50,981 nt of DNA. Origin: Maribacter sp. Its GTDB lineage: Bacteria > Bacteroidota > Bacteroidia > Flavobacteriales > Flavobacteriaceae. The translations under genes and the position numbers were made by a program. The stretch covers positions 1-50,981 of the forward strand of contig JAAETN010000196.1 of the NCBI GenBank assembly GCA_024228355.1. The letters run 5' to 3'. The notes under the pieces are model-generated. The model was not told where the DNA came from, made no database searches, and saw only the letters and a program-made list of their open reading frames with translations. Each line of letters opens with the position of its first letter. The first letter of the stretch is position 1. This document shows positions 1-50,981 of the stretch, in pieces.

Positions 1-773
1 ATGCAAATAAACTGGGCTATAATGTTATTGTCTGTGTTTCCGATGAGTCTTTTGATAAAGAAGTGATTAATATGGAAATGTTAGCCAATGGTAGCGTTGA
101 TGGTTTTATTATGTCATTGTCCGCTGAAACACAAAAAAAGAATGACTTTAACCATCTAAAGGAAATTATGGAACAAGGAATTCCATTTGTGCTTTTTGAC
201 AGGGTAACCAATGAAATAGATTGTGACAAAGTATTGATCGATGATAAGGAAGCTGCCTTGTTAGCTGTAAACAAATTCATTAAAAATGGCAGAAAGAAAA
301 TTGCCTTGGTAACCACCGAGGATTATTTTAGTGTGAGCAAGGCACGAGAGGCAGGTTATAGGGAGGCACTTTCAACAAGTAATTTAAAGATAGATGAGAG
401 TCTTATTTTGAAATTACCATTTATGGACGTGGATGAAAATGCCTTAAACGAGTTTTTTAATAATCATGATATTGATGCAGTTTTATGTGTCAATGAAATA
501 TTTGCTATTCATTGTATGAACCTTGTTCAAAAAAAGGGGATGAGAATTCCTGAGGATATCTCCTTTATTGGTTTTACAGACGGTATTCTTTCAAAATACG
601 CCATTCCGGGTTTAACCTCAATTGCCCAACATGGGGATAAAATGGGTGAAGTCGCGGCTAAAATGCTTATCGAAAAAATAGAACATGAAAGTGAGGATGA
701 AGAAGAAGTAGGGACTTTCCGTACAGAAATAGTAGAGACCACGCTCATAGAAAGAGGTTCAACAATCAACTAA
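1..773 (+). CDS. LacI-family transcriptional regulator, 5' end cut by window edge
   Basis: The reading frame is open from base 3, so the visible part is the sugar-binding (periplasmic-binding-protein-like) domain of a LacI/GalR regulator; the N-terminal helix-turn-helix lies outside the window. Family landmarks are NGSVDGFIMSLS near the start, IPFVLFDR, the DNA-distal lobe with AREAGYREAL, IDAVLCVNEIFAIHCM, and the C-terminal segment IPEDISFIGFTDG followed by GLTSIAQHGDKMGEVAAKML. In this family the sugar effector binds between the two lobes and alters operator binding. It is followed after 15 bases by pgmB and the GH65 and GH13 genes, so it most likely controls maltose/maltodextrin use. The effector is inferred from the neighbours only. 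Apart from the window edge there is no sign of damage. Confidence 0.93.
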   Translation, partial: ANKLGYNVIVCVSDESFDKEVINMEMLANGSVDGFIMSLSAETQKKNDFNHLKEIMEQGIPFVLFDRVTNEIDCDKVLIDDKEAALLAVNKFIKNGRKKIALVTTEDYFSVSKAREAGYREALSTSNLKIDESLILKLPFMDVDENALNEFFNNHDIDAVLCVNEIFAIHCMNLVQKKGMRIPEDISFIGFTDGILSKYAIPGLTSIAQHGDKMGEVAAKMLIEKIEHESEDEEEVGTFRTEIVETTLIERGSTIN

Positions 774-788
774 TTAAAAAATCGATTA

Positions 789-1448
789 ATGTACGAAGTG
801 GGATTTATTTTTGATTTGGATGGAGTTATTGTTGATACTGCCAAATATCATTACTTAGCATGGAAAAAACTTGCCAATGAGTTGGGTTTTGAGTTTACAG
901 TTGACCAAAATGAAATGTTCAAAGGTGTAAGCAGAAAACGCTGTTTGGAAATTTTATTGGATATAGGGAATATAAATGCTACCCAAGAACAATTTGATAA
1001 GTGGATGGTTGAAAAAAATCTAGACTATCTCGATTATATTAATAAAATGGATGAATCGGAAATTTTGCCTGATGTTCAAAGAATCCTCAAATATTTAAAA
1101 AAACAAAATATTCCGATTGCCCTAGGGTCGGCAAGTAAAAATGCCAAACCAATTTTGGAAAAAGTGAAATTGTTGGAGTATTTTGATTTTATCGTTGACG
1201 GAAATAGTGTAACAAAAGCCAAGCCAGACCCAGAGGTTTTTTTGATAGCAGCTGAAAACATGGGATTAATGCCTGAAAATTGTATCGTTTTTGAAGATGC
1301 CGTAGCCGGTATTGAAGCGGCTAATAATGCAAAAATGATTAGTATAGGCATAGGTGAGGAAAAGATATTAAAAGAAGCGGATTTTAATTTTAACGACTTC
1401 ACGGAAATCGATTTGAGTTTTATTAAAAAATTACTGAACAACAAATAA
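789..1448 (+). CDS. pgmB: beta-phosphoglucomutase (HAD superfamily)
   Basis: A 219-residue HAD phosphatase-fold enzyme of the usual beta-PGM length. Motif I is FDLDGVIVDTA (nucleophile and acid/base Asp near residues 9 and 11), motif II is the Ser in ALGSASKNA, the motif III Lys lies in TKAKPDPEVF, and motif IV is VFEDAVAGIEAA. The cap segment contains KGVSRKRCLEILL, typical of beta-PGM rather than of general phosphatases. It converts beta-glucose-1-phosphate to glucose-6-phosphate in the cytoplasm. That is the product of an inverting GH65 phosphorylase, and the GH65 gene begins at the base after this stop codon, so the two enzymes form one pathway and are probably translationally coupled. 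Confidence in the specific reaction is high because of this pairing. Confidence 0.95.
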   Translation: MYEVGFIFDLDGVIVDTAKYHYLAWKKLANELGFEFTVDQNEMFKGVSRKRCLEILLDIGNINATQEQFDKWMVEKNLDYLDYINKMDESEILPDVQRILKYLKKQNIPIALGSASKNAKPILEKVKLLEYFDFIVDGNSVTKAKPDPEVFLIAAENMGLMPENCIVFEDAVAGIEAANNAKMISIGIGEEKILKEADFNFNDFTEIDLSFIKKLLNNK

Positions 1449-3755
1449 ATGAATCAAGAATATATAATAGCGGATAATTGGTCGATCATTGAAGAAGGGT
1501 TTGATCAAGAAACGGTAAAATCCTCTGAAAGCCTTTTTAGTCTTGGGAACGGGGCAATGGGACAACGTGCCAATTTTGAGGAAACCTATTCAGGCCCTAC
1601 TTTTCAAGGTAGTTATATTGCCGGCGTCTATTATCCCGATAAGACAAGGGTAGGTTGGTGGAAAAATGGGTATCCGGAATATTTTGCCAAAGTTTTGAAT
1701 GCGCCAAGTTGGATTGGCATTAATGTCATGGTAAATGGGGAAATTCTTGATCTCTTTACATGTTCAAAAATAACCGATTTTCGTCGCGAATTGAATATGA
1801 AGGAAGGATGGTATCGGCGAAGTTTTTGTGCAACCTTGCCAAATGAAATAACCATAAAAGCTAATATAATGCGGTTCTTAAGTCTTGATTTGGATGAACT
1901 GGGAGCCATCAAGTACGAGATTGAAGTTGTTGATGCCGATGCTGAAATAACTTTTATACCTTATTTGGATAGCGGCATTACCAATGAAGATAGTAATTGG
2001 GATGATAAGTTTTGGAACACCACTTCGGTAACTTCAAAAGGCAGTAGGGCCTATATTGAGGCCCATACCATGAAGACGAATTTTGAGACCTGTACTTTTA
2101 TGGAGGCCCAATTATTTCATAAAGAAAAAAAAATTGAAATCAATCCGTCAGAAAAAAAAGAAGAAACCTTTGTTGGGCATGTATACTCCCATAATGTAAA
2201 GCAGGGGGAAACTTTATCCTTGCATAAATTTGGTGGATATACGGTCTCTCGGAACCATAAATCAACAGAACTTATCAATGTTGCCAATGCGGCTTTAAAA
2301 GAAGCCCTTGAATTGGGTTTTGATACGTTACTTGAAAATCAGAAAAAGGCTTGGGATACCATTTGGCAAATGAGTGATATAACCATTGAGGGCGATGTTA
2401 AAGCGCAGCAAGGTATCCGATTCAATATTTTTCAATTGAATCAAACGTATCTAGGAAAGGATTCCAGATTGAATATTGGTCCCAAAGGTTTTACTGGTGA
2501 GAAATATGGCGGAAGTACCTATTGGGATACCGAGGCCTATTGCATTCCATTTTATATGGCCACCAAAGATCATAATGTAGCCAGGAATTTATTAAAGTAT
2601 CGCTATGAACATTTAGAAAAGGCGATTGAAAATGCACAAAAGCTAGGTTTCAGTAATGGTGCAGCACTTTACCCAATGGTCACCATGAATGGTGAAGAAT
2701 GCCATAACGAGTGGGAGATTACCTTTGAGGAAATACACAGGAATGGTGCAATTGCTTTTGCAATTTATAATTACTACCGTTTTACCGGGGATTATACCTA
2801 TATCCCGGAAATGGGCCTTGAAGTCTTGATAGGTATTGCCCGTTTTTGGTATCAAAGGGCAAATTATTCAGAAAGTAAAGAACAGTATGTGATTCTAGGG
2901 GTTACAGGTCCTAATGAATATGAGAATAATGTGAACAACAATTGGTATACGAATTACTTGGCCAAATGGTGTATTGAATATACTGTGGAGCAACTGCAAA
3001 AAGTCAAAGATGGATATCCCGATGATTATGCACGAATCATTGGGCATACCAATTTAACTTCTAACGAGACCGATGAATGGATGAATGTTGCTAAAAAATT
3101 ATATTTCGCATTCTCCAACAAATACGATGTTTATTTACAGCAAGATAATTTTTTGGATAAGGAACTTATTACGGTTGAAAATTTAGATAAATCTGAACGT
3201 CCAATCAATCAGAAATGGAGTTGGGATCGTATTTTACGTTCACCTTATATTAAACAGGCAGATGTACTCCAAGGTTTCTATCTATTTGAGGATCATTTTA
3301 CATTGGAGGAGTTGCAAAGGCATTTCGATTTCTACGAACCTTTCACGGTGCATGAATCATCACTTTCTCCTTGTGTCCACAGTATTCAGGCTGCAAAATT
3401 AGACCGCATGGATCAAGCATACAGATTTTATCTACGAACCTCAAGACTGGATCTTGATGATTATAATAAGGAAGTTGAAGAAGGGCTCCATATTACTTCA
3501 ATGGCAGGAACATGGATGAGTATTGTTGAAGGTTTTGGGGGCCTTAGGGTTTTAGAAGATAAATTATCGTTTACTCCCAGAATTCCGAAGGGTTGGAAGT
3601 CATATTCGTTTAAAATAAACTTCAGAAATAGAATACTAAAGGTCATAATAACGAAAGAAGAAACAAAGTTTATATTAGAAGGTAGTGAGCAAATGTCAAT
3701 TCGATTGAACGGCAAACGTCTTGAATTGAAGCCTAATGAAGAAGTTTCAGCATAG
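1449..3755 (+). CDS. GH65 disaccharide phosphorylase, probably maltose phosphorylase
   Basis: A 768-residue family GH65 protein, the usual length. The N-terminal beta-sandwich begins with ESLFSLGNGAMGQRANFEE. The (alpha/alpha)6 barrel carries GGSTYWDTEAY, NGEECHNEWEITFEEIHRNG (region of the catalytic acid Glu), GVTGPNEYENNVNNNWYTN, and KQADVLQGFY (the phosphate-binding region). A small C-terminal beta domain ends the protein. GH65 phosphorylases cleave alpha-linked glucose disaccharides with phosphate, with inversion, giving glucose and beta-glucose-1-phosphate. No signal peptide is visible, so it should act in the cytoplasm. Maltose is preferred as substrate because of the GH13 enzyme downstream, but trehalose or kojibiose cannot be excluded from sequence reading alone. 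Confidence 0.9.
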   Translation: MNQEYIIADNWSIIEEGFDQETVKSSESLFSLGNGAMGQRANFEETYSGPTFQGSYIAGVYYPDKTRVGWWKNGYPEYFAKVLNAPSWIGINVMVNGEILDLFTCSKITDFRRELNMKEGWYRRSFCATLPNEITIKANIMRFLSLDLDELGAIKYEIEVVDADAEITFIPYLDSGITNEDSNWDDKFWNTTSVTSKGSRAYIEAHTMKTNFETCTFMEAQLFHKEKKIEINPSEKKEETFVGHVYSHNVKQGETLSLHKFGGYTVSRNHKSTELINVANAALKEALELGFDTLLENQKKAWDTIWQMSDITIEGDVKAQQGIRFNIFQLNQTYLGKDSRLNIGPKGFTGEKYGGSTYWDTEAYCIPFYMATKDHNVARNLLKYRYEHLEKAIENAQKLGFSNGAALYPMVTMNGEECHNEWEITFEEIHRNGAIAFAIYNYYRFTGDYTYIPEMGLEVLIGIARFWYQRANYSESKEQYVILGVTGPNEYENNVNNNWYTNYLAKWCIEYTVEQLQKVKDGYPDDYARIIGHTNLTSNETDEWMNVAKKLYFAFSNKYDVYLQQDNFLDKELITVENLDKSERPINQKWSWDRILRSPYIKQADVLQGFYLFEDHFTLEELQRHFDFYEPFTVHESSLSPCVHSIQAAKLDRMDQAYRFYLRTSRLDLDDYNKEVEEGLHITSMAGTWMSIVEGFGGLRVLEDKLSFTPRIPKGWKSYSFKINFRNRILKVIITKEETKFILEGSEQMSIRLNGKRLELKPNEEVSA

Positions 3756-3756
3756 A

Positions 3757-5631
3757 ATGAACAATTTTAGATTCTATCCAATAATTTTCATTGCCTTGAT
3801 AGTTCAGGGTTGTAACACCAATAAAAACGCTCCAAGTATGTCATCCCAGGAAAAAGGAAAGAAAAAAGATGTTATCTATCAAGTATTCCCTAGACTTTTT
3901 GGAAACACGAATACTACCAACAAACCTTGGGGTTCAATTGAAGAAAACGGAGTAGGAAAATTTTCAGATTTTACAGAAAAGTCACTTAAGGAAATCAAAG
4001 ACTTAGGGGTTACTTACATTTGGTATACAGGTGTTCCGCACCATGATGTTATCACTGATTATAGCGACTATGGTATTTCAAACGATGATCCAGATATCGT
4101 TAAAGGTAGAGCTGGCTCACCTTATGCGGTTAAAGATTACTATAATGTAAATCCTGATTTGGCCAATGATCCTGGAAATAGATTGGGAGAATTTAAAAGT
4201 TTAATAGAAAGGACCCATGATGCTGGACTAAAGTTGCTAATTGACATTGTACCCAATCATGTTGCTAGGAATTATGAGGGACAATCGACCCCAGAGGGTC
4301 TTAGGCCTTTTGGTGCTACTGATGATACCGCAGTAGAATATAAACGGGACAATAATTTTTATTACAAACCCAATGAGGCTTTCAGGATTCCTGAATGGGA
4401 GAATGACTACCTGCCGTTAGGTGGCGATAAACATGAATTGTCCGATGGTAAGTTCGAAGAGAATCCTGCTAAATGGACTGGGAATGGTTCTCGTATGGCA
4501 CAACCCAATATGAACGATTGGTACGAAACCGTGAAAATAAATTATGGGGTACGACCTGATGGGTCCTATGATTTTGACACCTTACCAAATGATTTTGCGG
4601 ACAGGGATTATAAGGCGCATTTTAACTTTTGGTCTACTAAAGATGTGCCTAGTTCATGGGAAAAGTTCAAGGATATTGCACTCTATTGGTTAGCAATGGG
4701 AGTTGATGGTTTCCGGTTTGATATGGCTGAAATGGTGCCTGTGGAATTTTGGAGTTATATGAATTCCAGCATCAAAATGAAAAATGTTGATGCTTTTCTT
4801 TTGGCCGAGGTATATAATCCACAATCGTATCGTGATTATATTCATAAGGGTAAAATGGATTATCTCTATGATAAGGTCGAGATGTACGATTCCTTAAAAC
4901 ATATAATGCAAGGCCATGGCTGGACAGACCATATTCCGGTGGTAAAGAATAATTTGAAGGATATTGAGCACCACATGCTTCATTTTCTTGAAAATCATGA
5001 CGAACAGCGAATTGCAAGTCCTGAATTTGCAGGTGATGCAAAAAAGGGGAAACCGGCTATGGTAGTTTCGGCGACAATGAGTACATCACCAACAATGATA
5101 TATTTTGGGCAGGAAGTAGGGGAACCGGGGAATGAAAATGCAGGATTTGGACAGCCAACACGTACTTCAATTTTCGATTATATTGGTGTTCCCCATCTTC
5201 AACGCTGGGTGAATGATAAGAAATTTGATGGGGGCCAGCTGTCCATTACAGAGAAAGATCTTCGGGATTTTTATAAAAAACTACTGAACTTTACAATAAA
5301 TAGTGATGCTCTAATGGGTAATTATCAGGATATTCATTATTACAATCGGGATCATACTGAGAATTATAACCATCGTGTATTATCCTATGTGCGATGGTCT
5401 GAAAGCGAGAAATTGATTGTGATAGCTAATTTTGATTCGTATGAACACTATACTTTTGAACTGAAAATTCCCAATGACATAATAAACAACTGGGGATTAA
5501 AAGAAGGTTCCTATGAAATATTGGAACAGTTATATGGCAATAAAAATTCTCCACTCGAAGTTAATGATGGAATTGGAATATTGAAGATTGAAATTGAACC
5601 TTTGGAATCGTTTATTTTTAAAATTCAATAA
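3757..5631 (+). CDS. GH13 alpha-amylase family lipoprotein
   Basis: The start at 3757, directly after the stop of the GH65 gene, is preferred over the in-frame ATG at 3736. It gives a clean lipoprotein signal (hydrophobic stretch, then VQGC at about residues 17-20). The mature protein has all four GH13 regions: IDIVPNHV (region I), GFRFDMAEM (region II, nucleophile Asp), LLAEVY (region III, acid/base Glu) and FLENHDEQR (region IV). The protein is about 624 residues, with a C-terminal beta domain. It probably hydrolyses alpha-1,4-glucans or maltodextrins outside the cytoplasm, anchored by lipid in the periplasm or at the outer membrane, feeding the phosphorylase and pgmB. Family assignment is firm; the exact subfamily and product size are not. 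Confidence 0.93.
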   Translation: MNNFRFYPIIFIALIVQGCNTNKNAPSMSSQEKGKKKDVIYQVFPRLFGNTNTTNKPWGSIEENGVGKFSDFTEKSLKEIKDLGVTYIWYTGVPHHDVITDYSDYGISNDDPDIVKGRAGSPYAVKDYYNVNPDLANDPGNRLGEFKSLIERTHDAGLKLLIDIVPNHVARNYEGQSTPEGLRPFGATDDTAVEYKRDNNFYYKPNEAFRIPEWENDYLPLGGDKHELSDGKFEENPAKWTGNGSRMAQPNMNDWYETVKINYGVRPDGSYDFDTLPNDFADRDYKAHFNFWSTKDVPSSWEKFKDIALYWLAMGVDGFRFDMAEMVPVEFWSYMNSSIKMKNVDAFLLAEVYNPQSYRDYIHKGKMDYLYDKVEMYDSLKHIMQGHGWTDHIPVVKNNLKDIEHHMLHFLENHDEQRIASPEFAGDAKKGKPAMVVSATMSTSPTMIYFGQEVGEPGNENAGFGQPTRTSIFDYIGVPHLQRWVNDKKFDGGQLSITEKDLRDFYKKLLNFTINSDALMGNYQDIHYYNRDHTENYNHRVLSYVRWSESEKLIVIANFDSYEHYTFELKIPNDIINNWGLKEGSYEILEQLYGNKNSPLEVNDGIGILKIEIEPLESFIFKIQ

Positions 5632-5662
5632 AAAAAGACAATGCTAATTGCATTGCCCTTTT
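5632..5662. terminator. bidirectional hairpin terminator
   Basis: A perfect 6-bp stem (CAATGC at 5639-5644, GCATTG at 5650-5655) lies between convergent genes. An A run precedes it and CCCTTTTATT follows, so it could stop transcription from the GH13 gene on the plus strand and from 5691-6104 on the minus strand. Confidence 0.6.
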
Positions 5663-5690
5663 ATTCATGGATTAAATTTCTTTTTTTGCT

Positions 5691-6104
5691 TTACTTATTG
5701 GTAGCTTTATAGACCATGGCAATAACAGCACCGATAATTCCATAGAATATAATTTCAATTACACCTTCGGCAATATGGCCTGTAAAGTCCATTAGTTCGT
5801 TAACACCGTAATTTAGCAATCCCATGCCAAATCCTGTAAAAATACCTATCCAAACACCGAATTGGAACCCTTCTTTGGCGCTATGAACACCTCTTGCCCA
5901 TTTCCCATAAATTGAACTTAAGGCAAATGCCCCAATCAAATTGCCCAAAGCTATAAAAAGCATATCGGGTGTTTCCTTCATAAAATTATTCAAGGTGTGT
6001 CCTTCAAAAAAATCTTCTGTGGCAAACCCCCAAATGGCATAGCCCAAAAAAAACATGACTGCGAAACCGGCCAAGGTAGCCAGTAAATTTTGTTTTGTAA
6101 ACAT
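5691..6104 (-). CDS. small integral membrane protein of unknown function
   Basis: A 137-residue protein with about four hydrophobic helices: residues 7-27 (LLATLAGFAVMFFLGYAIWG), about 48-65, about 80-98 (FGVWIGIFTGFGMGLLNYG) and about 112-133 (VIEIIFYGIIGAVIAMVY). Small residues repeat within the helices (GFGMG, GIIGAV), suggesting tight helix packing in the inner membrane. I do not recognise a specific function. It resembles the small multi-helix proteins common in Flavobacteriia. It is transcribed alone, convergent to the GH13 gene and divergent from the GDPD gene. Coding status is well supported by length, membrane pattern and lack of a better frame. Confidence 0.8.
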   Translation of the reverse strand: MFTKQNLLATLAGFAVMFFLGYAIWGFATEDFFEGHTLNNFMKETPDMLFIALGNLIGAFALSSIYGKWARGVHSAKEGFQFGVWIGIFTGFGMGLLNYGVNELMDFTGHIAEGVIEIIFYGIIGAVIAMVYKATNK

Positions 6105-6264
6105 AGTCGTAAATTTTATGGGTTATTGTCTTAAATATAATCAAAAATCACGTATAGAGAAAAAAACGATTGTTTATCTAGCTGATTTGCTGTGTGTTAT
6201 GAAAGTTATAGCATGAAATGATATATTGTGTGCATATCTATTTCCCAAATTATATTACCGTTTG

Positions 6265-6272
6265 TATCTTTG
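6265..6272 (+). promoter_or_regulatory. -7 promoter box for the GDPD operon
   Basis: TATCTTTG fits the Bacteroidota -7 consensus TAnnTTTG and ends 17 bases before the ATG at 6290. No clear TTG is seen at the -33 position, so this is a partial match. Confidence 0.5.
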
Positions 6273-6289
6273 AAAAATAATAGAATAAC

Positions 6290-7045
6290 ATGAAATATTT
6301 TACAAAGATTACGCTTCTTTTACTTTGCTTAATTTTATTACAAAGTTGTAGTATGAAAGAAAAGCCTTTGGTCATTGGTCATAGGGGAGCTATGGGCCAT
6401 GAAACCGAAAACACCTTAGCTTCTGTCAAAAAAGCGATTGATTTGGAAGTTGACATGATAGAGATTGATGTTTTCAAAATAAAAAGTGGGGAGATTGCAG
6501 TTTTTCACGATCAATTTGTAGATCGTCTTGCCAATGGAGGAGGGAATATAGAAGAGTACAATTTTTTTGAATTAAGAAAATTGATATTGGATGGTAACCA
6601 TAGAATCCCAATTCTTCAGGATGTTTTGAAACTTATTGATAGTAAAGTTAGATTGAATGTTGAATTAAAAGGCAAAGGAACATGCGATAGGGTCAATCAT
6701 ATTCTGAAATATTACGTAAATAAGCAAGGATGGGCCTTGGACAATTTCTTGATTTCAAGTTTTAATTGGGAGGAATTAAGGGAGTTTAGGAGAATAAACA
6801 AAGATATTCCGATTGCCATATTAACTGAGGGTAATCCATTGGATGCTATTGATATTGCTAATGAATTAAATGCCGAAGCTATTAATCCAGATTTTGAAAA
6901 ATTGGATGTAGAAATGGTTGCCAAAATCAAGGAAGCAGGTTTTAATATTTATACTTGGACCCTCAATGAGCCTTCAGAGATAGAAATCGCAAAGTCATGG
7001 TCTGTCGATGGTATTATTACCGATTACCCAGAACGAGTGAATTAA
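6290..7045 (+). CDS. glycerophosphodiester phosphodiesterase lipoprotein
   Basis: A 251-residue protein with a lipoprotein signal (hydrophobic LLLLCLILL, then QSC near residue 20). The GDPD TIM barrel shows VIGHRGAMGHETENTLAS (catalytic His and Arg, metal Glu), MIEIDV (metal Glu and Asp) and AVFHDQFVDR (second catalytic His). It ends with YTWTLNEPSEIEIAKSWSVDGIITDYPE, the family's typical closing motif. These enzymes hydrolyse glycerophosphodiesters to glycerol-3-phosphate and an alcohol. This one is lipid-anchored and so acts outside the cytoplasm, probably in phospholipid turnover or scavenging. Its TAA overlaps the ATG of the next gene by one base (TAATG), suggesting translational coupling. 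Confidence 0.93.
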   Translation: MKYFTKITLLLLCLILLQSCSMKEKPLVIGHRGAMGHETENTLASVKKAIDLEVDMIEIDVFKIKSGEIAVFHDQFVDRLANGGGNIEEYNFFELRKLILDGNHRIPILQDVLKLIDSKVRLNVELKGKGTCDRVNHILKYYVNKQGWALDNFLISSFNWEELREFRRINKDIPIAILTEGNPLDAIDIANELNAEAINPDFEKLDVEMVAKIKEAGFNIYTWTLNEPSEIEIAKSWSVDGIITDYPERVN

Positions 7046-8328
7046 TGTTCGATATTATAATAGTTGGTGGAGGTGCGTCCGGGTTTTATACGGCCATTAA
7101 TATAGCCGAGTTGAACTCTGATCTTAATATCGCCATTTTAGAGAAAGGTAAGAATGTACTCCAAAAGGTAAAGATTTCGGGTGGTGGGCGCTGTAATGTC
7201 ACCAATGCCGAACCAGACCCAAAAGAATTGATCAAGAACTATCCCCGTGGGGAGAAAGAACTCTTAGGACCCTTTTATACATATAACAATCAGGATACGG
7301 TTCAGTTTTTCGAATCAAGGGGGGTGCCATTAAAAACAGAGGAGGACGGAAGAGTATTTCCGGTATCTGATTCTTCCCAAACCATCATCGATTGTCTTTT
7401 GAATGAGACGAGTCGATTGGGCATCAAGGTTATCAAACAAAGCCCAGTAACTAATATTGAACCAATATGCAGTGAAGGGCAAAGTAGTTTTTGGAATATA
7501 ACCACAAATATAAATCAATATCAGTGTAGAAAAGTAGTACTCGCTACTGGGAGTAATCTCAAAATTTGGAAATTGATTGCAAGTTTGGGCCATAAAATAA
7601 TTCCCCCAGTGCCATCTTTATTCACATTTAATATCAAGGATGAACGTATTTCTGGCAATCAAGGAGTGAGTACTCGTGCAAAAGTAGACGTACTGCCAAA
7701 GCATAATTTTAGCCCTGAAATCACCCTGAAACTAAAAAGTAAGAAGGCGGAAAAAATCCTTTTAAGCGCCGAAGGATCATTACTGATTACGCACTGGGGA
7801 TTAAGTGGCCCAGTAATATTAAAATTATCAGCCTGGGGTGCTGTTCTATTGAATAATTTAAAATATAAATTTCCTATTAGTATAAATTGGTTACCAGATT
7901 ATCATCAAGGATCTGTATTATCATTGTTGATGGAAATTAAAGAAATTGAAGCAAGGAAGACAGTATTGAGAACCAAAGCTGTTGAAATCCCCAGGCGGTT
8001 ATGGATCAACCTGGTTAGGGCTTCAGGAATAGCAAAGGATGAAAAATGGGCCGATGTGACCAAAGATAAGCTACAAAATTTGGCAAATGAACTGACTAAC
8101 GGTAGATTTATGGTTGACGGTAAAAGTACATTTAAGGAAGAATTTGTGACTGCAGGTGGCATTGACCTTAAAGAAATCAATTTTAAAACTTTTGGAAGCA
8201 AAATTCATGAAAACCTATTTTTTGCAGGAGAAATTATTAATGTTGATGCCATTACTGGGGGATTTAATTTTCAAAATGCCTGGACAGGAGGTTATATTGT
8301 CGCCCAAGCAATTGCCAAAAATGATTAA
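7045..8328 (+). CDS. HI0933/YhiN-family FAD-dependent oxidoreductase
   Basis: The start at 7045 is chosen because it gives the dinucleotide-binding fold at once (FDIIIVGGGASGFYTAINIAEL). An earlier in-frame ATG at 6997 would add 16 unconserved residues inside the GDPD gene. Other family marks are KISGGGRCNVTNAEP, WGLSGPVILKLS and the C-terminal TGGFNFQNAWTGGYIVAQA, which closes the FAD site. The protein is about 427 residues, normal for the family. These flavoproteins (BaiN/YhiN group) are cytoplasmic and their substrates are mostly unknown. A role cannot be inferred from the GDPD and DUF1697 neighbours beyond shared transcription. Confidence 0.9.
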   Translation: MFDIIIVGGGASGFYTAINIAELNSDLNIAILEKGKNVLQKVKISGGGRCNVTNAEPDPKELIKNYPRGEKELLGPFYTYNNQDTVQFFESRGVPLKTEEDGRVFPVSDSSQTIIDCLLNETSRLGIKVIKQSPVTNIEPICSEGQSSFWNITTNINQYQCRKVVLATGSNLKIWKLIASLGHKIIPPVPSLFTFNIKDERISGNQGVSTRAKVDVLPKHNFSPEITLKLKSKKAEKILLSAEGSLLITHWGLSGPVILKLSAWGAVLLNNLKYKFPISINWLPDYHQGSVLSLLMEIKEIEARKTVLRTKAVEIPRRLWINLVRASGIAKDEKWADVTKDKLQNLANELTNGRFMVDGKSTFKEEFVTAGGIDLKEINFKTFGSKIHENLFFAGEIINVDAITGGFNFQNAWTGGYIVAQAIAKND

Positions 8329-8337
8329 TTTACAGGA

Positions 8338-8877
8338 ATGACCTATATCGCACTTTTAAGGGGAATTAATGTAGGTGGTCATAAGAAAATCAAGATGGCT
8401 GATTTACGACTTCTTTTTGAAGGATTGGGATATAAGGATGTTATGACCTACATACAAAGTGGCAATGTAGTTTTCAAAAGTGATGTCAATGGGATAAGAA
8501 AACTAGAAAATCAAATTTCTGAAGCCATTAAAAGTAATTATGGGTTTGAAGTACCTGTTTTAGTAAAGACCAGAACAGAGATCAACAAAATATTGGGCAA
8601 TAATCCATTTAAAGATCCTGAAGACCTTGCCAATAATAAAGTCTATTTCGTTTTACTGAAAGAAATACCTCATAGAGACGATATCGAAATGACATCGAAA
8701 ATAATTTTTGAAAATGAAAAATTCGTTATCTCACGAGAATGTGTTTTTATAAGATATGATGTGGGAGCAGGAAAGGCTAAATGCGGTATTAATTTTTTTG
8801 AATCCAAGTTGAAGGTTGCTTCAACATCCCGCAACTATAGGACTATGACCAAGTTATTGGAATTGTCTTCCAATTAA
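8338..8877 (+). CDS. DUF1697 domain protein
   Basis: A 179-residue protein that starts with the DUF1697 hallmark YIALLRGINVGGHKKIKMADLR, followed by YIQSGNVVFKS, both strongly conserved in this family. It begins nine bases after the HI0933-type gene and is probably its operon partner. DUF1697 proteins are small cytoplasmic proteins without an established activity; no catalytic motif is evident. Its end overlaps the end of the convergent tspO-like gene by four bases, leaving no room for a terminator between them. Confidence 0.88.
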   Translation: MTYIALLRGINVGGHKKIKMADLRLLFEGLGYKDVMTYIQSGNVVFKSDVNGIRKLENQISEAIKSNYGFEVPVLVKTRTEINKILGNNPFKDPEDLANNKVYFVLLKEIPHRDDIEMTSKIIFENEKFVISRECVFIRYDVGAGKAKCGINFFESKLKVASTSRNYRTMTKLLELSSN

Positions 8878-9347
8878 TTCAATTCCCAGATTTTATAATT
8901 CAAAGCTGTCGCAAAGCAAACCCATAGAAAATAGGGAACAAGCAACCAAGCAGCCACTTTGTTAATAATCCTAAACCAACGTATGGTCAAAACAAGAAGA
9001 ATGAGCAGGGTAATGATAACAACAAGTGCCCAAGAAGGTTCTTTCAGACCAAAGAAAACAATACTCCAAGAAGCATTTAAAAGCAATTGAAACCCAAAAT
9101 GGTACAAAGCTGTTTTGACCCATAAATGATGAAATCCCTTGGACCAAACCAAACCGACCGCTAGTCCCATCATTATATAAAGTACAGTCCATACCGGCGC
9201 AAATATCCAATTTGGGGGATTAAAACTAGGTTTGTTCAAAGTCACAAACCAATCATTGACAGAGCTTTGAGTCGCGAAACTTGATAGAAAACCAATGACC
9301 AAGCATACTAATATTGAAATAGCGATATAGGTTAGTTTCTTATTCAA
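8874..9347 (-). CDS. tspO: TspO/MBR family membrane protein
   Basis: A 157-residue protein with the five-helix TspO pattern. Key motifs are the first helix ending in a short loop, then WFVTLNKPSFNPPNWIFAPVW and TVLYIMMGLAVGLVW, with Trp-rich helices later (WSIVFFGLKEPSWALVVI). TspO proteins bind tetrapyrroles and related small molecules in the membrane; the physiological role in flavobacteria is uncertain. The start is TTG at 9345-9347. It gives a natural first helix (LTYIAISILVCLVIGFLSSF), and no ATG gives an intact N-terminus. It is a single gene, divergent from mvaD. Confidence 0.9.
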   Translation of the reverse strand: MNKKLTYIAISILVCLVIGFLSSFATQSSVNDWFVTLNKPSFNPPNWIFAPVWTVLYIMMGLAVGLVWSKGFHHLWVKTALYHFGFQLLLNASWSIVFFGLKEPSWALVVIITLLILLVLTIRWFRIINKVAAWLLVPYFLWVCFATALNYKIWELN

Positions 9348-9415
9348 TTGATTGGAGATTATTCCCTAAAATAGTGATTAAATTTTATGGGCGCTATTCA
9401 AAACCACTTAAAAAC

Positions 9416-9423
9416 TATCTTTG
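9416..9423 (+). promoter_or_regulatory. -7 promoter box for the mevalonate genes
   Basis: TATCTTTG followed by C matches the TAnnTTTG consensus and ends 17 bases before the mvaD ATG. The -33 element is not clear. Confidence 0.55.
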
Positions 9424-9440
9424 CCTAAAATTCTTTTTCT

Positions 9441-10523
9441 ATGACCATTAAAGATTTTATCCCCCTAAAATACAGTCAACAGGTTCAGCAAGGGAAAGTA
9501 ACCTATAAAGCGCCAAGTAATATTGCATTGGTTAAATATTGGGGTAAAAAGGCGGACCAGATTCCCGCCAATCCATCAATCAGTTTTACCTTGGATGCTT
9601 GTGCGACAACCACATCAATTGCATATACAAAATTAGAAGAGCCAAATAATAGAATTTCGTTCGAATTATTTTTTGAAGGAAAACCCAAGGAGGATTTTAA
9701 GCCCAAAATTCAAACTTTTTTTACTAGAATTGAAGAATATGTACCTTTTTTAAAGGCTTACCACCTCAGAATAGAAACATCAAATTCCTTTCCACACAGT
9801 AGCGGAATTGCATCTTCAGCTAGCGGCATGGCTGCTTTGGCATTGTGTCTGGTACATATAGAAAAAGAAATGAACCCAAAGATGAATGATAACTTCTTTA
9901 ATCACAAAGCATCTTTTCTGGCTCGCTTGGGATCTGGGAGTGCCTGTCGGAGTATTGAAGGGGATGTAATCCAATGGGGCGAACATAAAGATACGGAAGG
10001 TTGCTCTAACTTATATGGTATCAAGTATCCTTATAAAGTGCATAATGTATTTCAAAATTATTATGATACAATACTGCTAGTAGATAAAGGCCAAAAAAAA
10101 GTTAGTAGTACAGTAGGCCACAATTTAATGCGTAATCATCCTTTTGCTGAACAAAGATTCGACCAAGCGCATGAAAATCTGTCTAAATTAAAAACCGTTT
10201 TTGCCTCTGGAAATTTAAATGATTTCATAAAAATTGTTGAAAGTGAAGCACTGACATTGCACGCTATGATGATGACCAGTATGCCCTATTTTATCTTGAT
10301 GAAACCAAAAACTTTGCAAATCATCAATAGAATATGGGAGTTTCGGGCGTCTACCAAAACCCATGTTTGTTTCACATTGGATGCTGGTGCAAATGTGCAT
10401 GTGCTATATCCCGAAAATGAGAAAGAGGAAATATACCAATTTATTAAGGATGAGTTAGTTGCATTTTGTGAAAACGGACAGTATATTTGCGACAGAATTG
10501 GTTTCGGAGCCAAAAAAGTGTAA
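9441..10523 (+). CDS. mvaD: diphosphomevalonate decarboxylase
   Basis: A 360-residue GHMP-superfamily enzyme of the mevalonate route. Landmarks: APSNIALVKYWGK (substrate-binding Lys and Tyr region), NPSISFTLD, the phosphate loop FPHSSGIASSASGMAALAL, RLGSGSACRSIEGDVIQWG (including the Asp that aligns near the catalytic site), and the late FTLDAGANVHVLYP. It converts mevalonate diphosphate to isopentenyl diphosphate with ATP in the cytoplasm. The next gene is a mevalonate-kinase-like GHMP kinase, and a prenyltransferase follows, so the locus supplies and uses isoprenoid units. Assignment is secure. Confidence 0.95.
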   Translation: MTIKDFIPLKYSQQVQQGKVTYKAPSNIALVKYWGKKADQIPANPSISFTLDACATTTSIAYTKLEEPNNRISFELFFEGKPKEDFKPKIQTFFTRIEEYVPFLKAYHLRIETSNSFPHSSGIASSASGMAALALCLVHIEKEMNPKMNDNFFNHKASFLARLGSGSACRSIEGDVIQWGEHKDTEGCSNLYGIKYPYKVHNVFQNYYDTILLVDKGQKKVSSTVGHNLMRNHPFAEQRFDQAHENLSKLKTVFASGNLNDFIKIVESEALTLHAMMMTSMPYFILMKPKTLQIINRIWEFRASTKTHVCFTLDAGANVHVLYPENEKEEIYQFIKDELVAFCENGQYICDRIGFGAKKV

Positions 10524-10583
10524 CTTTTAATCAAAATTAGTCAGTATAGGTACATTCTATAATTTCGAATCGTTGTAAAACCT

Positions 10584-11522
10584 ATGAAAGGACCATTATT
10601 TTATTCTAAAATTTTACTTTTTGGGGAATATGGGATCATTAAAGATTCCAAAGGACTCTCTATCCCCTATAACTTTTTTAAAGGCGCCTTGAAGAAAGAT
10701 GAAAACCCATCGAAAGAGGCTATAAAATCTAATGGTTATTTAAAGGAATTTGTCTCGTATTTAGAGCATATTCAAATTGAAGAACCACAATTGGTAACCT
10801 TTGATTTTGAAAATCTGAAAAATGACGTGAACGTGGGAATGTATTTTGATAGTTCAATACCGCAGGGATATGGTATTGGGAGTAGCGGTGCATTGGTTGC
10901 TGCTATTTATGATAAATATGCGAATGATAAAATCACCGTTCTGGAAAACCTTACACGTGAAAAACTGCTGAGGTTAAAAACTATTTTTGGAAAAATGGAA
11001 TCATTTTTTCATGGTAAATCATCAGGTTTGGATCCTCTGAACAGCTATTTGAGTTTGCCCATCTTAATTAATTCCCAAGAAAATATAGAATCTACCAGTA
11101 TTCCTTCTCAAAACCAAGAGGGGAAAGGGGCCGTATTTTTATTGGACAGTGGTTCTACTGGGGAAACAGCGCCTATGGTACAGTTGTTCATGGAAAAAAT
11201 GAAGCATGAGGGTTTTAGACATATGTTGAAGGATCAATTTATTAAACATACTGACGCCTGTGTTGAGGATTTCATTAATGGGAATGTGAAATCGCTATTC
11301 GGAAATTTAAAACAATTATCGCATGTGGTTTTGGATAATTTCAAGCCCATGATTCCGGCTAAGTTCCATCAACTTTGGAAACAAGGGATAGATTCCAATG
11401 ATTACTATCTAAAACTTTGTGGTTCAGGTGGTGGCGGTTATATTTTGGGTTTCACCCAAGATATCGAAAAGGCAAAAAACGTGCTGAAAGACTACAATTT
11501 AGAAGTGGTTTACAACTTCTAA
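10584..11522 (+). CDS. mevalonate kinase-like GHMP kinase
   Basis: A 312-residue GHMP kinase. It begins with YSKILLFGEYGIIKDSKGLSIPY (motif 1), has the phosphate-binding loop GYGIGSSGALVAAIY (motif 2), the segment FHGKSSGLDPLNSYLSLP, in which the Asp matches the catalytic Asp of mevalonate kinases, and the C-terminal glycine motif KLCGSGGGGYILGF (motif 3). It probably phosphorylates mevalonate. It could instead be a related kinase, but position right after mvaD and the SGLD motif favour mevalonate kinase. It lies 60 bases after mvaD and 10 bases before the prenyltransferase gene, on the same transcript by spacing. Confidence 0.87.
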   Translation: MKGPLFYSKILLFGEYGIIKDSKGLSIPYNFFKGALKKDENPSKEAIKSNGYLKEFVSYLEHIQIEEPQLVTFDFENLKNDVNVGMYFDSSIPQGYGIGSSGALVAAIYDKYANDKITVLENLTREKLLRLKTIFGKMESFFHGKSSGLDPLNSYLSLPILINSQENIESTSIPSQNQEGKGAVFLLDSGSTGETAPMVQLFMEKMKHEGFRHMLKDQFIKHTDACVEDFINGNVKSLFGNLKQLSHVVLDNFKPMIPAKFHQLWKQGIDSNDYYLKLCGSGGGGYILGFTQDIEKAKNVLKDYNLEVVYNF

Positions 11523-11532
11523 TATTTCAACA

Positions 11533-12438
11533 ATGCTTAGTAGAAAAAACAAGCTCTTTCTTTTAAAGTTTTTGAGTCTGTTTTCTATTGTTCGGGGTTA
11601 TAATATTTTAATGATAACCCTCGCGCAATATTTGGCATCGATTTATATTCTTGCACCTCACCTACCACTTCGAAGTGTAATATTGGATCTTAATCTTTTT
11701 TTCATTGTGTTATCTTCCTCTTTGGCTATTGCTGGGGGCTACATTATCAACAATTTTTATGATTCGGAAAAAGATTTGATCAATAAACCCAGAAAAAGTA
11801 TGCTGGATCGATTGGTTAGTCAGCGCACTAAACTAACTGCCTATTTTATTTTGAATTTTTTATCTGTTTTTTTTGCCAGTTACGTTTCGTTTAGAGCGGT
11901 TTTCTTCTTCGCTGCGTATATATTTGGAATATGGTTTTATTCCCATAAATTGAAAAAAGTACCTTTTCTCGGCAATTTTATTTCGGCCACATTGGCTATT
12001 GCCCCATTCTTTGCCGTTTTCGTCTACTATAAGAATTTTGAAACGGTCATTTTTGTTCACGCGATGTTTTTGTTCCTATTGATTTTGGCCCGTGAAATGA
12101 TTAAGGATATGGAAAATATAGCTGGTGACATGGCCCAGAATTACAAGACAATACCGATTTTGTATGGTACAGGATTTTCAAAGGCTTGTATAACCATTTT
12201 GATTGTATTGACGCTAATACCATCACTCTTGCTGATCAATTATTTTGATGTGGGTTATATGTATCTCTACTTTTTGGGTTGCATTATTTTGTTGGTTCTT
12301 TTTATTATCCAACTTTGGAATTCAAGCACTAAAATGCATTATGTATTGTTGCATAATATTTTGAAATTGATAATCATTGTTGGGGTTTTTAGTATCTTAT
12401 TGATTAATATAGACCTGGTATTAAACCGTATTTTATAA
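11533..12438 (+). CDS. UbiA-family prenyltransferase (geranylgeranylglycerol-phosphate type)
   Basis: A 301-residue polytopic membrane protein with about eight or nine helices. It has both Asp-rich motifs of the UbiA superfamily: NNFYDSEKDLINKP (about residue 77) and REMIKDMENIAGDMAQNYKTIP (about residue 191). The second motif resembles the archaeal-type digeranylgeranylglyceryl phosphate synthase group more than UbiA or MenA, which is why database annotation of flavobacterial homologues often uses that name. The acceptor is not established by sequence. It transfers a prenyl chain at the inner membrane. It lies downstream of mvaD and the kinase and overlaps the nitrilase start by one base. 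Confidence 0.8.
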   Translation: MLSRKNKLFLLKFLSLFSIVRGYNILMITLAQYLASIYILAPHLPLRSVILDLNLFFIVLSSSLAIAGGYIINNFYDSEKDLINKPRKSMLDRLVSQRTKLTAYFILNFLSVFFASYVSFRAVFFFAAYIFGIWFYSHKLKKVPFLGNFISATLAIAPFFAVFVYYKNFETVIFVHAMFLFLLILAREMIKDMENIAGDMAQNYKTIPILYGTGFSKACITILIVLTLIPSLLLINYFDVGYMYLYFLGCIILLVLFIIQLWNSSTKMHYVLLHNILKLIIIVGVFSILLINIDLVLNRIL

Positions 12439-13388
12439 TGGATAATTTATTAAAGGTTGCCCTCGCCCAAATTTCTCCAGTTTGGCTCAATAAAAACGCA
12501 ACCCTTCAAAAAATTGAAGCTACAATTAAAGAAGCGGCTAAAGAAAAGGCCGAGTTGGTCGTTTTTGGTGAAGCGCTCTTACCAGGATATCCTTTTTGGT
12601 TGGCTTTAACGAATGGCGCCGCTTGGAACTTAAAAATCAATAAAGCACTACATGCTCATTACGTTCGTAATTCAATTCAAATTGAAGATGGCGAATTGGA
12701 TGCTATTTGCAAATTGGCCAAAGCGAATAAATTGGCTATTTATTTAGGGATGATAGAACGCGCCAAAGACCGGGGTGGGCACAGCTTATATTGTTCTTTG
12801 GTTTATATTGATCAGAATGGCGAAACAAAATCAGTACACCGCAAATTGCAACCCACCTATGATGAAAGGCTTACATGGGCTCCTGGTGATGGTAATGGAT
12901 TGCAAGTACATCCCTTAAAACAATTCACAGTAGGCGGACTCAATTGTTGGGAGAATTGGATGCCTTTACCACGAACTGCTTTATACGGTCAGGGCGAAAA
13001 CTTGCATATAGCCGTTTGGCCTGGAAGTGAACATAATACCAAGGATATTACAAGGTTTATAGCTCGGGAATCACGAAGTTTTGTGATTTCTGTTTCCTCA
13101 TTGATGCGAAAAGAGGATTTTCCCGTAGGTACACCATTTCTAAGCGAAATTTTAAAAGAAGCACCAGATGTACTTGCCAATGGAGGTTCCTGTATTGCCG
13201 GTCCGGACGGGGAATGGCTGATAGAACCAGTTCTTCATAAGGAAGGGCTCATCTGCTACACATTGGATATTAATCGAGTGTATGAAGAACGTCAGAATTT
13301 TGATCCTGTTGGGCATTATTCCAGACCGGATGTCACCAAGCTCATTGTAAATCGGGAACGGCAGTCTACAGTAGAAATCGAAGATTAA
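12438..13388 (+). CDS. nitrilase (carbon-nitrogen hydrolase family)
   Basis: A 316-residue carbon-nitrogen hydrolase with the full catalytic triad: Glu in LVVFGEALLPGYPFWL, Lys in HRKLQPTYDERLTWAPGDG and Cys in GGLNCWENWMPLPR. The CWEN sequence after the nucleophile, and WLALTNG after the Glu, are typical of the true nitrilase branch rather than of amidases or carbamoylases. It would convert an organic nitrile to the acid and ammonia in the cytoplasm; the natural substrate is unknown. Its ATG overlaps the last base of the prenyltransferase stop codon (TAATG), so it is translationally coupled to the isoprenoid genes, though no pathway link is evident. Confidence 0.88.
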   Translation: MDNLLKVALAQISPVWLNKNATLQKIEATIKEAAKEKAELVVFGEALLPGYPFWLALTNGAAWNLKINKALHAHYVRNSIQIEDGELDAICKLAKANKLAIYLGMIERAKDRGGHSLYCSLVYIDQNGETKSVHRKLQPTYDERLTWAPGDGNGLQVHPLKQFTVGGLNCWENWMPLPRTALYGQGENLHIAVWPGSEHNTKDITRFIARESRSFVISVSSLMRKEDFPVGTPFLSEILKEAPDVLANGGSCIAGPDGEWLIEPVLHKEGLICYTLDINRVYEERQNFDPVGHYSRPDVTKLIVNRERQSTVEIED

Positions 13389-13396
13389 TTTTATCG

Positions 13397-13423
13397 GTCA
13401 TTCCTGTGAGGGCCGAAATCCAT
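13397..13423 (+). repeat. REP-like repeat (GTCATTCCTG family), degenerate copy
   Basis: This 27-base stretch starts GTCATTCCTG and matches the stretch at 16218-16244 at 20 of 27 positions by eye, with most differences in the centre. The copy at 16218 forms a perfect hairpin; here the right arm has decayed (GGCCGAAAT instead of GGCAGGAAT). It lies between the nitrilase stop and the -7 box of the next gene. Confidence 0.45.
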
Positions 13424-13428
13424 TTTAT

Positions 13429-13436
13429 TACATTTG
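13429..13436 (+). promoter_or_regulatory. -7 promoter box for the pseudouridine synthase gene
   Basis: TACATTTG followed by C matches TAnnTTTG. It predicts a transcript start near 13443, which rules in the ATG at 13454 and argues against the in-frame ATG at 13406. Confidence 0.55.
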
Positions 13437-13453
13437 CAAAAATTTATAGTGCA

Positions 13454-14296
13454 ATGGGGAGGTCAGATTCAAACAAGGGCAAAAAAACTACAAGGAGAGA
13501 AGGAGGAACTTTTCGCAAGAAAAAATTTTCTCGAGGGAATATGCCTATTAGAAAGAAAAGCGAACCCAAGCAACCTTCTAATCCAGATTTGATTCGTTTG
13601 AACAAGTACGTTGCGAATTCTGGAGTGTGCTCTCGCAGGGATGCTGATATTTATATAGCTGCTGGTAACATTACCGTCAACGGTAAAGCCGTAACCGAGA
13701 TGGGTTTTAAGGTGAGAAAGACCGATGAGGTAAAATTCGATGGTCGCTTGTTAAATCCCGAAAAAAAGGAATATGTATTATTGAATAAACCCAAGGACTT
13801 TTCTACAACAGTTCGGGATGAACGCGGGAGGCGTAATGTAAATGGCCTGATTTCGAATGCATCAAAGTCAAAATTGTTACCTGTTGACAAAATGGACAAA
13901 GATGCCACTGGACTTTTATTATTCACTAATGATGGGGACATGACCAAGCGTTTGAAAAGCCCTAAAAACGGACTTCGTAAAATATATCACGTGGTGCTGA
14001 ACAAAGATCTTCGCAGTGCGGATTTAAAGAAAATTCAGGAAGGGGTTGTCTTGGATGATAAACCTGTTCGTGTTCAAGAAATAAGTTTTATAGATAATGC
14101 CCCAAAGCGGGAAGTTGGTATAGAGATATACAGTTCAAAAAACAAAGTAGTAAATCGAATATTTGAACATTTGGAGTACGAGGTGGCCAAAATAGACCGT
14201 GTTAGCTATGGAGGACTTACCAAGAAAGATTTACCCCGTGGGCATTGGCGTTATTTGACGGATCAGGAGGTTATAAATTTGGGAATGATCAAGTAA
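13454..14296 (+). CDS. RsuA/RluB-family rRNA pseudouridine synthase
   Basis: The protein has a basic, low-complexity N-terminal extension of about 45 residues (Lys/Arg-rich). Then comes an S4 RNA-binding domain (IRLNKYVANSGVCSRRDADIYI, GNITVNGK) and the catalytic domain. The active-site motif is PVDKMDKDATGLLLFTNDGD, where the second Asp occupies the position of the catalytic Asp in the usual GRLDxxTxGLLL; Arg-Leu is replaced by Lys-Met, seen in Bacteroidota members. Late motifs are REVGIEIYSSKNKVVNRIFEHL and RVSYGGL. It isomerises a uridine in ribosomal RNA, most likely a 23S position as RluB does. Start at 13454 is preferred over 13406 because of the promoter box. It is convergent with the arginine operon. 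Confidence 0.88.
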   Translation: MGRSDSNKGKKTTRREGGTFRKKKFSRGNMPIRKKSEPKQPSNPDLIRLNKYVANSGVCSRRDADIYIAAGNITVNGKAVTEMGFKVRKTDEVKFDGRLLNPEKKEYVLLNKPKDFSTTVRDERGRRNVNGLISNASKSKLLPVDKMDKDATGLLLFTNDGDMTKRLKSPKNGLRKIYHVVLNKDLRSADLKKIQEGVVLDDKPVRVQEISFIDNAPKREVGIEIYSSKNKVVNRIFEHLEYEVAKIDRVSYGGLTKKDLPRGHWRYLTDQEVINLGMIK

Positions 14297-14360
14297 TTTT
14301 CTTCATTTTTTCCTTAATCTCCTGCAAACATAAATTACCCAAACTACCTTTGCGTATGTT
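14289..14360 (-). pseudogene. orphan copy of the argH 3' end
   Basis: Read on the minus strand this is 24 codons that match the C-terminus of argH: KGSLGNLCLQEIKEKM, followed here by KKIT and TGA, against RKVL and TAA in the intact gene. At DNA level 14304-14351 matches 14938-14985 with one difference in 48 bases. A two-base length difference and then GTATGTT shared follow. The remnant lies on the far side of the DUF559 unit from argH, overlaps the end of the pseudouridine synthase gene by eight bases, and has no start codon. It is best read as the original tail of argH, cut off when the unit arrived. Confidence 0.85.
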
Positions 14361-14365
14361 TTAGA

Positions 14366-14429
14366 GCTCCCCTCTTTGGTCAAAGAGGGGAATGAATCAT
14401 GCCCTTTAGCATGAGAAAGGGGAGTTTGA
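14366..14429. repeat. left hairpin pair of unit 1
   Basis: The first stem is CCCCTCTTTG/CAAAGAGGGG with a two-base loop (about 14369-14390). The second is CATGC (14398-14402) with GCATG (14409-14413). The block then ends GAAAGGGGAGTTTGA. GGGGAG at the end could instead pair with CTCCCC at the start, so two alternative folds are possible. The arrangement could also terminate transcription of the convergent pseudouridine synthase gene. Confidence 0.75.
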
Positions 14430-14494
14430 AAGCCTCAAGCTTGGCTAGATTTAACCAACTACATATTATATGAAAAATTAATTGGGTTCTCAAT

Positions 14495-14546
14495 CCCTCC
14501 GTCCTGATAGAATCGTCAGGACACCTCCCTTTGTCCAAAGGGAGGA
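14495..14546. repeat. right hairpin pair of unit 1
   Basis: The block CCCTCC is followed by stem GTCCTGA (14501-14507)/TCAGGAC (14516-14522), then by the 10-bp stem CCTCCCTTTG/CAAAGGGAGG (14524-14545, two-base loop). GGAGGG and CCTCCC are again able to pair in two ways. The last stem ends just seven bases from the DUF559 stop codon. Confidence 0.78.
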
Positions 14547-14552
14547 GCCATT

Positions 14553-14918
14553 TTAGGTCTTGAAGTTATCATTAATTTCCGACAATACTGATTTCAAATG
14601 TTCAAAAACCATTTTGTTTTCAAACCGAATTACCGTGTATCCCATACTTTGGAATACCCAAGTTCTTCTTTCGTCGTAAGCTTGTGCTTTTGGATTTTGA
14701 TGCACCTCTCCATCTAACTCCACTATTAATTTTTCGGAAGCACAATAAAAATCAACAATATATTCTCCAAAACTGTGCTGTTTTACAAACCTTTTGTCAT
14801 CCAGTTGTTTTGCCTTTACCTGTTTCCACAGAAAAGCCTCTGCAGGAGTCAGGTTAGATCGAAGTTCCATGCGGAAAGGTATTAGTTCTTTTTTGCTATG
14901 TATCCTACCACTTTGCAT
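14553..14918 (-). CDS. DUF559 (Vsr/restriction-endonuclease-fold) protein of unit 1
   Basis: A 121-residue DUF559 protein. Typical motifs are NLTPAEAFLW (residues about 23-32), FVKQHSFGEYIVDFYCASEKLIVELDG (about 44-70, with the Asp and the E-x-D pair expected of a PD-(D/E)xK/Vsr-like nuclease core) and VIRFENKMVFEH. DUF559 relates to very-short-patch-repair endonucleases and to some homing nucleases; activity here is inferred. The start codon lies four bases after the argH stop, so expression probably depends on the arginine operon. The protein is about two-thirds identical by eye to the copy at 18327-18725 from codon 5 onward; the first four codons differ. Confidence 0.88.
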   Translation of the reverse strand: MQSGRIHSKKELIPFRMELRSNLTPAEAFLWKQVKAKQLDDKRFVKQHSFGEYIVDFYCASEKLIVELDGEVHQNPKAQAYDERRTWVFQSMGYTVIRFENKMVFEHLKSVLSEINDNFKT

Positions 14919-14922
14919 TTAT

Positions 14923-16203
14923 TTATAAAACCTTTCTCATTTTCTCCTTAATCTCCTGCAAACATAAATTACCCAAACTACCTTTATGGGTATGTTCAAT
15001 ATCCCGCTTTGGAGTAAAGGAACCTTCATTGATTTCCTGCCCCATTTTTTTATAGGCATCCCTAAATGGCATGCCATTTTGTACTAATTCGTTCAAGGTG
15101 TCAACACTAAAAAGGTAATCGTATTTTGGGTCTTTCAAGATATTTTGGTTCACCCTTATTTCCTTCAAACTAAAGGTCAAAATCTCTAAACAAGCTTTTA
15201 AATCCTGGATTGCGGGAACAATGACTTCTTTGACCAATTGTAGATCTCGATGATAACCACTAGGAAGATTATTGGTAATCAACGTCAATTGATTGGGCAC
15301 CGCCTGAAGTTTATTGCATTTGGCTCGGACCAATTCAAAAACATCGGGATTCTTCTTATGGGGCATAATACTGCTACCTGTGGTCAATTCATCCGGGAAT
15401 GAAATGAAATCAAAATTTTGGCTCATGTATAGGCAAATATCCATTGCCATTTTGGATAAAGTATTCGCTATACTACTCATTCCAAAGGCTGTGGATTTTT
15501 CTATCTTACCACGCCCCATTTGGGCAGCTACCACATTGTATTTTAGAGTGTTGAAACCCATTTCCTTAGTAGTAAAGCTTCGGTCTATAGGGAAAGAACT
15601 CCCATAACCAGCAGCACTTCCCAGTGGATTTTGGTCCGCAACTTTGTATGCAGCATCGATAAAATATAAATCATCTATCAAACTTTCAGCGTAAGCAGAA
15701 AACCATAGTCCGAAAGATGACGGCATGGCTATTTGAAGATGTGTATAACCAGGGAGCAATATTTCTTTATGCTTTTCTGCCAAATCCATTAGTAAATTAA
15801 ATAGGGTAACAGTCTCTGTTTTTATTTCTTGCAACTCACTTTTCAAATATAGATGCATAGCAACCAGTACCTGGTCATTTCTAGATCGTGCCGTATGTAT
15901 TTTTTTACCTGTGTCCCCTATTTTTTCAGTAAGTAAAAACTCGATTTTGGAATGCATATCCTCAAAAGCATCCTCAATGGTGAACGAACCAGCTTCAATG
16001 TCCTTTGCAATAGTGTCTAATTCTTTGACTAGGGAAATTGTCTCATCATTGGTCAGTATTCCAATTTTGCCTAACATTTTTGCATGGGCCTTGGAAGCAA
16101 TTACATCATACTTTGCCAAGAGTAAGTCTAGTTCCCTATCATTACCAACCGTAAAATGATCTATTTTTTGATCTGTACTGAATCCTTTATCCCAGAGTTT
16201 CAT
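14923..16203 (-). CDS. argH: argininosuccinate lyase
   Basis: A 426-residue fumarase/aspartase-superfamily enzyme, slightly shorter than the usual 450-460. Marks are LLLAKYDVIASKAHAKML at the N-terminus, KIHTARSRNDQVLVAMHLYL (substrate-binding), LPGYTHLQIAMPSSFGLW, NPLGSAAGYGSSFPIDR and the signature TGSSIMPHKKNPDVFE, which carries the catalytic loop. It splits argininosuccinate into arginine and fumarate, the last step of arginine synthesis. It is the final biosynthetic gene of the operon. Its last 20-odd codons are duplicated at 14289-14360, so the present C-terminus (RKVL) may have arrived with the adjacent DUF559 unit. A 139-base gap with a repeat separates it from argE. Confidence 0.95.
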   Translation of the reverse strand: MKLWDKGFSTDQKIDHFTVGNDRELDLLLAKYDVIASKAHAKMLGKIGILTNDETISLVKELDTIAKDIEAGSFTIEDAFEDMHSKIEFLLTEKIGDTGKKIHTARSRNDQVLVAMHLYLKSELQEIKTETVTLFNLLMDLAEKHKEILLPGYTHLQIAMPSSFGLWFSAYAESLIDDLYFIDAAYKVADQNPLGSAAGYGSSFPIDRSFTTKEMGFNTLKYNVVAAQMGRGKIEKSTAFGMSSIANTLSKMAMDICLYMSQNFDFISFPDELTTGSSIMPHKKNPDVFELVRAKCNKLQAVPNQLTLITNNLPSGYHRDLQLVKEVIVPAIQDLKACLEILTFSLKEIRVNQNILKDPKYDYLFSVDTLNELVQNGMPFRDAYKKMGQEINEGSFTPKRDIEHTHKGSLGNLCLQEIKEKMRKVL

Positions 16204-16217
16204 AATTTTTTCTTTTT

Positions 16218-16244
16218 GTCATTCCTGCATAGGCAGGAATCTAT
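16218..16244. repeat. REP-like hairpin repeat (GTCATTCCTG family)
   Basis: ATTCCTGC and GCAGGAAT form an 8-bp stem with a four-base loop (16221-16240) inside the gap between argE and argH. A degenerate relative is at 13397-13423. Such TCATTCCTG...CAGGAAT palindromes are common as dispersed intergenic repeats; here the copy could also stabilise or trim the operon mRNA. Confidence 0.65.
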
Positions 16245-16264
16245 TTTTATTACACTTCTAAAGA

Positions 16265-16310
16265 GCTTCGACTGCCGTGCCCGAGGCTGGCGGGCGTTTA
16301 ACATGACACG
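16265..16310. repeat. GC-rich imperfect palindrome between argE and argH
   Basis: A locally GC-rich stretch contains GCCCG and CGGGC around AGGCTGG, then GCGTTTAACATGACACGC. Base composition differs sharply from the AT-rich surroundings. It looks like a second, unrelated intergenic repeat next to the hairpin at 16218, but no second copy is visible in this window, so its nature is uncertain. Confidence 0.3.
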
Positions 16311-16342
16311 CTCAGTATGCCATATTTTGTTCAATAGAATTA

Positions 16343-17416
16343 TTATTCCAATATAAATCCACCTACTATTTTCATATACAAATCTATCCCCTCTTCAATC
16401 TCATTTATATAAATATATTCGTCGGCAGAGTGGGACCTTGTACTATCTCCGGGCCCTAATTTCATCGATTGACAAGTCAGGGCAGCCTGGTCCGATAATG
16501 TTGGGGAGCCATAAGTTTCCCGCCCTAAGGTAACACCGGATTGTACCAAAGGATGGTTATTTTCGATTGAGGACGAATTTAATCGCAATGAACGCTCCTG
16601 TAGTTCACAGGGTGCTTCATTTTTTAAAATATCGGCCACTTCTTTATTGCTATACAGGTCGTTTACTCGGACATCGATAACCAAATCAGTATGGGCGGGT
16701 ACCACATTGTGTTGGCTCCCAGCATTGATTTGTGTTACGGTTAGTTTAACCGCTCCTAATGCATCCGATACTTTTTCAAACTTATAATTCTTGAACCAAT
16801 CAAGCACCTGAATGGTATTGTAAATGGAATTATCCTCATTTGGATGTGCAGCATGTGACGGAGTGCCTTTAACCACGGCATCGAAAACCACTAATCCTTT
16901 TTCAGCAATGGCTAATTGCATCAACGTAGGTTCTCCAACAATGGCCACATCAATTTTTGGCAAAATTGGAAGTAAGGCCCTTAGGCTTTTTGGTCCGGCA
17001 TTCTCTTCTTCTGCAGAAGCCACCATTAGTAGGTTATATGTCAAATCTGCTAAATGGTAGTAATGTGTAAATGTTGCCATTAATGACACTAAGGCGCCGC
17101 CGGCATCATTGCTGCCTAATCCATATAATTTCCCATCCTCAATTTGTGGATCAAAAGGGTCCCGAGTATAGGCTTTATTAGGTCTCACGGTATCATGGTG
17201 CGAGTTCAATAAAAGTGTTGGCTTTGTATCATCCCAATATTTGTTCTTGGCAAAAACATTATTGTTTTCCCGTTCATAGGTAATGTTAAAAGCTTTGAAC
17301 CAGGCTTCAATGGCTTCAGCCGTATGGTGTTCTTCCCCGGAAAATGATTGAATGGCGATGAGTTCCTGTAATAATCCAATAGCCTTGTCTGTAAGCAATT
17401 TTTGATCCATCTTCAT
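16343..17416 (-). CDS. argE: acetylornithine deacetylase (M20 family)
   Basis: A 357-residue M20 metallopeptidase-family enzyme. Metal-binding and catalytic motifs are LLLNSHHDTVRP (His and Asp), YGLGSNDAGGALVSLMA (bridging Asp), ASAEEENAGPKSL (catalytic and metal Glu) and IVGEPTLMQLAIAEKGLV. A late SDQAALTCQSMKLGPGDSTRSHSADEYI supplies the last His ligand. It removes the acyl group from N-acetylornithine (or N-acetylcitrulline in the carbamoyltransferase variant of the pathway used here). In an operon with an acetylornithine carbamoyltransferase, acetylcitrulline is the more likely substrate. The start ATG overlaps the argB stop (ATGA). No argJ is seen, so the acyl group is not recycled within this cluster. 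Confidence 0.9.
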   Translation of the reverse strand: MKMDQKLLTDKAIGLLQELIAIQSFSGEEHHTAEAIEAWFKAFNITYERENNNVFAKNKYWDDTKPTLLLNSHHDTVRPNKAYTRDPFDPQIEDGKLYGLGSNDAGGALVSLMATFTHYYHLADLTYNLLMVASAEEENAGPKSLRALLPILPKIDVAIVGEPTLMQLAIAEKGLVVFDAVVKGTPSHAAHPNEDNSIYNTIQVLDWFKNYKFEKVSDALGAVKLTVTQINAGSQHNVVPAHTDLVIDVRVNDLYSNKEVADILKNEAPCELQERSLRLNSSSIENNHPLVQSGVTLGRETYGSPTLSDQAALTCQSMKLGPGDSTRSHSADEYIYINEIEEGIDLYMKIVGGFILE

Positions 17417-18192
17417 AAGGTTAATGTTGTATATAAATTTGATCCTGTCTCGAGCATTGATATGTTGCCGATACAGACTTTATCGACATTTTGTTGTAAT
17501 GCATGAAAACAATTCTGCATTTTTGGCAACATACCGTCAGCAATAATGTTCTGTCCTAATAAGTCATTATAACTTTTAGTATCAATATGTTTTATAACCG
17601 ATTCATCATTTTCTACATCCTGCAATACCCCTTTCTTTTCGAAACAATAATATAGAGTGGTTTCATATGTATGACTCATCCCTATGGCTAGTTCCGAAGC
17701 AATGGTATCTGCATTGGTATTCAATAATTGACCCTTACCGTCATGCGAAATTGCACAAAAGACCGGTATTAAATTAGCGCCAACTAAAGTATGAATAAGG
17801 TCAGAGTTAATTCCGTCAATATCACCAACAAATCCGAAATCAATTTCTTTTACAGGTCTTTTATGGGCCTGTATGGCATTGCCGTCTGCCCCACTAAGTC
17901 CAATGGCATTTGTTCCCAAAGCCTGTAATTTGGCCACAACATTCTTGTTTGTGAGTCCGCCGTATACCATGGTAATAACTTCAAGACTCTTGATGTCCGT
18001 TATGCGCCTACCATTGGTCATTCTTGATTCAATGCCCAATTTTGCGCTCAATTTTGTGGCCAATTTACCACCTCCATGCACAAGAATTTTAGGTTCTTCC
18101 AATTTGGAAAAATTCAAAAGAAATTGGTCAAACTCAATTTCGTTTTCCAAGACATTTCCACCGATTTTTACTATGGACAGTTTTTGTTTCAT
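17413..18192 (-). CDS. argB: acetylglutamate kinase
   Basis: A 259-residue amino-acid kinase-fold protein. Nucleotide and substrate motifs are IVKIGGNVLEN (residues about 6-16), KILVHGGGKLATKLSAKLGIESRMTNGRRIT, ALGTNAIGLSGADGNAIQA and the late LLNTNADTIASELAIGM. It phosphorylates N-acetylglutamate (or the acyl analogue used in this lineage). Its length and lack of an N-terminal extension suggest the short ArgB type, so feedback inhibition by arginine is not assured. Its start lies just beyond unit 2 (left hairpins at 18212-18271), so the DUF559 unit separates it from the upstream carbamoyltransferase gene. It overlaps argE by four bases. Confidence 0.94.
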   Translation of the reverse strand: MKQKLSIVKIGGNVLENEIEFDQFLLNFSKLEEPKILVHGGGKLATKLSAKLGIESRMTNGRRITDIKSLEVITMVYGGLTNKNVVAKLQALGTNAIGLSGADGNAIQAHKRPVKEIDFGFVGDIDGINSDLIHTLVGANLIPVFCAISHDGKGQLLNTNADTIASELAIGMSHTYETTLYYCFEKKGVLQDVENDESVIKHIDTKSYNDLLGQNIIADGMLPKMQNCFHALQQNVDKVCIGNISMLETGSNLYTTLTL

Positions 18193-18211
18193 TTGTTTTA
18201 CAATACTTTTT

Positions 18212-18271
18212 GCTCCCCTCTATATTAAAGAGGGGAATGAATTCCGATTTATCGGAAGAAAGGGGAGTTTG
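18212..18271. repeat. left hairpin pair of unit 2
   Basis: CCCCTCT and AGAGGGG form the outer stem. TCCGAT (18243-18248) and ATCGGA (18251-18256) form the second stem, at the same place as CATGC/GCATG in unit 1 but with a different sequence. It ends GAAAGGGGAGTTTGA as in unit 1. The changes on both arms keep the pairing. Confidence 0.75.
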
Positions 18272-18314
18272 ATAAGCCGTATTTTTTCTTTTTATTTTGG
18301 CTTGGGATTATAAA

Positions 18315-18361
18315 CCCTCCGTCTAACTATGGTTCGACACCTCCCTTTAGATAAAGGGAGG
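18315..18361. repeat. right hairpin pair of unit 2
   Basis: CCCTCC is followed by GTCTAAC (18321-18327)/GTTCGAC (18332-18338), one mismatch, and the 10-bp stem CCTCCCTTTA/TAAAGGGAGG (18340-18361). Against unit 1 the last pair of this stem is A-T instead of G-C, a compensatory change. The hairpin lies inside the end of the DUF559 reading frame in this copy. Confidence 0.78.
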
Positions 18362-18725
18362 AACCTTTAAAATTTTCTTTTATTTCCTTTAGTACAGATG
18401 GTAGATTGTCAAACACTTTTTTGTTTTCAAACCTTAATACTGTAAACCCCATTTTATTTAAAAAAGAGGTTCTTTTTTCATCAAATTCTTGGGCTGTAGC
18501 ATTGTTATCTACTTCTCCATCCAATTCAATTATTAATTTTTCTGAAGCACAATAAAAATCTACAATATAATTTTTGATGCTATGCTGCTTGGTAAATCTT
18601 TTATTGTCAAGTTTTCTAGCTTTTGAATAAGTCCATAAAAAGGCCTCAGCAGGAGTTAAATTGTTCCTAAGTTCTTTTCTAAAAGCCGTTAATTCTTTTT
18701 TCGTATGAATCCTTTCTTTATTCAT
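18327..18725 (-). CDS. DUF559 (Vsr/restriction-endonuclease-fold) protein of unit 2
   Basis: A 132-residue homologue of the protein at 14553-14918, with NLTPAEAFLW, KQHSIKNYIVDFYCASEK, LIIELDGEVD and VLRFENKKVFDN at the same positions, so the candidate nuclease residues are kept. The frame runs past the point where unit 1 stops: the last residues (GSSLYLKGGVEP) are translated from the right hairpin, ending inside it. The start ATG overlaps the carbamoyltransferase stop by four bases (ATGA), so translation is probably coupled. Activity is inferred from the family. No sign of decay is visible. Confidence 0.87.
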   Translation of the reverse strand: MNKERIHTKKELTAFRKELRNNLTPAEAFLWTYSKARKLDNKRFTKQHSIKNYIVDFYCASEKLIIELDGEVDNNATAQEFDEKRTSFLNKMGFTVLRFENKKVFDNLPSVLKEIKENFKGSSLYLKGGVEP

Positions 18726-19666
18726 TTTAAATTCTCTAATAGCATCTTTAAAACAACTTGTGCAGCATACGTTCTATTATTGGCCTGTTCTATGACCAAG
18801 GATTGTTCACTGTCTAGCACGGCATCCTCAACGACCACATTTCTTCGTACTGGTAGACAGTGCATGAATTTGGCATTACCCAATTTTTCTTTAGTAATCA
18901 TCCAATCATGATCTTGGTTCAAAACCTTTCCATAATCCGAAAAACTACTCCAATTTTTGACATACACAAAATCAGCATTTTCAAGGGCCTTCCTTTGATT
19001 AAATTCGATTTGTGAATTTTTGGTTATTGAGGGGTCTAGCTCATATCCTTTTGGATGTGTAATCACAAAATCTGAATCTTGTAACTGCATCATTTGTATA
19101 AATGAATTGGCAACAGCATGGGGCAGCGCTTTAGGATGGGGCGCCCAAGACAGTACTACTTTTGGTTTTGTCTTGTTAGAGTTTTCGGCCAATGTTATGG
19201 CATCGGACAAAGCCTGTAATGGGTGTCCAACAGAACTTTCCATATTTACGATGGGAACACTGGCGTATTTTTTAAAACCATTCAGTACTACTTCTGCCTT
19301 GTCATTTGCTCTATCCGTCAACGATGCAAAAGCCCTAATTCCGATAATATCACAATATTGCGAAATCACTTGGGCAGCTTCTTTAATATGTTCCGATGTG
19401 CCCTTATCCATGATGGTACCATCATTGTATTCCAAAGCCCAACCTTCATTACCAAAGTTCATCACAATGACTTCCAATCCCAGATTCATAGCTGCCTTTT
19501 GGGTACTCAATCGGGTCCTTAGACTATTATTAAAGAACAACAATCCAATGGTTTTGTCTTTACCCAAGAATTTTGATTGTAAGGGTTCATTTTTTAGGTT
19601 CCTTGCCTCATCAACCCAGTCAGGAAGTGAATCAATGTCGTTTATAGAGAGGAAGTGTTGCATCAT
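18722..19666 (-). CDS. N-acetylornithine (or N-succinylornithine) carbamoyltransferase
   Basis: A 314-residue transcarbamylase. The carbamoyl phosphate motif is NNSLRTRLSTQKAAMNLG (residues about 48-65), followed by HPLQALSDAITL (about 148-159), a C-terminal-domain segment NADFVYVKNWSSFSDYG, and FMHCLPVRRNVVVEDAVLDS. The extended KNWSSF...DYG loop and the FMHCLPVRR motif are those of the acylornithine enzymes rather than of ordinary ornithine carbamoyltransferases. It carbamoylates an N-acylated ornithine to N-acylcitrulline, with argE acting afterwards. Bacteroides fragilis has a succinyl-specific version; I cannot decide acetyl versus succinyl from reading alone. It overlaps proB by four bases and is followed at once by the unit 2 DUF559 gene. 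Confidence 0.9.
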   Translation of the reverse strand: MMQHFLSINDIDSLPDWVDEARNLKNEPLQSKFLGKDKTIGLLFFNNSLRTRLSTQKAAMNLGLEVIVMNFGNEGWALEYNDGTIMDKGTSEHIKEAAQVISQYCDIIGIRAFASLTDRANDKAEVVLNGFKKYASVPIVNMESSVGHPLQALSDAITLAENSNKTKPKVVLSWAPHPKALPHAVANSFIQMMQLQDSDFVITHPKGYELDPSITKNSQIEFNQRKALENADFVYVKNWSSFSDYGKVLNQDHDWMITKEKLGNAKFMHCLPVRRNVVVEDAVLDSEQSLVIEQANNRTYAAQVVLKMLLENLK

Positions 19667-20424
19667 TTTATTTTAGTATGGTTACTTGTGCCACTAATGG
19701 CATCTACTATAAAATTGTCTTTTAACCCGTTCACGATCCAGGTTTCGATCCCTGCTGTTTGGGCAATGATAGCGGCTTCAATTTTAGATTGCATTCCACC
19801 TGTACCATGCGATGATTTTGTTGTGCTAATTTCATTTTGCAATTTTTGTACCCCAGCAACCATGGCGATTGTTTCCGGTTTGTTATTTTCAATGGATTCC
19901 TTTGTGTAGACCCCGTCGGTATTAGTAGCGATCATCAATAAATCAACGTGTAAAAGAGCAGCCGTTAAAGCGGCCAATTTATCATTATCACCAAATTGAA
20001 TTTCATCAGTGGCCACAGTATCATTTTCATTAATAATGGGAATGAAGTTATTTGCCACTAGAACATTAATGGTATTCTTAATGTTTGCCTTGGCGTCTAA
20101 ATTGTCAAAATCTGAATAGGATAAAAGACATTGGGAGGTTGACAATCCCAATTCCCTAAAATTTTCTTGAAAAATCCGCATCAAATGCGGTTGACCAATA
20201 GCTGCCAATGCCTGCTTAACATCAATGGCGGCCCCATTATGCTCCAATTTTACAAACTGCTTAGCTGCTGCGATGGCCCCTGAACTAACTATGATAAATT
20301 CATATTCATCTTTTAATGCTGCCATCTGCCTTCCAATATCCTCTATCTTGCCTCGAGAAATCTGGTCGGTTTCTTTGGTCAAGGTATTGGTGCCTATTTT
20401 TAATAAGATTCTTTTCTTCTTCAT
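19663..20424 (-). CDS. proB: glutamate 5-kinase (short form without PUA domain)
   Basis: A 253-residue amino-acid kinase-fold enzyme. Motifs: LLKIGTNTLTKE at the N-terminus, IIVSSGAIAAAKQ, IPIINENDTVATDEIQFGDNDKLAA (glutamate and nucleotide site), ATNTDGVYT and SSHGTGGMQSKIEAA. It phosphorylates glutamate in the first step of proline synthesis. Escherichia coli ProB has about 367 residues with a C-terminal PUA domain; that domain is absent here, as in other Bacteroidota. Its stop codon overlaps the carbamoyltransferase start, and its start abuts the proA stop, so it is firmly within the arg/pro operon. Confidence 0.93.
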   Translation of the reverse strand: MKKKRILLKIGTNTLTKETDQISRGKIEDIGRQMAALKDEYEFIIVSSGAIAAAKQFVKLEHNGAAIDVKQALAAIGQPHLMRIFQENFRELGLSTSQCLLSYSDFDNLDAKANIKNTINVLVANNFIPIINENDTVATDEIQFGDNDKLAALTAALLHVDLLMIATNTDGVYTKESIENNKPETIAMVAGVQKLQNEISTTKSSHGTGGMQSKIEAAIIAQTAGIETWIVNGLKDNFIVDAISGTSNHTKIK

Positions 20425-21623
20425 TACTGTCTTATTTGTCCATTACCTTTTATATACCATTTGTTGGTCACCAAATGTTGTAATCCTATAGGACCTCTTT
20501 GATGCAATTTATCAGTGCTTATTGCGAGTTCCCCGCCTAAACCAAATTGCCCACCATCGGTAAATCGCGTTGATGCATTATGGTAAACCGCGGCTGAATC
20601 AACTGAATTCATGAAAAAAGAAGCGGTTTCTTCATTTTCAGTTAGAATTGCAGCTGAATGCCCTCCTCCATAAAGATTGATTTTATATATGGCCTCTTCA
20701 ATATCATTTACCTCACCAAGGAGAATCTTATAATCCAAAAACTCTTCATACCAAATAGATTCGTCTTTGATTTTGGATATGTTGCCTAAACTACATAGAT
20801 GGTCGTCAGCTACTATGGTTACGTTGCTTTCTTTCAATAGGGAAATGAGTTTTTTCGTAAAATCCTTTTTATTTACCAACCCGGTATTTATCAATACTTT
20901 ATCCAAGGCATTACAGGCAGATATTTTGGTTGTCTTTGCATTAATGATAATTTCCAATGCCATTTGCGGATCAGCATCAGTATCTACATAAACAAAATTA
21001 TTTCCCCTGCCACTTACAATTACAGGGCAGGTAGCGTGTAGTTTAACAAATGCGATTAACTTTTCACCACCTCTGGGAACAATCAAATCCACTTTTTGAG
21101 TCGGGTTTTCCAAAAATTTTTGAGTCTCACTTCGATTATAATTAAGATAAGTAACCCAATTCTTTGAAACCTCGTTCTCAGCTAAAGCCTTGTGCCATAG
21201 ATCCACCAATATCAAATTGCTGTTCAGCGATTCTTTACCCCCTTTTAATAAGATTCTATTGCCTGATTTAAAGGCTATGCCGGCAGCCTCAATAGTTACA
21301 TCGGGTCTGGATTCATAAATGATTAGCACAGTTCCAAAGGGCGCCGTTCTATTGCTGATTTGCATGCCGTTTTCATGCTCAAATTGAAACCGTTCTATAT
21401 TCAAAGGATCATTAAGCTGTGCCAGTTCCTTTAGGGATTTTATCATCCCGTCAATTTTATTATCATCTACTTTTAGACGGTCGAACATGGCAATATCGTC
21501 ACCAATGTAAGTTTCCAAATCTTTTTTATTGGCTTCCAAAAGGGAACTCTTTTCCTTAATTAACCATTCAATCATGGAATTTAGGACCGCATTACGTTTA
21601 TCTATGCTCAACATTAAACTCAT
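20424..21623 (-). CDS. proA: gamma-glutamyl phosphate reductase
   Basis: A 399-residue aldehyde-dehydrogenase-superfamily enzyme. NADPH-site and catalytic motifs are FGTVLIIYESRPDVTIEAAG, GNRILLKGGKES, VDLIVPRGGEKLI, the catalytic Cys in ISACNALDKVLIN and FTDGGQFGLGGELAISTDKLHQRGP (signature near the C-terminus). It reduces gamma-glutamyl phosphate to glutamate semialdehyde, using the ProB product. Stop and start codons overlap with its neighbours by one to four bases, so ProB and ProA are produced together, as in other bacteria where they form a complex. Confidence 0.95.
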   Translation of the reverse strand: MSLMLSIDKRNAVLNSMIEWLIKEKSSLLEANKKDLETYIGDDIAMFDRLKVDDNKIDGMIKSLKELAQLNDPLNIERFQFEHENGMQISNRTAPFGTVLIIYESRPDVTIEAAGIAFKSGNRILLKGGKESLNSNLILVDLWHKALAENEVSKNWVTYLNYNRSETQKFLENPTQKVDLIVPRGGEKLIAFVKLHATCPVIVSGRGNNFVYVDTDADPQMALEIIINAKTTKISACNALDKVLINTGLVNKKDFTKKLISLLKESNVTIVADDHLCSLGNISKIKDESIWYEEFLDYKILLGEVNDIEEAIYKINLYGGGHSAAILTENEETASFFMNSVDSAAVYHNASTRFTDGGQFGLGGELAISTDKLHQRGPIGLQHLVTNKWYIKGNGQIRQ

Positions 21624-22747
21624 GATAATGCAATTTTTAATTTCTCGAAAAATAAGTCCATATCGGTTTTAGTGATATTTAAGGCAGGTAAAATTCTTAA
21701 AACATTTTTGTCGCTAGCCCCACCAGTGAAAATATGTTGTTCATAGATCAGTTTTTTGCGAAGCTCAGCTACTTCAAAATCAAATTCCAATCCTAACATC
21801 AATCCTTTTCCCTTGGTTCTTTTTAACTGAGGAATTTCCTTGGCCTTTTCCAAAAAATAATCACCAAGTTCTTTAGTGTTTTCCATTAATCCTTCTTTTT
21901 CCAGTACTTCTAATACAGCCAAAGTCGCTACGCAGGCGAGATGATTGCCCCCGAAGGTTGTGCCCAATTGTCCGTATGAAGCTTTGATGCTTTCGTGAAT
22001 TAAAACTCCACCTACCGGGAACCCATTTCCCATTCCTTTGGCTATGGTAATGATATCTGGTTTTATGCCGTGGTGCTGAAACGCAAAGAACTTTCCACTT
22101 CGTCCAAAACCTGATTGCACTTCGTCAGCAATTAGGAATACGTTATGGTCTTTACATAATTTTTCAACCTTTTTGAAGAATTCAGAAGATGGCTCATCCA
22201 ACCCGCCAACACCTTGAATGGATTCCAAAATCACCGCACACACATCTCCTTTCACAATTTCATTTGCAAAGGCCGTTATATTATTAAATGGTAAAAAAGT
22301 TACTTTTTGCTGTTTGTTTATTGGAGCGTTTATCTTTTCATTATCCGTAGTGGCTACTGCGGCTGAGGTCCTACCATGAAAACTGTTGTTGAAGGCGATA
22401 ACCCGTGATTTACCTGTTTGAAAAGACGCCATTTTCAGGGCATTTTCATTGGCTTCAGCACCGGAATTACAAAGAAATAGATTGTAGTCCGAGCAACCTG
22501 AAAGCTTCCCGAGCTTGGTCGCTAATTCAACCTGAAGCGGATTATGTACGGCATTGCTATAAAATCCAATTTTATCCAATTGGTCTTTTAATCGTTTTAC
22601 ATAAAGTGGGTGGGCGTGACCAATTGATATGACAGCATGCCCTCCATAAAAATCAAGATATTCTTGCCCTTTATCATCTGTAACAACAATTCCTTTTGCA
22701 GAAACAGGGGTTACATCATATAATGGATATACATCGAATAGTTTCAT
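21620..22747 (-). CDS. argD: acetylornithine aminotransferase family protein
   Basis: A 375-residue class III PLP aminotransferase. Motifs: GHAVISIGHAHP near the N-terminus, CNSGAEANENALKMA, FNNSFHGRTSAAVATT, IADEVQSGFGRSGKFFAFQ (PLP-ring Asp) and ITIAKGMGNGFPVGG (Lys forms the Schiff base). It should interconvert N-acylglutamate semialdehyde and N-acylornithine. Ornithine-delta-aminotransferase activity, which would link arginine and proline synthesis, is possible since it lies between proA and proC; sequence reading does not settle this. It overlaps proA and proC by four bases each. Confidence 0.92.
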   Translation of the reverse strand: MKLFDVYPLYDVTPVSAKGIVVTDDKGQEYLDFYGGHAVISIGHAHPLYVKRLKDQLDKIGFYSNAVHNPLQVELATKLGKLSGCSDYNLFLCNSGAEANENALKMASFQTGKSRVIAFNNSFHGRTSAAVATTDNEKINAPINKQQKVTFLPFNNITAFANEIVKGDVCAVILESIQGVGGLDEPSSEFFKKVEKLCKDHNVFLIADEVQSGFGRSGKFFAFQHHGIKPDIITIAKGMGNGFPVGGVLIHESIKASYGQLGTTFGGNHLACVATLAVLEVLEKEGLMENTKELGDYFLEKAKEIPQLKRTKGKGLMLGLEFDFEVAELRKKLIYEQHIFTGGASDKNVLRILPALNITKTDMDLFFEKLKIALS

Positions 22748-23544
22748 TGGTTCGCTTTTTTAAACTCACTTATTTTTTCAAATGAAGCTACAATTCCCTG
22801 GATAAGTGATGAACTTAAGCCTTGATGTTCCATTTCGTTCAATCCCTGTATTGTACAACCCATTGGGGTAGTAACTTTGTCTATCTCTTCCTCAGGATGA
22901 TGGCCTGAAGCAATTAAGAGTCCAGCTGCTCCATCACAGGTATGCATTGCCAATTCTTGGGCTTCTTTGGCATCAAAACCTAATTGAATGGCCCCTTGGG
23001 TTGTGGCTCGGATCAAACGCATCCAGAATGCTATTCCACTTGCACATATAACTGTTGCAGCCTGCATCTGCTCTTCAGGTATTTCCATGGAATGCCCCAT
23101 ACGATTAAAAATTGCCTTGGCCAATTCTATTCGCTTTCTACCCTTTTCATTGGCGCAAATGCAAGTCATTGATTTTCCTACTGAAATTGCCGTATTCGGC
23201 ATACTGCGAATAATGTTATGATCTTTGCCTACGATGTTTTCAATGTTTTCAATACTGAAACCGGTAATAGTTGAAATGATAACATGATTTTCGGTAAATA
23301 GATCTTTTACTTCTTCCAACAAGTTGCCAATATGCAATGGTTGTACAGCAAAGATCAGAATATCAGAATTTTGAACAGCTTCCCGGTTGTCTGTGGTGAC
23401 TTTTACATTACCGAATTTTTCGAAATGTTGAATGCTTGCGATATTTCTTTTAGTCAAATACATGCTAGTGGCTCCATTGCTATGCAAGACACCCTCAGCT
23501 ATGGATAACCCTAAATTCCCTGCGCCTATTATTGCTATTTTCAT
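22744..23544 (-). CDS. proC: pyrroline-5-carboxylate reductase
   Basis: A 266-residue protein. The Rossmann motif AIIGAGNLGLSIAEG (residues about 3-17) binds NAD(P)H; AVQPLHIGNLLEEV and STITGFSIENIE follow; NIIRSMPNTAISVGKSMT is the ProC hallmark; the C-terminal dimerisation domain includes ASGIAFWMRLIRATTQGAIQLG and the closing TTPMGCTIQGLNEME (in place of the usual SPGGTT). It reduces pyrroline-5-carboxylate to proline, completing the proline branch. A 48-base gap with an AT-rich stretch separates it from argC. Confidence 0.93.
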   Translation of the reverse strand: MKIAIIGAGNLGLSIAEGVLHSNGATSMYLTKRNIASIQHFEKFGNVKVTTDNREAVQNSDILIFAVQPLHIGNLLEEVKDLFTENHVIISTITGFSIENIENIVGKDHNIIRSMPNTAISVGKSMTCICANEKGRKRIELAKAIFNRMGHSMEIPEEQMQAATVICASGIAFWMRLIRATTQGAIQLGFDAKEAQELAMHTCDGAAGLLIASGHHPEEEIDKVTTPMGCTIQGLNEMEHQGLSSSLIQGIVASFEKISEFKKANQ

Positions 23545-23592
23545 TTGTTTAGTATTTTATATTCCTATGTAAACAGAAATTCATTTTTATTT

Positions 23593-24567
23593 TTAATAAA
23601 CTCCAGCTTTTAGTTGTAAACCTTCATTTTCCTTTAATCCAAACATTAAATTCATATTCTGGACTGCCTGTCCAGAAGCTCCCTTTAACAAATTGTCTAT
23701 TGCAGATGTAATAAGCAAGGTATCTTCATGCTTATGCAAATGTATATGGCATTGATTCGTATTCACTATTTGTTTAAGATTGATGGGTTCCTCTGCAACT
23801 TGGGTAAATTCAGCGTCTTTATAAAAATCCTTATAAAGTTGGTTTGCCTCTTCCTCAGTTCCTGCAAATTGGGTATAAGCAGTGACCAAAATGCCTCGTG
23901 TAAAATTTCCACGATTCGGCAGAAACATGATTTCACCAGCATTTTCCTGTAGCCCCTTTAGACTTTCATTAATCTCACCCAAATGCTGATGCGTAAAAGG
24001 TTTATACCAAGAAACATTGTTGTTTCGCCAACTGAAATGTGTTGTCCCTGAGGGACTTACACCAGCTCCTGTACTGCCGGTGACAGCATTTACATGAACT
24101 TGATTATTCAAAATATTGGCCTTTGCCATGGGTAATAATGCCAACTGGATCGCGGTTGCAAAACAACCTGGATTGGCAATGCAGCTTGATTTTTCAATCG
24201 CAGTTTTATTCAATTCCGGGAGACCGTAAATAAACTTTCTTCCATTTATAATTGAATCCTCCATTAATCTAAAATCATTGCTTAAATCAATAATCCTAGT
24301 ACTTTCGGAAAAGCTATTTTCGTTTAGAAATTTGGTTGAATTGCCATGTCCCAAGCAGAGAAAAACAACATCTACATTTAAATTTACTTCGCCTGTGAAC
24401 TTCAGTTCAGTCAATCCTAATAAATCAGGATGAGCGGTTGAAACCTTTTTTCCGGCCCTAGTGGTGCTGTAAACAAAATCAACTTCCGTTTTGGAGTGAT
24501 TCAATAAAATTCGAATTAATTCACCACCGGTATAACCAGAACCACCTATAATGCCTACTTTAATCAT
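23593..24567 (-). CDS. argC: N-acetyl-gamma-glutamyl-phosphate reductase
   Basis: A 324-residue enzyme with the NADP motif VGIIGGSGYTGGELIRILL, the catalytic Cys in SCIANPGCFATAIQLALLP and the adjacent NAVTGSTGAGVSPSGTTHFSWR, plus a late HQHLGEINESL with the active-site His. It reduces the acylglutamyl phosphate made by ArgB. Length matches the family. The start overlaps the argG stop by eight bases, so the two are probably coupled. Confidence 0.95.
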   Translation of the reverse strand: MIKVGIIGGSGYTGGELIRILLNHSKTEVDFVYSTTRAGKKVSTAHPDLLGLTELKFTGEVNLNVDVVFLCLGHGNSTKFLNENSFSESTRIIDLSNDFRLMEDSIINGRKFIYGLPELNKTAIEKSSCIANPGCFATAIQLALLPMAKANILNNQVHVNAVTGSTGAGVSPSGTTHFSWRNNNVSWYKPFTHQHLGEINESLKGLQENAGEIMFLPNRGNFTRGILVTAYTQFAGTEEEANQLYKDFYKDAEFTQVAEEPINLKQIVNTNQCHIHLHKHEDTLLITSAIDNLLKGASGQAVQNMNLMFGLKENEGLQLKAGVY

Positions 24568-25750
24568 GATTGTGATTTACGTGATTGTATATTTTTCCTG
24601 AGTTGGAAAGGATTTTAATGAAGCCCTTAGCGTCATCAGCTGTCCAGCCCTTATGCATTTCACCATAACTTCCAAAGGAAGCATTCATTAAATCGTGTTC
24701 TGAGGAGATTCCATTCAGTCTAAATTGGAAAGGATACAAAGCCACGAAAACATCACCTGAAACGTTCTTTTGTGTATCGGTCAAGAAGGCTTCAATATTT
24801 CGCATAACTTCATCGAGATAGTTGCCTTCATGCAATAACATTCCGTAGAAATTGCCTTGCTGCTCTTTTTGAAATTGTTGCCACTTGGTCAGTGTATGTT
24901 TCTCTAATAAATGATGGGCTTTTATAATAATCAAGGAAGCTGGGGCTTCAAAACCTACCCTTCCTTTGATTCCAATAATGGTGTCACCAACATGAATGTC
25001 CCTACCAATGGCATATTTAGAGGCCATAGCATCCAACTTTTCGATATTGGTTACAGGAGTATTTTTTTTACCATCGATTGCCACCAATTCGCCTTTCTCG
25101 AAAGTCAATTTAACTTCTATTGGGTTTTTTTCCTGCAGTTGACTTGGGTAGGCGTTGTCGGGTAAAGGTAAATTCGAGGTCAGCGTCTCATCCCCGCCAA
25201 CTGATGTTCCCCATAGTCCTTTGTTTATTGAGTATTTTGCCTTTTCCCAAGGGTAATCAACACCATTTTCCTTTAAATATTCAATTTCAACTTCCCTAGA
25301 TAGCTTATTGTCCCGAATAGGTGTAATTATTTCTATTTCTGGAGCAATGATCTGAAAAATCATATCAAATCTAACTTGGTCATTGCCAGCACCAGTGCTG
25401 CCATGTGCAATATATGCTGCCCCTACTTTTTTCGCATGATTAACGATTTCAATGGCCTGAACTATACGCTCTGCACTTACAGAAAGTGGGTAGGTGTTGT
25501 TTTTAAGGATATTGCCAAAAATCAAGTACTTGACGACTTTTTCATAGAAGGTTTGTACGGCATCAATCGATGTATATGAAGTTGCCCCTAGTTCCAATGC
25601 TTTTGACTTGATTGCTGCAATTTCGATATCCGAAAATCCGCCTGTATTTACACTAACCGCATGTACATCAAAACCTTTTTCCTTGGACAAGTATTTTGCG
25701 CAATAAGAGGTGTCCAATCCTCCGCTATATGCTAAAACTAATTTTTTCAT
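24560..25750 (-). CDS. argG: argininosuccinate synthase
   Basis: A 396-residue enzyme. The PP-loop ATP site is LAYSGGLDTSYCAKYL (residues about 5-20). Citrulline/aspartate site motifs are AYIAHGSTGAGNDQVRFDM and ITPIRDNKLSREVEIEYLKENG, then YSINKGLWGTSVGGDE. It joins citrulline and aspartate with ATP. It is the first clear pathway gene after the GNAT gene and overlaps it by four bases. Assignment is secure. Confidence 0.96.
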   Translation of the reverse strand: MKKLVLAYSGGLDTSYCAKYLSKEKGFDVHAVSVNTGGFSDIEIAAIKSKALELGATSYTSIDAVQTFYEKVVKYLIFGNILKNNTYPLSVSAERIVQAIEIVNHAKKVGAAYIAHGSTGAGNDQVRFDMIFQIIAPEIEIITPIRDNKLSREVEIEYLKENGVDYPWEKAKYSINKGLWGTSVGGDETLTSNLPLPDNAYPSQLQEKNPIEVKLTFEKGELVAIDGKKNTPVTNIEKLDAMASKYAIGRDIHVGDTIIGIKGRVGFEAPASLIIIKAHHLLEKHTLTKWQQFQKEQQGNFYGMLLHEGNYLDEVMRNIEAFLTDTQKNVSGDVFVALYPFQFRLNGISSEHDLMNASFGSYGEMHKGWTADDAKGFIKILSNSGKIYNHVNHNHD

Positions 25751-26367
25751 TTCTTTCTTCTTTTTAGGAATAATTGCTCCTTTATGCTTTTTAATCTTTT
25801 GAACGATTTACTATTTATTTTTTCTTTTTTAATATCATTACCATTTTTTGTTGGGTCGTATAACATACCCGTACACAAGCACATTTTCTGTTCTGTGCGG
25901 GTAAGAATGTCAAAATTCTTACAGGTTTGACAACCTTTCCAAAATTGGGGGTCATCAGTCAACTCTGAAAATGTTACAGGCTGGTATCCCAGTTCGTAAT
26001 TTATCTTCATTACGGCTAGACCGGTTGTAATTCCAAATATCTTTGCTGAAGGGAATTTTTTAATTGATAGCTCAAAAATGGATTTCTTGATTTTTTTGGC
26101 CATTCCCTGGTTTCTATAATCTGGGTGAACGATAAGTCCTGAATTTGCTACGTACTTATTGTGTCCCCAAATTTCTATGTAGCAGAACCCTACGAACTTG
26201 CCCTCATCCAAAGCGATAACGGCATTACCTTTTTCGAGCTTTTTGAGAATATAATCAGGTGTTCTTTTGGCAATACCCGTTCCCCTTACCTTGGCTGATT
26301 CAGCAATGGTGTCGCAAATTATCGTTGCGTATTTAAAATGGGATTCGTTGGCAATAACAATTTCCAT
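25747..26367 (-). CDS. GNAT N-acetyltransferase heading the arginine operon; candidate N-acetylglutamate synthase
   Basis: A 206-residue protein with a GNAT domain: KGNAVIALDEGKFVGFCYIEIW (beta strands), SGLIVHPDYRNQGMAKKIKKSIFE (motif A; RNQGMA fits the acetyl-CoA loop R-x-x-G-x-A) and GYQPVTFSEL. A C-terminal Cys cluster, WKGCQTCKNF and KMCLCTGM, could bind zinc. The last 35 residues are very basic. The pathway enzymes here need an acetylated (or otherwise acylated) glutamate, and no other N-acetylglutamate synthase (ArgA or ArgJ) is in the cluster. As first gene of the operon this is the natural candidate. That role is an inference from context. Confidence 0.8.
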   Translation of the reverse strand: MEIVIANESHFKYATIICDTIAESAKVRGTGIAKRTPDYILKKLEKGNAVIALDEGKFVGFCYIEIWGHNKYVANSGLIVHPDYRNQGMAKKIKKSIFELSIKKFPSAKIFGITTGLAVMKINYELGYQPVTFSELTDDPQFWKGCQTCKNFDILTRTEQKMCLCTGMLYDPTKNGNDIKKEKINSKSFKRLKSIKEQLFLKRRKK

Positions 26368-26415
26368 TGTTACTTGATTTATAAAAAGATTGAATAATGA
26401 CTTGTTTGATTATGC

Positions 26416-26437
26416 GGAAATGGACTCACCTATTTCC
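26416..26437 (-). promoter_or_regulatory. hairpin after the Arg-Arg-Pro leader ORF
   Basis: GGAAAT and ATTTCC pair around AGGTGAGTCC (AGG/CC can extend the stem with a bulge). It begins 17 bases downstream of the leader stop codon. An overlapping alternative, ATGGA with TCCAT, would be exclusive with it. Confidence 0.5.
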
Positions 26438-26453
26438 ATGCTAGAAGACACCC

Positions 26454-26537
26454 TTACGGGCGGCGACATACAGGAACAAACGAACGATTGGGAGCTAAAG
26501 CCCAATTAGTTGTAGAAATATGTAGTTCGTTTCTCAT
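26454..26537 (-). CDS. putative arginine/proline leader peptide (27 residues)
   Basis: A short ORF from ATG at 26537 to TAA at 26454. It begins M-R-N-E-L-H and ends V-P-V-C-R-R-P, with four Arg and three Pro among 27 residues. Two consecutive CGC codons are followed by CCG just before the stop. It starts within a few bases of the expected transcript start, and the operon that follows makes both arginine and proline. Tandem codons for the end product near the stop of a short leader ORF are the hallmark of ribosome-mediated attenuation. The ORF has no sign of a separate protein function. Its match to the pathway is what makes it credible; translation itself is unproven. Confidence 0.65.
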   Translation of the reverse strand: MRNELHISTTNWALAPNRSFVPVCRRP

Positions 26538-26544
26538 TATCGAC

Positions 26545-26576
26545 CAAATGTACAAATTAAATTGAAATAGCATCAA
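26545..26576 (-). promoter_or_regulatory. promoter of the arginine/proline operon
   Basis: On the minus strand TTG (26576-26574) is followed after 21 bases by TACATTTG (26552-26545), a full match to the -33/-7 promoter pattern of Bacteroidota. It predicts a start about 26538-26540, only a few bases ahead of the leader ORF, so the leader message would be nearly leaderless. Confidence 0.75.
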
Positions 26577-26583
26577 TTAGGTT

Positions 26584-27945
26584 TCAATTTTTACGAAATA
26601 GCAGTTTTAGGCTCTTAAGTCTGAACAATTCGAAAATAATAAATCCATATACAACAATATACTCGATCGTAAGAAGACCCAGATGCTCATTAAAACTTGT
26701 TTGGGAATAGGCATAATAGCTTAAAATAACAACCAGGGACCAAACCAGTGAAAATCTGTATTGCGTGAAAATGGTCAATAGAACAAGAAATACAATATAC
26801 CAAGGATGCACGGTTGTTGCTAGTAGGTAATAGGCGGTCAGAATCCAAAGCATTGATGTAATTAGTACTGGTAATTGCTGATTTTTTCTTAAAAATGTAA
26901 CGAACATGACCAACGAAACTATGATATAAGGCGTTATTTTACCATAGGTTTTTATCAATTCCCAAGGTTTCGCTTCGAGCTTTACCGCTATTTGTTTTAT
27001 AACATTGTATAAACCTGAATTGAACTCAAAGTTAGAGAACCAAAGTCCAATAGTACTGGTATAATTGCTGATAACTTCGTTTGAGAGAAAAGGTGCAATT
27101 AACACTAGTGAAGTGATTGCTATTACAATATAGAAGAGCACACTTTTCTTAAACCCCAGATGTTTTAAAAATAGGGGTAAAAAAACCAAGGGCACTAATT
27201 TAACCGAAATAGATAATGCGTAAAGGATTGCTGCCAACATCCAATTCTTAATAGATAATAAATAAAGTGAGGTGACAAAAAAGAAGAGCATCACACCTTC
27301 AAAATGAAGATTTCCGGTAAGTTCAATAATTATCAAGGGATTCAGAAAATACCAAAAAATTAGATGTGGTGAAAGGTTGAGATTCTTGAGTAATTTCCGT
27401 CCAAAGTAAAAAATACCGATATCCGATAAAATGATGATCAACCGCATCACAATGGTAGCTCCTAAAATACCTTTACCACCGAGAAAAGCTGCCAAGGCGA
27501 ATATGAATTGATTTAATGGAGGATAGTTACTAAAATGCCGTGTGCTTAATTCTCCCATTCCTTGGTATAGTTCATGTGCATTGGAAATCACCAAATCCTT
27601 TTGTTCAATTAAAGTACTGGGCAATTGTAAATACGGATTGATAAAATTACGGACCAATTCGCCATCCCATATAAAGCGATAATAATCTTGGGAAAGGTTA
27701 GGTTCGGTCAACAAGAATACCAAACGGAATAGAATGCCGACAAACAATAAAAATTTGAAGTTCCATTTTTCAAATTGAATTAGTTTAAAGCAAAGGAAAA
27801 ATAAAGCTCCAAAAAGAGATGTCATTTTAATGAAATCGCCACGATCAAGATAGTAGGCAAATGTGTAGTAAAAACCCAAGCTCAATATGGCCAGTGCTAT
27901 TGGAATCTTATGCAGTTTCCAATATGTGAAAATCTGATTGGGCAT
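26584..27945 (-). CDS. polytopic mannosyltransferase-like protein (GT87/DUF2029 type)
   Basis: A 453-residue inner-membrane protein with about ten to twelve helices. It has the C-type (GT-C fold) pattern: an early periplasmic loop with acidic residues (TEPNLSQDYYRFIWDGELV, where D and the later D form the usual DxD-like site), LSTRHFSNYPPLNQFIFAL, and HPWYIVFLV in a late loop. GT-C enzymes use a polyprenyl-phosphate sugar and add it to acceptors outside the cytoplasm. A DPM-type glycosyltransferase that could make such a donor is two genes upstream in the same run (29526-30215). Sugar and acceptor are unknown. Confidence 0.82.
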   Translation of the reverse strand: MPNQIFTYWKLHKIPIALAILSLGFYYTFAYYLDRGDFIKMTSLFGALFFLCFKLIQFEKWNFKFLLFVGILFRLVFLLTEPNLSQDYYRFIWDGELVRNFINPYLQLPSTLIEQKDLVISNAHELYQGMGELSTRHFSNYPPLNQFIFALAAFLGGKGILGATIVMRLIIILSDIGIFYFGRKLLKNLNLSPHLIFWYFLNPLIIIELTGNLHFEGVMLFFFVTSLYLLSIKNWMLAAILYALSISVKLVPLVFLPLFLKHLGFKKSVLFYIVIAITSLVLIAPFLSNEVISNYTSTIGLWFSNFEFNSGLYNVIKQIAVKLEAKPWELIKTYGKITPYIIVSLVMFVTFLRKNQQLPVLITSMLWILTAYYLLATTVHPWYIVFLVLLTIFTQYRFSLVWSLVVILSYYAYSQTSFNEHLGLLTIEYIVVYGFIIFELFRLKSLKLLFRKN

Positions 27946-28038
27946 TGTGAACAGTAATTTGGTTTATTGCAAATAACCGAAAAAAACTGCAATAAATGCT
28001 GTGGGACTTACTACATATAATCGAATAAAATATAATGA

Positions 28039-29523
28039 TTATGCTCTAGCCGTAAGCGATTTAAAGAAAACAAAACCAAAACCGGCAAACAGCATAAAGT
28101 GAAATGGGAACAGACCAAAATCATTCAATGGTACGGCACTGTACATCCCGAAGAGGAAATACCCCATTAGGGCAAATTCCAGAATCATATTACGGGACAG
28201 TTTCTTAGTCAGGTATTTATTGCCTTTCCAACTATCCGTAATACTATTAAGATTAAATTTAGGGGTTCTTACGAATTCACTTCTTTTACCCATATGTCCT
28301 TCGAGAACAGCAATCGAATTATGTAATGAGAATCCCAGGGCAACAGAGAAAAATGTAAAGAAGATTTTGATATAGTCGACAAAATTGTCAAAGCTACTTC
28401 CTTGAATACTCTTATACGTGAACCAATAGCAAATAAAGAGAATTATTGTACTTAGAACAAAGAAGCTGAGTACGCTGAAAACCCAATCAAATTGAGGAAA
28501 CACTTCTTTGATGTACATCGTTGGGACGCTTAAAATGGAAACGATGAAAACGCATAGGAACATTGAACTGTTCAATAAATGCATAACTCCATGAAACTTT
28601 GTTTTGAACGAGATGTTTTTTGCTGAAATTACGCTCAAAACTGATTTCCTAAAATTTTCGGCCCCACCTTTATTCCAGCGAAATTGTTGCGAACGTGCAG
28701 CACTTATCACAACAGGTAACTCTGCAGGGGTTTCAACATCTTCTAAATACTTGAATTTCCAATTCTTCAATTGGGCCCTATAGCTTAAATCCAAATCTTC
28801 GGTCAGTGTATCACCTTCCCAGTTTCCGGCATCAAGAATACACTCTTTGCGCCAAATACCTGCGGTACCATTAAAATTGATAAAATGTCCTTTTGAATTT
28901 CGACCTACTTGTTCTAATGTAAAATGGGCATCCAAAGCAAAGGCCTGTATTTTTGTCAATGTAGAATAATCACGGTTTATGTGTCCCCAACGGGTTTGTA
29001 CTACTCCGATTTCCTCATCTTTAAAATAGACTACCGTCTTTTTTAACCAATCTGAATCTGGTAAAAAGTCTGCATCGAAAATGGCAATAAAATCGCCTTT
29101 AGCGGTTAATAACCCTTCTTTTAAGGCTCCCGCTTTAAAACCCTGTCGATTTTCCCGACGTATATGTTGAATGTCCAACCCACTTTCCTGTAAGGCCTTT
29201 ATTCTATGTGCGGTATCCTCAACTGTATCATCGGTGGAATCATCCAATACCTGTATCTCTAATTTACTTTTCGGGTATTCAATTTTTGCAATGTTATCCA
29301 AGAGACGTTCCATTACATATTCTTCGTTGTACACAGGAAGCTGAATGGTTACAAAAGGAATTTCCTTAGGATCCAAAAGGTTGAATTTAGGTGCGCTTTG
29401 GTTTTGGCGTTTGTTTCCTAAATAATTGACCAAAAGGTTCAACTGTGCTAGACTATAAAAGAATATCAATAACAGTGCTATACTGTAAATGGCAATGATG
29501 ATATAAGAAATTATGAGTCCCAT
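28039..29523 (-). CDS. GT2 processive-type membrane glycosyltransferase
   Basis: A 494-residue protein. One N-terminal helix is followed by a cytosolic GT2 domain with VTIQLPVYNEEYVMERLLDNI, LDDSTDDT (first Asp), FDADFLPD (DxD), TLTEDLDLSYRAQ (catalytic base Asp) and QQFRWNKGGAENF (the QxxRW motif of processive enzymes), then four or so helices. It belongs to the cellulose-synthase-like/glucomannan-like group: it polymerises or extends a beta-linked glycan or transfers a sugar to a lipid. The product is not known. It lies two bases downstream of the DPM-like gene and 93 bases upstream of the GT-C gene. Confidence 0.88.
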   Translation of the reverse strand: MGLIISYIIIAIYSIALLLIFFYSLAQLNLLVNYLGNKRQNQSAPKFNLLDPKEIPFVTIQLPVYNEEYVMERLLDNIAKIEYPKSKLEIQVLDDSTDDTVEDTAHRIKALQESGLDIQHIRRENRQGFKAGALKEGLLTAKGDFIAIFDADFLPDSDWLKKTVVYFKDEEIGVVQTRWGHINRDYSTLTKIQAFALDAHFTLEQVGRNSKGHFINFNGTAGIWRKECILDAGNWEGDTLTEDLDLSYRAQLKNWKFKYLEDVETPAELPVVISAARSQQFRWNKGGAENFRKSVLSVISAKNISFKTKFHGVMHLLNSSMFLCVFIVSILSVPTMYIKEVFPQFDWVFSVLSFFVLSTIILFICYWFTYKSIQGSSFDNFVDYIKIFFTFFSVALGFSLHNSIAVLEGHMGKRSEFVRTPKFNLNSITDSWKGNKYLTKKLSRNMILEFALMGYFLFGMYSAVPLNDFGLFPFHFMLFAGFGFVFFKSLTARA

Positions 29524-29525
29524 AT

Positions 29526-30215
29526 TTATTTAATACTGTATTTAAAAATCCACCCTAGAATTTTTATGCCCGCAAATATACTACCTTTTACTGTACCTGA
29601 CACTTTAGAAATACCAATTCTTTTTTTGTAACGTACTGGTACTTCGACATATGACAGTTCCTTTTTTAATGCCTTTAGCTGCATTTCTACTGTCCAGCCA
29701 TAAGTTTTGTCCTCCATCTCAAGTGTCAATAACTTGTCATATTTTATAGCTCTAAACGGCCCCAAGTCGGTATATGTTGCCCCAAATATCAATTTCATTA
29801 AAAAAGTGGCCAACCAATTTCCGAAAATCTGTTGTGGTGTCATACTTCCTTTCTCCCTTTTCTCTTTTGCTCGTGCGCCTATAACAAAATCAATATCTTG
29901 GTCGATAATGGGTTGCACAACTTTCGTCAAATCCTCAGGATAGTCAGAATAGTCACCATCAATAAATACGATGATATCAGGTGTTTCGGATTGTTGGGCA
30001 ACATAATCCATTCCACAAAGACAGGCATGACCATAACCCATTTTGTTTTCCGTAAGAACGGTAGCACCTGCGTTTTGGGCATTTTTTGCCGTTTCGTCTA
30101 TTGAGTTATTATTGACAACAATAATCTCGGAAACCGTTTCCGGAATTTCATGGATTACTTGGGAAATGGAATTAGCTTCATTAAAAGCAGGGATAATAAC
30201 CTTTATATGCGTCAT
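29526..30215 (-). CDS. GT2 dolichyl-phosphate-sugar-synthase-like glycosyltransferase
   Basis: A 229-residue soluble GT-A enzyme without C-terminal helices. Landmarks are VIIPAFNEANSISQVIHEIP, ETVSEIIVVNNNSIDETAKNA, MGYGHACLCGMDY, VFIDGDYSDYPED (DxD), TYTDLGPFRAI and YGWTVEMQLKALK, matching the family that makes polyprenyl-phosphate glucose or mannose at the cytoplasmic side of the membrane. The final segment (GSIFAGIKILGWIFKYSIK) is an amphipathic membrane-association helix. It probably supplies the donor to the GT-C enzyme 1.6 kb downstream. It abuts the YwqK-like gene. Confidence 0.86.
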   Translation of the reverse strand: MTHIKVIIPAFNEANSISQVIHEIPETVSEIIVVNNNSIDETAKNAQNAGATVLTENKMGYGHACLCGMDYVAQQSETPDIIVFIDGDYSDYPEDLTKVVQPIIDQDIDFVIGARAKEKREKGSMTPQQIFGNWLATFLMKLIFGATYTDLGPFRAIKYDKLLTLEMEDKTYGWTVEMQLKALKKELSYVEVPVRYKKRIGISKVSGTVKGSIFAGIKILGWIFKYSIK

Positions 30216-30700
30216 TATTTTAGATCCGATAGTTTATTTTCTCGTTGAAAATCAACAAAATTGAACCATTCCTTGATTTTTTCCCCATTTTGATATTTTT
30301 CGGCAGAGACCAATTCTTCGTTTTCATATTTGAGACAGTACCCGTTCTTCTTTCCGTTATTGAGCTGACATTTATGGTTGATTCTTCCTTTGGTGTCGTA
30401 AAACAACCACCAACTGATCATCTTCCCAGCTAAGTAACTGCCTTCTTTGATTCGAATTCTGTTTGGGCTATAAAAATACCAATACTTTTCTCTTTTATTG
30501 AGTTTATAGTGTCCCTGTTCTGAAGTTTTGCCATTCTCATAATAGAATTTCCAATATCCTGTTTTCTTTCCATCCTCTAACCAACCTTCCGATTTTGGCT
30601 TGCCAGATTCATAGAAATCCTTGAAATATTGGGATTCGGTATTATTTGTTGGAGGGAGCACGAAAACTAAAAGAAATGATATCAATAATTTATTAGTCAT
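30215..30700 (-). CDS. exported MORN/YwqK-type repeat protein
   Basis: A 161-residue protein with an N-terminal signal peptide (KLLISFLLVFVLPP). It has about five repeats of the form F-Y-x-S-G-K-x...G-x-W-x-x-x-Y (YFKDFYESGKPKSEGWLEDG, TGYWKFYYENGKTSEQGHYK, YWYFYSPNRIRIKEGSY, WWLFYDTKGRINHKCQL, NGYCLKYENEELVSAEKY). Databases name this group YwqK antitoxin-like, but no toxin gene is adjacent, so that label should not be taken as function. These repeats form beta-solenoids with binding or scaffold roles. It is sandwiched within a redox/glycosyltransferase run, two bases from the upstream gene. Confidence 0.83.
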   Translation of the reverse strand: MTNKLLISFLLVFVLPPTNNTESQYFKDFYESGKPKSEGWLEDGKKTGYWKFYYENGKTSEQGHYKLNKREKYWYFYSPNRIRIKEGSYLAGKMISWWLFYDTKGRINHKCQLNNGKKNGYCLKYENEELVSAEKYQNGEKIKEWFNFVDFQRENKLSDLK

Positions 30701-30702
30701 AC

Positions 30703-32283
30703 TTACCTCTTATTAACTAATTCCATTAGATCTACATCATTACCCAATAGTACTTGAGTAGGATTGACTCGCCCTTTTTCAGGGCCATTCTCGAGTTTCA
30801 AGACACCTCTAGGGCAGACTGCTGAACACACACCACAACCAACACAACTTGAACGGACAATATTTTCTCCTTTTTGGGCATAGGCCCTTACATCAATGCC
30901 TTGTTCGCAATAGGTTGAACAATTTCCGCAAGAAATGCATTGCCCGCCATTTGTAGTAATTCTAAAACGGGATTTAAAGCGTTGTACAAATCCTAAATAC
31001 GCGGCCAACGGGCAACCAAATCTACACCATACCCTATTGCCGAAAATAGGATAGAATCCCGTACCAATAACACCTGCGAAAAAGGAACCTATTAAAAGAC
31101 TATAAGTATTCTGTACATTTTGTGTTTTTATTCCTAAAACAGTGCCCGATTCTGCGAAAAAGCTGTATAAGGTCAATCCAGTCATTACCAATGCAAAAAG
31201 TAGAACTCCGTGCACCAGCCAGCGTTCGATCTTCCATGACAAAAGTGATTTGCTCGAATGTTGTCTATATGGATCTCCTAATGTTTCGGCCAAACCACCA
31301 CAACCACATACCCAGGAACAATACCATCTTTTGCCAAAAAAGTACACCATAACAGGAACAATAACCAGCGTTAAAACTATACCCCAAACGAGTATGAAAA
31401 GACCAATTCCGCCACTTGCCATGAGTTCCCTTAAGTTCCAGCTAAAGAAGAAATCATAATCCAATGGGAATGCATTTTTGAAATCGTAATAAGGCATTTG
31501 TAATCTCACCATGATTTCGGGAATAAGGAAAGCAAATACAATCTGGAAGAACAATACAGAAGTTGTTCTTACCATTTGATACATATTATGACGGTATTTT
31601 ATATACATGCGAACAGCCATCACAAGCATAACAACACAATACATAAAACCATAGACAAACCAATGCCCGGCCGGATTCCCACTTAGGCTTTCACTAATCG
31701 GGTCGAGTAAATAGGTCCAATTCACCGCGTATTCTGAACGGAAATAAAGAATCAGATAAAAAGAGATGAGGAATATAAATACGAACCAAGCAATCCAACC
31801 TCTGTCAGTCGCATTTTCATGATAAATGCCATCATTTTTTATTCCCTTTGCACCAAGCAAAATTATGTTTGGGACAATGAACATCAAGGCTCCGATTATG
31901 CCAAGACCAAAAGTTAAAAACCACATCAAACCCTTATTATTAACAATAAAACCACTACCAGATTTCTTTGCTATAAAAGCCGCCATATCATGAGGGGCAG
32001 TATAAATAACTTTTTTGTACTCCTTGTTCTTTCGATGTTGCTGGTTTGCAGTTTCTAAGGCTGAAGTGATTTTTGGCGAGAGTGCAAGCATACCTTCGAA
32101 CTCTTTACCCACTACATTTTTTTTCAACGCATCAATGAAGATTTCACTCTTTATGCCTTTCTCAGAAATTACTTGATCTAGCGATTCTTGACTAAACTCA
32201 AATTCACCTATGAAAATAAGTGAGGTGAAAATTCCCAAGCCTATTAAAAAAATAATAAGGCCAATGTTTTTTATTGTTTTCAT
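30703..32283 (-). CDS. membrane-bound polyferredoxin-like 4Fe-4S protein (NosR/NapH/RdxA type)
   Basis: A 526-residue protein with about eight helices. Its N-terminal part (residues about 30-110) is extracytoplasmic. Two CxxxC(G/P) motifs of the NapH/NosR core, YCSWVCGCGG and WCRFGCPLAAYLGF, follow. Two ferredoxin-like 4Fe-4S motifs end the protein: CISCGNCSTYCEQG and CVGCGVCSAVCPRG. Such proteins carry electrons across or along the inner membrane, often to quinol-linked or periplasmic reductases. It is followed by the repeat protein and preceded by an FAD oxidoreductase, which may supply electrons; no reductase is in this window. Partner and terminal acceptor are unknown. Confidence 0.87.
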   Translation of the reverse strand: MKTIKNIGLIIFLIGLGIFTSLIFIGEFEFSQESLDQVISEKGIKSEIFIDALKKNVVGKEFEGMLALSPKITSALETANQQHRKNKEYKKVIYTAPHDMAAFIAKKSGSGFIVNNKGLMWFLTFGLGIIGALMFIVPNIILLGAKGIKNDGIYHENATDRGWIAWFVFIFLISFYLILYFRSEYAVNWTYLLDPISESLSGNPAGHWFVYGFMYCVVMLVMAVRMYIKYRHNMYQMVRTTSVLFFQIVFAFLIPEIMVRLQMPYYDFKNAFPLDYDFFFSWNLRELMASGGIGLFILVWGIVLTLVIVPVMVYFFGKRWYCSWVCGCGGLAETLGDPYRQHSSKSLLSWKIERWLVHGVLLFALVMTGLTLYSFFAESGTVLGIKTQNVQNTYSLLIGSFFAGVIGTGFYPIFGNRVWCRFGCPLAAYLGFVQRFKSRFRITTNGGQCISCGNCSTYCEQGIDVRAYAQKGENIVRSSCVGCGVCSAVCPRGVLKLENGPEKGRVNPTQVLLGNDVDLMELVNKR

Positions 32284-32289
32284 ATTGCC

Positions 32290-33636
32290 CTATGCACTAT
32301 TAAAAATTCGTTTCAAACTTTTCTTTTTGGGAATAATCGTCGTACCTAATTCTAAATTGAATTTTGATACAATGTCAGACTCGTACTGCGTATAGAATTC
32401 TGGATCAAAATTAGCATCCTTCAAGTATTCCATAACATAATCCACATCACGATTTTCTGTAAGCCAGCTATTAAAAATTTCATGCCGCATACGTATTCCG
32501 AAAGTGTTAATGCCCAAGAATTTTTTAGTTTCTGAATGATAGGCAACAGTTATGCAGATTTTTTCTTTCGAATGTCGCCAATGAAAATGTTCTTCAAAAT
32601 CCTTTTTTATATTTTCACTGAATACCCACCCATAAGTTTGGTATTCTATATCCAGAAATTTAGCCGAGTTGAACCAATGGCCCGGTTTGTATTCGGTTTT
32701 ATCTCCACAAATGGTTTGAGCGACCGTTTCACCCATCATTCGGCCGGTGTACCAAACTGCTTCAATAGGTCTGCGATTTCCTATGGCCTCATCTTGTTCT
32801 GCACAATCGCCAATTGCATAAATGTCTTTGATGTTGGTTTCAAGGAAACGATTTACCTTAACGCCACGACCAAGCTCTATACCACTTTCATTGAGGAAGT
32901 TAATATTTGGGGAAACCCCAGCCGTGAGCCCGACAAAATCACATGCTATGGTGTCACCTTTATCCGTAGTCACGGCTTTGGCTTTTCCATTTTCACCTGG
33001 AATGATTTCGACGAGATTGGTCGATAATCGAAGATCTATGTGATGTTCAATAATATGTTCGTTTATCATTTTAGATTCTCCTGAAGGCAAAACCACATTC
33101 CAAAAACTATCTTCCCTTACCAAAAATGTGACCGGTATATCCCTGCTGCGAAGCATCTCGGCCAGTTCAATTCCTATTAATCCACCGCCAACTATTACCG
33201 CTCTATTACAAGCCTTATTGTCAGGAGCGTATTTTTCAACTCCCTCCAAATCTTGTTTGGAATATAAACCTTGCACTCCTTCCAAATCCTGTCCAGGCCA
33301 GCCAAATTTATTGGGTTTAGAACCAGTGGCAATAATCAATTTGTCATATAATATATCTGAGCTTCCTTTTAAATGGAGTTTTTTTTCTGAATGGTTAACG
33401 CTTTCGACATAAGCATTTACCAATTCTATCCTGTTCTTTTTCCAAAACCAATTCTCATAGGGTTGTGTATGTTCAAATTTCATATGACCCATGTACACAT
33501 ACATGAGCGCTGTTCGCGAAAAGAAATATTCTGACTCGGCAGAAATGAGGGTAATTTTTTTATCGGAAAGTTTTCTAATATGTCTGGCAGCGGTTACTCC
33601 AGATATGCCATTGCCAATGATAACGATGTGTTCCAT
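32290..33636 (-). CDS. NAD(P)H/FAD-dependent oxidoreductase (NirB/rubredoxin-reductase fold)
   Basis: A 448-residue pyridine nucleotide-disulfide-fold enzyme. FAD motif: IVIIGNGISGVTAARHIRKL. NAD(P) motif: NRAVIVGGGLIGIELAEMLRSR. A later FAD motif DIYAIGDCAEQ is followed by a C-terminal domain of about 130 residues unlike the classic dimerisation domain, containing HWFNSAKFLDIEYQTYGWVF. There is no redox-active Cys pair. It likely passes electrons from NAD(P)H to an iron-sulfur partner, the product of the next gene being the obvious candidate (6 bases downstream). It heads the run, divergent from the DUF547 gene at 33817. Confidence 0.87.
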   Translation of the reverse strand: MEHIVIIGNGISGVTAARHIRKLSDKKITLISAESEYFFSRTALMYVYMGHMKFEHTQPYENWFWKKNRIELVNAYVESVNHSEKKLHLKGSSDILYDKLIIATGSKPNKFGWPGQDLEGVQGLYSKQDLEGVEKYAPDNKACNRAVIVGGGLIGIELAEMLRSRDIPVTFLVREDSFWNVVLPSGESKMINEHIIEHHIDLRLSTNLVEIIPGENGKAKAVTTDKGDTIACDFVGLTAGVSPNINFLNESGIELGRGVKVNRFLETNIKDIYAIGDCAEQDEAIGNRRPIEAVWYTGRMMGETVAQTICGDKTEYKPGHWFNSAKFLDIEYQTYGWVFSENIKKDFEEHFHWRHSKEKICITVAYHSETKKFLGINTFGIRMRHEIFNSWLTENRDVDYVMEYLKDANFDPEFYTQYESDIVSKFNLELGTTIIPKKKSLKRIFNSA

Positions 33637-33816
33637 ATGATTTTAGTTGATAGTCTAGACTTATGTCGCAACTAAATATAGGAACTTAATTTTCAAGCTT
33701 ATTTAATTCTGTTATAATTATGTGATATCTTTTATTGTAATTTGAATACAAAATCAATTGTAAGAAATTGGGAATGGCACCGACCTACAATTCGTTTGAG
33801 AATAAATAGTAAGAAA

Positions 33817-34536
33817 ATGTTTAAAAACCCAATAGCCGCAATTTTTTGTTTTTTAACCGTAATGATTGGAAGTGCACAGAACGAAGCAGAGTTCTTTGCT
33901 CAAGCAGACACATTTTTTAGTACTTATGTTGAAGACGGTAGAGTTGATTACAAATCGATTGTTAAAGATCCGTCTTCAATTAATGGGCTTTTGGATATTG
34001 CTGCGAAAATAAATGTCTCAATGGATAACAGTGCGGATTATCAAGCTTTTTGGATTAATGGGTATAACCTTTTGGTCATAAAAAGTATAGTGGATAATTA
34101 CCCGATTAAATCCCCCATGGATAAAGTAGGGTTTTTTGATTTGAAAAAGCATGCAATAGGAGGCGAGAAAATAACCCTTAATGATATAGAACATAAAATG
34201 TTACGTGGTGTATTTCCAAAAGAACCTCGATTCCACTTTGTTTTAGTCTGCGCGGGTTTGGGTTGTCCTCCCATAATAAATAAGGCCTATTTGCCCAACA
34301 CCTTGGAAATTCAACTGGAAAAGCAAACAACATTAGCTTTGAATAATCCAGAGTTTATTCAAGTAGACAAGAACAAGGTTAAGATTTCCCAGATTTTTGA
34401 ATGGTATACAAATGACTTTACAAAAGATGGTAAGAGTTTGGTGGATTTCATAAATGAATATAGAACAGGAAAATTGCCTAAAAAGGCGAAGGTTTCATAT
34501 TATCCTTATAATTGGGCTTTGAATGAAAACAAATAA
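33817..34536 (+). CDS. DUF547 domain protein, exported
   Basis: The ATG at 33817 is preferred over 33742, as it puts a signal peptide (NPIAAIFCFLTVMIGSAQ) right at the start; the longer version adds 25 charged residues. The DUF547 domain shows NGYNLLVIKSIVDNYP, ITLNDIEHKMLRG, the Cys pair in FVLVCAGLGCPPI, and FEWYTNDF. DUF547 is related to thiol-fold/transglutaminase-like enzymes, but activity is unproven. It is followed after 22 bases by an outer-membrane barrel gene. A paralogue lies at 41381-42136 in the arsenosugar operon. Confidence 0.87.
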   Translation: MFKNPIAAIFCFLTVMIGSAQNEAEFFAQADTFFSTYVEDGRVDYKSIVKDPSSINGLLDIAAKINVSMDNSADYQAFWINGYNLLVIKSIVDNYPIKSPMDKVGFFDLKKHAIGGEKITLNDIEHKMLRGVFPKEPRFHFVLVCAGLGCPPIINKAYLPNTLEIQLEKQTTLALNNPEFIQVDKNKVKISQIFEWYTNDFTKDGKSLVDFINEYRTGKLPKKAKVSYYPYNWALNENK

Positions 34537-34558
34537 TAGCAACATCAAAAAAACAAGA

Positions 34559-35434
34559 ATGAAAAAGATCTTAAGTTTATGGTTAATCTTAGTAGTCTCA
34601 TATACAGGATTTTCCCAAGATGATGATCAGGACCAACCTCAAAAAAGTAACATCCAGCAATACACACCCTCTAAATTAGTGGGCGAGGGGCAATGGGATT
34701 TAAAGTGGTTCAATAACCTCTACACGGAGACTAGAAGTACTTTTGAGGATGGGAGAATTCCGCGTGCTACTTTTTTTACTTCGACCATAGAGGTGTATAC
34801 TGGAGTAGGTGAGAACAAAAGATGGAATATCGGAGCCATCGTTGAGATGCGAAGTAATGTAATAAATGACCGAAAAGCATTGGATGTTTTTAAGTTTGAT
34901 GGAGATGAAAACACTGCCCGTTCTGGGATTACTTCAATTGCTCCATCGGTGAAATTTGTTCCTTTTGCTTCAGCGAGTAATTTTTCAATTCAAAGTTCTT
35001 TTTTCATCCCATTAGTCGATAACGAAACAGAGAATGGCGTATTCTTAGATCAGAAGGGGTATACCTGGCAGAATCGTTTTTTTTATGACTATACTTTTCC
35101 TAGTGAAAAATGGCAATTGTTCACTGAGTTAAATTCAGAATTGCATTTTGGCAAAGCAGGTGAGAGTTTTGCAAATAATAGTCTTACCCTTGCACCGGGA
35201 TTGTTCTTAAGTTATTTTCCAAGTTCCAAGTTTACGATACTGGGATTGTTTCAGCACTCCCAACGCCTCGATTTGGGCAATAATTTCGATCAAGATTATA
35301 CCGCAATGGGTGGTGGTGCGAAGTACCAATTAACGAACGCCTTAAATATTGAAGCACTTTACACCAATTTTCTAAGGGGAAGTAACACTGGTCTGGGCCA
35401 AACATTTAACATAGGATTGCGGGCCATATTTTAA
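34559..35434 (+). CDS. outer membrane beta-barrel protein of unknown function
   Basis: The ATG at 34559 is chosen since it starts a signal peptide (KILSLWLILVVSYTGFSQ); the in-frame ATG at 34523 lies inside the preceding gene. The mature protein is about 270 residues with alternating hydrophobic/polar beta strands (SIQSSFFIPL, WQNRFFYDYTF, WQLFTELNSELHFG, SLTLAPGLFLSYFP, NALNIEALYTNFLRG) and ends on aromatic/hydrophobic residues (FNIGLRAIF), typical of outer-membrane barrels. A specific function is not evident. It is in an apparent two-gene operon with DUF547. Confidence 0.78.
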   Translation: MKKILSLWLILVVSYTGFSQDDDQDQPQKSNIQQYTPSKLVGEGQWDLKWFNNLYTETRSTFEDGRIPRATFFTSTIEVYTGVGENKRWNIGAIVEMRSNVINDRKALDVFKFDGDENTARSGITSIAPSVKFVPFASASNFSIQSSFFIPLVDNETENGVFLDQKGYTWQNRFFYDYTFPSEKWQLFTELNSELHFGKAGESFANNSLTLAPGLFLSYFPSSKFTILGLFQHSQRLDLGNNFDQDYTAMGGGAKYQLTNALNIEALYTNFLRGSNTGLGQTFNIGLRAIF

Positions 35435-35481
35435 TGGATTATTTAAAAATACCGTATTTTTAAATTCTTAATCGCCCATAA

Positions 35482-36483
35482 ATGAGGACTTTAGGTCTAT
35501 TAGTTTTGTGTTTACTACAATTTTCCTGTGCTAGCCAGAAATTTGAAAAAATCAATGGCGTCAGCTTTGTTGCCTCACGTGAGAAAGTAGGACAGAATCA
35601 TGTGGAGGAAATCTTGAACCTACATGCCAATCATGCTGCAGTTATGCCTTTTGGTTTTATTCGAGATATCAATTCACCTGAAATTATTTTTGATACGGAA
35701 AGACAATGGTTTGGTGAAACAAAAAGTGGCGCCAAGCAATATATTCAAATGCTTCATAAGAACGGTGTTGAGGTAATGCTGAAACCACAAATCTGGATTT
35801 GGCGTGGGGAGTTTACAGGAACATTGAAAATGCAATCGGAAGAAGATTGGGTAACATTGGAAACCTCCTATGAGAAGTTTTTAATGTCCTATGCGCACTT
35901 GGCACAAGAAACCAGGACAGCACTTTTGTGTATTGGTACAGAATTGGAGCAATTTGTAAAAAACAGACCGGTTTTCTGGAAAAATCTCATTGTAAAAATC
36001 AGAAGTGTTTATAAAGGTAAATTGACTTATGCAGCGAACTGGGATGAATATCCTAGAACTACTTTTTGGGAAGATATTGACTTCATAGGAATCGATGCCT
36101 ATTTCCCATTGTCTGAAGAAAGAACACCTTCAGTTGAGCAATTGAAAATGGGTTGGCAAAAACATAAGAACAAAATGAGTGCCTTATCCTTTGAAAAAAA
36201 CAGACCTATTATTTTCACGGAGTACGGTTATCGAAGTATGGACTATACAGCCAAGAAGCCGTGGTTAGTGGATAGAAGTGAAGAAAATGTGAATCTAGAA
36301 GGACAGGTAAATGCAAAGAAAGCGATTTTTGAAGAATTTTGGAATGAAGATTGGTTTGCCGGAGGTTATGTTTGGAAATGGTTCATACATCATGATAAAG
36401 CGGGTGGTGGCAAAGACAACAGATTTACCCCACAGAATAAACCCGCCCAGTTAGTAATTCGGGATTTTTATAAAATGTACTGA
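35482..36483 (+). CDS. GH113-like glycoside hydrolase lipoprotein (clan GH-A TIM barrel)
   Basis: A 333-residue protein with a lipoprotein signal ending QFSC at about residue 16. The fold shows EVMLKPQIWIWRGEFTG, the acid/base Glu in LLCIGTELEQF, IDFIGIDAYFPL and the nucleophile Glu in RPIIFTEYGYRS, followed by GGYVWKWFIH. These match the GH113 mannanase-type hydrolases in clan GH-A. Substrate is not proven; beta-mannan or related glycans are possible. The lipid anchor suggests action in the periplasm or at the outer membrane. It is followed at once by a small lipoprotein gene. Confidence 0.8.
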   Translation: MRTLGLLVLCLLQFSCASQKFEKINGVSFVASREKVGQNHVEEILNLHANHAAVMPFGFIRDINSPEIIFDTERQWFGETKSGAKQYIQMLHKNGVEVMLKPQIWIWRGEFTGTLKMQSEEDWVTLETSYEKFLMSYAHLAQETRTALLCIGTELEQFVKNRPVFWKNLIVKIRSVYKGKLTYAANWDEYPRTTFWEDIDFIGIDAYFPLSEERTPSVEQLKMGWQKHKNKMSALSFEKNRPIIFTEYGYRSMDYTAKKPWLVDRSEENVNLEGQVNAKKAIFEEFWNEDWFAGGYVWKWFIHHDKAGGGKDNRFTPQNKPAQLVIRDFYKMY

Positions 36484-36484
36484 C

Positions 36485-37210
36485 ATGTACCGTATTTATT
36501 CCTTCTTTATTATTTTCTTTTTTATAAGTTGCTCAACTGATCAATTGAGTGAAGAAGATACTTTAAGTGCCATACTCGGTTTTAAGGAAGTTGTTTTGGA
36601 TAATGTAATTTCTTGTGCCGCCAGTAATAAGGATGATAAGTTGGTGAGTGTTTTTTTGTATCCGAGGATTGGGGCGACCAATATTCAATATTTTGAAACT
36701 TCAAATGATTTGGTGGATAAAAATGATTTTGACAATTACACTTTATACAAGTATCCGTTGACTGATGTATTTAACGGATATCTTAAAAAGTTTGAAGTTG
36801 AACCATCAAATGAAAAATGGGTGATTGTTTCTTATGATGAAGATGGGAAAACACATCTTTCAAATCCAATCCATCTGAAACAACAATCAAAACCAACAGA
36901 ATATTTACCGCAAAATATAATGGTTGATGCGTCTTCAGGGATGCCATTTTTTTCTTGGCAAGACGGTTTATATGAGGACACGAAGATTTATTTTCAAGTA
37001 GTATCCGATGCACAACATAATTTACTCTCCGGCACTTATACCTTTGAAAAGATGTTTACTTACTATGAATTGGATAATGTGGTACTGAATATCACTAAGA
37101 ATACACCTCCTGTTTTGTCAGACGGGAATCCCTATAAATTTACATTGATGGGCGTAAGTGAGGATAACTGGGTCAACCAATTTTCTATTATTGAATTTGA
37201 ATTAAAATAG
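36485..37210 (+). CDS. lipoprotein of unknown function
   Basis: A 241-residue protein with a lipoprotein signal (IYSFFIIFFFISC, Cys near residue 16) and no recognised domain. The mature sequence is acidic, with Tyr/Phe-rich beta strands and FSWQDGLYEDTKIYFQVVSDA, suggesting fibronectin-type or other beta-sandwich modules. It starts two bases after the GH113-like gene, so the pair is probably co-expressed; it may help bind the same substrate, but this is inference. Coding status is supported by the lipobox and the long frame. Confidence 0.78.
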   Translation: MYRIYSFFIIFFFISCSTDQLSEEDTLSAILGFKEVVLDNVISCAASNKDDKLVSVFLYPRIGATNIQYFETSNDLVDKNDFDNYTLYKYPLTDVFNGYLKKFEVEPSNEKWVIVSYDEDGKTHLSNPIHLKQQSKPTEYLPQNIMVDASSGMPFFSWQDGLYEDTKIYFQVVSDAQHNLLSGTYTFEKMFTYYELDNVVLNITKNTPPVLSDGNPYKFTLMGVSEDNWVNQFSIIEFELK

Positions 37211-37254
37211 ACTTAGAACACGTATTCCGTGATCTTTTTGTGATTTCTAAAACT

Positions 37255-37262
37255 TATCTTTG
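37255..37262 (+). promoter_or_regulatory. -7 promoter box for the POTRA/barrel gene
   Basis: TATCTTTG fits TAnnTTTG and ends 26 bases before the ATG at 37289. The -33 position has no clear TTG at the expected spacing. Confidence 0.5.
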
Positions 37263-37288
37263 GGACTATAAGAATCTTTTATTCTACT

Positions 37289-38551
37289 ATGTTTAAGACG
37301 TATTTGTCTCTTGTTGTATTATTTACATTTACATTAGGTTTTTCCCAAACTCCCACTATTGTTGATGTAAAATTCAAGGGAACCGAAAGAATCAAAGTGT
37401 CATTCATCAAAAAATTGATAAATACCAAGGCTGGATCAGCTTTGGATTCACTTCAATTGAATGAAGATGTGATTCGTCTAAAGAGGCTTCCCTCTGTTTC
37501 ACATGCTTATTTTCAAACTTTTGAGACCGATAATAATGGTTATGATGTGATTTTTACTATTGAGGAAAACTTTACCTTAATTCCTTTTGCGAATTTATTC
37601 AGTTCCTCAAACGACGATTTTGCATTTAGAATTGGCCTCCAAGAGTTTAATCTTCTCGGAAAGAATATCACCCTAGGTGGGTTTTATCAATATGATGTTT
37701 TCCATTCATACGGGCTTAATCTAAGGGCTCCTTATTTGTTTTCCAATAAGGTGGGCCTTTCTTTAAGTTATAATGATTTTGCAACACAGGAACCTGTTTT
37801 TTTTAATAACACAAGTGCTGACTACAAGTATAGGAATATGGGTTTCGAAGTAATGGGCCTCTATGAGCTCAATTTTAAGAATAGGGTCGAATTAGGGTTC
37901 AGTATCTTCACTGAAGATTATCAATATCTTTCTGGTGCTACCCAGGCAGATATTCCACAAACATTGAATGTAGATAAGCATTTGTTCAAATTAATATATA
38001 ACTATGAGAATATTGAATATCACTATCAATATTTGAACGGCTTTAGAAGCACCCTTAATTTTCAGTATGTGGGTAGCACCGATGAGAATCTCCCCGAATT
38101 TTTAATAGGATTCAATGATTTTGTTTTTTACAAACGAATTGCTGATAAGGGAAATTGGGCCAATCGTTTACGATTAGGACTGGCCAGTAATATGGAAACC
38201 CCTTTTGCCCCTTTTTCTGTTGATAATAATCTGAACATTCGTGGGGTAGGCAACACCATTGATCGCGGCACCGCAGCCATAGTCTTCAATACGGAATATA
38301 GACATACCTTAATAGATAAGGATTGGTTTGTTTTACAGAGCAATCTGTTCATTGATGGTGGGTCTTGGCGAAATCCGGGAGGTGATTTTAGCGATTTTGG
38401 GGATCATGAGAATCTTAGAATCTATCCAGGGGTGGGGTTGCGGTTTATACATAAACGTATTTTCAATGCAATTTTTAGGATTGATTATGGCCATGGCATA
38501 ACAAAAAACCCTTCTCGCGGAATTGTATTTGGAATTGGTCAGTATTTTTGA
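37289..38551 (+). CDS. BamA/TamA-family outer membrane protein with one POTRA domain
   Basis: A 420-residue Omp85-superfamily protein. A signal peptide (LSLVVLFTFTLGFSQ) precedes one POTRA domain (residues about 20-95: TIVDVKFKGTERIKVSFI, LNEDVIRLKRLPSVSHAYF, DVIFTIEENFTLIPF) and a beta-barrel of about 300 residues ending with Phe (IVFGIGQYF), as expected for recognition by the Bam machine. One POTRA domain with a full barrel resembles the short Omp85 proteins of Bacteroidota. It may insert or export a partner. The downstream amidase-like genes begin 26 bases on. Confidence 0.85.
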   Translation: MFKTYLSLVVLFTFTLGFSQTPTIVDVKFKGTERIKVSFIKKLINTKAGSALDSLQLNEDVIRLKRLPSVSHAYFQTFETDNNGYDVIFTIEENFTLIPFANLFSSSNDDFAFRIGLQEFNLLGKNITLGGFYQYDVFHSYGLNLRAPYLFSNKVGLSLSYNDFATQEPVFFNNTSADYKYRNMGFEVMGLYELNFKNRVELGFSIFTEDYQYLSGATQADIPQTLNVDKHLFKLIYNYENIEYHYQYLNGFRSTLNFQYVGSTDENLPEFLIGFNDFVFYKRIADKGNWANRLRLGLASNMETPFAPFSVDNNLNIRGVGNTIDRGTAAIVFNTEYRHTLIDKDWFVLQSNLFIDGGSWRNPGGDFSDFGDHENLRIYPGVGLRFIHKRIFNAIFRIDYGHGITKNPSRGIVFGIGQYF

Positions 38552-38577
38552 TAAACTTTGTATAAACGAATATTTAA

Positions 38578-39501
38578 GTGGCTCTATCCAAGAATTCTTT
38601 GCTTGTCCTATTTACATTACTTTCCTTAAATACTATACTTGCCCAAGATTCATTGCAGACAGTTGTTGCAAAAGATGGGGATGGAATATTCTCAATCCTC
38701 AGGAATGAAGGCATTGATATTGTTAAATATTATGCTGAATTTCTCGAATTGAACGAAAGCAAAATCAAGAACGGGAGCCATTTGATCGTTGGGGAAGAAT
38801 ATTTAATTCCTGATGCACCTGATTCATTCAAAAGAAGAGGGACAAAAGTAATAATGCCAGATGCTAAGGAAGCACCAATATTTGAGGAGGAGTTGGCTTC
38901 TTTGAAGATTAAGGATAGTACCCTGAAACAAGCGGTATTTTATATTTTAACCGATAATGGAAGAGGTGTTTTAGGGGATTCTAAGAAATCCAAAGATGGG
39001 ATTGCAACGAGAATGGCAAGAAAATTGCTTCAGAGTAGTGCAAGGGTTTACCTTTTGAATAGTAGTTCGAAAGATTCTCTGGAATTAATCGATTTTGCGA
39101 CTGTGATAAATAAAAAGTATCTAAAACATACAGGGGACTATCAAAGATTATTGGTCATCAATACCCACGATATTAGCGCAAAGGCAAAAACCGATGTTGC
39201 GGTTTATCATTATGCAGAGAGTAAGGAAGGCAAGGAATTTGCAGATAATATTTTAAAAATGTTCGGAAAGAACACCATAAAACTTAAAACCTTAAATGAG
39301 TATTCTGAGGTTTTCGTCAATGATAAAGACGTTACTTTTGCCAAAAATATCCTACCTACCATTACTTTTATTGATATGGGCACAAAAAGCACCAACAATA
39401 AAAAAACCTTAAAGGTGACCACAAATATGAAAAATATTGCCGACCTAATTACAAGCGGAATTTTGTCCGACTATTCCAATACTGTGTTTGAGGATAATTA
39501 G
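38578..39501 (+). CDS. degenerate amidase-like exported protein
   Basis: A 307-residue protein starting with GTG at 38578; a stop codon lies immediately upstream in frame, so no earlier start is possible, and a signal peptide follows (LLVLFTLLSLNTILAQ). A LysM-like/SPOR-like segment (VVAKDGDGIFSILRNEGI...GEEYLIPD) precedes a domain matching the amidase downstream. The catalytic zinc sites are mostly gone. Where the paralogue has SGHGGPDPG this has LTDNGRGVL; SEDEY becomes SKDGI; TFIEIG becomes TFIDMG. Only the third ligand position (NTHDIS) remains. It is probably not an active amidase and may act as a binding or regulatory partner. Confidence 0.83.
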   Translation: MALSKNSLLVLFTLLSLNTILAQDSLQTVVAKDGDGIFSILRNEGIDIVKYYAEFLELNESKIKNGSHLIVGEEYLIPDAPDSFKRRGTKVIMPDAKEAPIFEEELASLKIKDSTLKQAVFYILTDNGRGVLGDSKKSKDGIATRMARKLLQSSARVYLLNSSSKDSLELIDFATVINKKYLKHTGDYQRLLVINTHDISAKAKTDVAVYHYAESKEGKEFADNILKMFGKNTIKLKTLNEYSEVFVNDKDVTFAKNILPTITFIDMGTKSTNNKKTLKVTTNMKNIADLITSGILSDYSNTVFEDN

Positions 39502-39512
39502 AAAAATATTCT

Positions 39513-40565
39513 TTGAAAAACAAAAAAATAATATTTGGTCTTATGTTGTTCATAGCAATCATCGCTAATGGGCAAGATTCATATATTTCAGTCACGGCTG
39601 AGAAGGGCGATGGCATATATTCCCTATTGCGTAAGCAAGGGGTTAATCCGTATGAGACATATGACGATTTCATAGTCATGAATATAGCTAACCTTCGTGA
39701 TAGTATTCACCTATACGAAGGCCGGAACTACAAAATTCCAGGTACTACCTTGGATACTGTTCCTGTTGTAGATACCATTCAAAAACAAGCGACTGAAATT
39801 AAAAAAATCAAAGGAAAATCTTTTCAAATTTTTGGCGAAAGACATGAAACTGTTCTTTCAAAAAGTGATAAGCTTAAAGGTGCAGTTTATTATCTCATAT
39901 CTGGCCACGGTGGACCGGATCCGGGTGCCATGGCCGTTTACGGGAACAATAGTATTTCGGAAGACGAATATGCCTATGATATTACATTACGATTGGCCAA
40001 AGAATTACTGTCAAATGGTGCTACTGTATATATCATAATTCGAGACGAGAATGATGGGATTCGCGATGATAGAATTTTGAAAATCGACCACGATGAGGTT
40101 GCTTATCCTGATAAGGCCATACCGTTAAATCAAGTTGCTCGTTTAAAGCAACGTGTTGATATTGTAAATGATCTTCACAGAAAACATCGAGGCCAATTTC
40201 AACGACTCATAGTAACTCATGTAGATAGCCGAAGTAAAGGCCAGAATATAGATGTGTTTTTCTATCATCATGCAAAAAGCAAGAACGGAAAGAAATTAGC
40301 GGAAAGTATTCACAAGACCTTTCAAAAAAAGTACAAAAAGTATCAGCCCAACCGTACCTATTCGGGTACTTTTGAAGACCGAACTTCGCTCTATCTGGTT
40401 AAAAAAACCCACCCGGCAATGACCTTTATTGAGATAGGCAATATCAGGAATAGTAAAGACCAAAAAAGGATATTGGAACCCGATAATCGTCAAGCCCTAG
40501 CCAAATGGATATCTGAAGGTGTTTTATTGGATTTCGAGAGTGGTGAAATAGGACGTATTCGTTAG
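39513..40565 (+). CDS. N-acetylmuramoyl-L-alanine amidase
   Basis: A 350-residue exported protein. The start is TTG at 39513, giving a signal peptide (KIIFGLMLFIAIIANGQ); the first internal ATG at 39543 would cut it. An N-terminal segment (VTAEKGDGIYSLLRKQGV...YEGRNYKIPG) resembles a LysM-type binding module. The Amidase_3 domain has the zinc ligands His in SGHGGPDPGAMA, Glu in SEDEYAYD and His in VTHVDSRSKG, and the catalytic Glu in MTFIEIGNIRN. It cleaves the amide bond between MurNAc and the stem peptide in peptidoglycan. It follows its degenerate paralogue by 11 bases, same operon. Confidence 0.88.
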   Translation: MKNKKIIFGLMLFIAIIANGQDSYISVTAEKGDGIYSLLRKQGVNPYETYDDFIVMNIANLRDSIHLYEGRNYKIPGTTLDTVPVVDTIQKQATEIKKIKGKSFQIFGERHETVLSKSDKLKGAVYYLISGHGGPDPGAMAVYGNNSISEDEYAYDITLRLAKELLSNGATVYIIIRDENDGIRDDRILKIDHDEVAYPDKAIPLNQVARLKQRVDIVNDLHRKHRGQFQRLIVTHVDSRSKGQNIDVFFYHHAKSKNGKKLAESIHKTFQKKYKKYQPNRTYSGTFEDRTSLYLVKKTHPAMTFIEIGNIRNSKDQKRILEPDNRQALAKWISEGVLLDFESGEIGRIR

Positions 40566-40689
40566 CGTATATTTCCAACGGTTAATCATAACCCATATTG
40601 AAAGCTGAAAGAATGGTTGACATAGATTACGAAACCCAATAACAGACAAAACCTCATATAGGTGTTTTAACGTGCAATGAAGATTAAGC

Positions 40690-41394
40690 TTAAACGGCAA
40701 TCTTCTTTTTATAATAATCGTATAACTTATCTGGCCCTGCACCCAAATAGTTTTTAAGATGGATTACCCCAAAATGATATTGCAGTTTTACAATACCTAG
40801 CTTTCTATACTTTCTCGCGGAAGTTTTAACATGGTAGGGTAATATTTTAAAAATCGTTCGTTGGTATAAACGGCTAATGAACTCGTTATCCTCGAAAACG
40901 ATGTAATCCTCATTGAAGCCCTTGGTTTTAACAAAGAGTTCTTTTGAAATGAAAAGTGATTGGTCACCTCCTCTGCAAATTCTGTGACTGTATCTGCTAA
41001 ACCAAGCAAAACATTGAAGCAACCAATTATTACTATCAAAGCGCATTTGAAAACATCCGGCTTTTTGATTGCTCGAAATAGCATTTAGTATATGATGGTC
41101 AAAGTTTTTAGGCGGAAAGGTATCTGCATGTAAAAAATAAAGGATATCCCCCTTTGAATTATTGGCGCCAAGGTTCATTTGTTTCGCCCTGCCCTTTTCA
41201 GACGTAAAGACAGTCGCCCCAGTTTTTTGCACAATTGAAATGGTATTGTCAGAACTTCCCCCGTCAATGACCAGTATTTCAGATATATGCCTTGAAGTAC
41301 TGTTTTTTAATATATAGTTTATAAGTTCACCAATATGGTCTTCCTCATTCAGTACAGGAATTATGATGCTGATTTTTGGACTATCTCTTCTCAT
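40690..41394 (-). CDS. TIGR04283-type GT2 glycosyltransferase (arsenosugar cluster)
   Basis: A 234-residue GT2 domain protein without membrane helices. Motifs: ISIIIPVLNEEDHIGELI, ILVIDGGSSDNTISIV, GRAKQMNLGANNSKGDILYFLHADTFPP (DxD-like HAD), and FEDNEFISRL. The GRAxQMNxGA and LHADT motifs mark the TIGR04283 group, which recurs next to ArsM, TIGR04282 and rhodanese genes in arsenosugar loci. The proposed role is glycosyl transfer in arsenosugar synthesis; this is known by gene association rather than by proof. It is the last gene of the operon, overlapping the DUF547 gene by 14 bases. Confidence 0.85.
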   Translation of the reverse strand: MRRDSPKISIIIPVLNEEDHIGELINYILKNSTSRHISEILVIDGGSSDNTISIVQKTGATVFTSEKGRAKQMNLGANNSKGDILYFLHADTFPPKNFDHHILNAISSNQKAGCFQMRFDSNNWLLQCFAWFSRYSHRICRGGDQSLFISKELFVKTKGFNEDYIVFEDNEFISRLYQRTIFKILPYHVKTSARKYRKLGIVKLQYHFGVIHLKNYLGAGPDKLYDYYKKKIAV

Positions 41395-42136
41395 TTAAAC
41401 GCCAGTCGTAGGTTATATACTTGATTTCAGGATTGGGCAAAATCTCAGTATTGGAATATTTATTTATATAATCAATCAAGGAGTTTTTTTTAGTAAAATC
41501 CCCTTTATACCATTTGAATATTTTTGATAACTCGATCGCATTTACAGTTATTTTGTTCTTGGTCGTGTCATTTATGAAATTGGAAGTAGCCTTTTCCAAC
41601 TGTTCTTCAATTTTGGATGTCGCGAAGGCTTCATTCAATAATTTTGGACAAGAATATGATGCACAGTTAATGGCAAAATGAATACGTGGTTCATCCATTT
41701 TTCTTAAAATTTCATGCTCTATCTCGCCAAGGGAGTATTTATCATCCCCTATCATCAATCTGTCCTTGCCCCAAGGCCTAAAGATATCCTTGATGCTTTC
41801 CAATGGGTAATTCTCTAAGATCAATTGTACCGTTCCCGCATTGTAAAGGTTGATATAATAGGCCAAACGTTCCTCTTTTTGTGCAGTATTCGAAATAGGA
41901 TTATTAGCGAGGTAATCCAAATAGTTTTTCAGTTGGCCAGCATCATTCTTAAAATTCTTATAATCAACATTTCCTTGGGCATCTACATGCTTTTTTAAGA
42001 GTTGGTCCCATTTGTCATGATTCAAAGACTGAACAACTTCACCAGAAATAGGAATCGTTATATCCGCTGTCAATGGACAATATGCCAAGAATAAGAAAAG
42101 GCTATAATAGATTGATGAAATTTTTTTAATGTACAT
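41381..42136 (-). CDS. DUF547 domain protein in the arsenosugar operon
   Basis: A 251-residue exported DUF547 protein with an N-terminal signal (SIYYSLFLFLAYCPLTAD). Conserved parts: VDYKNFKND, AYYINLYNAGTVQLILENYP, YSLGEIEHEILRK, the Cys pair in FAINCASYSCPKL, and FKWYKGDFT. It is paralogous to the protein at 33817-34536. DUF547 genes recur in arsenic-related loci of marine bacteria, which suggests a linked role, but the chemistry is unknown. It overlaps the TIGR04283 gene and follows pit by 12 bases. Confidence 0.87.
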   Translation of the reverse strand: MYIKKISSIYYSLFLFLAYCPLTADITIPISGEVVQSLNHDKWDQLLKKHVDAQGNVDYKNFKNDAGQLKNYLDYLANNPISNTAQKEERLAYYINLYNAGTVQLILENYPLESIKDIFRPWGKDRLMIGDDKYSLGEIEHEILRKMDEPRIHFAINCASYSCPKLLNEAFATSKIEEQLEKATSNFINDTTKNKITVNAIELSKIFKWYKGDFTKKNSLIDYINKYSNTEILPNPEIKYITYDWRLNEKR

Positions 42137-42148
42137 ATTCGAATGTAT

Positions 42149-43267
42149 TTATAAAATTGCCTCTAATGTTTTAAAAAGCAATGCACTCACCAAGGCAGCA
42201 ATTGGCAAAGTCAAAACCCATGACAGTATAATTTTGGAAACCATTTTCACATCCGATTTTTTAGTAACAGTACCAATACCAAAAATAGAACCTACTGAAA
42301 CATGTGTAGTTGAAACCGGTAAGCCATGAATACTGGCCGTGGTGACCAGTAGGCCAGTTATCATATTAGCGGTAAAACCCTGCCCCGAATTCATTGGGGT
42401 GATTTTCTTACTCATCGTAATCCCTACTTTTTTAGCATTCATCAAGCCACCAATGGCCATAACCACCGCAACGGCGATCATGCTCCATTTTATATCCATC
42501 GTATTTATAACCAACAAAAGGCCCACAATTTTAGGGGTGTCATTCAATCCTCTTGCAAAACTAACCACACCTGAACTTAGATAATGTAAGGAATCTAATA
42601 TCTTCTGAAAGGAAATTCCAAGTAATTTGCCGCTGTAAGTGGTATTTACATCATTCTTTATAGAAGCAGTTAGTTTTGAATGGGATTCCATTTGCATTTG
42701 ATTTCCTGAAGTTAAGGCCATTTGATTTTCAACTTTTTGAATTGAAATACCGTCATCCTTATTGATTCGAAGAATCTTTCTTATATAGCGAAAAAGCAAA
42801 TAGGCTATTAAGCTCGCAACAGCTGCCATAAGTGGACTGACCACCAAAGGCATTAAAAAAGTCTTGCCAAGTTTCATAAAATTGAAATCGTACCCCACAG
42901 CCATGACCCCTGCCCCAAAAAGAGCACCGACTAAACTGTGTGTGGTAGAGATAGGCATGCCAATTCGTGTGGCAAGGTATACGGTGATAGCGGCTCCCAA
43001 CGCAATTGAAATAGCGAAATTGGGATCTAATATGAGCTCATTGGGAACAAGTCCTTTACCTGAAAAATTCTTCACCAATTCCTGAGCTAATACAATGGCC
43101 ACAACAGATCCAAAAAAGGTGGTCAAGGTTGCCCAGCTTATCGCCTTTTTATAGTTAGTAGTACCACTGCCAAATAATGTGGCAACACCTTTGAAATTGT
43201 CGTTGGCACCATTACTATATGCCAAAAAACAGGCAGCCACCAGTAAAAGGATAAAAACTAAACTCAT
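42149..43267 (-). CDS. pit: inorganic phosphate transporter (PiT family)
   Basis: A 372-residue PiT permease with about ten helices. The duplicated family signature is seen twice: YSNGANDNFKGVATLFGSG (N-terminal) and FARGLNDTPKIVGLLLV (C-terminal), with TTHSLVGALFGAGV and STTHVSVGSIFGIG as the paired re-entrant segments. A cytoplasmic loop of about 60 residues separates the halves. PiT proteins move metal-phosphate with protons and also admit arsenate. Its presence in an arsenosugar operon suggests it handles phosphate under arsenate stress, or is the arsenate entry route. It is separated by 98 bases from arsM. Confidence 0.9.
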   Translation of the reverse strand: MSLVFILLLVAACFLAYSNGANDNFKGVATLFGSGTTNYKKAISWATLTTFFGSVVAIVLAQELVKNFSGKGLVPNELILDPNFAISIALGAAITVYLATRIGMPISTTHSLVGALFGAGVMAVGYDFNFMKLGKTFLMPLVVSPLMAAVASLIAYLLFRYIRKILRINKDDGISIQKVENQMALTSGNQMQMESHSKLTASIKNDVNTTYSGKLLGISFQKILDSLHYLSSGVVSFARGLNDTPKIVGLLLVINTMDIKWSMIAVAVVMAIGGLMNAKKVGITMSKKITPMNSGQGFTANMITGLLVTTASIHGLPVSTTHVSVGSIFGIGTVTKKSDVKMVSKIILSWVLTLPIAALVSALLFKTLEAIL

Positions 43268-43365
43268 TTAACTAATGTAAAATTGGATAGTCTTTTTGAC
43301 GCTTCCTAACACCAATACTTACTAAACTTACACAAAAAAAATAAAAGGAATTCAGTCAAATCGTG

Positions 43366-44331
43366 TTAGCAACAACCTCCACCATTATAATGCCAAGTAC
43401 TTTCGCTAATATGTATTTGTTCGCTGCTTTTTGCCAAAACAGCTGCAGTCTTATCGCAAACTGCCATAGGCTGGTTTTGCATAAGAACATGACCAGCATT
43501 ATCATCAAAATACGCTTCATTACCATAATAGATTGCCGTTTTTCCGGTAAAAATACAGGGCCCGTCTTCAGGCATAGGATCCTTGATGGCGGCAATTTCA
43601 ATAGATTCTATAAAAATCAATTCATCGGTTGGGTAATGATTAGGCGATAATACTCTATATGATTTTCTTGCCCTGATTTCTATTGTGCCAAAGCCAGCAT
43701 CAGTCAATGCTTTTACGTAGTCTCTGATGGGTATGCTGCCACTTAAACAAAGTGCGCGAAGCCTGTCGTCATTGCGTAGCTCATGGTTCATTGGTTGTTC
43801 GCAAGTGGGGTCACTCATCACCAAGCGGCCATGTGGTTTTAGAACGCGATACATCTCTGAAATTGCCTTCTTTAAATCCTCGGTCTTAAAAATATTAAAA
43901 AGGCAGTTTTGCGCTGCTACATCAATACTTTCGTCTTCAATAGGCAAGTTCAAAGCGTCACCCTTTATAAGATTCACAAATTCGCTTTTGAACCAATCAT
44001 TTTCAATCTCCGCAATCTTAAAATTTTGTCTTGAAGCTTCCAACATTTCATCAACCACATCCACGCCGGTCACTCCACCTTTTTGACGGGAAAAATAAGA
44101 AAATTGCAAAAGTTCCATTCCACCTCCAACACCCACATAAAGTACTTTTGGGTTGTTAACCAAATCCTGGGCTGAGACCGTACTGCCACACCCATAGTTC
44201 ATCTCTTGCATGATCTTGGGGATTGATAACCCAGGAAATTGCCAAATTGGGTTAGTAGTGCAACACAATCCTTCATCAGGCGTTAGCGCGGCTTCCTTGT
44301 ACAAATTGTTGGTTGCTTCTAAATAACTCAT
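43366..44331 (-). CDS. arsM: arsenite methyltransferase ArsM of arsenosugar biosynthesis
   Basis: A 321-residue class I SAM methyltransferase. Cys sites typical of ArsM are GLCCTTNP (residues about 21-28) and MNYGCGSTV (about 44-52). SAM motif I is KVLYVGVGGGMELLQFSYF; the post-motif NCLFNIFKTEDLKKAI and MYRVLKPHGRLVMSDPT follow. The C-terminal part carries CIFTGKTAIYYG and a final GGGCC, so two Cys end the protein and could join As(III) binding. It methylates arsenite stepwise. It is one of the defining genes of the operon. It overlaps the PNP gene by four bases. Confidence 0.9.
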   Translation of the reverse strand: MSYLEATNNLYKEAALTPDEGLCCTTNPIWQFPGLSIPKIMQEMNYGCGSTVSAQDLVNNPKVLYVGVGGGMELLQFSYFSRQKGGVTGVDVVDEMLEASRQNFKIAEIENDWFKSEFVNLIKGDALNLPIEDESIDVAAQNCLFNIFKTEDLKKAISEMYRVLKPHGRLVMSDPTCEQPMNHELRNDDRLRALCLSGSIPIRDYVKALTDAGFGTIEIRARKSYRVLSPNHYPTDELIFIESIEIAAIKDPMPEDGPCIFTGKTAIYYGNEAYFDDNAGHVLMQNQPMAVCDKTAAVLAKSSEQIHISESTWHYNGGGCC

Positions 44332-45149
44332 AGTTCTTTTATTAATTCTTTGAATAGTTCAATCATTTTAGGCTCTGTTTCGCCAGCTACCTTTATAATC
44401 TCTTGAATATCAACGGGCTCGAGATTATCTGGATCACATTCATCTGTCAATACAGAAACAGCTACGATAGGTAGTCGTAAATGATTGGCAACAATTACTT
44501 CAGGCACAGTGCTCATGCCAATAGCGTCTGCACCAATAATCTTTAACATTCTGTATTCTGCCTTGGTTTCCAATTGCGGACCAATAACAGCTGCATAAAC
44601 TCCTTTTTGTAAACTGATATTCTTCCGCTTGGCAATGGCACTTAATTTATTACGCATATTTAAATCATAAGGTTCGCTCATGTCTACAAATCGGTCTCCG
44701 AATTCGGCAACGTTGCCGAACGCCAATGGGGAACCTCCCAACAGGTTTATATGATCTTCAATAAGCATAATATCCCCTTTTTTAAAGTCGAGGTTTACAG
44801 CACCAGCAGCGTTCGATACGAATAACCGCTGTACCCCAAGTTTGTGCATTATTCTTATGGGATAGGTAACATCAACAAAATCATAACCTTCATACATATG
44901 AAAACGACCCTCCATCACAACGGTCTTTTTGCCTTCTATAGTTCCATAAATCAATTTTCCCGAATGGAATTCGACAGTAGCCAACGGAAAAAACGGAATA
45001 TGATTGTAATGCGCTGTTATAGGGTTTTCAATAGCGTTGACCAATTGGCCTAATCCAGTTCCCAAAACAATACCGATTTCTGGATTATCAAAACCTTTGT
45101 CCTTTAAATAATCAGTTGATTCCTGTAATTGTTGCTCAGTTATAATCAT
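44328..45149 (-). CDS. purine nucleoside phosphorylase
   Basis: A 273-residue PNP of the trimeric (low molecular mass) class: GIVLGTGLGQLVNAI (phosphate site), VMEGRFHMYEGYD, FVSNAAGAVNLDFKKGDIMLIEDHINL, GPQLETKAEYRMLKIIGADAIGMSTVPEVIVANH (purine site). It cleaves purine nucleosides with phosphate. In arsenosugar loci it is thought to remove adenine from the arsenic-containing deoxyadenosine made by ArsS, freeing the arsenoribose; in the absence of ArsS here it could also serve salvage. It overlaps arsM and the TIGR04282 gene by four bases each. Confidence 0.92.
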   Translation of the reverse strand: MIITEQQLQESTDYLKDKGFDNPEIGIVLGTGLGQLVNAIENPITAHYNHIPFFPLATVEFHSGKLIYGTIEGKKTVVMEGRFHMYEGYDFVDVTYPIRIMHKLGVQRLFVSNAAGAVNLDFKKGDIMLIEDHINLLGGSPLAFGNVAEFGDRFVDMSEPYDLNMRNKLSAIAKRKNISLQKGVYAAVIGPQLETKAEYRMLKIIGADAIGMSTVPEVIVANHLRLPIVAVSVLTDECDPDNLEPVDIQEIIKVAGETEPKMIELFKELIKEL

Positions 45150-45817
45150 ATATTCTTCAAATAGGGTTGAAAAGCCTCAATATGTTTTACATCATCATAA
45201 AGATCAATATCATTCTTAGCTTTTAAAATAAATACCTTTTTCTTTTTTAGGTCGTTCATGGTGCTTTGAAATACCTTTTCCGTTCCCCAAGCCTTATTCA
45301 TAAATACCTTGTCATTAAATGATTTCATGCCTAGGAGGTAGTATCCACCATCTAAGGCAGGCCCAATGACAAAATCATTCTGTGCTAATGCAGTGAAGGC
45401 TTGTTCTAATTCACGCGAATTCAAATCGTACACATCACTGCCGATGATGATGATATTTTCAAATCCCTCATTAAAACCTTTTCGAAATGCATTCGCCATA
45501 CTTTCTCCTAAATTAGGACCTTGTTGTAAACGCTTGTCAAAAATAGTACTATCCCAAATATCATCTTCCCAAATTTCTTCGGAATAATGAACCTGTTTGT
45601 ATACCTGCAGTTTTTTAGTAATCTCAAAAGTGTGATTTAAAAGATAGTTGTAAATATCCAACGCGACTTTATCCCCAACCGTTGCTGCCAACCGAGTTTT
45701 ACAGCGACCCAAAACGGGGTTTCTTGTAAAAATGAGTAATAGATTTTTTGAATTTGCCAAGAGGTGGTGAATTGTTTTGTCGTCTTTTTTATTCGTTTGG
45801 GGTGAAATGATGCTCAT
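45146..45817 (-). CDS. TIGR04282-type (DUF2064) glycosyl/nucleotidyltransferase
   Basis: A 223-residue protein with the DUF2064 pattern: NLLLIFTRNPVLGRCKTRLAATVG (nucleotide-sugar-like site), IIIIGSDVYDLNSREL and FVIGPALDGGYYLLGMK. TIGR04282 partners with TIGR04283 in arsenosugar loci. The proposed function is glycosyl or nucleotidyl transfer, inferred from gene association and fold. No signal peptide. It is in the operon between the rhodanese gene (13 bases upstream) and PNP. Confidence 0.86.
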   Translation of the reverse strand: MSIISPQTNKKDDKTIHHLLANSKNLLLIFTRNPVLGRCKTRLAATVGDKVALDIYNYLLNHTFEITKKLQVYKQVHYSEEIWEDDIWDSTIFDKRLQQGPNLGESMANAFRKGFNEGFENIIIIGSDVYDLNSRELEQAFTALAQNDFVIGPALDGGYYLLGMKSFNDKVFMNKAWGTEKVFQSTMNDLKKKKVFILKAKNDIDLYDDVKHIEAFQPYLKNI

Positions 45818-45830
45818 AATGCCCGTTAAC

Positions 45831-46325
45831 TCAATCGTATACCTTTTCGCCCTTGGTCAGCAATTTACCCCAAAGCTTGTTATAGGCATGCACTTTTTCT
45901 GTTTCGTTTCCAATAGAATCAAAAACAGGATAGCCCAAATTCTTCCACTTGAAAATTCCTCCATAGAGGTTTTGAATATTCGTGTAACCCAATTTCTGTA
46001 GTTTCTCACCTATATCCTCAGAGCGTACCCCAATAGAGCAGTAAACAACAATTGGTGCATTGAAATCAGGAATGGAATCCTTTATTTTCTGTGGTTCAAA
46101 ATTATCATAACCAACCCAAATGGCATTTTTTAAATGGCTTACCTCAAATTCATCAATTTTGCGCGTATCAAGGAAGACAATACTATCTTGTGAAATAACT
46201 TCATTTACCTGAATATAAGGAATTGATTCCTTATTTAGCATACGCAGGGTTCTATCCAATTTCTTTTGCGCACAACCCGTGAATGACAGAAAAATAAAAA
46301 TGTTAACAATCTTAGATAATCTCAT
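45831..46325 (-). CDS. rhodanese-like lipoprotein, first gene of arsenosugar operon
   Basis: A 164-residue protein with a lipoprotein signal (IVNIFIFLSFTGC, Cys near residue 18). The single rhodanese domain has FLDTRKIDEFEVSHLKNAIW and the active-site loop VYCSIGVRSE (catalytic Cys), then LGYTNIQNLYGGIFKWKN. A C-terminal extension of about 30 residues follows. It is lipid-anchored outside the cytoplasm. Such genes recur in arsenosugar loci; sulfur transfer or arsenic reduction may be involved but neither is shown here. Its promoter box is at 46345. Confidence 0.87.
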   Translation of the reverse strand: MRLSKIVNIFIFLSFTGCAQKKLDRTLRMLNKESIPYIQVNEVISQDSIVFLDTRKIDEFEVSHLKNAIWVGYDNFEPQKIKDSIPDFNAPIVVYCSIGVRSEDIGEKLQKLGYTNIQNLYGGIFKWKNLGYPVFDSIGNETEKVHAYNKLWGKLLTKGEKVYD

Positions 46326-46344
46326 ATAGGAAAAAATGTAATGG

Positions 46345-46352
46345 CAAAGATA
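46345..46352 (-). promoter_or_regulatory. -7 promoter box of the arsenosugar operon
   Basis: On the minus strand TATCTTTG followed by C matches TAnnTTTG. It ends 19 bases before the rhodanese ATG. The -33 region has no exact TTG, so the match is partial. Confidence 0.55.
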
Positions 46353-46404
46353 CTATTTTATAGGTGTTTTAGTAACTTGACCATAACAATAAAAATGATG
46401 TTTT

Positions 46405-47973
46405 ATGGGATTCAAATTGAACCTAATTACCGTTTTAACAGTTTTGATTGTATTGGGTTCTTGCAAAAACAAGAAACAAAAACAGTCAGCTATAATTGAA
46501 ACTACTCAGACGAAATATTATGCAGAACCTTATCGGCCCCAGTTTCATTTTTCACCGGAGGAAAAATGGATGAACGATCCCAATGGCATGGTATATCATG
46601 AAGGAGTTTATCATTTGTTCTATCAGTACTATCCTGATGATATTGTTTGGGGGCCAATGCATTGGGGACATGCCGTAAGTAGAGACTTGGTACATTGGGA
46701 GCATAAGCCAATAGCCTTGTATCCTGATGAACATGGGATGATATTTTCTGGAAGTGCGGTTGTTGATAAGAACAACACTTCAGGATTTGGTTCAGCCGAA
46801 AACCCACCACTTGTGGCAATCTATACGTATCACCTAATGGAGGGTGAGAAAGCGGGTAGGACCGACTTTCAAACCCAGGGAATTGCCTATAGTCTTGACA
46901 ATGGCAATAATTGGGCGAAGTATGAGGGCAACCCGGTCATCGGAAATGAAGGGATAAAGGATTTTCGAGACCCCAAGGTCATGTGGCACGAGGCTTCCAA
47001 AAAATGGGTAATGACCTTGGTGGCAGGAGACCATGCTAAGTTCTACGGTTCTAAAGATTTGAAGAAATGGGAACTTATTGGCGAATTTGGGAAGGATAAT
47101 GGGGCACATGGTGGGGTTTGGGAATGCCCTGATCTTATACCCATGAAAGTTGAAGGGTCTGATGAAGAAAAATGGGTGTTGCTGATCAGCATCAACCCAG
47201 GTGCCCCAAATGGCGGTAGTGGTACCCAATACTTTGTTGGCAATTTTAACGGAAATACATTCACTACGGATCAAAAGGAAACTAAATGGATTGATTGGGG
47301 CACAGACAACTATGCAGGCGTAACTTATAGTAATACCCCTAATGACGAAATTATTTTTATAGGATGGATGAGCAACTGGACCTATGCCCGAGATACACCA
47401 ACAGAAAAATGGCGCAGTGCCATGACGTTACCGAGAAAATTGTTACTCAATAAGGTCAACGGGAGTTATCAGTTGATTAATTATCCTATTGATGAGTTAA
47501 ATACACTAGTGAAGACAAATAAGAAAAAGGAAATAAAAATTGAAGCAGGAGAGGTTGAAACTATTCAATTTGACAATATTAATCAATCTGAGGTTAAATT
47601 CCATACCTCTTTAAAAGATTTGAGGCTTACGTTTCTAAATAGCCTGGATGAGAAATTGATACTTTCCATAAATGCCGAAAACAGCCTTTTTCTCCTAGAT
47701 AGGTCAAAGTCAGGCAAGATTGATTTTCAAGAGGATTTTGGAAAGGAAATTCAACAAATACCATTAGCAAACTTACCAAATGAATATTTTGAATTTAGGA
47801 TTATATTAGATCAATCTTCCATTGAAATATTCATAAATAAGGGGCAATATGTGATGACAGCGCAAGTGTTCCCAAATGAAAATTACAATAGGTTAACGAT
47901 TGAAAACTTATCCCAGGAACAAATACTTTTAAAAAGTTTTGAGATAGGTAAAGTGAGCCGAATCTGGAAATAA
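46405..47973 (+). CDS. GH32 fructan hydrolase lipoprotein
   Basis: A 522-residue family GH32 enzyme. A lipoprotein signal (LITVLTVLIVLGSC, Cys near residue 20) is followed by the five-bladed propeller with WMNDPNGMVYHEGVYHLFYQYYP (nucleophile Asp), FSGSAVVD, FRDPKV (transition-state Asp) and WECPDLIPM (acid/base Glu), then a C-terminal beta-sandwich. It hydrolyses terminal fructose units from inulin, levan or sucrose. The anchor places it outside the cytoplasm. No other fructan gene is in the window; it is a lone gene between the arsenosugar operon and the tRNA-fragment region. Exo-levanase versus inulinase cannot be decided here. Confidence 0.92.
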   Translation: MGFKLNLITVLTVLIVLGSCKNKKQKQSAIIETTQTKYYAEPYRPQFHFSPEEKWMNDPNGMVYHEGVYHLFYQYYPDDIVWGPMHWGHAVSRDLVHWEHKPIALYPDEHGMIFSGSAVVDKNNTSGFGSAENPPLVAIYTYHLMEGEKAGRTDFQTQGIAYSLDNGNNWAKYEGNPVIGNEGIKDFRDPKVMWHEASKKWVMTLVAGDHAKFYGSKDLKKWELIGEFGKDNGAHGGVWECPDLIPMKVEGSDEEKWVLLISINPGAPNGGSGTQYFVGNFNGNTFTTDQKETKWIDWGTDNYAGVTYSNTPNDEIIFIGWMSNWTYARDTPTEKWRSAMTLPRKLLLNKVNGSYQLINYPIDELNTLVKTNKKKEIKIEAGEVETIQFDNINQSEVKFHTSLKDLRLTFLNSLDEKLILSINAENSLFLLDRSKSGKIDFQEDFGKEIQQIPLANLPNEYFEFRIILDQSSIEIFINKGQYVMTAQVFPNENYNRLTIENLSQEQILLKSFEIGKVSRIWK

Positions 47974-48000
47974 AAAATCGAAATACAATCGTAAAAACGA

Positions 48001-48030
48001 AAAACCCACTCCTATCGGAGCGGGTTTAAT
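48001..48030. terminator. terminator of the GH32 gene, shared with tRNA-Phe-type trailer
   Basis: AAACCC-A-CTCC/GGAG-C-GGGTTT pairs with a single mismatch and a TATC loop (48002-48027). T runs follow on both strands. The right arm plus flank matches the trailer of the tRNA-Phe gene at 50349-50381. Confidence 0.7.
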
Positions 48031-48050
48031 GTTTTAAGTGGTACCTCCAG
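48018..48050. repeat. tRNA-Phe 3'-end fragment A (displaced copy)
   Basis: These 33 bases match 50349-50381 at 30 positions: the right arm of the terminator, a short linker and the last 11 bases of the tRNA-Phe gene plus its discriminator (AAGTGGTACCTCCAG shared exactly). The match stops inside the T arm. It may be an attachment-site remnant. Confidence 0.6.
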
Positions 48051-48229
48051 TAACAACAGCTACTTTTTTATTTAGATATTTCATTGAATATGATATTTGG
48101 TAAGAAGTGATTCAATTTTTATTATGACTTTCTATTTGTAAAAATCAAAGCACTTCTTGAGTTAATAAATAATGGAACATTTGTTCAGTTGTAAGTATTT
48201 GACATCAGAGCTTTGGCTCTAAATAAAAG

Positions 48230-48721
48230 TTAAAATTTTGCACTTGGTTGATTTTTATTCAACTCTATTTTGCTAACAATTTCATTCATAAGATAATCGT
48301 CTAATTCTTTAAGTGCCTTCGGCATGGTGCAACCTTCCTGGACATGGATTTTCTTACTTACCGAGGGTAAATCGATTATAAATAGTAAGTTGCCCACGCT
48401 TGATTTTCCCAGTCCGCATCTATAACTTTTGTCCAAGTATCTTAGACTAGATTTGCTCAACATTTTTTTCAATTTAAATAACTGATCCTTGGTCAATTTT
48501 TCAACAATAGGGATTTGAGATTGCAATCCTTCCTTTTTATCGTAACTGATACTGCCATTATCGTAGATTGAAATGGACTCGTACAAACTCGGACTGGAAG
48601 ATTTGTTTACATATAATTTGGTGAAAATGATTTTACTATCGGCATCTAAGTTATTACTGGTAAAAGATGACCATAGTAGGGAAAAGGCTACTACACTGAG
48701 TAATTTGAAATAAGTTTTCAT
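48230..48721 (-). CDS. small exported protein of unknown function
   Basis: A 163-residue protein with a signal peptide (LLSVVAFSLLWSSFTS). The mature part is Ser/Lys-rich with beta-strand patterns and two Cys (YRCGLGK and EGCTMPK). I do not recognise a family. A TetR operator-like sequence lies about 100 bases upstream at 48820, so it may be controlled by the TetR regulator upstream in this region. It lies in the gene-poor region bordered by tRNA-Phe fragments, so it could be recently acquired. Confidence 0.72.
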   Translation of the reverse strand: MKTYFKLLSVVAFSLLWSSFTSNNLDADSKIIFTKLYVNKSSSPSLYESISIYDNGSISYDKKEGLQSQIPIVEKLTKDQLFKLKKMLSKSSLRYLDKSYRCGLGKSSVGNLLFIIDLPSVSKKIHVQEGCTMPKALKELDDYLMNEIVSKIELNKNQPSAKF

Positions 48722-48815
48722 AATAATTCGTATTTAGATTTATAAAAAAATTGTTTGTATATCCAGTTTTACCTTGTTTTAATTGATTGATATTATGTCT
48801 AATTAATAATGATTA

Positions 48816-48832
48816 AGTAAACTGGTCTATTT
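48816..48832. promoter_or_regulatory. possible second TetR operator
   Basis: AACTGGTCT at 48820-48828 shares ACTGGTC with the sequence overlapping the tetR start (49439-49448, read on the minus strand as TAGACTGGTC). It lies between the tetR stop and the exported-protein gene. Confidence 0.35.
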
Positions 48833-48851
48833 AATTTTAGGCCAAAAATTT

Positions 48852-49433
48852 TTATTGATACAATATTCTCAGGGTATAATCCATAAAATCGTCCAATGCT
48901 TTTGTATTCAATTGATATTTCATTCTAAGAATTGCCCCATGATATCCATCATATATAATGTTTGCCAATTCCTTGGCGTTAAACTTGTTTTTAATTTTAT
49001 TATCCGCTTGCGCCTGGGTAATCCATTTGACGAGATAGTCCTTGTATGTGGAAAAATTAGTAGAAATCGGTTCGGAAAACACATTGTCCTCTTTGGTAAC
49101 TTCGGTGGCTAGCGCCAATAACAAGCAGTTTTTGTCGCTCTGCCCGGATTTATATAAGCTGTTGGCCTTTAAGAAAAATGTCCTGATCTTATCTTCGGCA
49201 GTCAAACCTTCGTTGTTGTCAACTTCTTCCAAAAACTGAATAATTAACTTTGAGTACAGCTCCATTGCTTCAAGAGCAAATGCTTCCTTGCTCGCAAAGA
49301 AATTGTAGAATGACCCTTTAGGTATGTCACAAGCTTTTAAGATATCTTGTATACCTGTATTTGCATATCCCCTTTCGCGTATAAGGGAAATACCCTTAAT
49401 CAAAATGTCGTTTCTGTCGTGTCTAACGTTCAT
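48852..49433 (-). CDS. TetR/AcrR-family transcriptional regulator
   Basis: A 193-residue regulator with the TetR N-terminal helix-turn-helix (ISLIRERGYANTGIQDILKACDIPKGSFYNFFASKEAFALEAM, residues about 14-56) and a helical ligand-binding domain. The PKGSFYNFFASKEAF segment is typical. It probably represses its own gene, since an operator-like palindrome half overlaps its start, and perhaps the small exported protein downstream. Ligand unknown. The nearby promoter has a good -33/-7 match with a very short 5' leader (about 14 bases). Confidence 0.9.
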   Translation of the reverse strand: MNVRHDRNDILIKGISLIRERGYANTGIQDILKACDIPKGSFYNFFASKEAFALEAMELYSKLIIQFLEEVDNNEGLTAEDKIRTFFLKANSLYKSGQSDKNCLLLALATEVTKEDNVFSEPISTNFSTYKDYLVKWITQAQADNKIKNKFNAKELANIIYDGYHGAILRMKYQLNTKALDDFMDYTLRILYQ

Positions 49434-49438
49434 AAGTT

Positions 49439-49448
49439 GACCAGTCTA
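49439..49448. promoter_or_regulatory. probable TetR operator over its own start region
   Basis: GACCAGTCTA (minus strand TAGACTGGTC) lies between the -7 box and the ATG of tetR, where a repressor would block transcription. The same core recurs at 48820. Confidence 0.45.
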
Positions 49449-49452
49449 GTTG

Positions 49453-49482
49453 CAAATATATAAATTATTTTTATTGGTACAA
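49453..49482 (-). promoter_or_regulatory. tetR promoter
   Basis: On the minus strand TTG (49482-49480) is followed by a 19-base spacer and TATATTTG (49460-49453), a full match to the Bacteroidota pattern, with a start expected near 49447. Confidence 0.75.
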
Positions 49483-49668
49483 GTAAAAATGCAATAAATT
49501 ATATTATCCCGTAAATAAAAGGGTCTTTCACAATTGAAAATTTACAAAGCTGACCGCGCAGAAGTAATTAAACGACTTATGTAAATAGTGGCAAATAAAA
49601 GGGAGTAATTCGATGGGCAAGAGTAAAGATGTTTTTTAAACCCATGTTAATCAATTGCTTATAAGCTA

Positions 49669-49692
49669 GGTTCGAATCCCGATTTTCTCCGC
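49669..49692 (+). repeat. tRNA 3'-end-like fragment (tRNA-Ser-like)
   Basis: GGTTCGAATCCCGATTTTCTCCGC looks like a T loop and 3' acceptor arm as in tRNA-Ser genes (TCTCC close to the end), but no 5' half is found upstream. It may be an attachment-site remnant. The T stem is imperfect. Confidence 0.4.
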
Positions 49693-50152
49693 TTAAATTT
49701 GATGTCATTTCATAATCTCGGAAGTAAAAAGTTATTTCTCCTGGTACAATTAATATTTAAATAATAGTAACCTACTATTAATTGCTAAATTGCCTATAAA
49801 AGGAACATTTTTTGGGACACCACTTTATTCTTTAGTAGATAGTATTATAAACAAACCCACCATCATTTAAACTTTAGAAATTCAGTATTAATTCTCAACT
49901 ATTGAAGGTATACAACAACCGTTTTTTAAAGAACCTAAGAGCGGTTTAAAAATTGAAAGAATCAAGGTAAGTATGAGTATTGTGTAGTCATGCATTTAAC
50001 GAATAAATAGGGATTAAGTATTCGAGATGGACTTGAATCTTAGTTACTTAGAAATTAATTAGTCATAATATTCTCCTTTATAGTATTTAGATATAGTATC
50101 TTTATTTGAGTAAAAAGATGCTGAAACATCAACCAGAATGTCAACTACAAAT

Positions 50153-50185
50153 AAAAACCCCCGTAATTATTGATATTACGAAGGT
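50153..50185 (-). terminator. terminator following the tRNA-Phe relic
   Basis: On the minus strand CCTTCGTAAT/ATTACGGGGG pairs (with G-U pairs) around ATCAATA and is followed by TTTTT. It lies right after the relic 3' end, as a tRNA terminator should. Confidence 0.65.
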
Positions 50186-50190
50186 CTTCT

Positions 50191-50238
50191 GTGGTACCTC
50201 CAGGATTAACTGCGCTTTGCTTGTTGTTCCTTTGGTAC
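50191..50238 (-). pseudogene. tRNA-Phe relic (fragment B)
   Basis: The 15 bases GTGGTACCTCCAGGA are identical to the 3' end of the intact gene, and GGTACC recurs 47 bases later where the 5' acceptor arm would be. The middle has no tRNA-like arms. It is a decayed or deleted copy of the tRNA-Phe gene, followed by its own terminator. Confidence 0.55.
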
Positions 50239-50261
50239 CCCATGTGAAAATGCTAAACCAC

Positions 50262-50286
50262 GCACCTAAAAAGGTGCTTGTTTTTT
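50262..50286 (+). terminator. orphan plus-strand terminator
   Basis: GCACCT/AGGTGC with a four-base loop and TTGTTTTTT. No plus-strand gene ends just upstream, so it may be left from a lost gene. Confidence 0.5.
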
Positions 50287-50330
50287 AAAGGCGCTTCTTA
50301 CAAAGTAAACTTTGTTCAATCGCTCCAATA

Positions 50331-50358
50331 AAAAACCCGCTCAAAAGAGAGCGGGTTT
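50331..50358 (-). terminator. terminator of the tRNA-Phe gene
   Basis: AACCCGCTC/GAGCGGGTT with a six-base loop (50334-50357), followed on the minus strand by TTTTTT. Confidence 0.85.
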
Positions 50359-50369
50359 AGCGTGTTAAG

Positions 50370-50442
<73 letters not shown>

Positions 50443-50525
50443 AGTATTTCAGTTTTCATGAAGCCCCAGAAAAGTTGAAGGCCTTGTCCGCCGAAGCTCA
50501 AGAACTGCTTGTGCAAAGGCGGGTG

Positions 50526-50556
50526 CAAATATAATTTCAAAATTAGGATATACAAA
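50526..50556 (-). promoter_or_regulatory. strong promoter for the tRNA-Phe gene
   Basis: On the minus strand TTTG (50556-50553), a 19-base spacer and TATATTTG (50533-50526), followed by CACCCGCC. This is a full -33/-7 match, and the GC-rich stretch after the -7 box is usual at stable RNA promoters. The transcript would have a leader of about 75 bases removed by processing. Confidence 0.78.
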
Positions 50557-50608
50557 CAAAAACCAAAAAAAAGGTGATTGTTTTTTTTCATTTACAGATC
50601 TTTGTTAA

Positions 50609-50981
50609 ATGAATTTGATTATAGATGTTGGAAATACCTTTGTAAAGCTCGCAGTTTTTAAAAACAGTAACCTTTTGCTTAACGAATCAACAGAGGTCGA
50701 AAATCTAATAAATAGAACAAAGTTGATTTTTCATGAATTTCCTCAAATAGATTGGGCCATTGTGTCTTCAGTTGTGGACTTGGGTAAAAGTGAAATGAAA
50801 GCACTCACTGATTTTTGTAATGTTCATATTCTGAACCATCAATCCAAAATACCTTTTAAAAATTTATATGCCTCACCCACAACATTAGGTGTTGATCGAA
50901 TTGCTTTGGCCGCCGCTGCGTTTTATAATAGTACAAATATCACTACTTTGGTTATTGATGCCGGAACATGCATTACCTATG
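50609..50981 (+). CDS. coaX: type III pantothenate kinase, 3' end outside window
   Basis: The first 124 residues of a CoaX protein. LIIDVGNTFVKLAVF carries the ASKHA phosphate-1 Asp; IVSSVVDLGK, NLYASPTTLGVDRIALAAAA and VIDAGTCITY follow, the last with the phosphate-2 Asp. It phosphorylates pantothenate with ATP in coenzyme A synthesis. Type III enzymes are typical of Bacteroidota. It is divergent from the tRNA-Phe gene. The rest of the gene is cut off by the window edge. Confidence 0.95.
   Translation, partial: MNLIIDVGNTFVKLAVFKNSNLLLNESTEVENLINRTKLIFHEFPQIDWAIVSSVVDLGKSEMKALTDFCNVHILNHQSKIPFKNLYASPTTLGVDRIALAAAAFYNSTNITTLVIDAGTCITY

Follow-up and report, generated by a model that had tools for sequence, protein, structure and literature searches.

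The window (the whole stretch of DNA analysed here, 50,981 nucleotides from Maribacter sp.) carries two small DUF559 genes among its arg genes, each accompanied by an array of hairpins. This arrangement raises the question of whether the two units are mobile, and by what means. The initial annotation suggested that the DUF559 nuclease drives a mobile element comparable to REP/RAYT systems. This proposal is supported by our analysis, and most of the tests that it named gave a favourable outcome. We consider it probable that both units represent the same mobile element, composed of a DUF559 nuclease gene and its own palindromic modules, which spreads as proposed. The units are composed of the following features.

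14298..14360, minus strand: distal copy of the argH 3' end, resembling a target duplication (sequence comparison)
14364..14432, plus strand: L module of unit 1, with hairpin HP1 at 14369-14390, hairpin HP2 at 14397-14414 and the tail GGGGAG at 14419-14424
14433..14494, minus strand: AT-rich spacer of unit 1 (sequence)
14495..14545, minus strand: R module of unit 1, with HP1 at 14524-14545, HP2 at 14501-14522 and the tail CCCTCC/GGAGGG at 14495-14500
14553..14918, minus strand: DUF559 (Vsr/EDxHD-like) nuclease gene of unit 1, 121 aa (PF04480, E 8.2e-32)
14933..14996, minus strand: proximal copy of the duplicated stretch, within the 3' part of argH (14923-16203)
18210..18275, plus strand: L module of unit 2 (folding, covariation, and 78.4 bits with covariance model R1, of which it is a training sequence)
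18276..18314, minus strand: spacer of unit 2 (sequence)
18315..18361, minus strand: R module of unit 2, with HP1 at 18340-18361, HP2 at 18321-18338 (one mismatch) and the tail at 18315-18319
18327..18725, minus strand: DUF559 nuclease gene of unit 2, 132 aa, between argF and argB (PF04480, E 2.4e-32)

Both genes and both hairpin arrays are real according to Pfam, sequence and folding. The two units share the order of nuclease gene, hairpin pair R, spacer and inverted hairpin pair L, both genes are co-directional with the arg genes, and the conserved outer blocks quoted earlier occur in both. The L module of unit 1 scores 78.7 bits with covariance model R1, and is itself a training sequence of that model. 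In addition, the 3' end of argH is duplicated over about 64 nt, with one copy on each side of unit 1, a feature overlooked by the initial annotation; sequence comparison reveals no convincing flanking direct repeat at unit 2. The modules of the window units lie solely downstream of the gene, unlike the more usual both-sided layout. Pfam finds only DUF559 and a nuclease relative, MTES_1575, in the two proteins, with PF04480 above the curated cut-off, and Rfam at gathering thresholds finds one tRNA and no other known RNA family in the window. In the alignment, the unit 1 protein possesses all of the conserved residues D56, E67, D69 and H73. The unit 2 protein has an Asp in place of the near-invariant His (ELDGEVDN), and this nuclease may be inactive. 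Pfam still lists DUF559 as a domain of unknown function.

Each module comprises the hairpins HP1 and HP2 and a G-rich tail. HP2 varies in sequence but remains paired, and the tail could form an alternative pairing with HP1. Two modules, inverted relative to each other, form a BIME-like unit. The inner stems had been described as pairing in both units, which holds except that GTCTAAC/GTTCGAC of unit 2 contains one mismatch. A reported tenth pair of the last stem is not real, as it would leave a 2-nt loop; nine pairs fold. Single sequences give folding z-scores of -1.6 to -2.6 for the L modules, a modest signal, and of -2.7 to -4.0 for the R modules, a stronger one; the comparative evidence for the stems carries more weight than either. 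Among nine L modules, 96.8% of cells pair compared with 84.5% in shuffles, and both-side changes occur in 18 cells compared with 4.4, a value reached by 0 of 500 shuffles; the number of further pair types is not exceptional in the same modules (75/500 shuffles). Moreover, across 20 distinct HP2 variants the inner stem is Watson-Crick at 93 of 100 positions, compared with 55 for re-dealt arms (0/2000). This covariation across relatives bears out the earlier suggestion that the fold is conserved rather than the sequence.

The palindromes are closely associated with the nuclease gene beyond the window. Around 74 solo DUF559 genes, hairpin density within 100 nt is 3.9/kb upstream and 5.7/kb downstream, compared with 0.18/kb and 0.07/kb at 900-1300 nt, a difference of roughly 20-80-fold. 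Nuclease identity correlates with the 8-mers of the flanks in 66 of these loci (Mantel r=0.255, 0/1000 permutations), whereas distant flanks give r=-0.042. In the DUF559 subgroup to which the window genes belong (80 loci), modules are present in 104 of 156 adjacent and 3 of 304 distant windows; 13 of the 80 loci lack any module detectable by regular expression, and a stricter module finder detects none in 6 of 28 loci. Direct repeats (score of at least 25) span the gene at 41 of 75 loci, compared with inverted repeats at 1/75 and 3/148 shifted controls. Some of these repeats are tandem gene copies (for example at L242), and after exclusion of five loci with another DUF559 frame close by, the counts are 37/70, 1/70 and 3/139. 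Hairpins are also denser beside DUF559 in other phyla (4.74/kb versus 0.83/kb), and 9 of the 15 loci have them on both sides. Hairpins lacking any link to DUF559 had been named as the observation that would speak against the proposal; instead, the module occurs in 8 of 23 genomes with window-type DUF559 (22 with an intact and one, G065, with a broken frame) and in 1 of 176 without it. A covariance-model search agrees with this pattern: matches above 35 bits occur in four of 12 genus genomes, exactly those with an intact window-type DUF559, two of which supplied training sequences (G000 and G011) and two of which did not (G004 and G009), and in none of the other eight.

As anticipated, the presence of units differs among close relatives, being on or off at the same loci between species of one genus. 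The argF/argB site holds a unit in G000 and none in G005, G006, G007, G009 and G010, in which the two genes adjoin or overlap each other; in G001, a short frame there resembles only the start of the gene by eye. The argE-argH site is occupied in one of 11 genomes covered (G011). Units are present at the argH-rluB site of G000 and G004 and absent from that of G009 and G011, in which argH passes directly into rluB. The dispersed, gene-less repeats expected by the initial annotation are found in other genomes; the window genome has no strong L copy, only weak matches of 19-33 bits. Of 25 exact L modules, 17 have no DUF559 frame in the flanking sequence covered, which spans at most about 1.5 kb on each side, one of them (in G187) lying about 1.6 kb from a gene. 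Gene-less hairpin units are nearly confined to genomes with the nuclease, and outnumber gene-bearing ones in some genomes. In G121 their spacers look unrelated in sequence by eye, so simple whole-unit copying fails to explain them.

DUF559 nucleases are also found in-frame inside recG, leuS and metH, at the same sites across genera, with hairpin DNA translated at the borders of the insert. Among the 11 genomes of the genus having recG, five alleles are filled and six empty; palindromes mark the ends of the insert, and the empty alleles have none there. In three pairs of filled alleles (of G000, G009 and G011), the inserts share 94-96% identity (dS 0.12-0.20, dN/dS 0.12-0.14), compared with 77-82% identity and dS above 2.6 or saturated for the flanks. 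These values indicate that the recG insert has moved between species without its flanks, and such a clear homing signature is present in 3 of 10 genus pairs. Fourfold sites (at least 12 per pair) give no clear excess in leuS (46 pairs) or metH (6 pairs), where counts are small. At the protein level, DUF559 is more alike than both flanks in 1/91 leuS, 0/10 metH and 2/45 recG pairs. The nuclease gene within metH of G030 is bracketed by two copies of a 102-nt palindromic unit. One leuS copy (L027) looks decayed.

These observations suggest the following mechanism. Units lie at the flanks of the gene, in many cases as long direct repeats, or stand alone as non-autonomous copies. The nuclease would cut or nick near its cognate hairpins, perhaps when these are extruded or single-stranded, and also at recipient sites, and repair would then copy the cassette into the cut site. 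Surviving insertions would mostly be those behind a same-strand gene or in-frame within one. Once established, an insertion could be carried by its nuclease into empty alleles through homing. Gene-less units would depend on the DUF559 enzyme for their spread, in the way proposed for REPs and RAYTs. Transposition itself, and the action of the nuclease on the hairpins, are what we infer.

Three other explanations can be weighed against this one. The palindromes might be the primary selfish repeats, moved by another enzyme, with DUF559 a separate homing nuclease that inserts into or targets them. The excess of gene-less over gene-bearing units in some genomes is in line with this, as are G050, which has the module and no DUF559 match at E 1e-12, and the duplicated unit in metH of G030, expected if the gene had inserted into an existing unit. 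Nevertheless, nuclease and flanking palindromes co-vary in sequence, the module depends on window-type DUF559 (8/23 versus 1/176 genomes, and 4/4 versus 0/8 within the genus, where two of the four supplied training sequences), and the palindromes at the ends of the recG insert are missing from empty alleles; we regard this explanation as rather unlikely. The in-frame copies in RecG, LeuRS and MetH might instead be domesticated factors kept for their use to the host, as the shared sites across genera and purifying selection on the recG insert would allow. Their patchy presence within one genus and the decayed appearance of the L027 copy argue against domestication, and a homing gene would be expected to experience purifying selection as well, which makes this explanation very unlikely.

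Hairpins downstream of genes are able to terminate or stabilise transcripts, and DUF559 could accordingly be an ordinary repair- or restriction-type nuclease beside hairpins with no role in mobility. Such an arrangement hardly accounts for both-sided hairpins and long direct repeats, gene-less copies, presence or absence at orthologous sites, or lateral transfer of the recG insert, and we give it scarcely any credence. The terminator-only reading is rejected, since hairpins occur on both sides of the gene, inside coding genes where they are translated, and away from the gene.

The mobile element proposed here looks widespread and apparently undescribed. The accessible text of the open-licence literature on DUF559, homing endonucleases, REP/RAYT, CGTC-REPs and Rickettsia palindromes contains no description of it that we found. 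Palindromes of the REP type are found in numerous bacteria, with an enzyme so far proposed for the GTAG type only. The DUF559 element may account for the spread of a puzzling class of palindromic repeats. The recG, leuS and metH insertions represent a non-splicing, homing-type insert within housekeeping enzymes, and could account for unusual domain combinations, among them the fusion of DUF559 with a SPOUT methyltransferase noted in PMC1829167. More tentatively, and with considerable doubt, DUF559 could represent a new class of mobile elements across phyla, namely palindrome-bounded homing nucleases that insert between genes and in-frame without splicing, as well as the missing mobilisers of CGTC-REPs, perhaps with Rickettsia palindromic elements and Neisseria dRS3 among them. 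A candidate cognate nuclease makes the question of an enzyme for CGTC-type palindromes directly testable.

The CGTC-tagged REPs, which include Rickettsia RPE-4/RPE-6 and Neisseria dRS3, were reported without an associated transposase gene (Di Nocera 2013, PMC3733652). The modules of relatives are often similar to them, and the two share inverted dimers and intragenic units, some in DNA-repair genes. A CGTC tag followed by a hairpin and a CCA/CAC tail is present beside window-type DUF559 in 39/156 adjacent versus 2/304 distant windows (28 of 80 loci), or 51/156 versus 3/304 with a slightly wider pattern (36 of 80 loci), while other tags tested in the same way reach 0-3 of 80 loci. The two units of the window do not show the pattern. 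The tag is rejected as a universal feature: solo DUF559 genes of other subgroups show it in 2/92 windows, and Novosphingobium (L303) is the sole clear case of CGTC-hairpin-CCA in 15 loci from other phyla. In contrast to the CGTC-REPs as described, a gene for a predicted nuclease is co-located here, arguing against the lack of a dedicated enzyme.

Inteins likewise place a homing-type nuclease in-frame inside conserved enzymes. The intein reading of the fusions is rejected, as Pfam (E up to 0.001) shows no Hint splicing domain in seven of them. A further difference from inteins is that the border hairpins are translated. By sequence and predicted fold, DUF559 is related to the EDxHD homing endonuclease I-Bth0305I (PDB 3r3p), with a sequence profile match at E 2.7e-6 and a TMt of 0.75 for the AlphaFold model of the unit 1 protein (pLDDT 85.8); the homing-like spread in recG is a further resemblance. 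In the PDB, 3r3p bears the name of a mobile intron protein, whereas the DUF559 insert stays in the reading frame, and no self-splicing element is seen at the DUF559 inserts. A close parallel in organisation is REP/BIME with RAYT (TnpA-REP), the 'REPtrons', in which a small nuclease gene is likewise flanked by short palindromic repeats, with inverted dimers, gene-less dispersed copies (here in relatives) and co-variation of repeat and nuclease. Their own enzyme is an HUH tyrosine transposase, a domain that Pfam does not find in the two window proteins, whereas DUF559 is PD-(D/E)xK/Vsr-like, and GTAG before the hairpin is not enriched (9/156 adjacent versus 18/304 distant windows). The DUF559 element further differs in its two hairpins and tail per module, in its long direct repeats and in its in-frame insertion into housekeeping genes. 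Overall, the element appears to be of the REP/RAYT type, driven by an unrelated enzyme akin to homing endonucleases.

The arginine operon of the window (argH, argE, argB and argF, minus strand) is interrupted by two DUF559 genes. The lyase assignment of argH is backed by Pfam, and the other three genes are taken to be argE, argB and argF from their sequence and order. Downstream of each DUF559 gene, read along its own strand, lie a hairpin pair (here named R), an AT-rich spacer and a further, inverted hairpin pair (here named L); each pair consists of two hairpins (HP1 and HP2) and a tail. The arrays described in the initial annotation are correct overall, except that the inner stem of R in unit 2 contains one mismatch and a terminal pair had been over-counted. 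Unit 1 lies between duplicated ends of argH:

14298-14360 and 14933-14996: argH 3'-end duplicate, about 64 nt, two copies bracketing unit 1

A TGTCATTCC...GGAATCTA palindrome at 16217-16248, between argE and argH, is separate from the DUF559 units and resembles CGTC-type REPs.

Paired changes in nine L modules and 20 HP2 variants show conservation of the fold. In the nine aligned L modules, taken from different loci, 96.8% of cells are paired versus 84.5% in shuffles, and two-sided change affects six pairs (shuffles 3.0) and 18 cells (shuffles 4.4; 0/500 shuffles), with an unexceptional number of further pair types (75/500). Sliding the partner by 1-3 columns leaves only 51-68% pairing. In HP2, 93 of 100 positions are Watson-Crick against 55 expected (20 distinct variants).

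The hairpins are closely associated with the nuclease gene. At 74 solo DUF559 loci of relatives, perfect hairpins of 7 bp or more occur within 100 nt of the gene at 3.9/kb upstream and 5.7/kb downstream, versus 0.18/kb and 0.07/kb at 900-1300 nt. Nuclease identity correlates with common flank 8-mers at the 66 of these loci with sufficient flank (r=0.255, 0/1000 permutations) and shows no correlation with their distant flanks (r=-0.042). In the window subgroup, 80 loci with titled records were used, the best 80 of the matches listed, and at 67 of them a recognisable module lies no more than 350 nt from the gene; modules are found in 104/156 adjacent windows versus 3/304 farther ones. In this and the other comparisons, we chose the regular expressions and hairpin thresholds, and the control windows come from the tested loci. 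The upstream neighbour, found at 77 of the 80 loci, shares the strand of the gene in 59 cases and has the opposite strand in 18. Moreover, long direct repeats (score at least 25) surround the gene at 41/75 loci (inverted, 1/75; shifted controls, 3/148), or at 37/70 (inverted, 1/70; controls, 3/139) after exclusion of five loci where another DUF559 frame lies less than or up to 700 nt away.

Orthologous sites were compared in 12 genomes of the genus. The argF/argB site, covered in all but G002 and G004, carries the unit in G000 (the window's own genome). A short frame matching only the gene start is seen by eye in G001, the two arg genes adjoin or overlap in G005, G006, G007, G009 and G010, and the gap of G003, G008 and G011 contains a different gene. 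The argE-argH site holds a unit in one of 11 covered genomes, G011. At argH-rluB, the unit and duplicated argH end are present in G000 and G004 (the latter by eye), while argH continues into rluB in G009 and G011; the remaining eight genomes are not comparable, as no rluB was found in the stretch examined. Presence of the unit at these loci varies between genomes, a point that the initial annotation had proposed to check. The arg operon looks like a hot spot for insertions.

Other DNA is also found in these gaps. The extra gene of G003, G008 and G011, where the window has unit 2, is short-chain dehydrogenase-like by eye. The argE-argH gap of G010 contains a 118-aa frame (L172:3557-3913), presumably four-helix-bundle/S23 family-like, and similar DNA lies between argE and argH in G005 and G007.

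Repeats without the gene, another of the proposed checks, also occur. The exact L pattern occurs 25 times in 9/199 family genomes (reversed-pattern control, 0); with at most about 1.5 kb covered on each side, a DUF559 frame accompanies 8 of the 25 loci and none the other 17, one of which lies about 1.6 kb from a gene. By genome, the pattern is present in 8/23 with window-type DUF559 versus 1/176 others (p = 8e-8), or 7/22 versus 2/177 with one broken gene excluded (p = 2e-6). In the suggested covariance-model search, four of the 12 genus genomes have matches that score above 35 bits, and these are the four with an intact window-type gene; two of them (G000 and G011) contributed training sequences and two (G004 and G009) contributed none. 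The three matches of G009 are on a contig other than that of its DUF559 gene. In a second survey of 14 genomes of our choice (E up to 0.01), seven with the gene have 2-30 matches each (three supplied training sequences), six without it have 0-1 weak matches each, and G050 has one strong site though without a DUF559 gene match; both searches scored no more than 150 candidates per genome. By eye, several gene-less units in G121 and G009 comprise two modules with tails outward and a spacer between, and the spacers of the G121 copies look unrelated to each other. Tandem L-module arrays with regular spacing are found at G154:C7:4122-5184 (about 200 nt) and G063:C4:347905-348667 (about 120-150 nt).

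The window's genome has four strong DUF559 matches and one weak match. One strong copy lies in-frame within recG; the whole frame is 846 aa long, and hairpin DNA is translated at either border of the insert. In relatives, the domain is internal in RecG, LeuRS and MetH. At one end of a common open frame it also occurs with HemD, with HisD and with a PLP-dependent enzyme, although in these three cases separate genes may be read in one frame. Pfam confirmed one example of each, and in the cyanobacterium Pseudanabaena a frame that DUF559 shares with a DNA methylase; no splicing domain was found among the Pfam-searched fusions. The recG insertion site lies between helicase motifs; its sequence is HKNE[FVIM]PPHILVMTATP in empty alleles and HKG-insert-PPHILVMTATP in filled ones. 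Five genomes of the genus have a filled recG and six an empty one (G002 judged from the match table), and one has no recG match. Among G000, G009 and G011, the inserts are 94-96% identical (dS 0.12-0.20), whereas the flanks (900 nt before, 750 nt after) are 77-82% identical (dS above 2.6 or saturated); fourfold-site identity is 0.80-0.95 in the insert versus 0.34-0.38 in the flanks. On at least one occasion, therefore, the recG insert was transferred laterally on its own and entered the same site. The remaining seven genus recG pairs show no such contrast in identity and dS, and leuS and metH inserts no clear excess over flanks. The leuS insert of G013 (L027) has a very long tree branch and an open frame, with nuclease residues seemingly lost (by eye), a pattern that would fit an inactive insert caught inside a gene the cell requires.

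In a tree of 110 DUF559 domains, built on 101 columns and with many open forks, a single branch sets apart the recG group (n=10) and another the hemD group (n=6), and the window genes fall within a group of 28 solo genes. The AlphaFold model (pLDDT 85.8) resembles the Neisseria protein of PDB 3hrl (TMt 0.86) and, at TMt 0.75, the domain of the homing endonuclease I-Bth0305I, in agreement with the sequence profile; the match to E. coli Vsr is weaker (TMt 0.46). D56, E67 and D69 do not vary among 11 sequences, and Asp replaces a near-invariant His in unit 2. We infer the element ends and mobility mechanism.

No earlier description of a DUF559-palindrome element was found in our searches of the open-licence literature. 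The association extends to other phyla. At 15 loci taken from 31 plasmid-collection records that match DUF559 (cyanobacteria, Alpha-, Beta- and Gammaproteobacteria, Deinococcus), hairpin density is 4.74/kb near the gene versus 0.83/kb at greater distance. Hairpins flank the gene on either side in 9/15, and the hairpin finder detected none in two. The Deinococcus copy L301 has long terminal inverted repeats by eye. In Legionella pneumophila, hotspots of mutation and recombination were reported at three repeated segments containing a transposase and a DUF559 gene (PMC12308824), consistent with activity of DUF559 repeats or recombination between them.

According to Di Nocera et al. 2013 (PMC3733652), CGTC-REPs have a CGTC tag, a stem of 8-9 bp and a CCA tail, are commonly inverted dimers, are sometimes intragenic, including in repair genes, and lack a dedicated transposase. 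CGTC, a hairpin and CCA/CAC are found beside window-type DUF559 in 39/156 windows versus 2/304 far windows (0-3 with five other tags in place of CGTC), and a corrected, slightly wider pattern in 51/156 versus 3/304. GTAG before a hairpin shows no such enrichment (9/156 adjacent, 18/304 far). The CGTC pattern is rare beside other DUF559 subgroups and, by the same criterion, absent from the window's two units. Its enrichment beside window-type genes marks out DUF559 as a candidate enzyme for some or all of the CGTC-REP superfamily.
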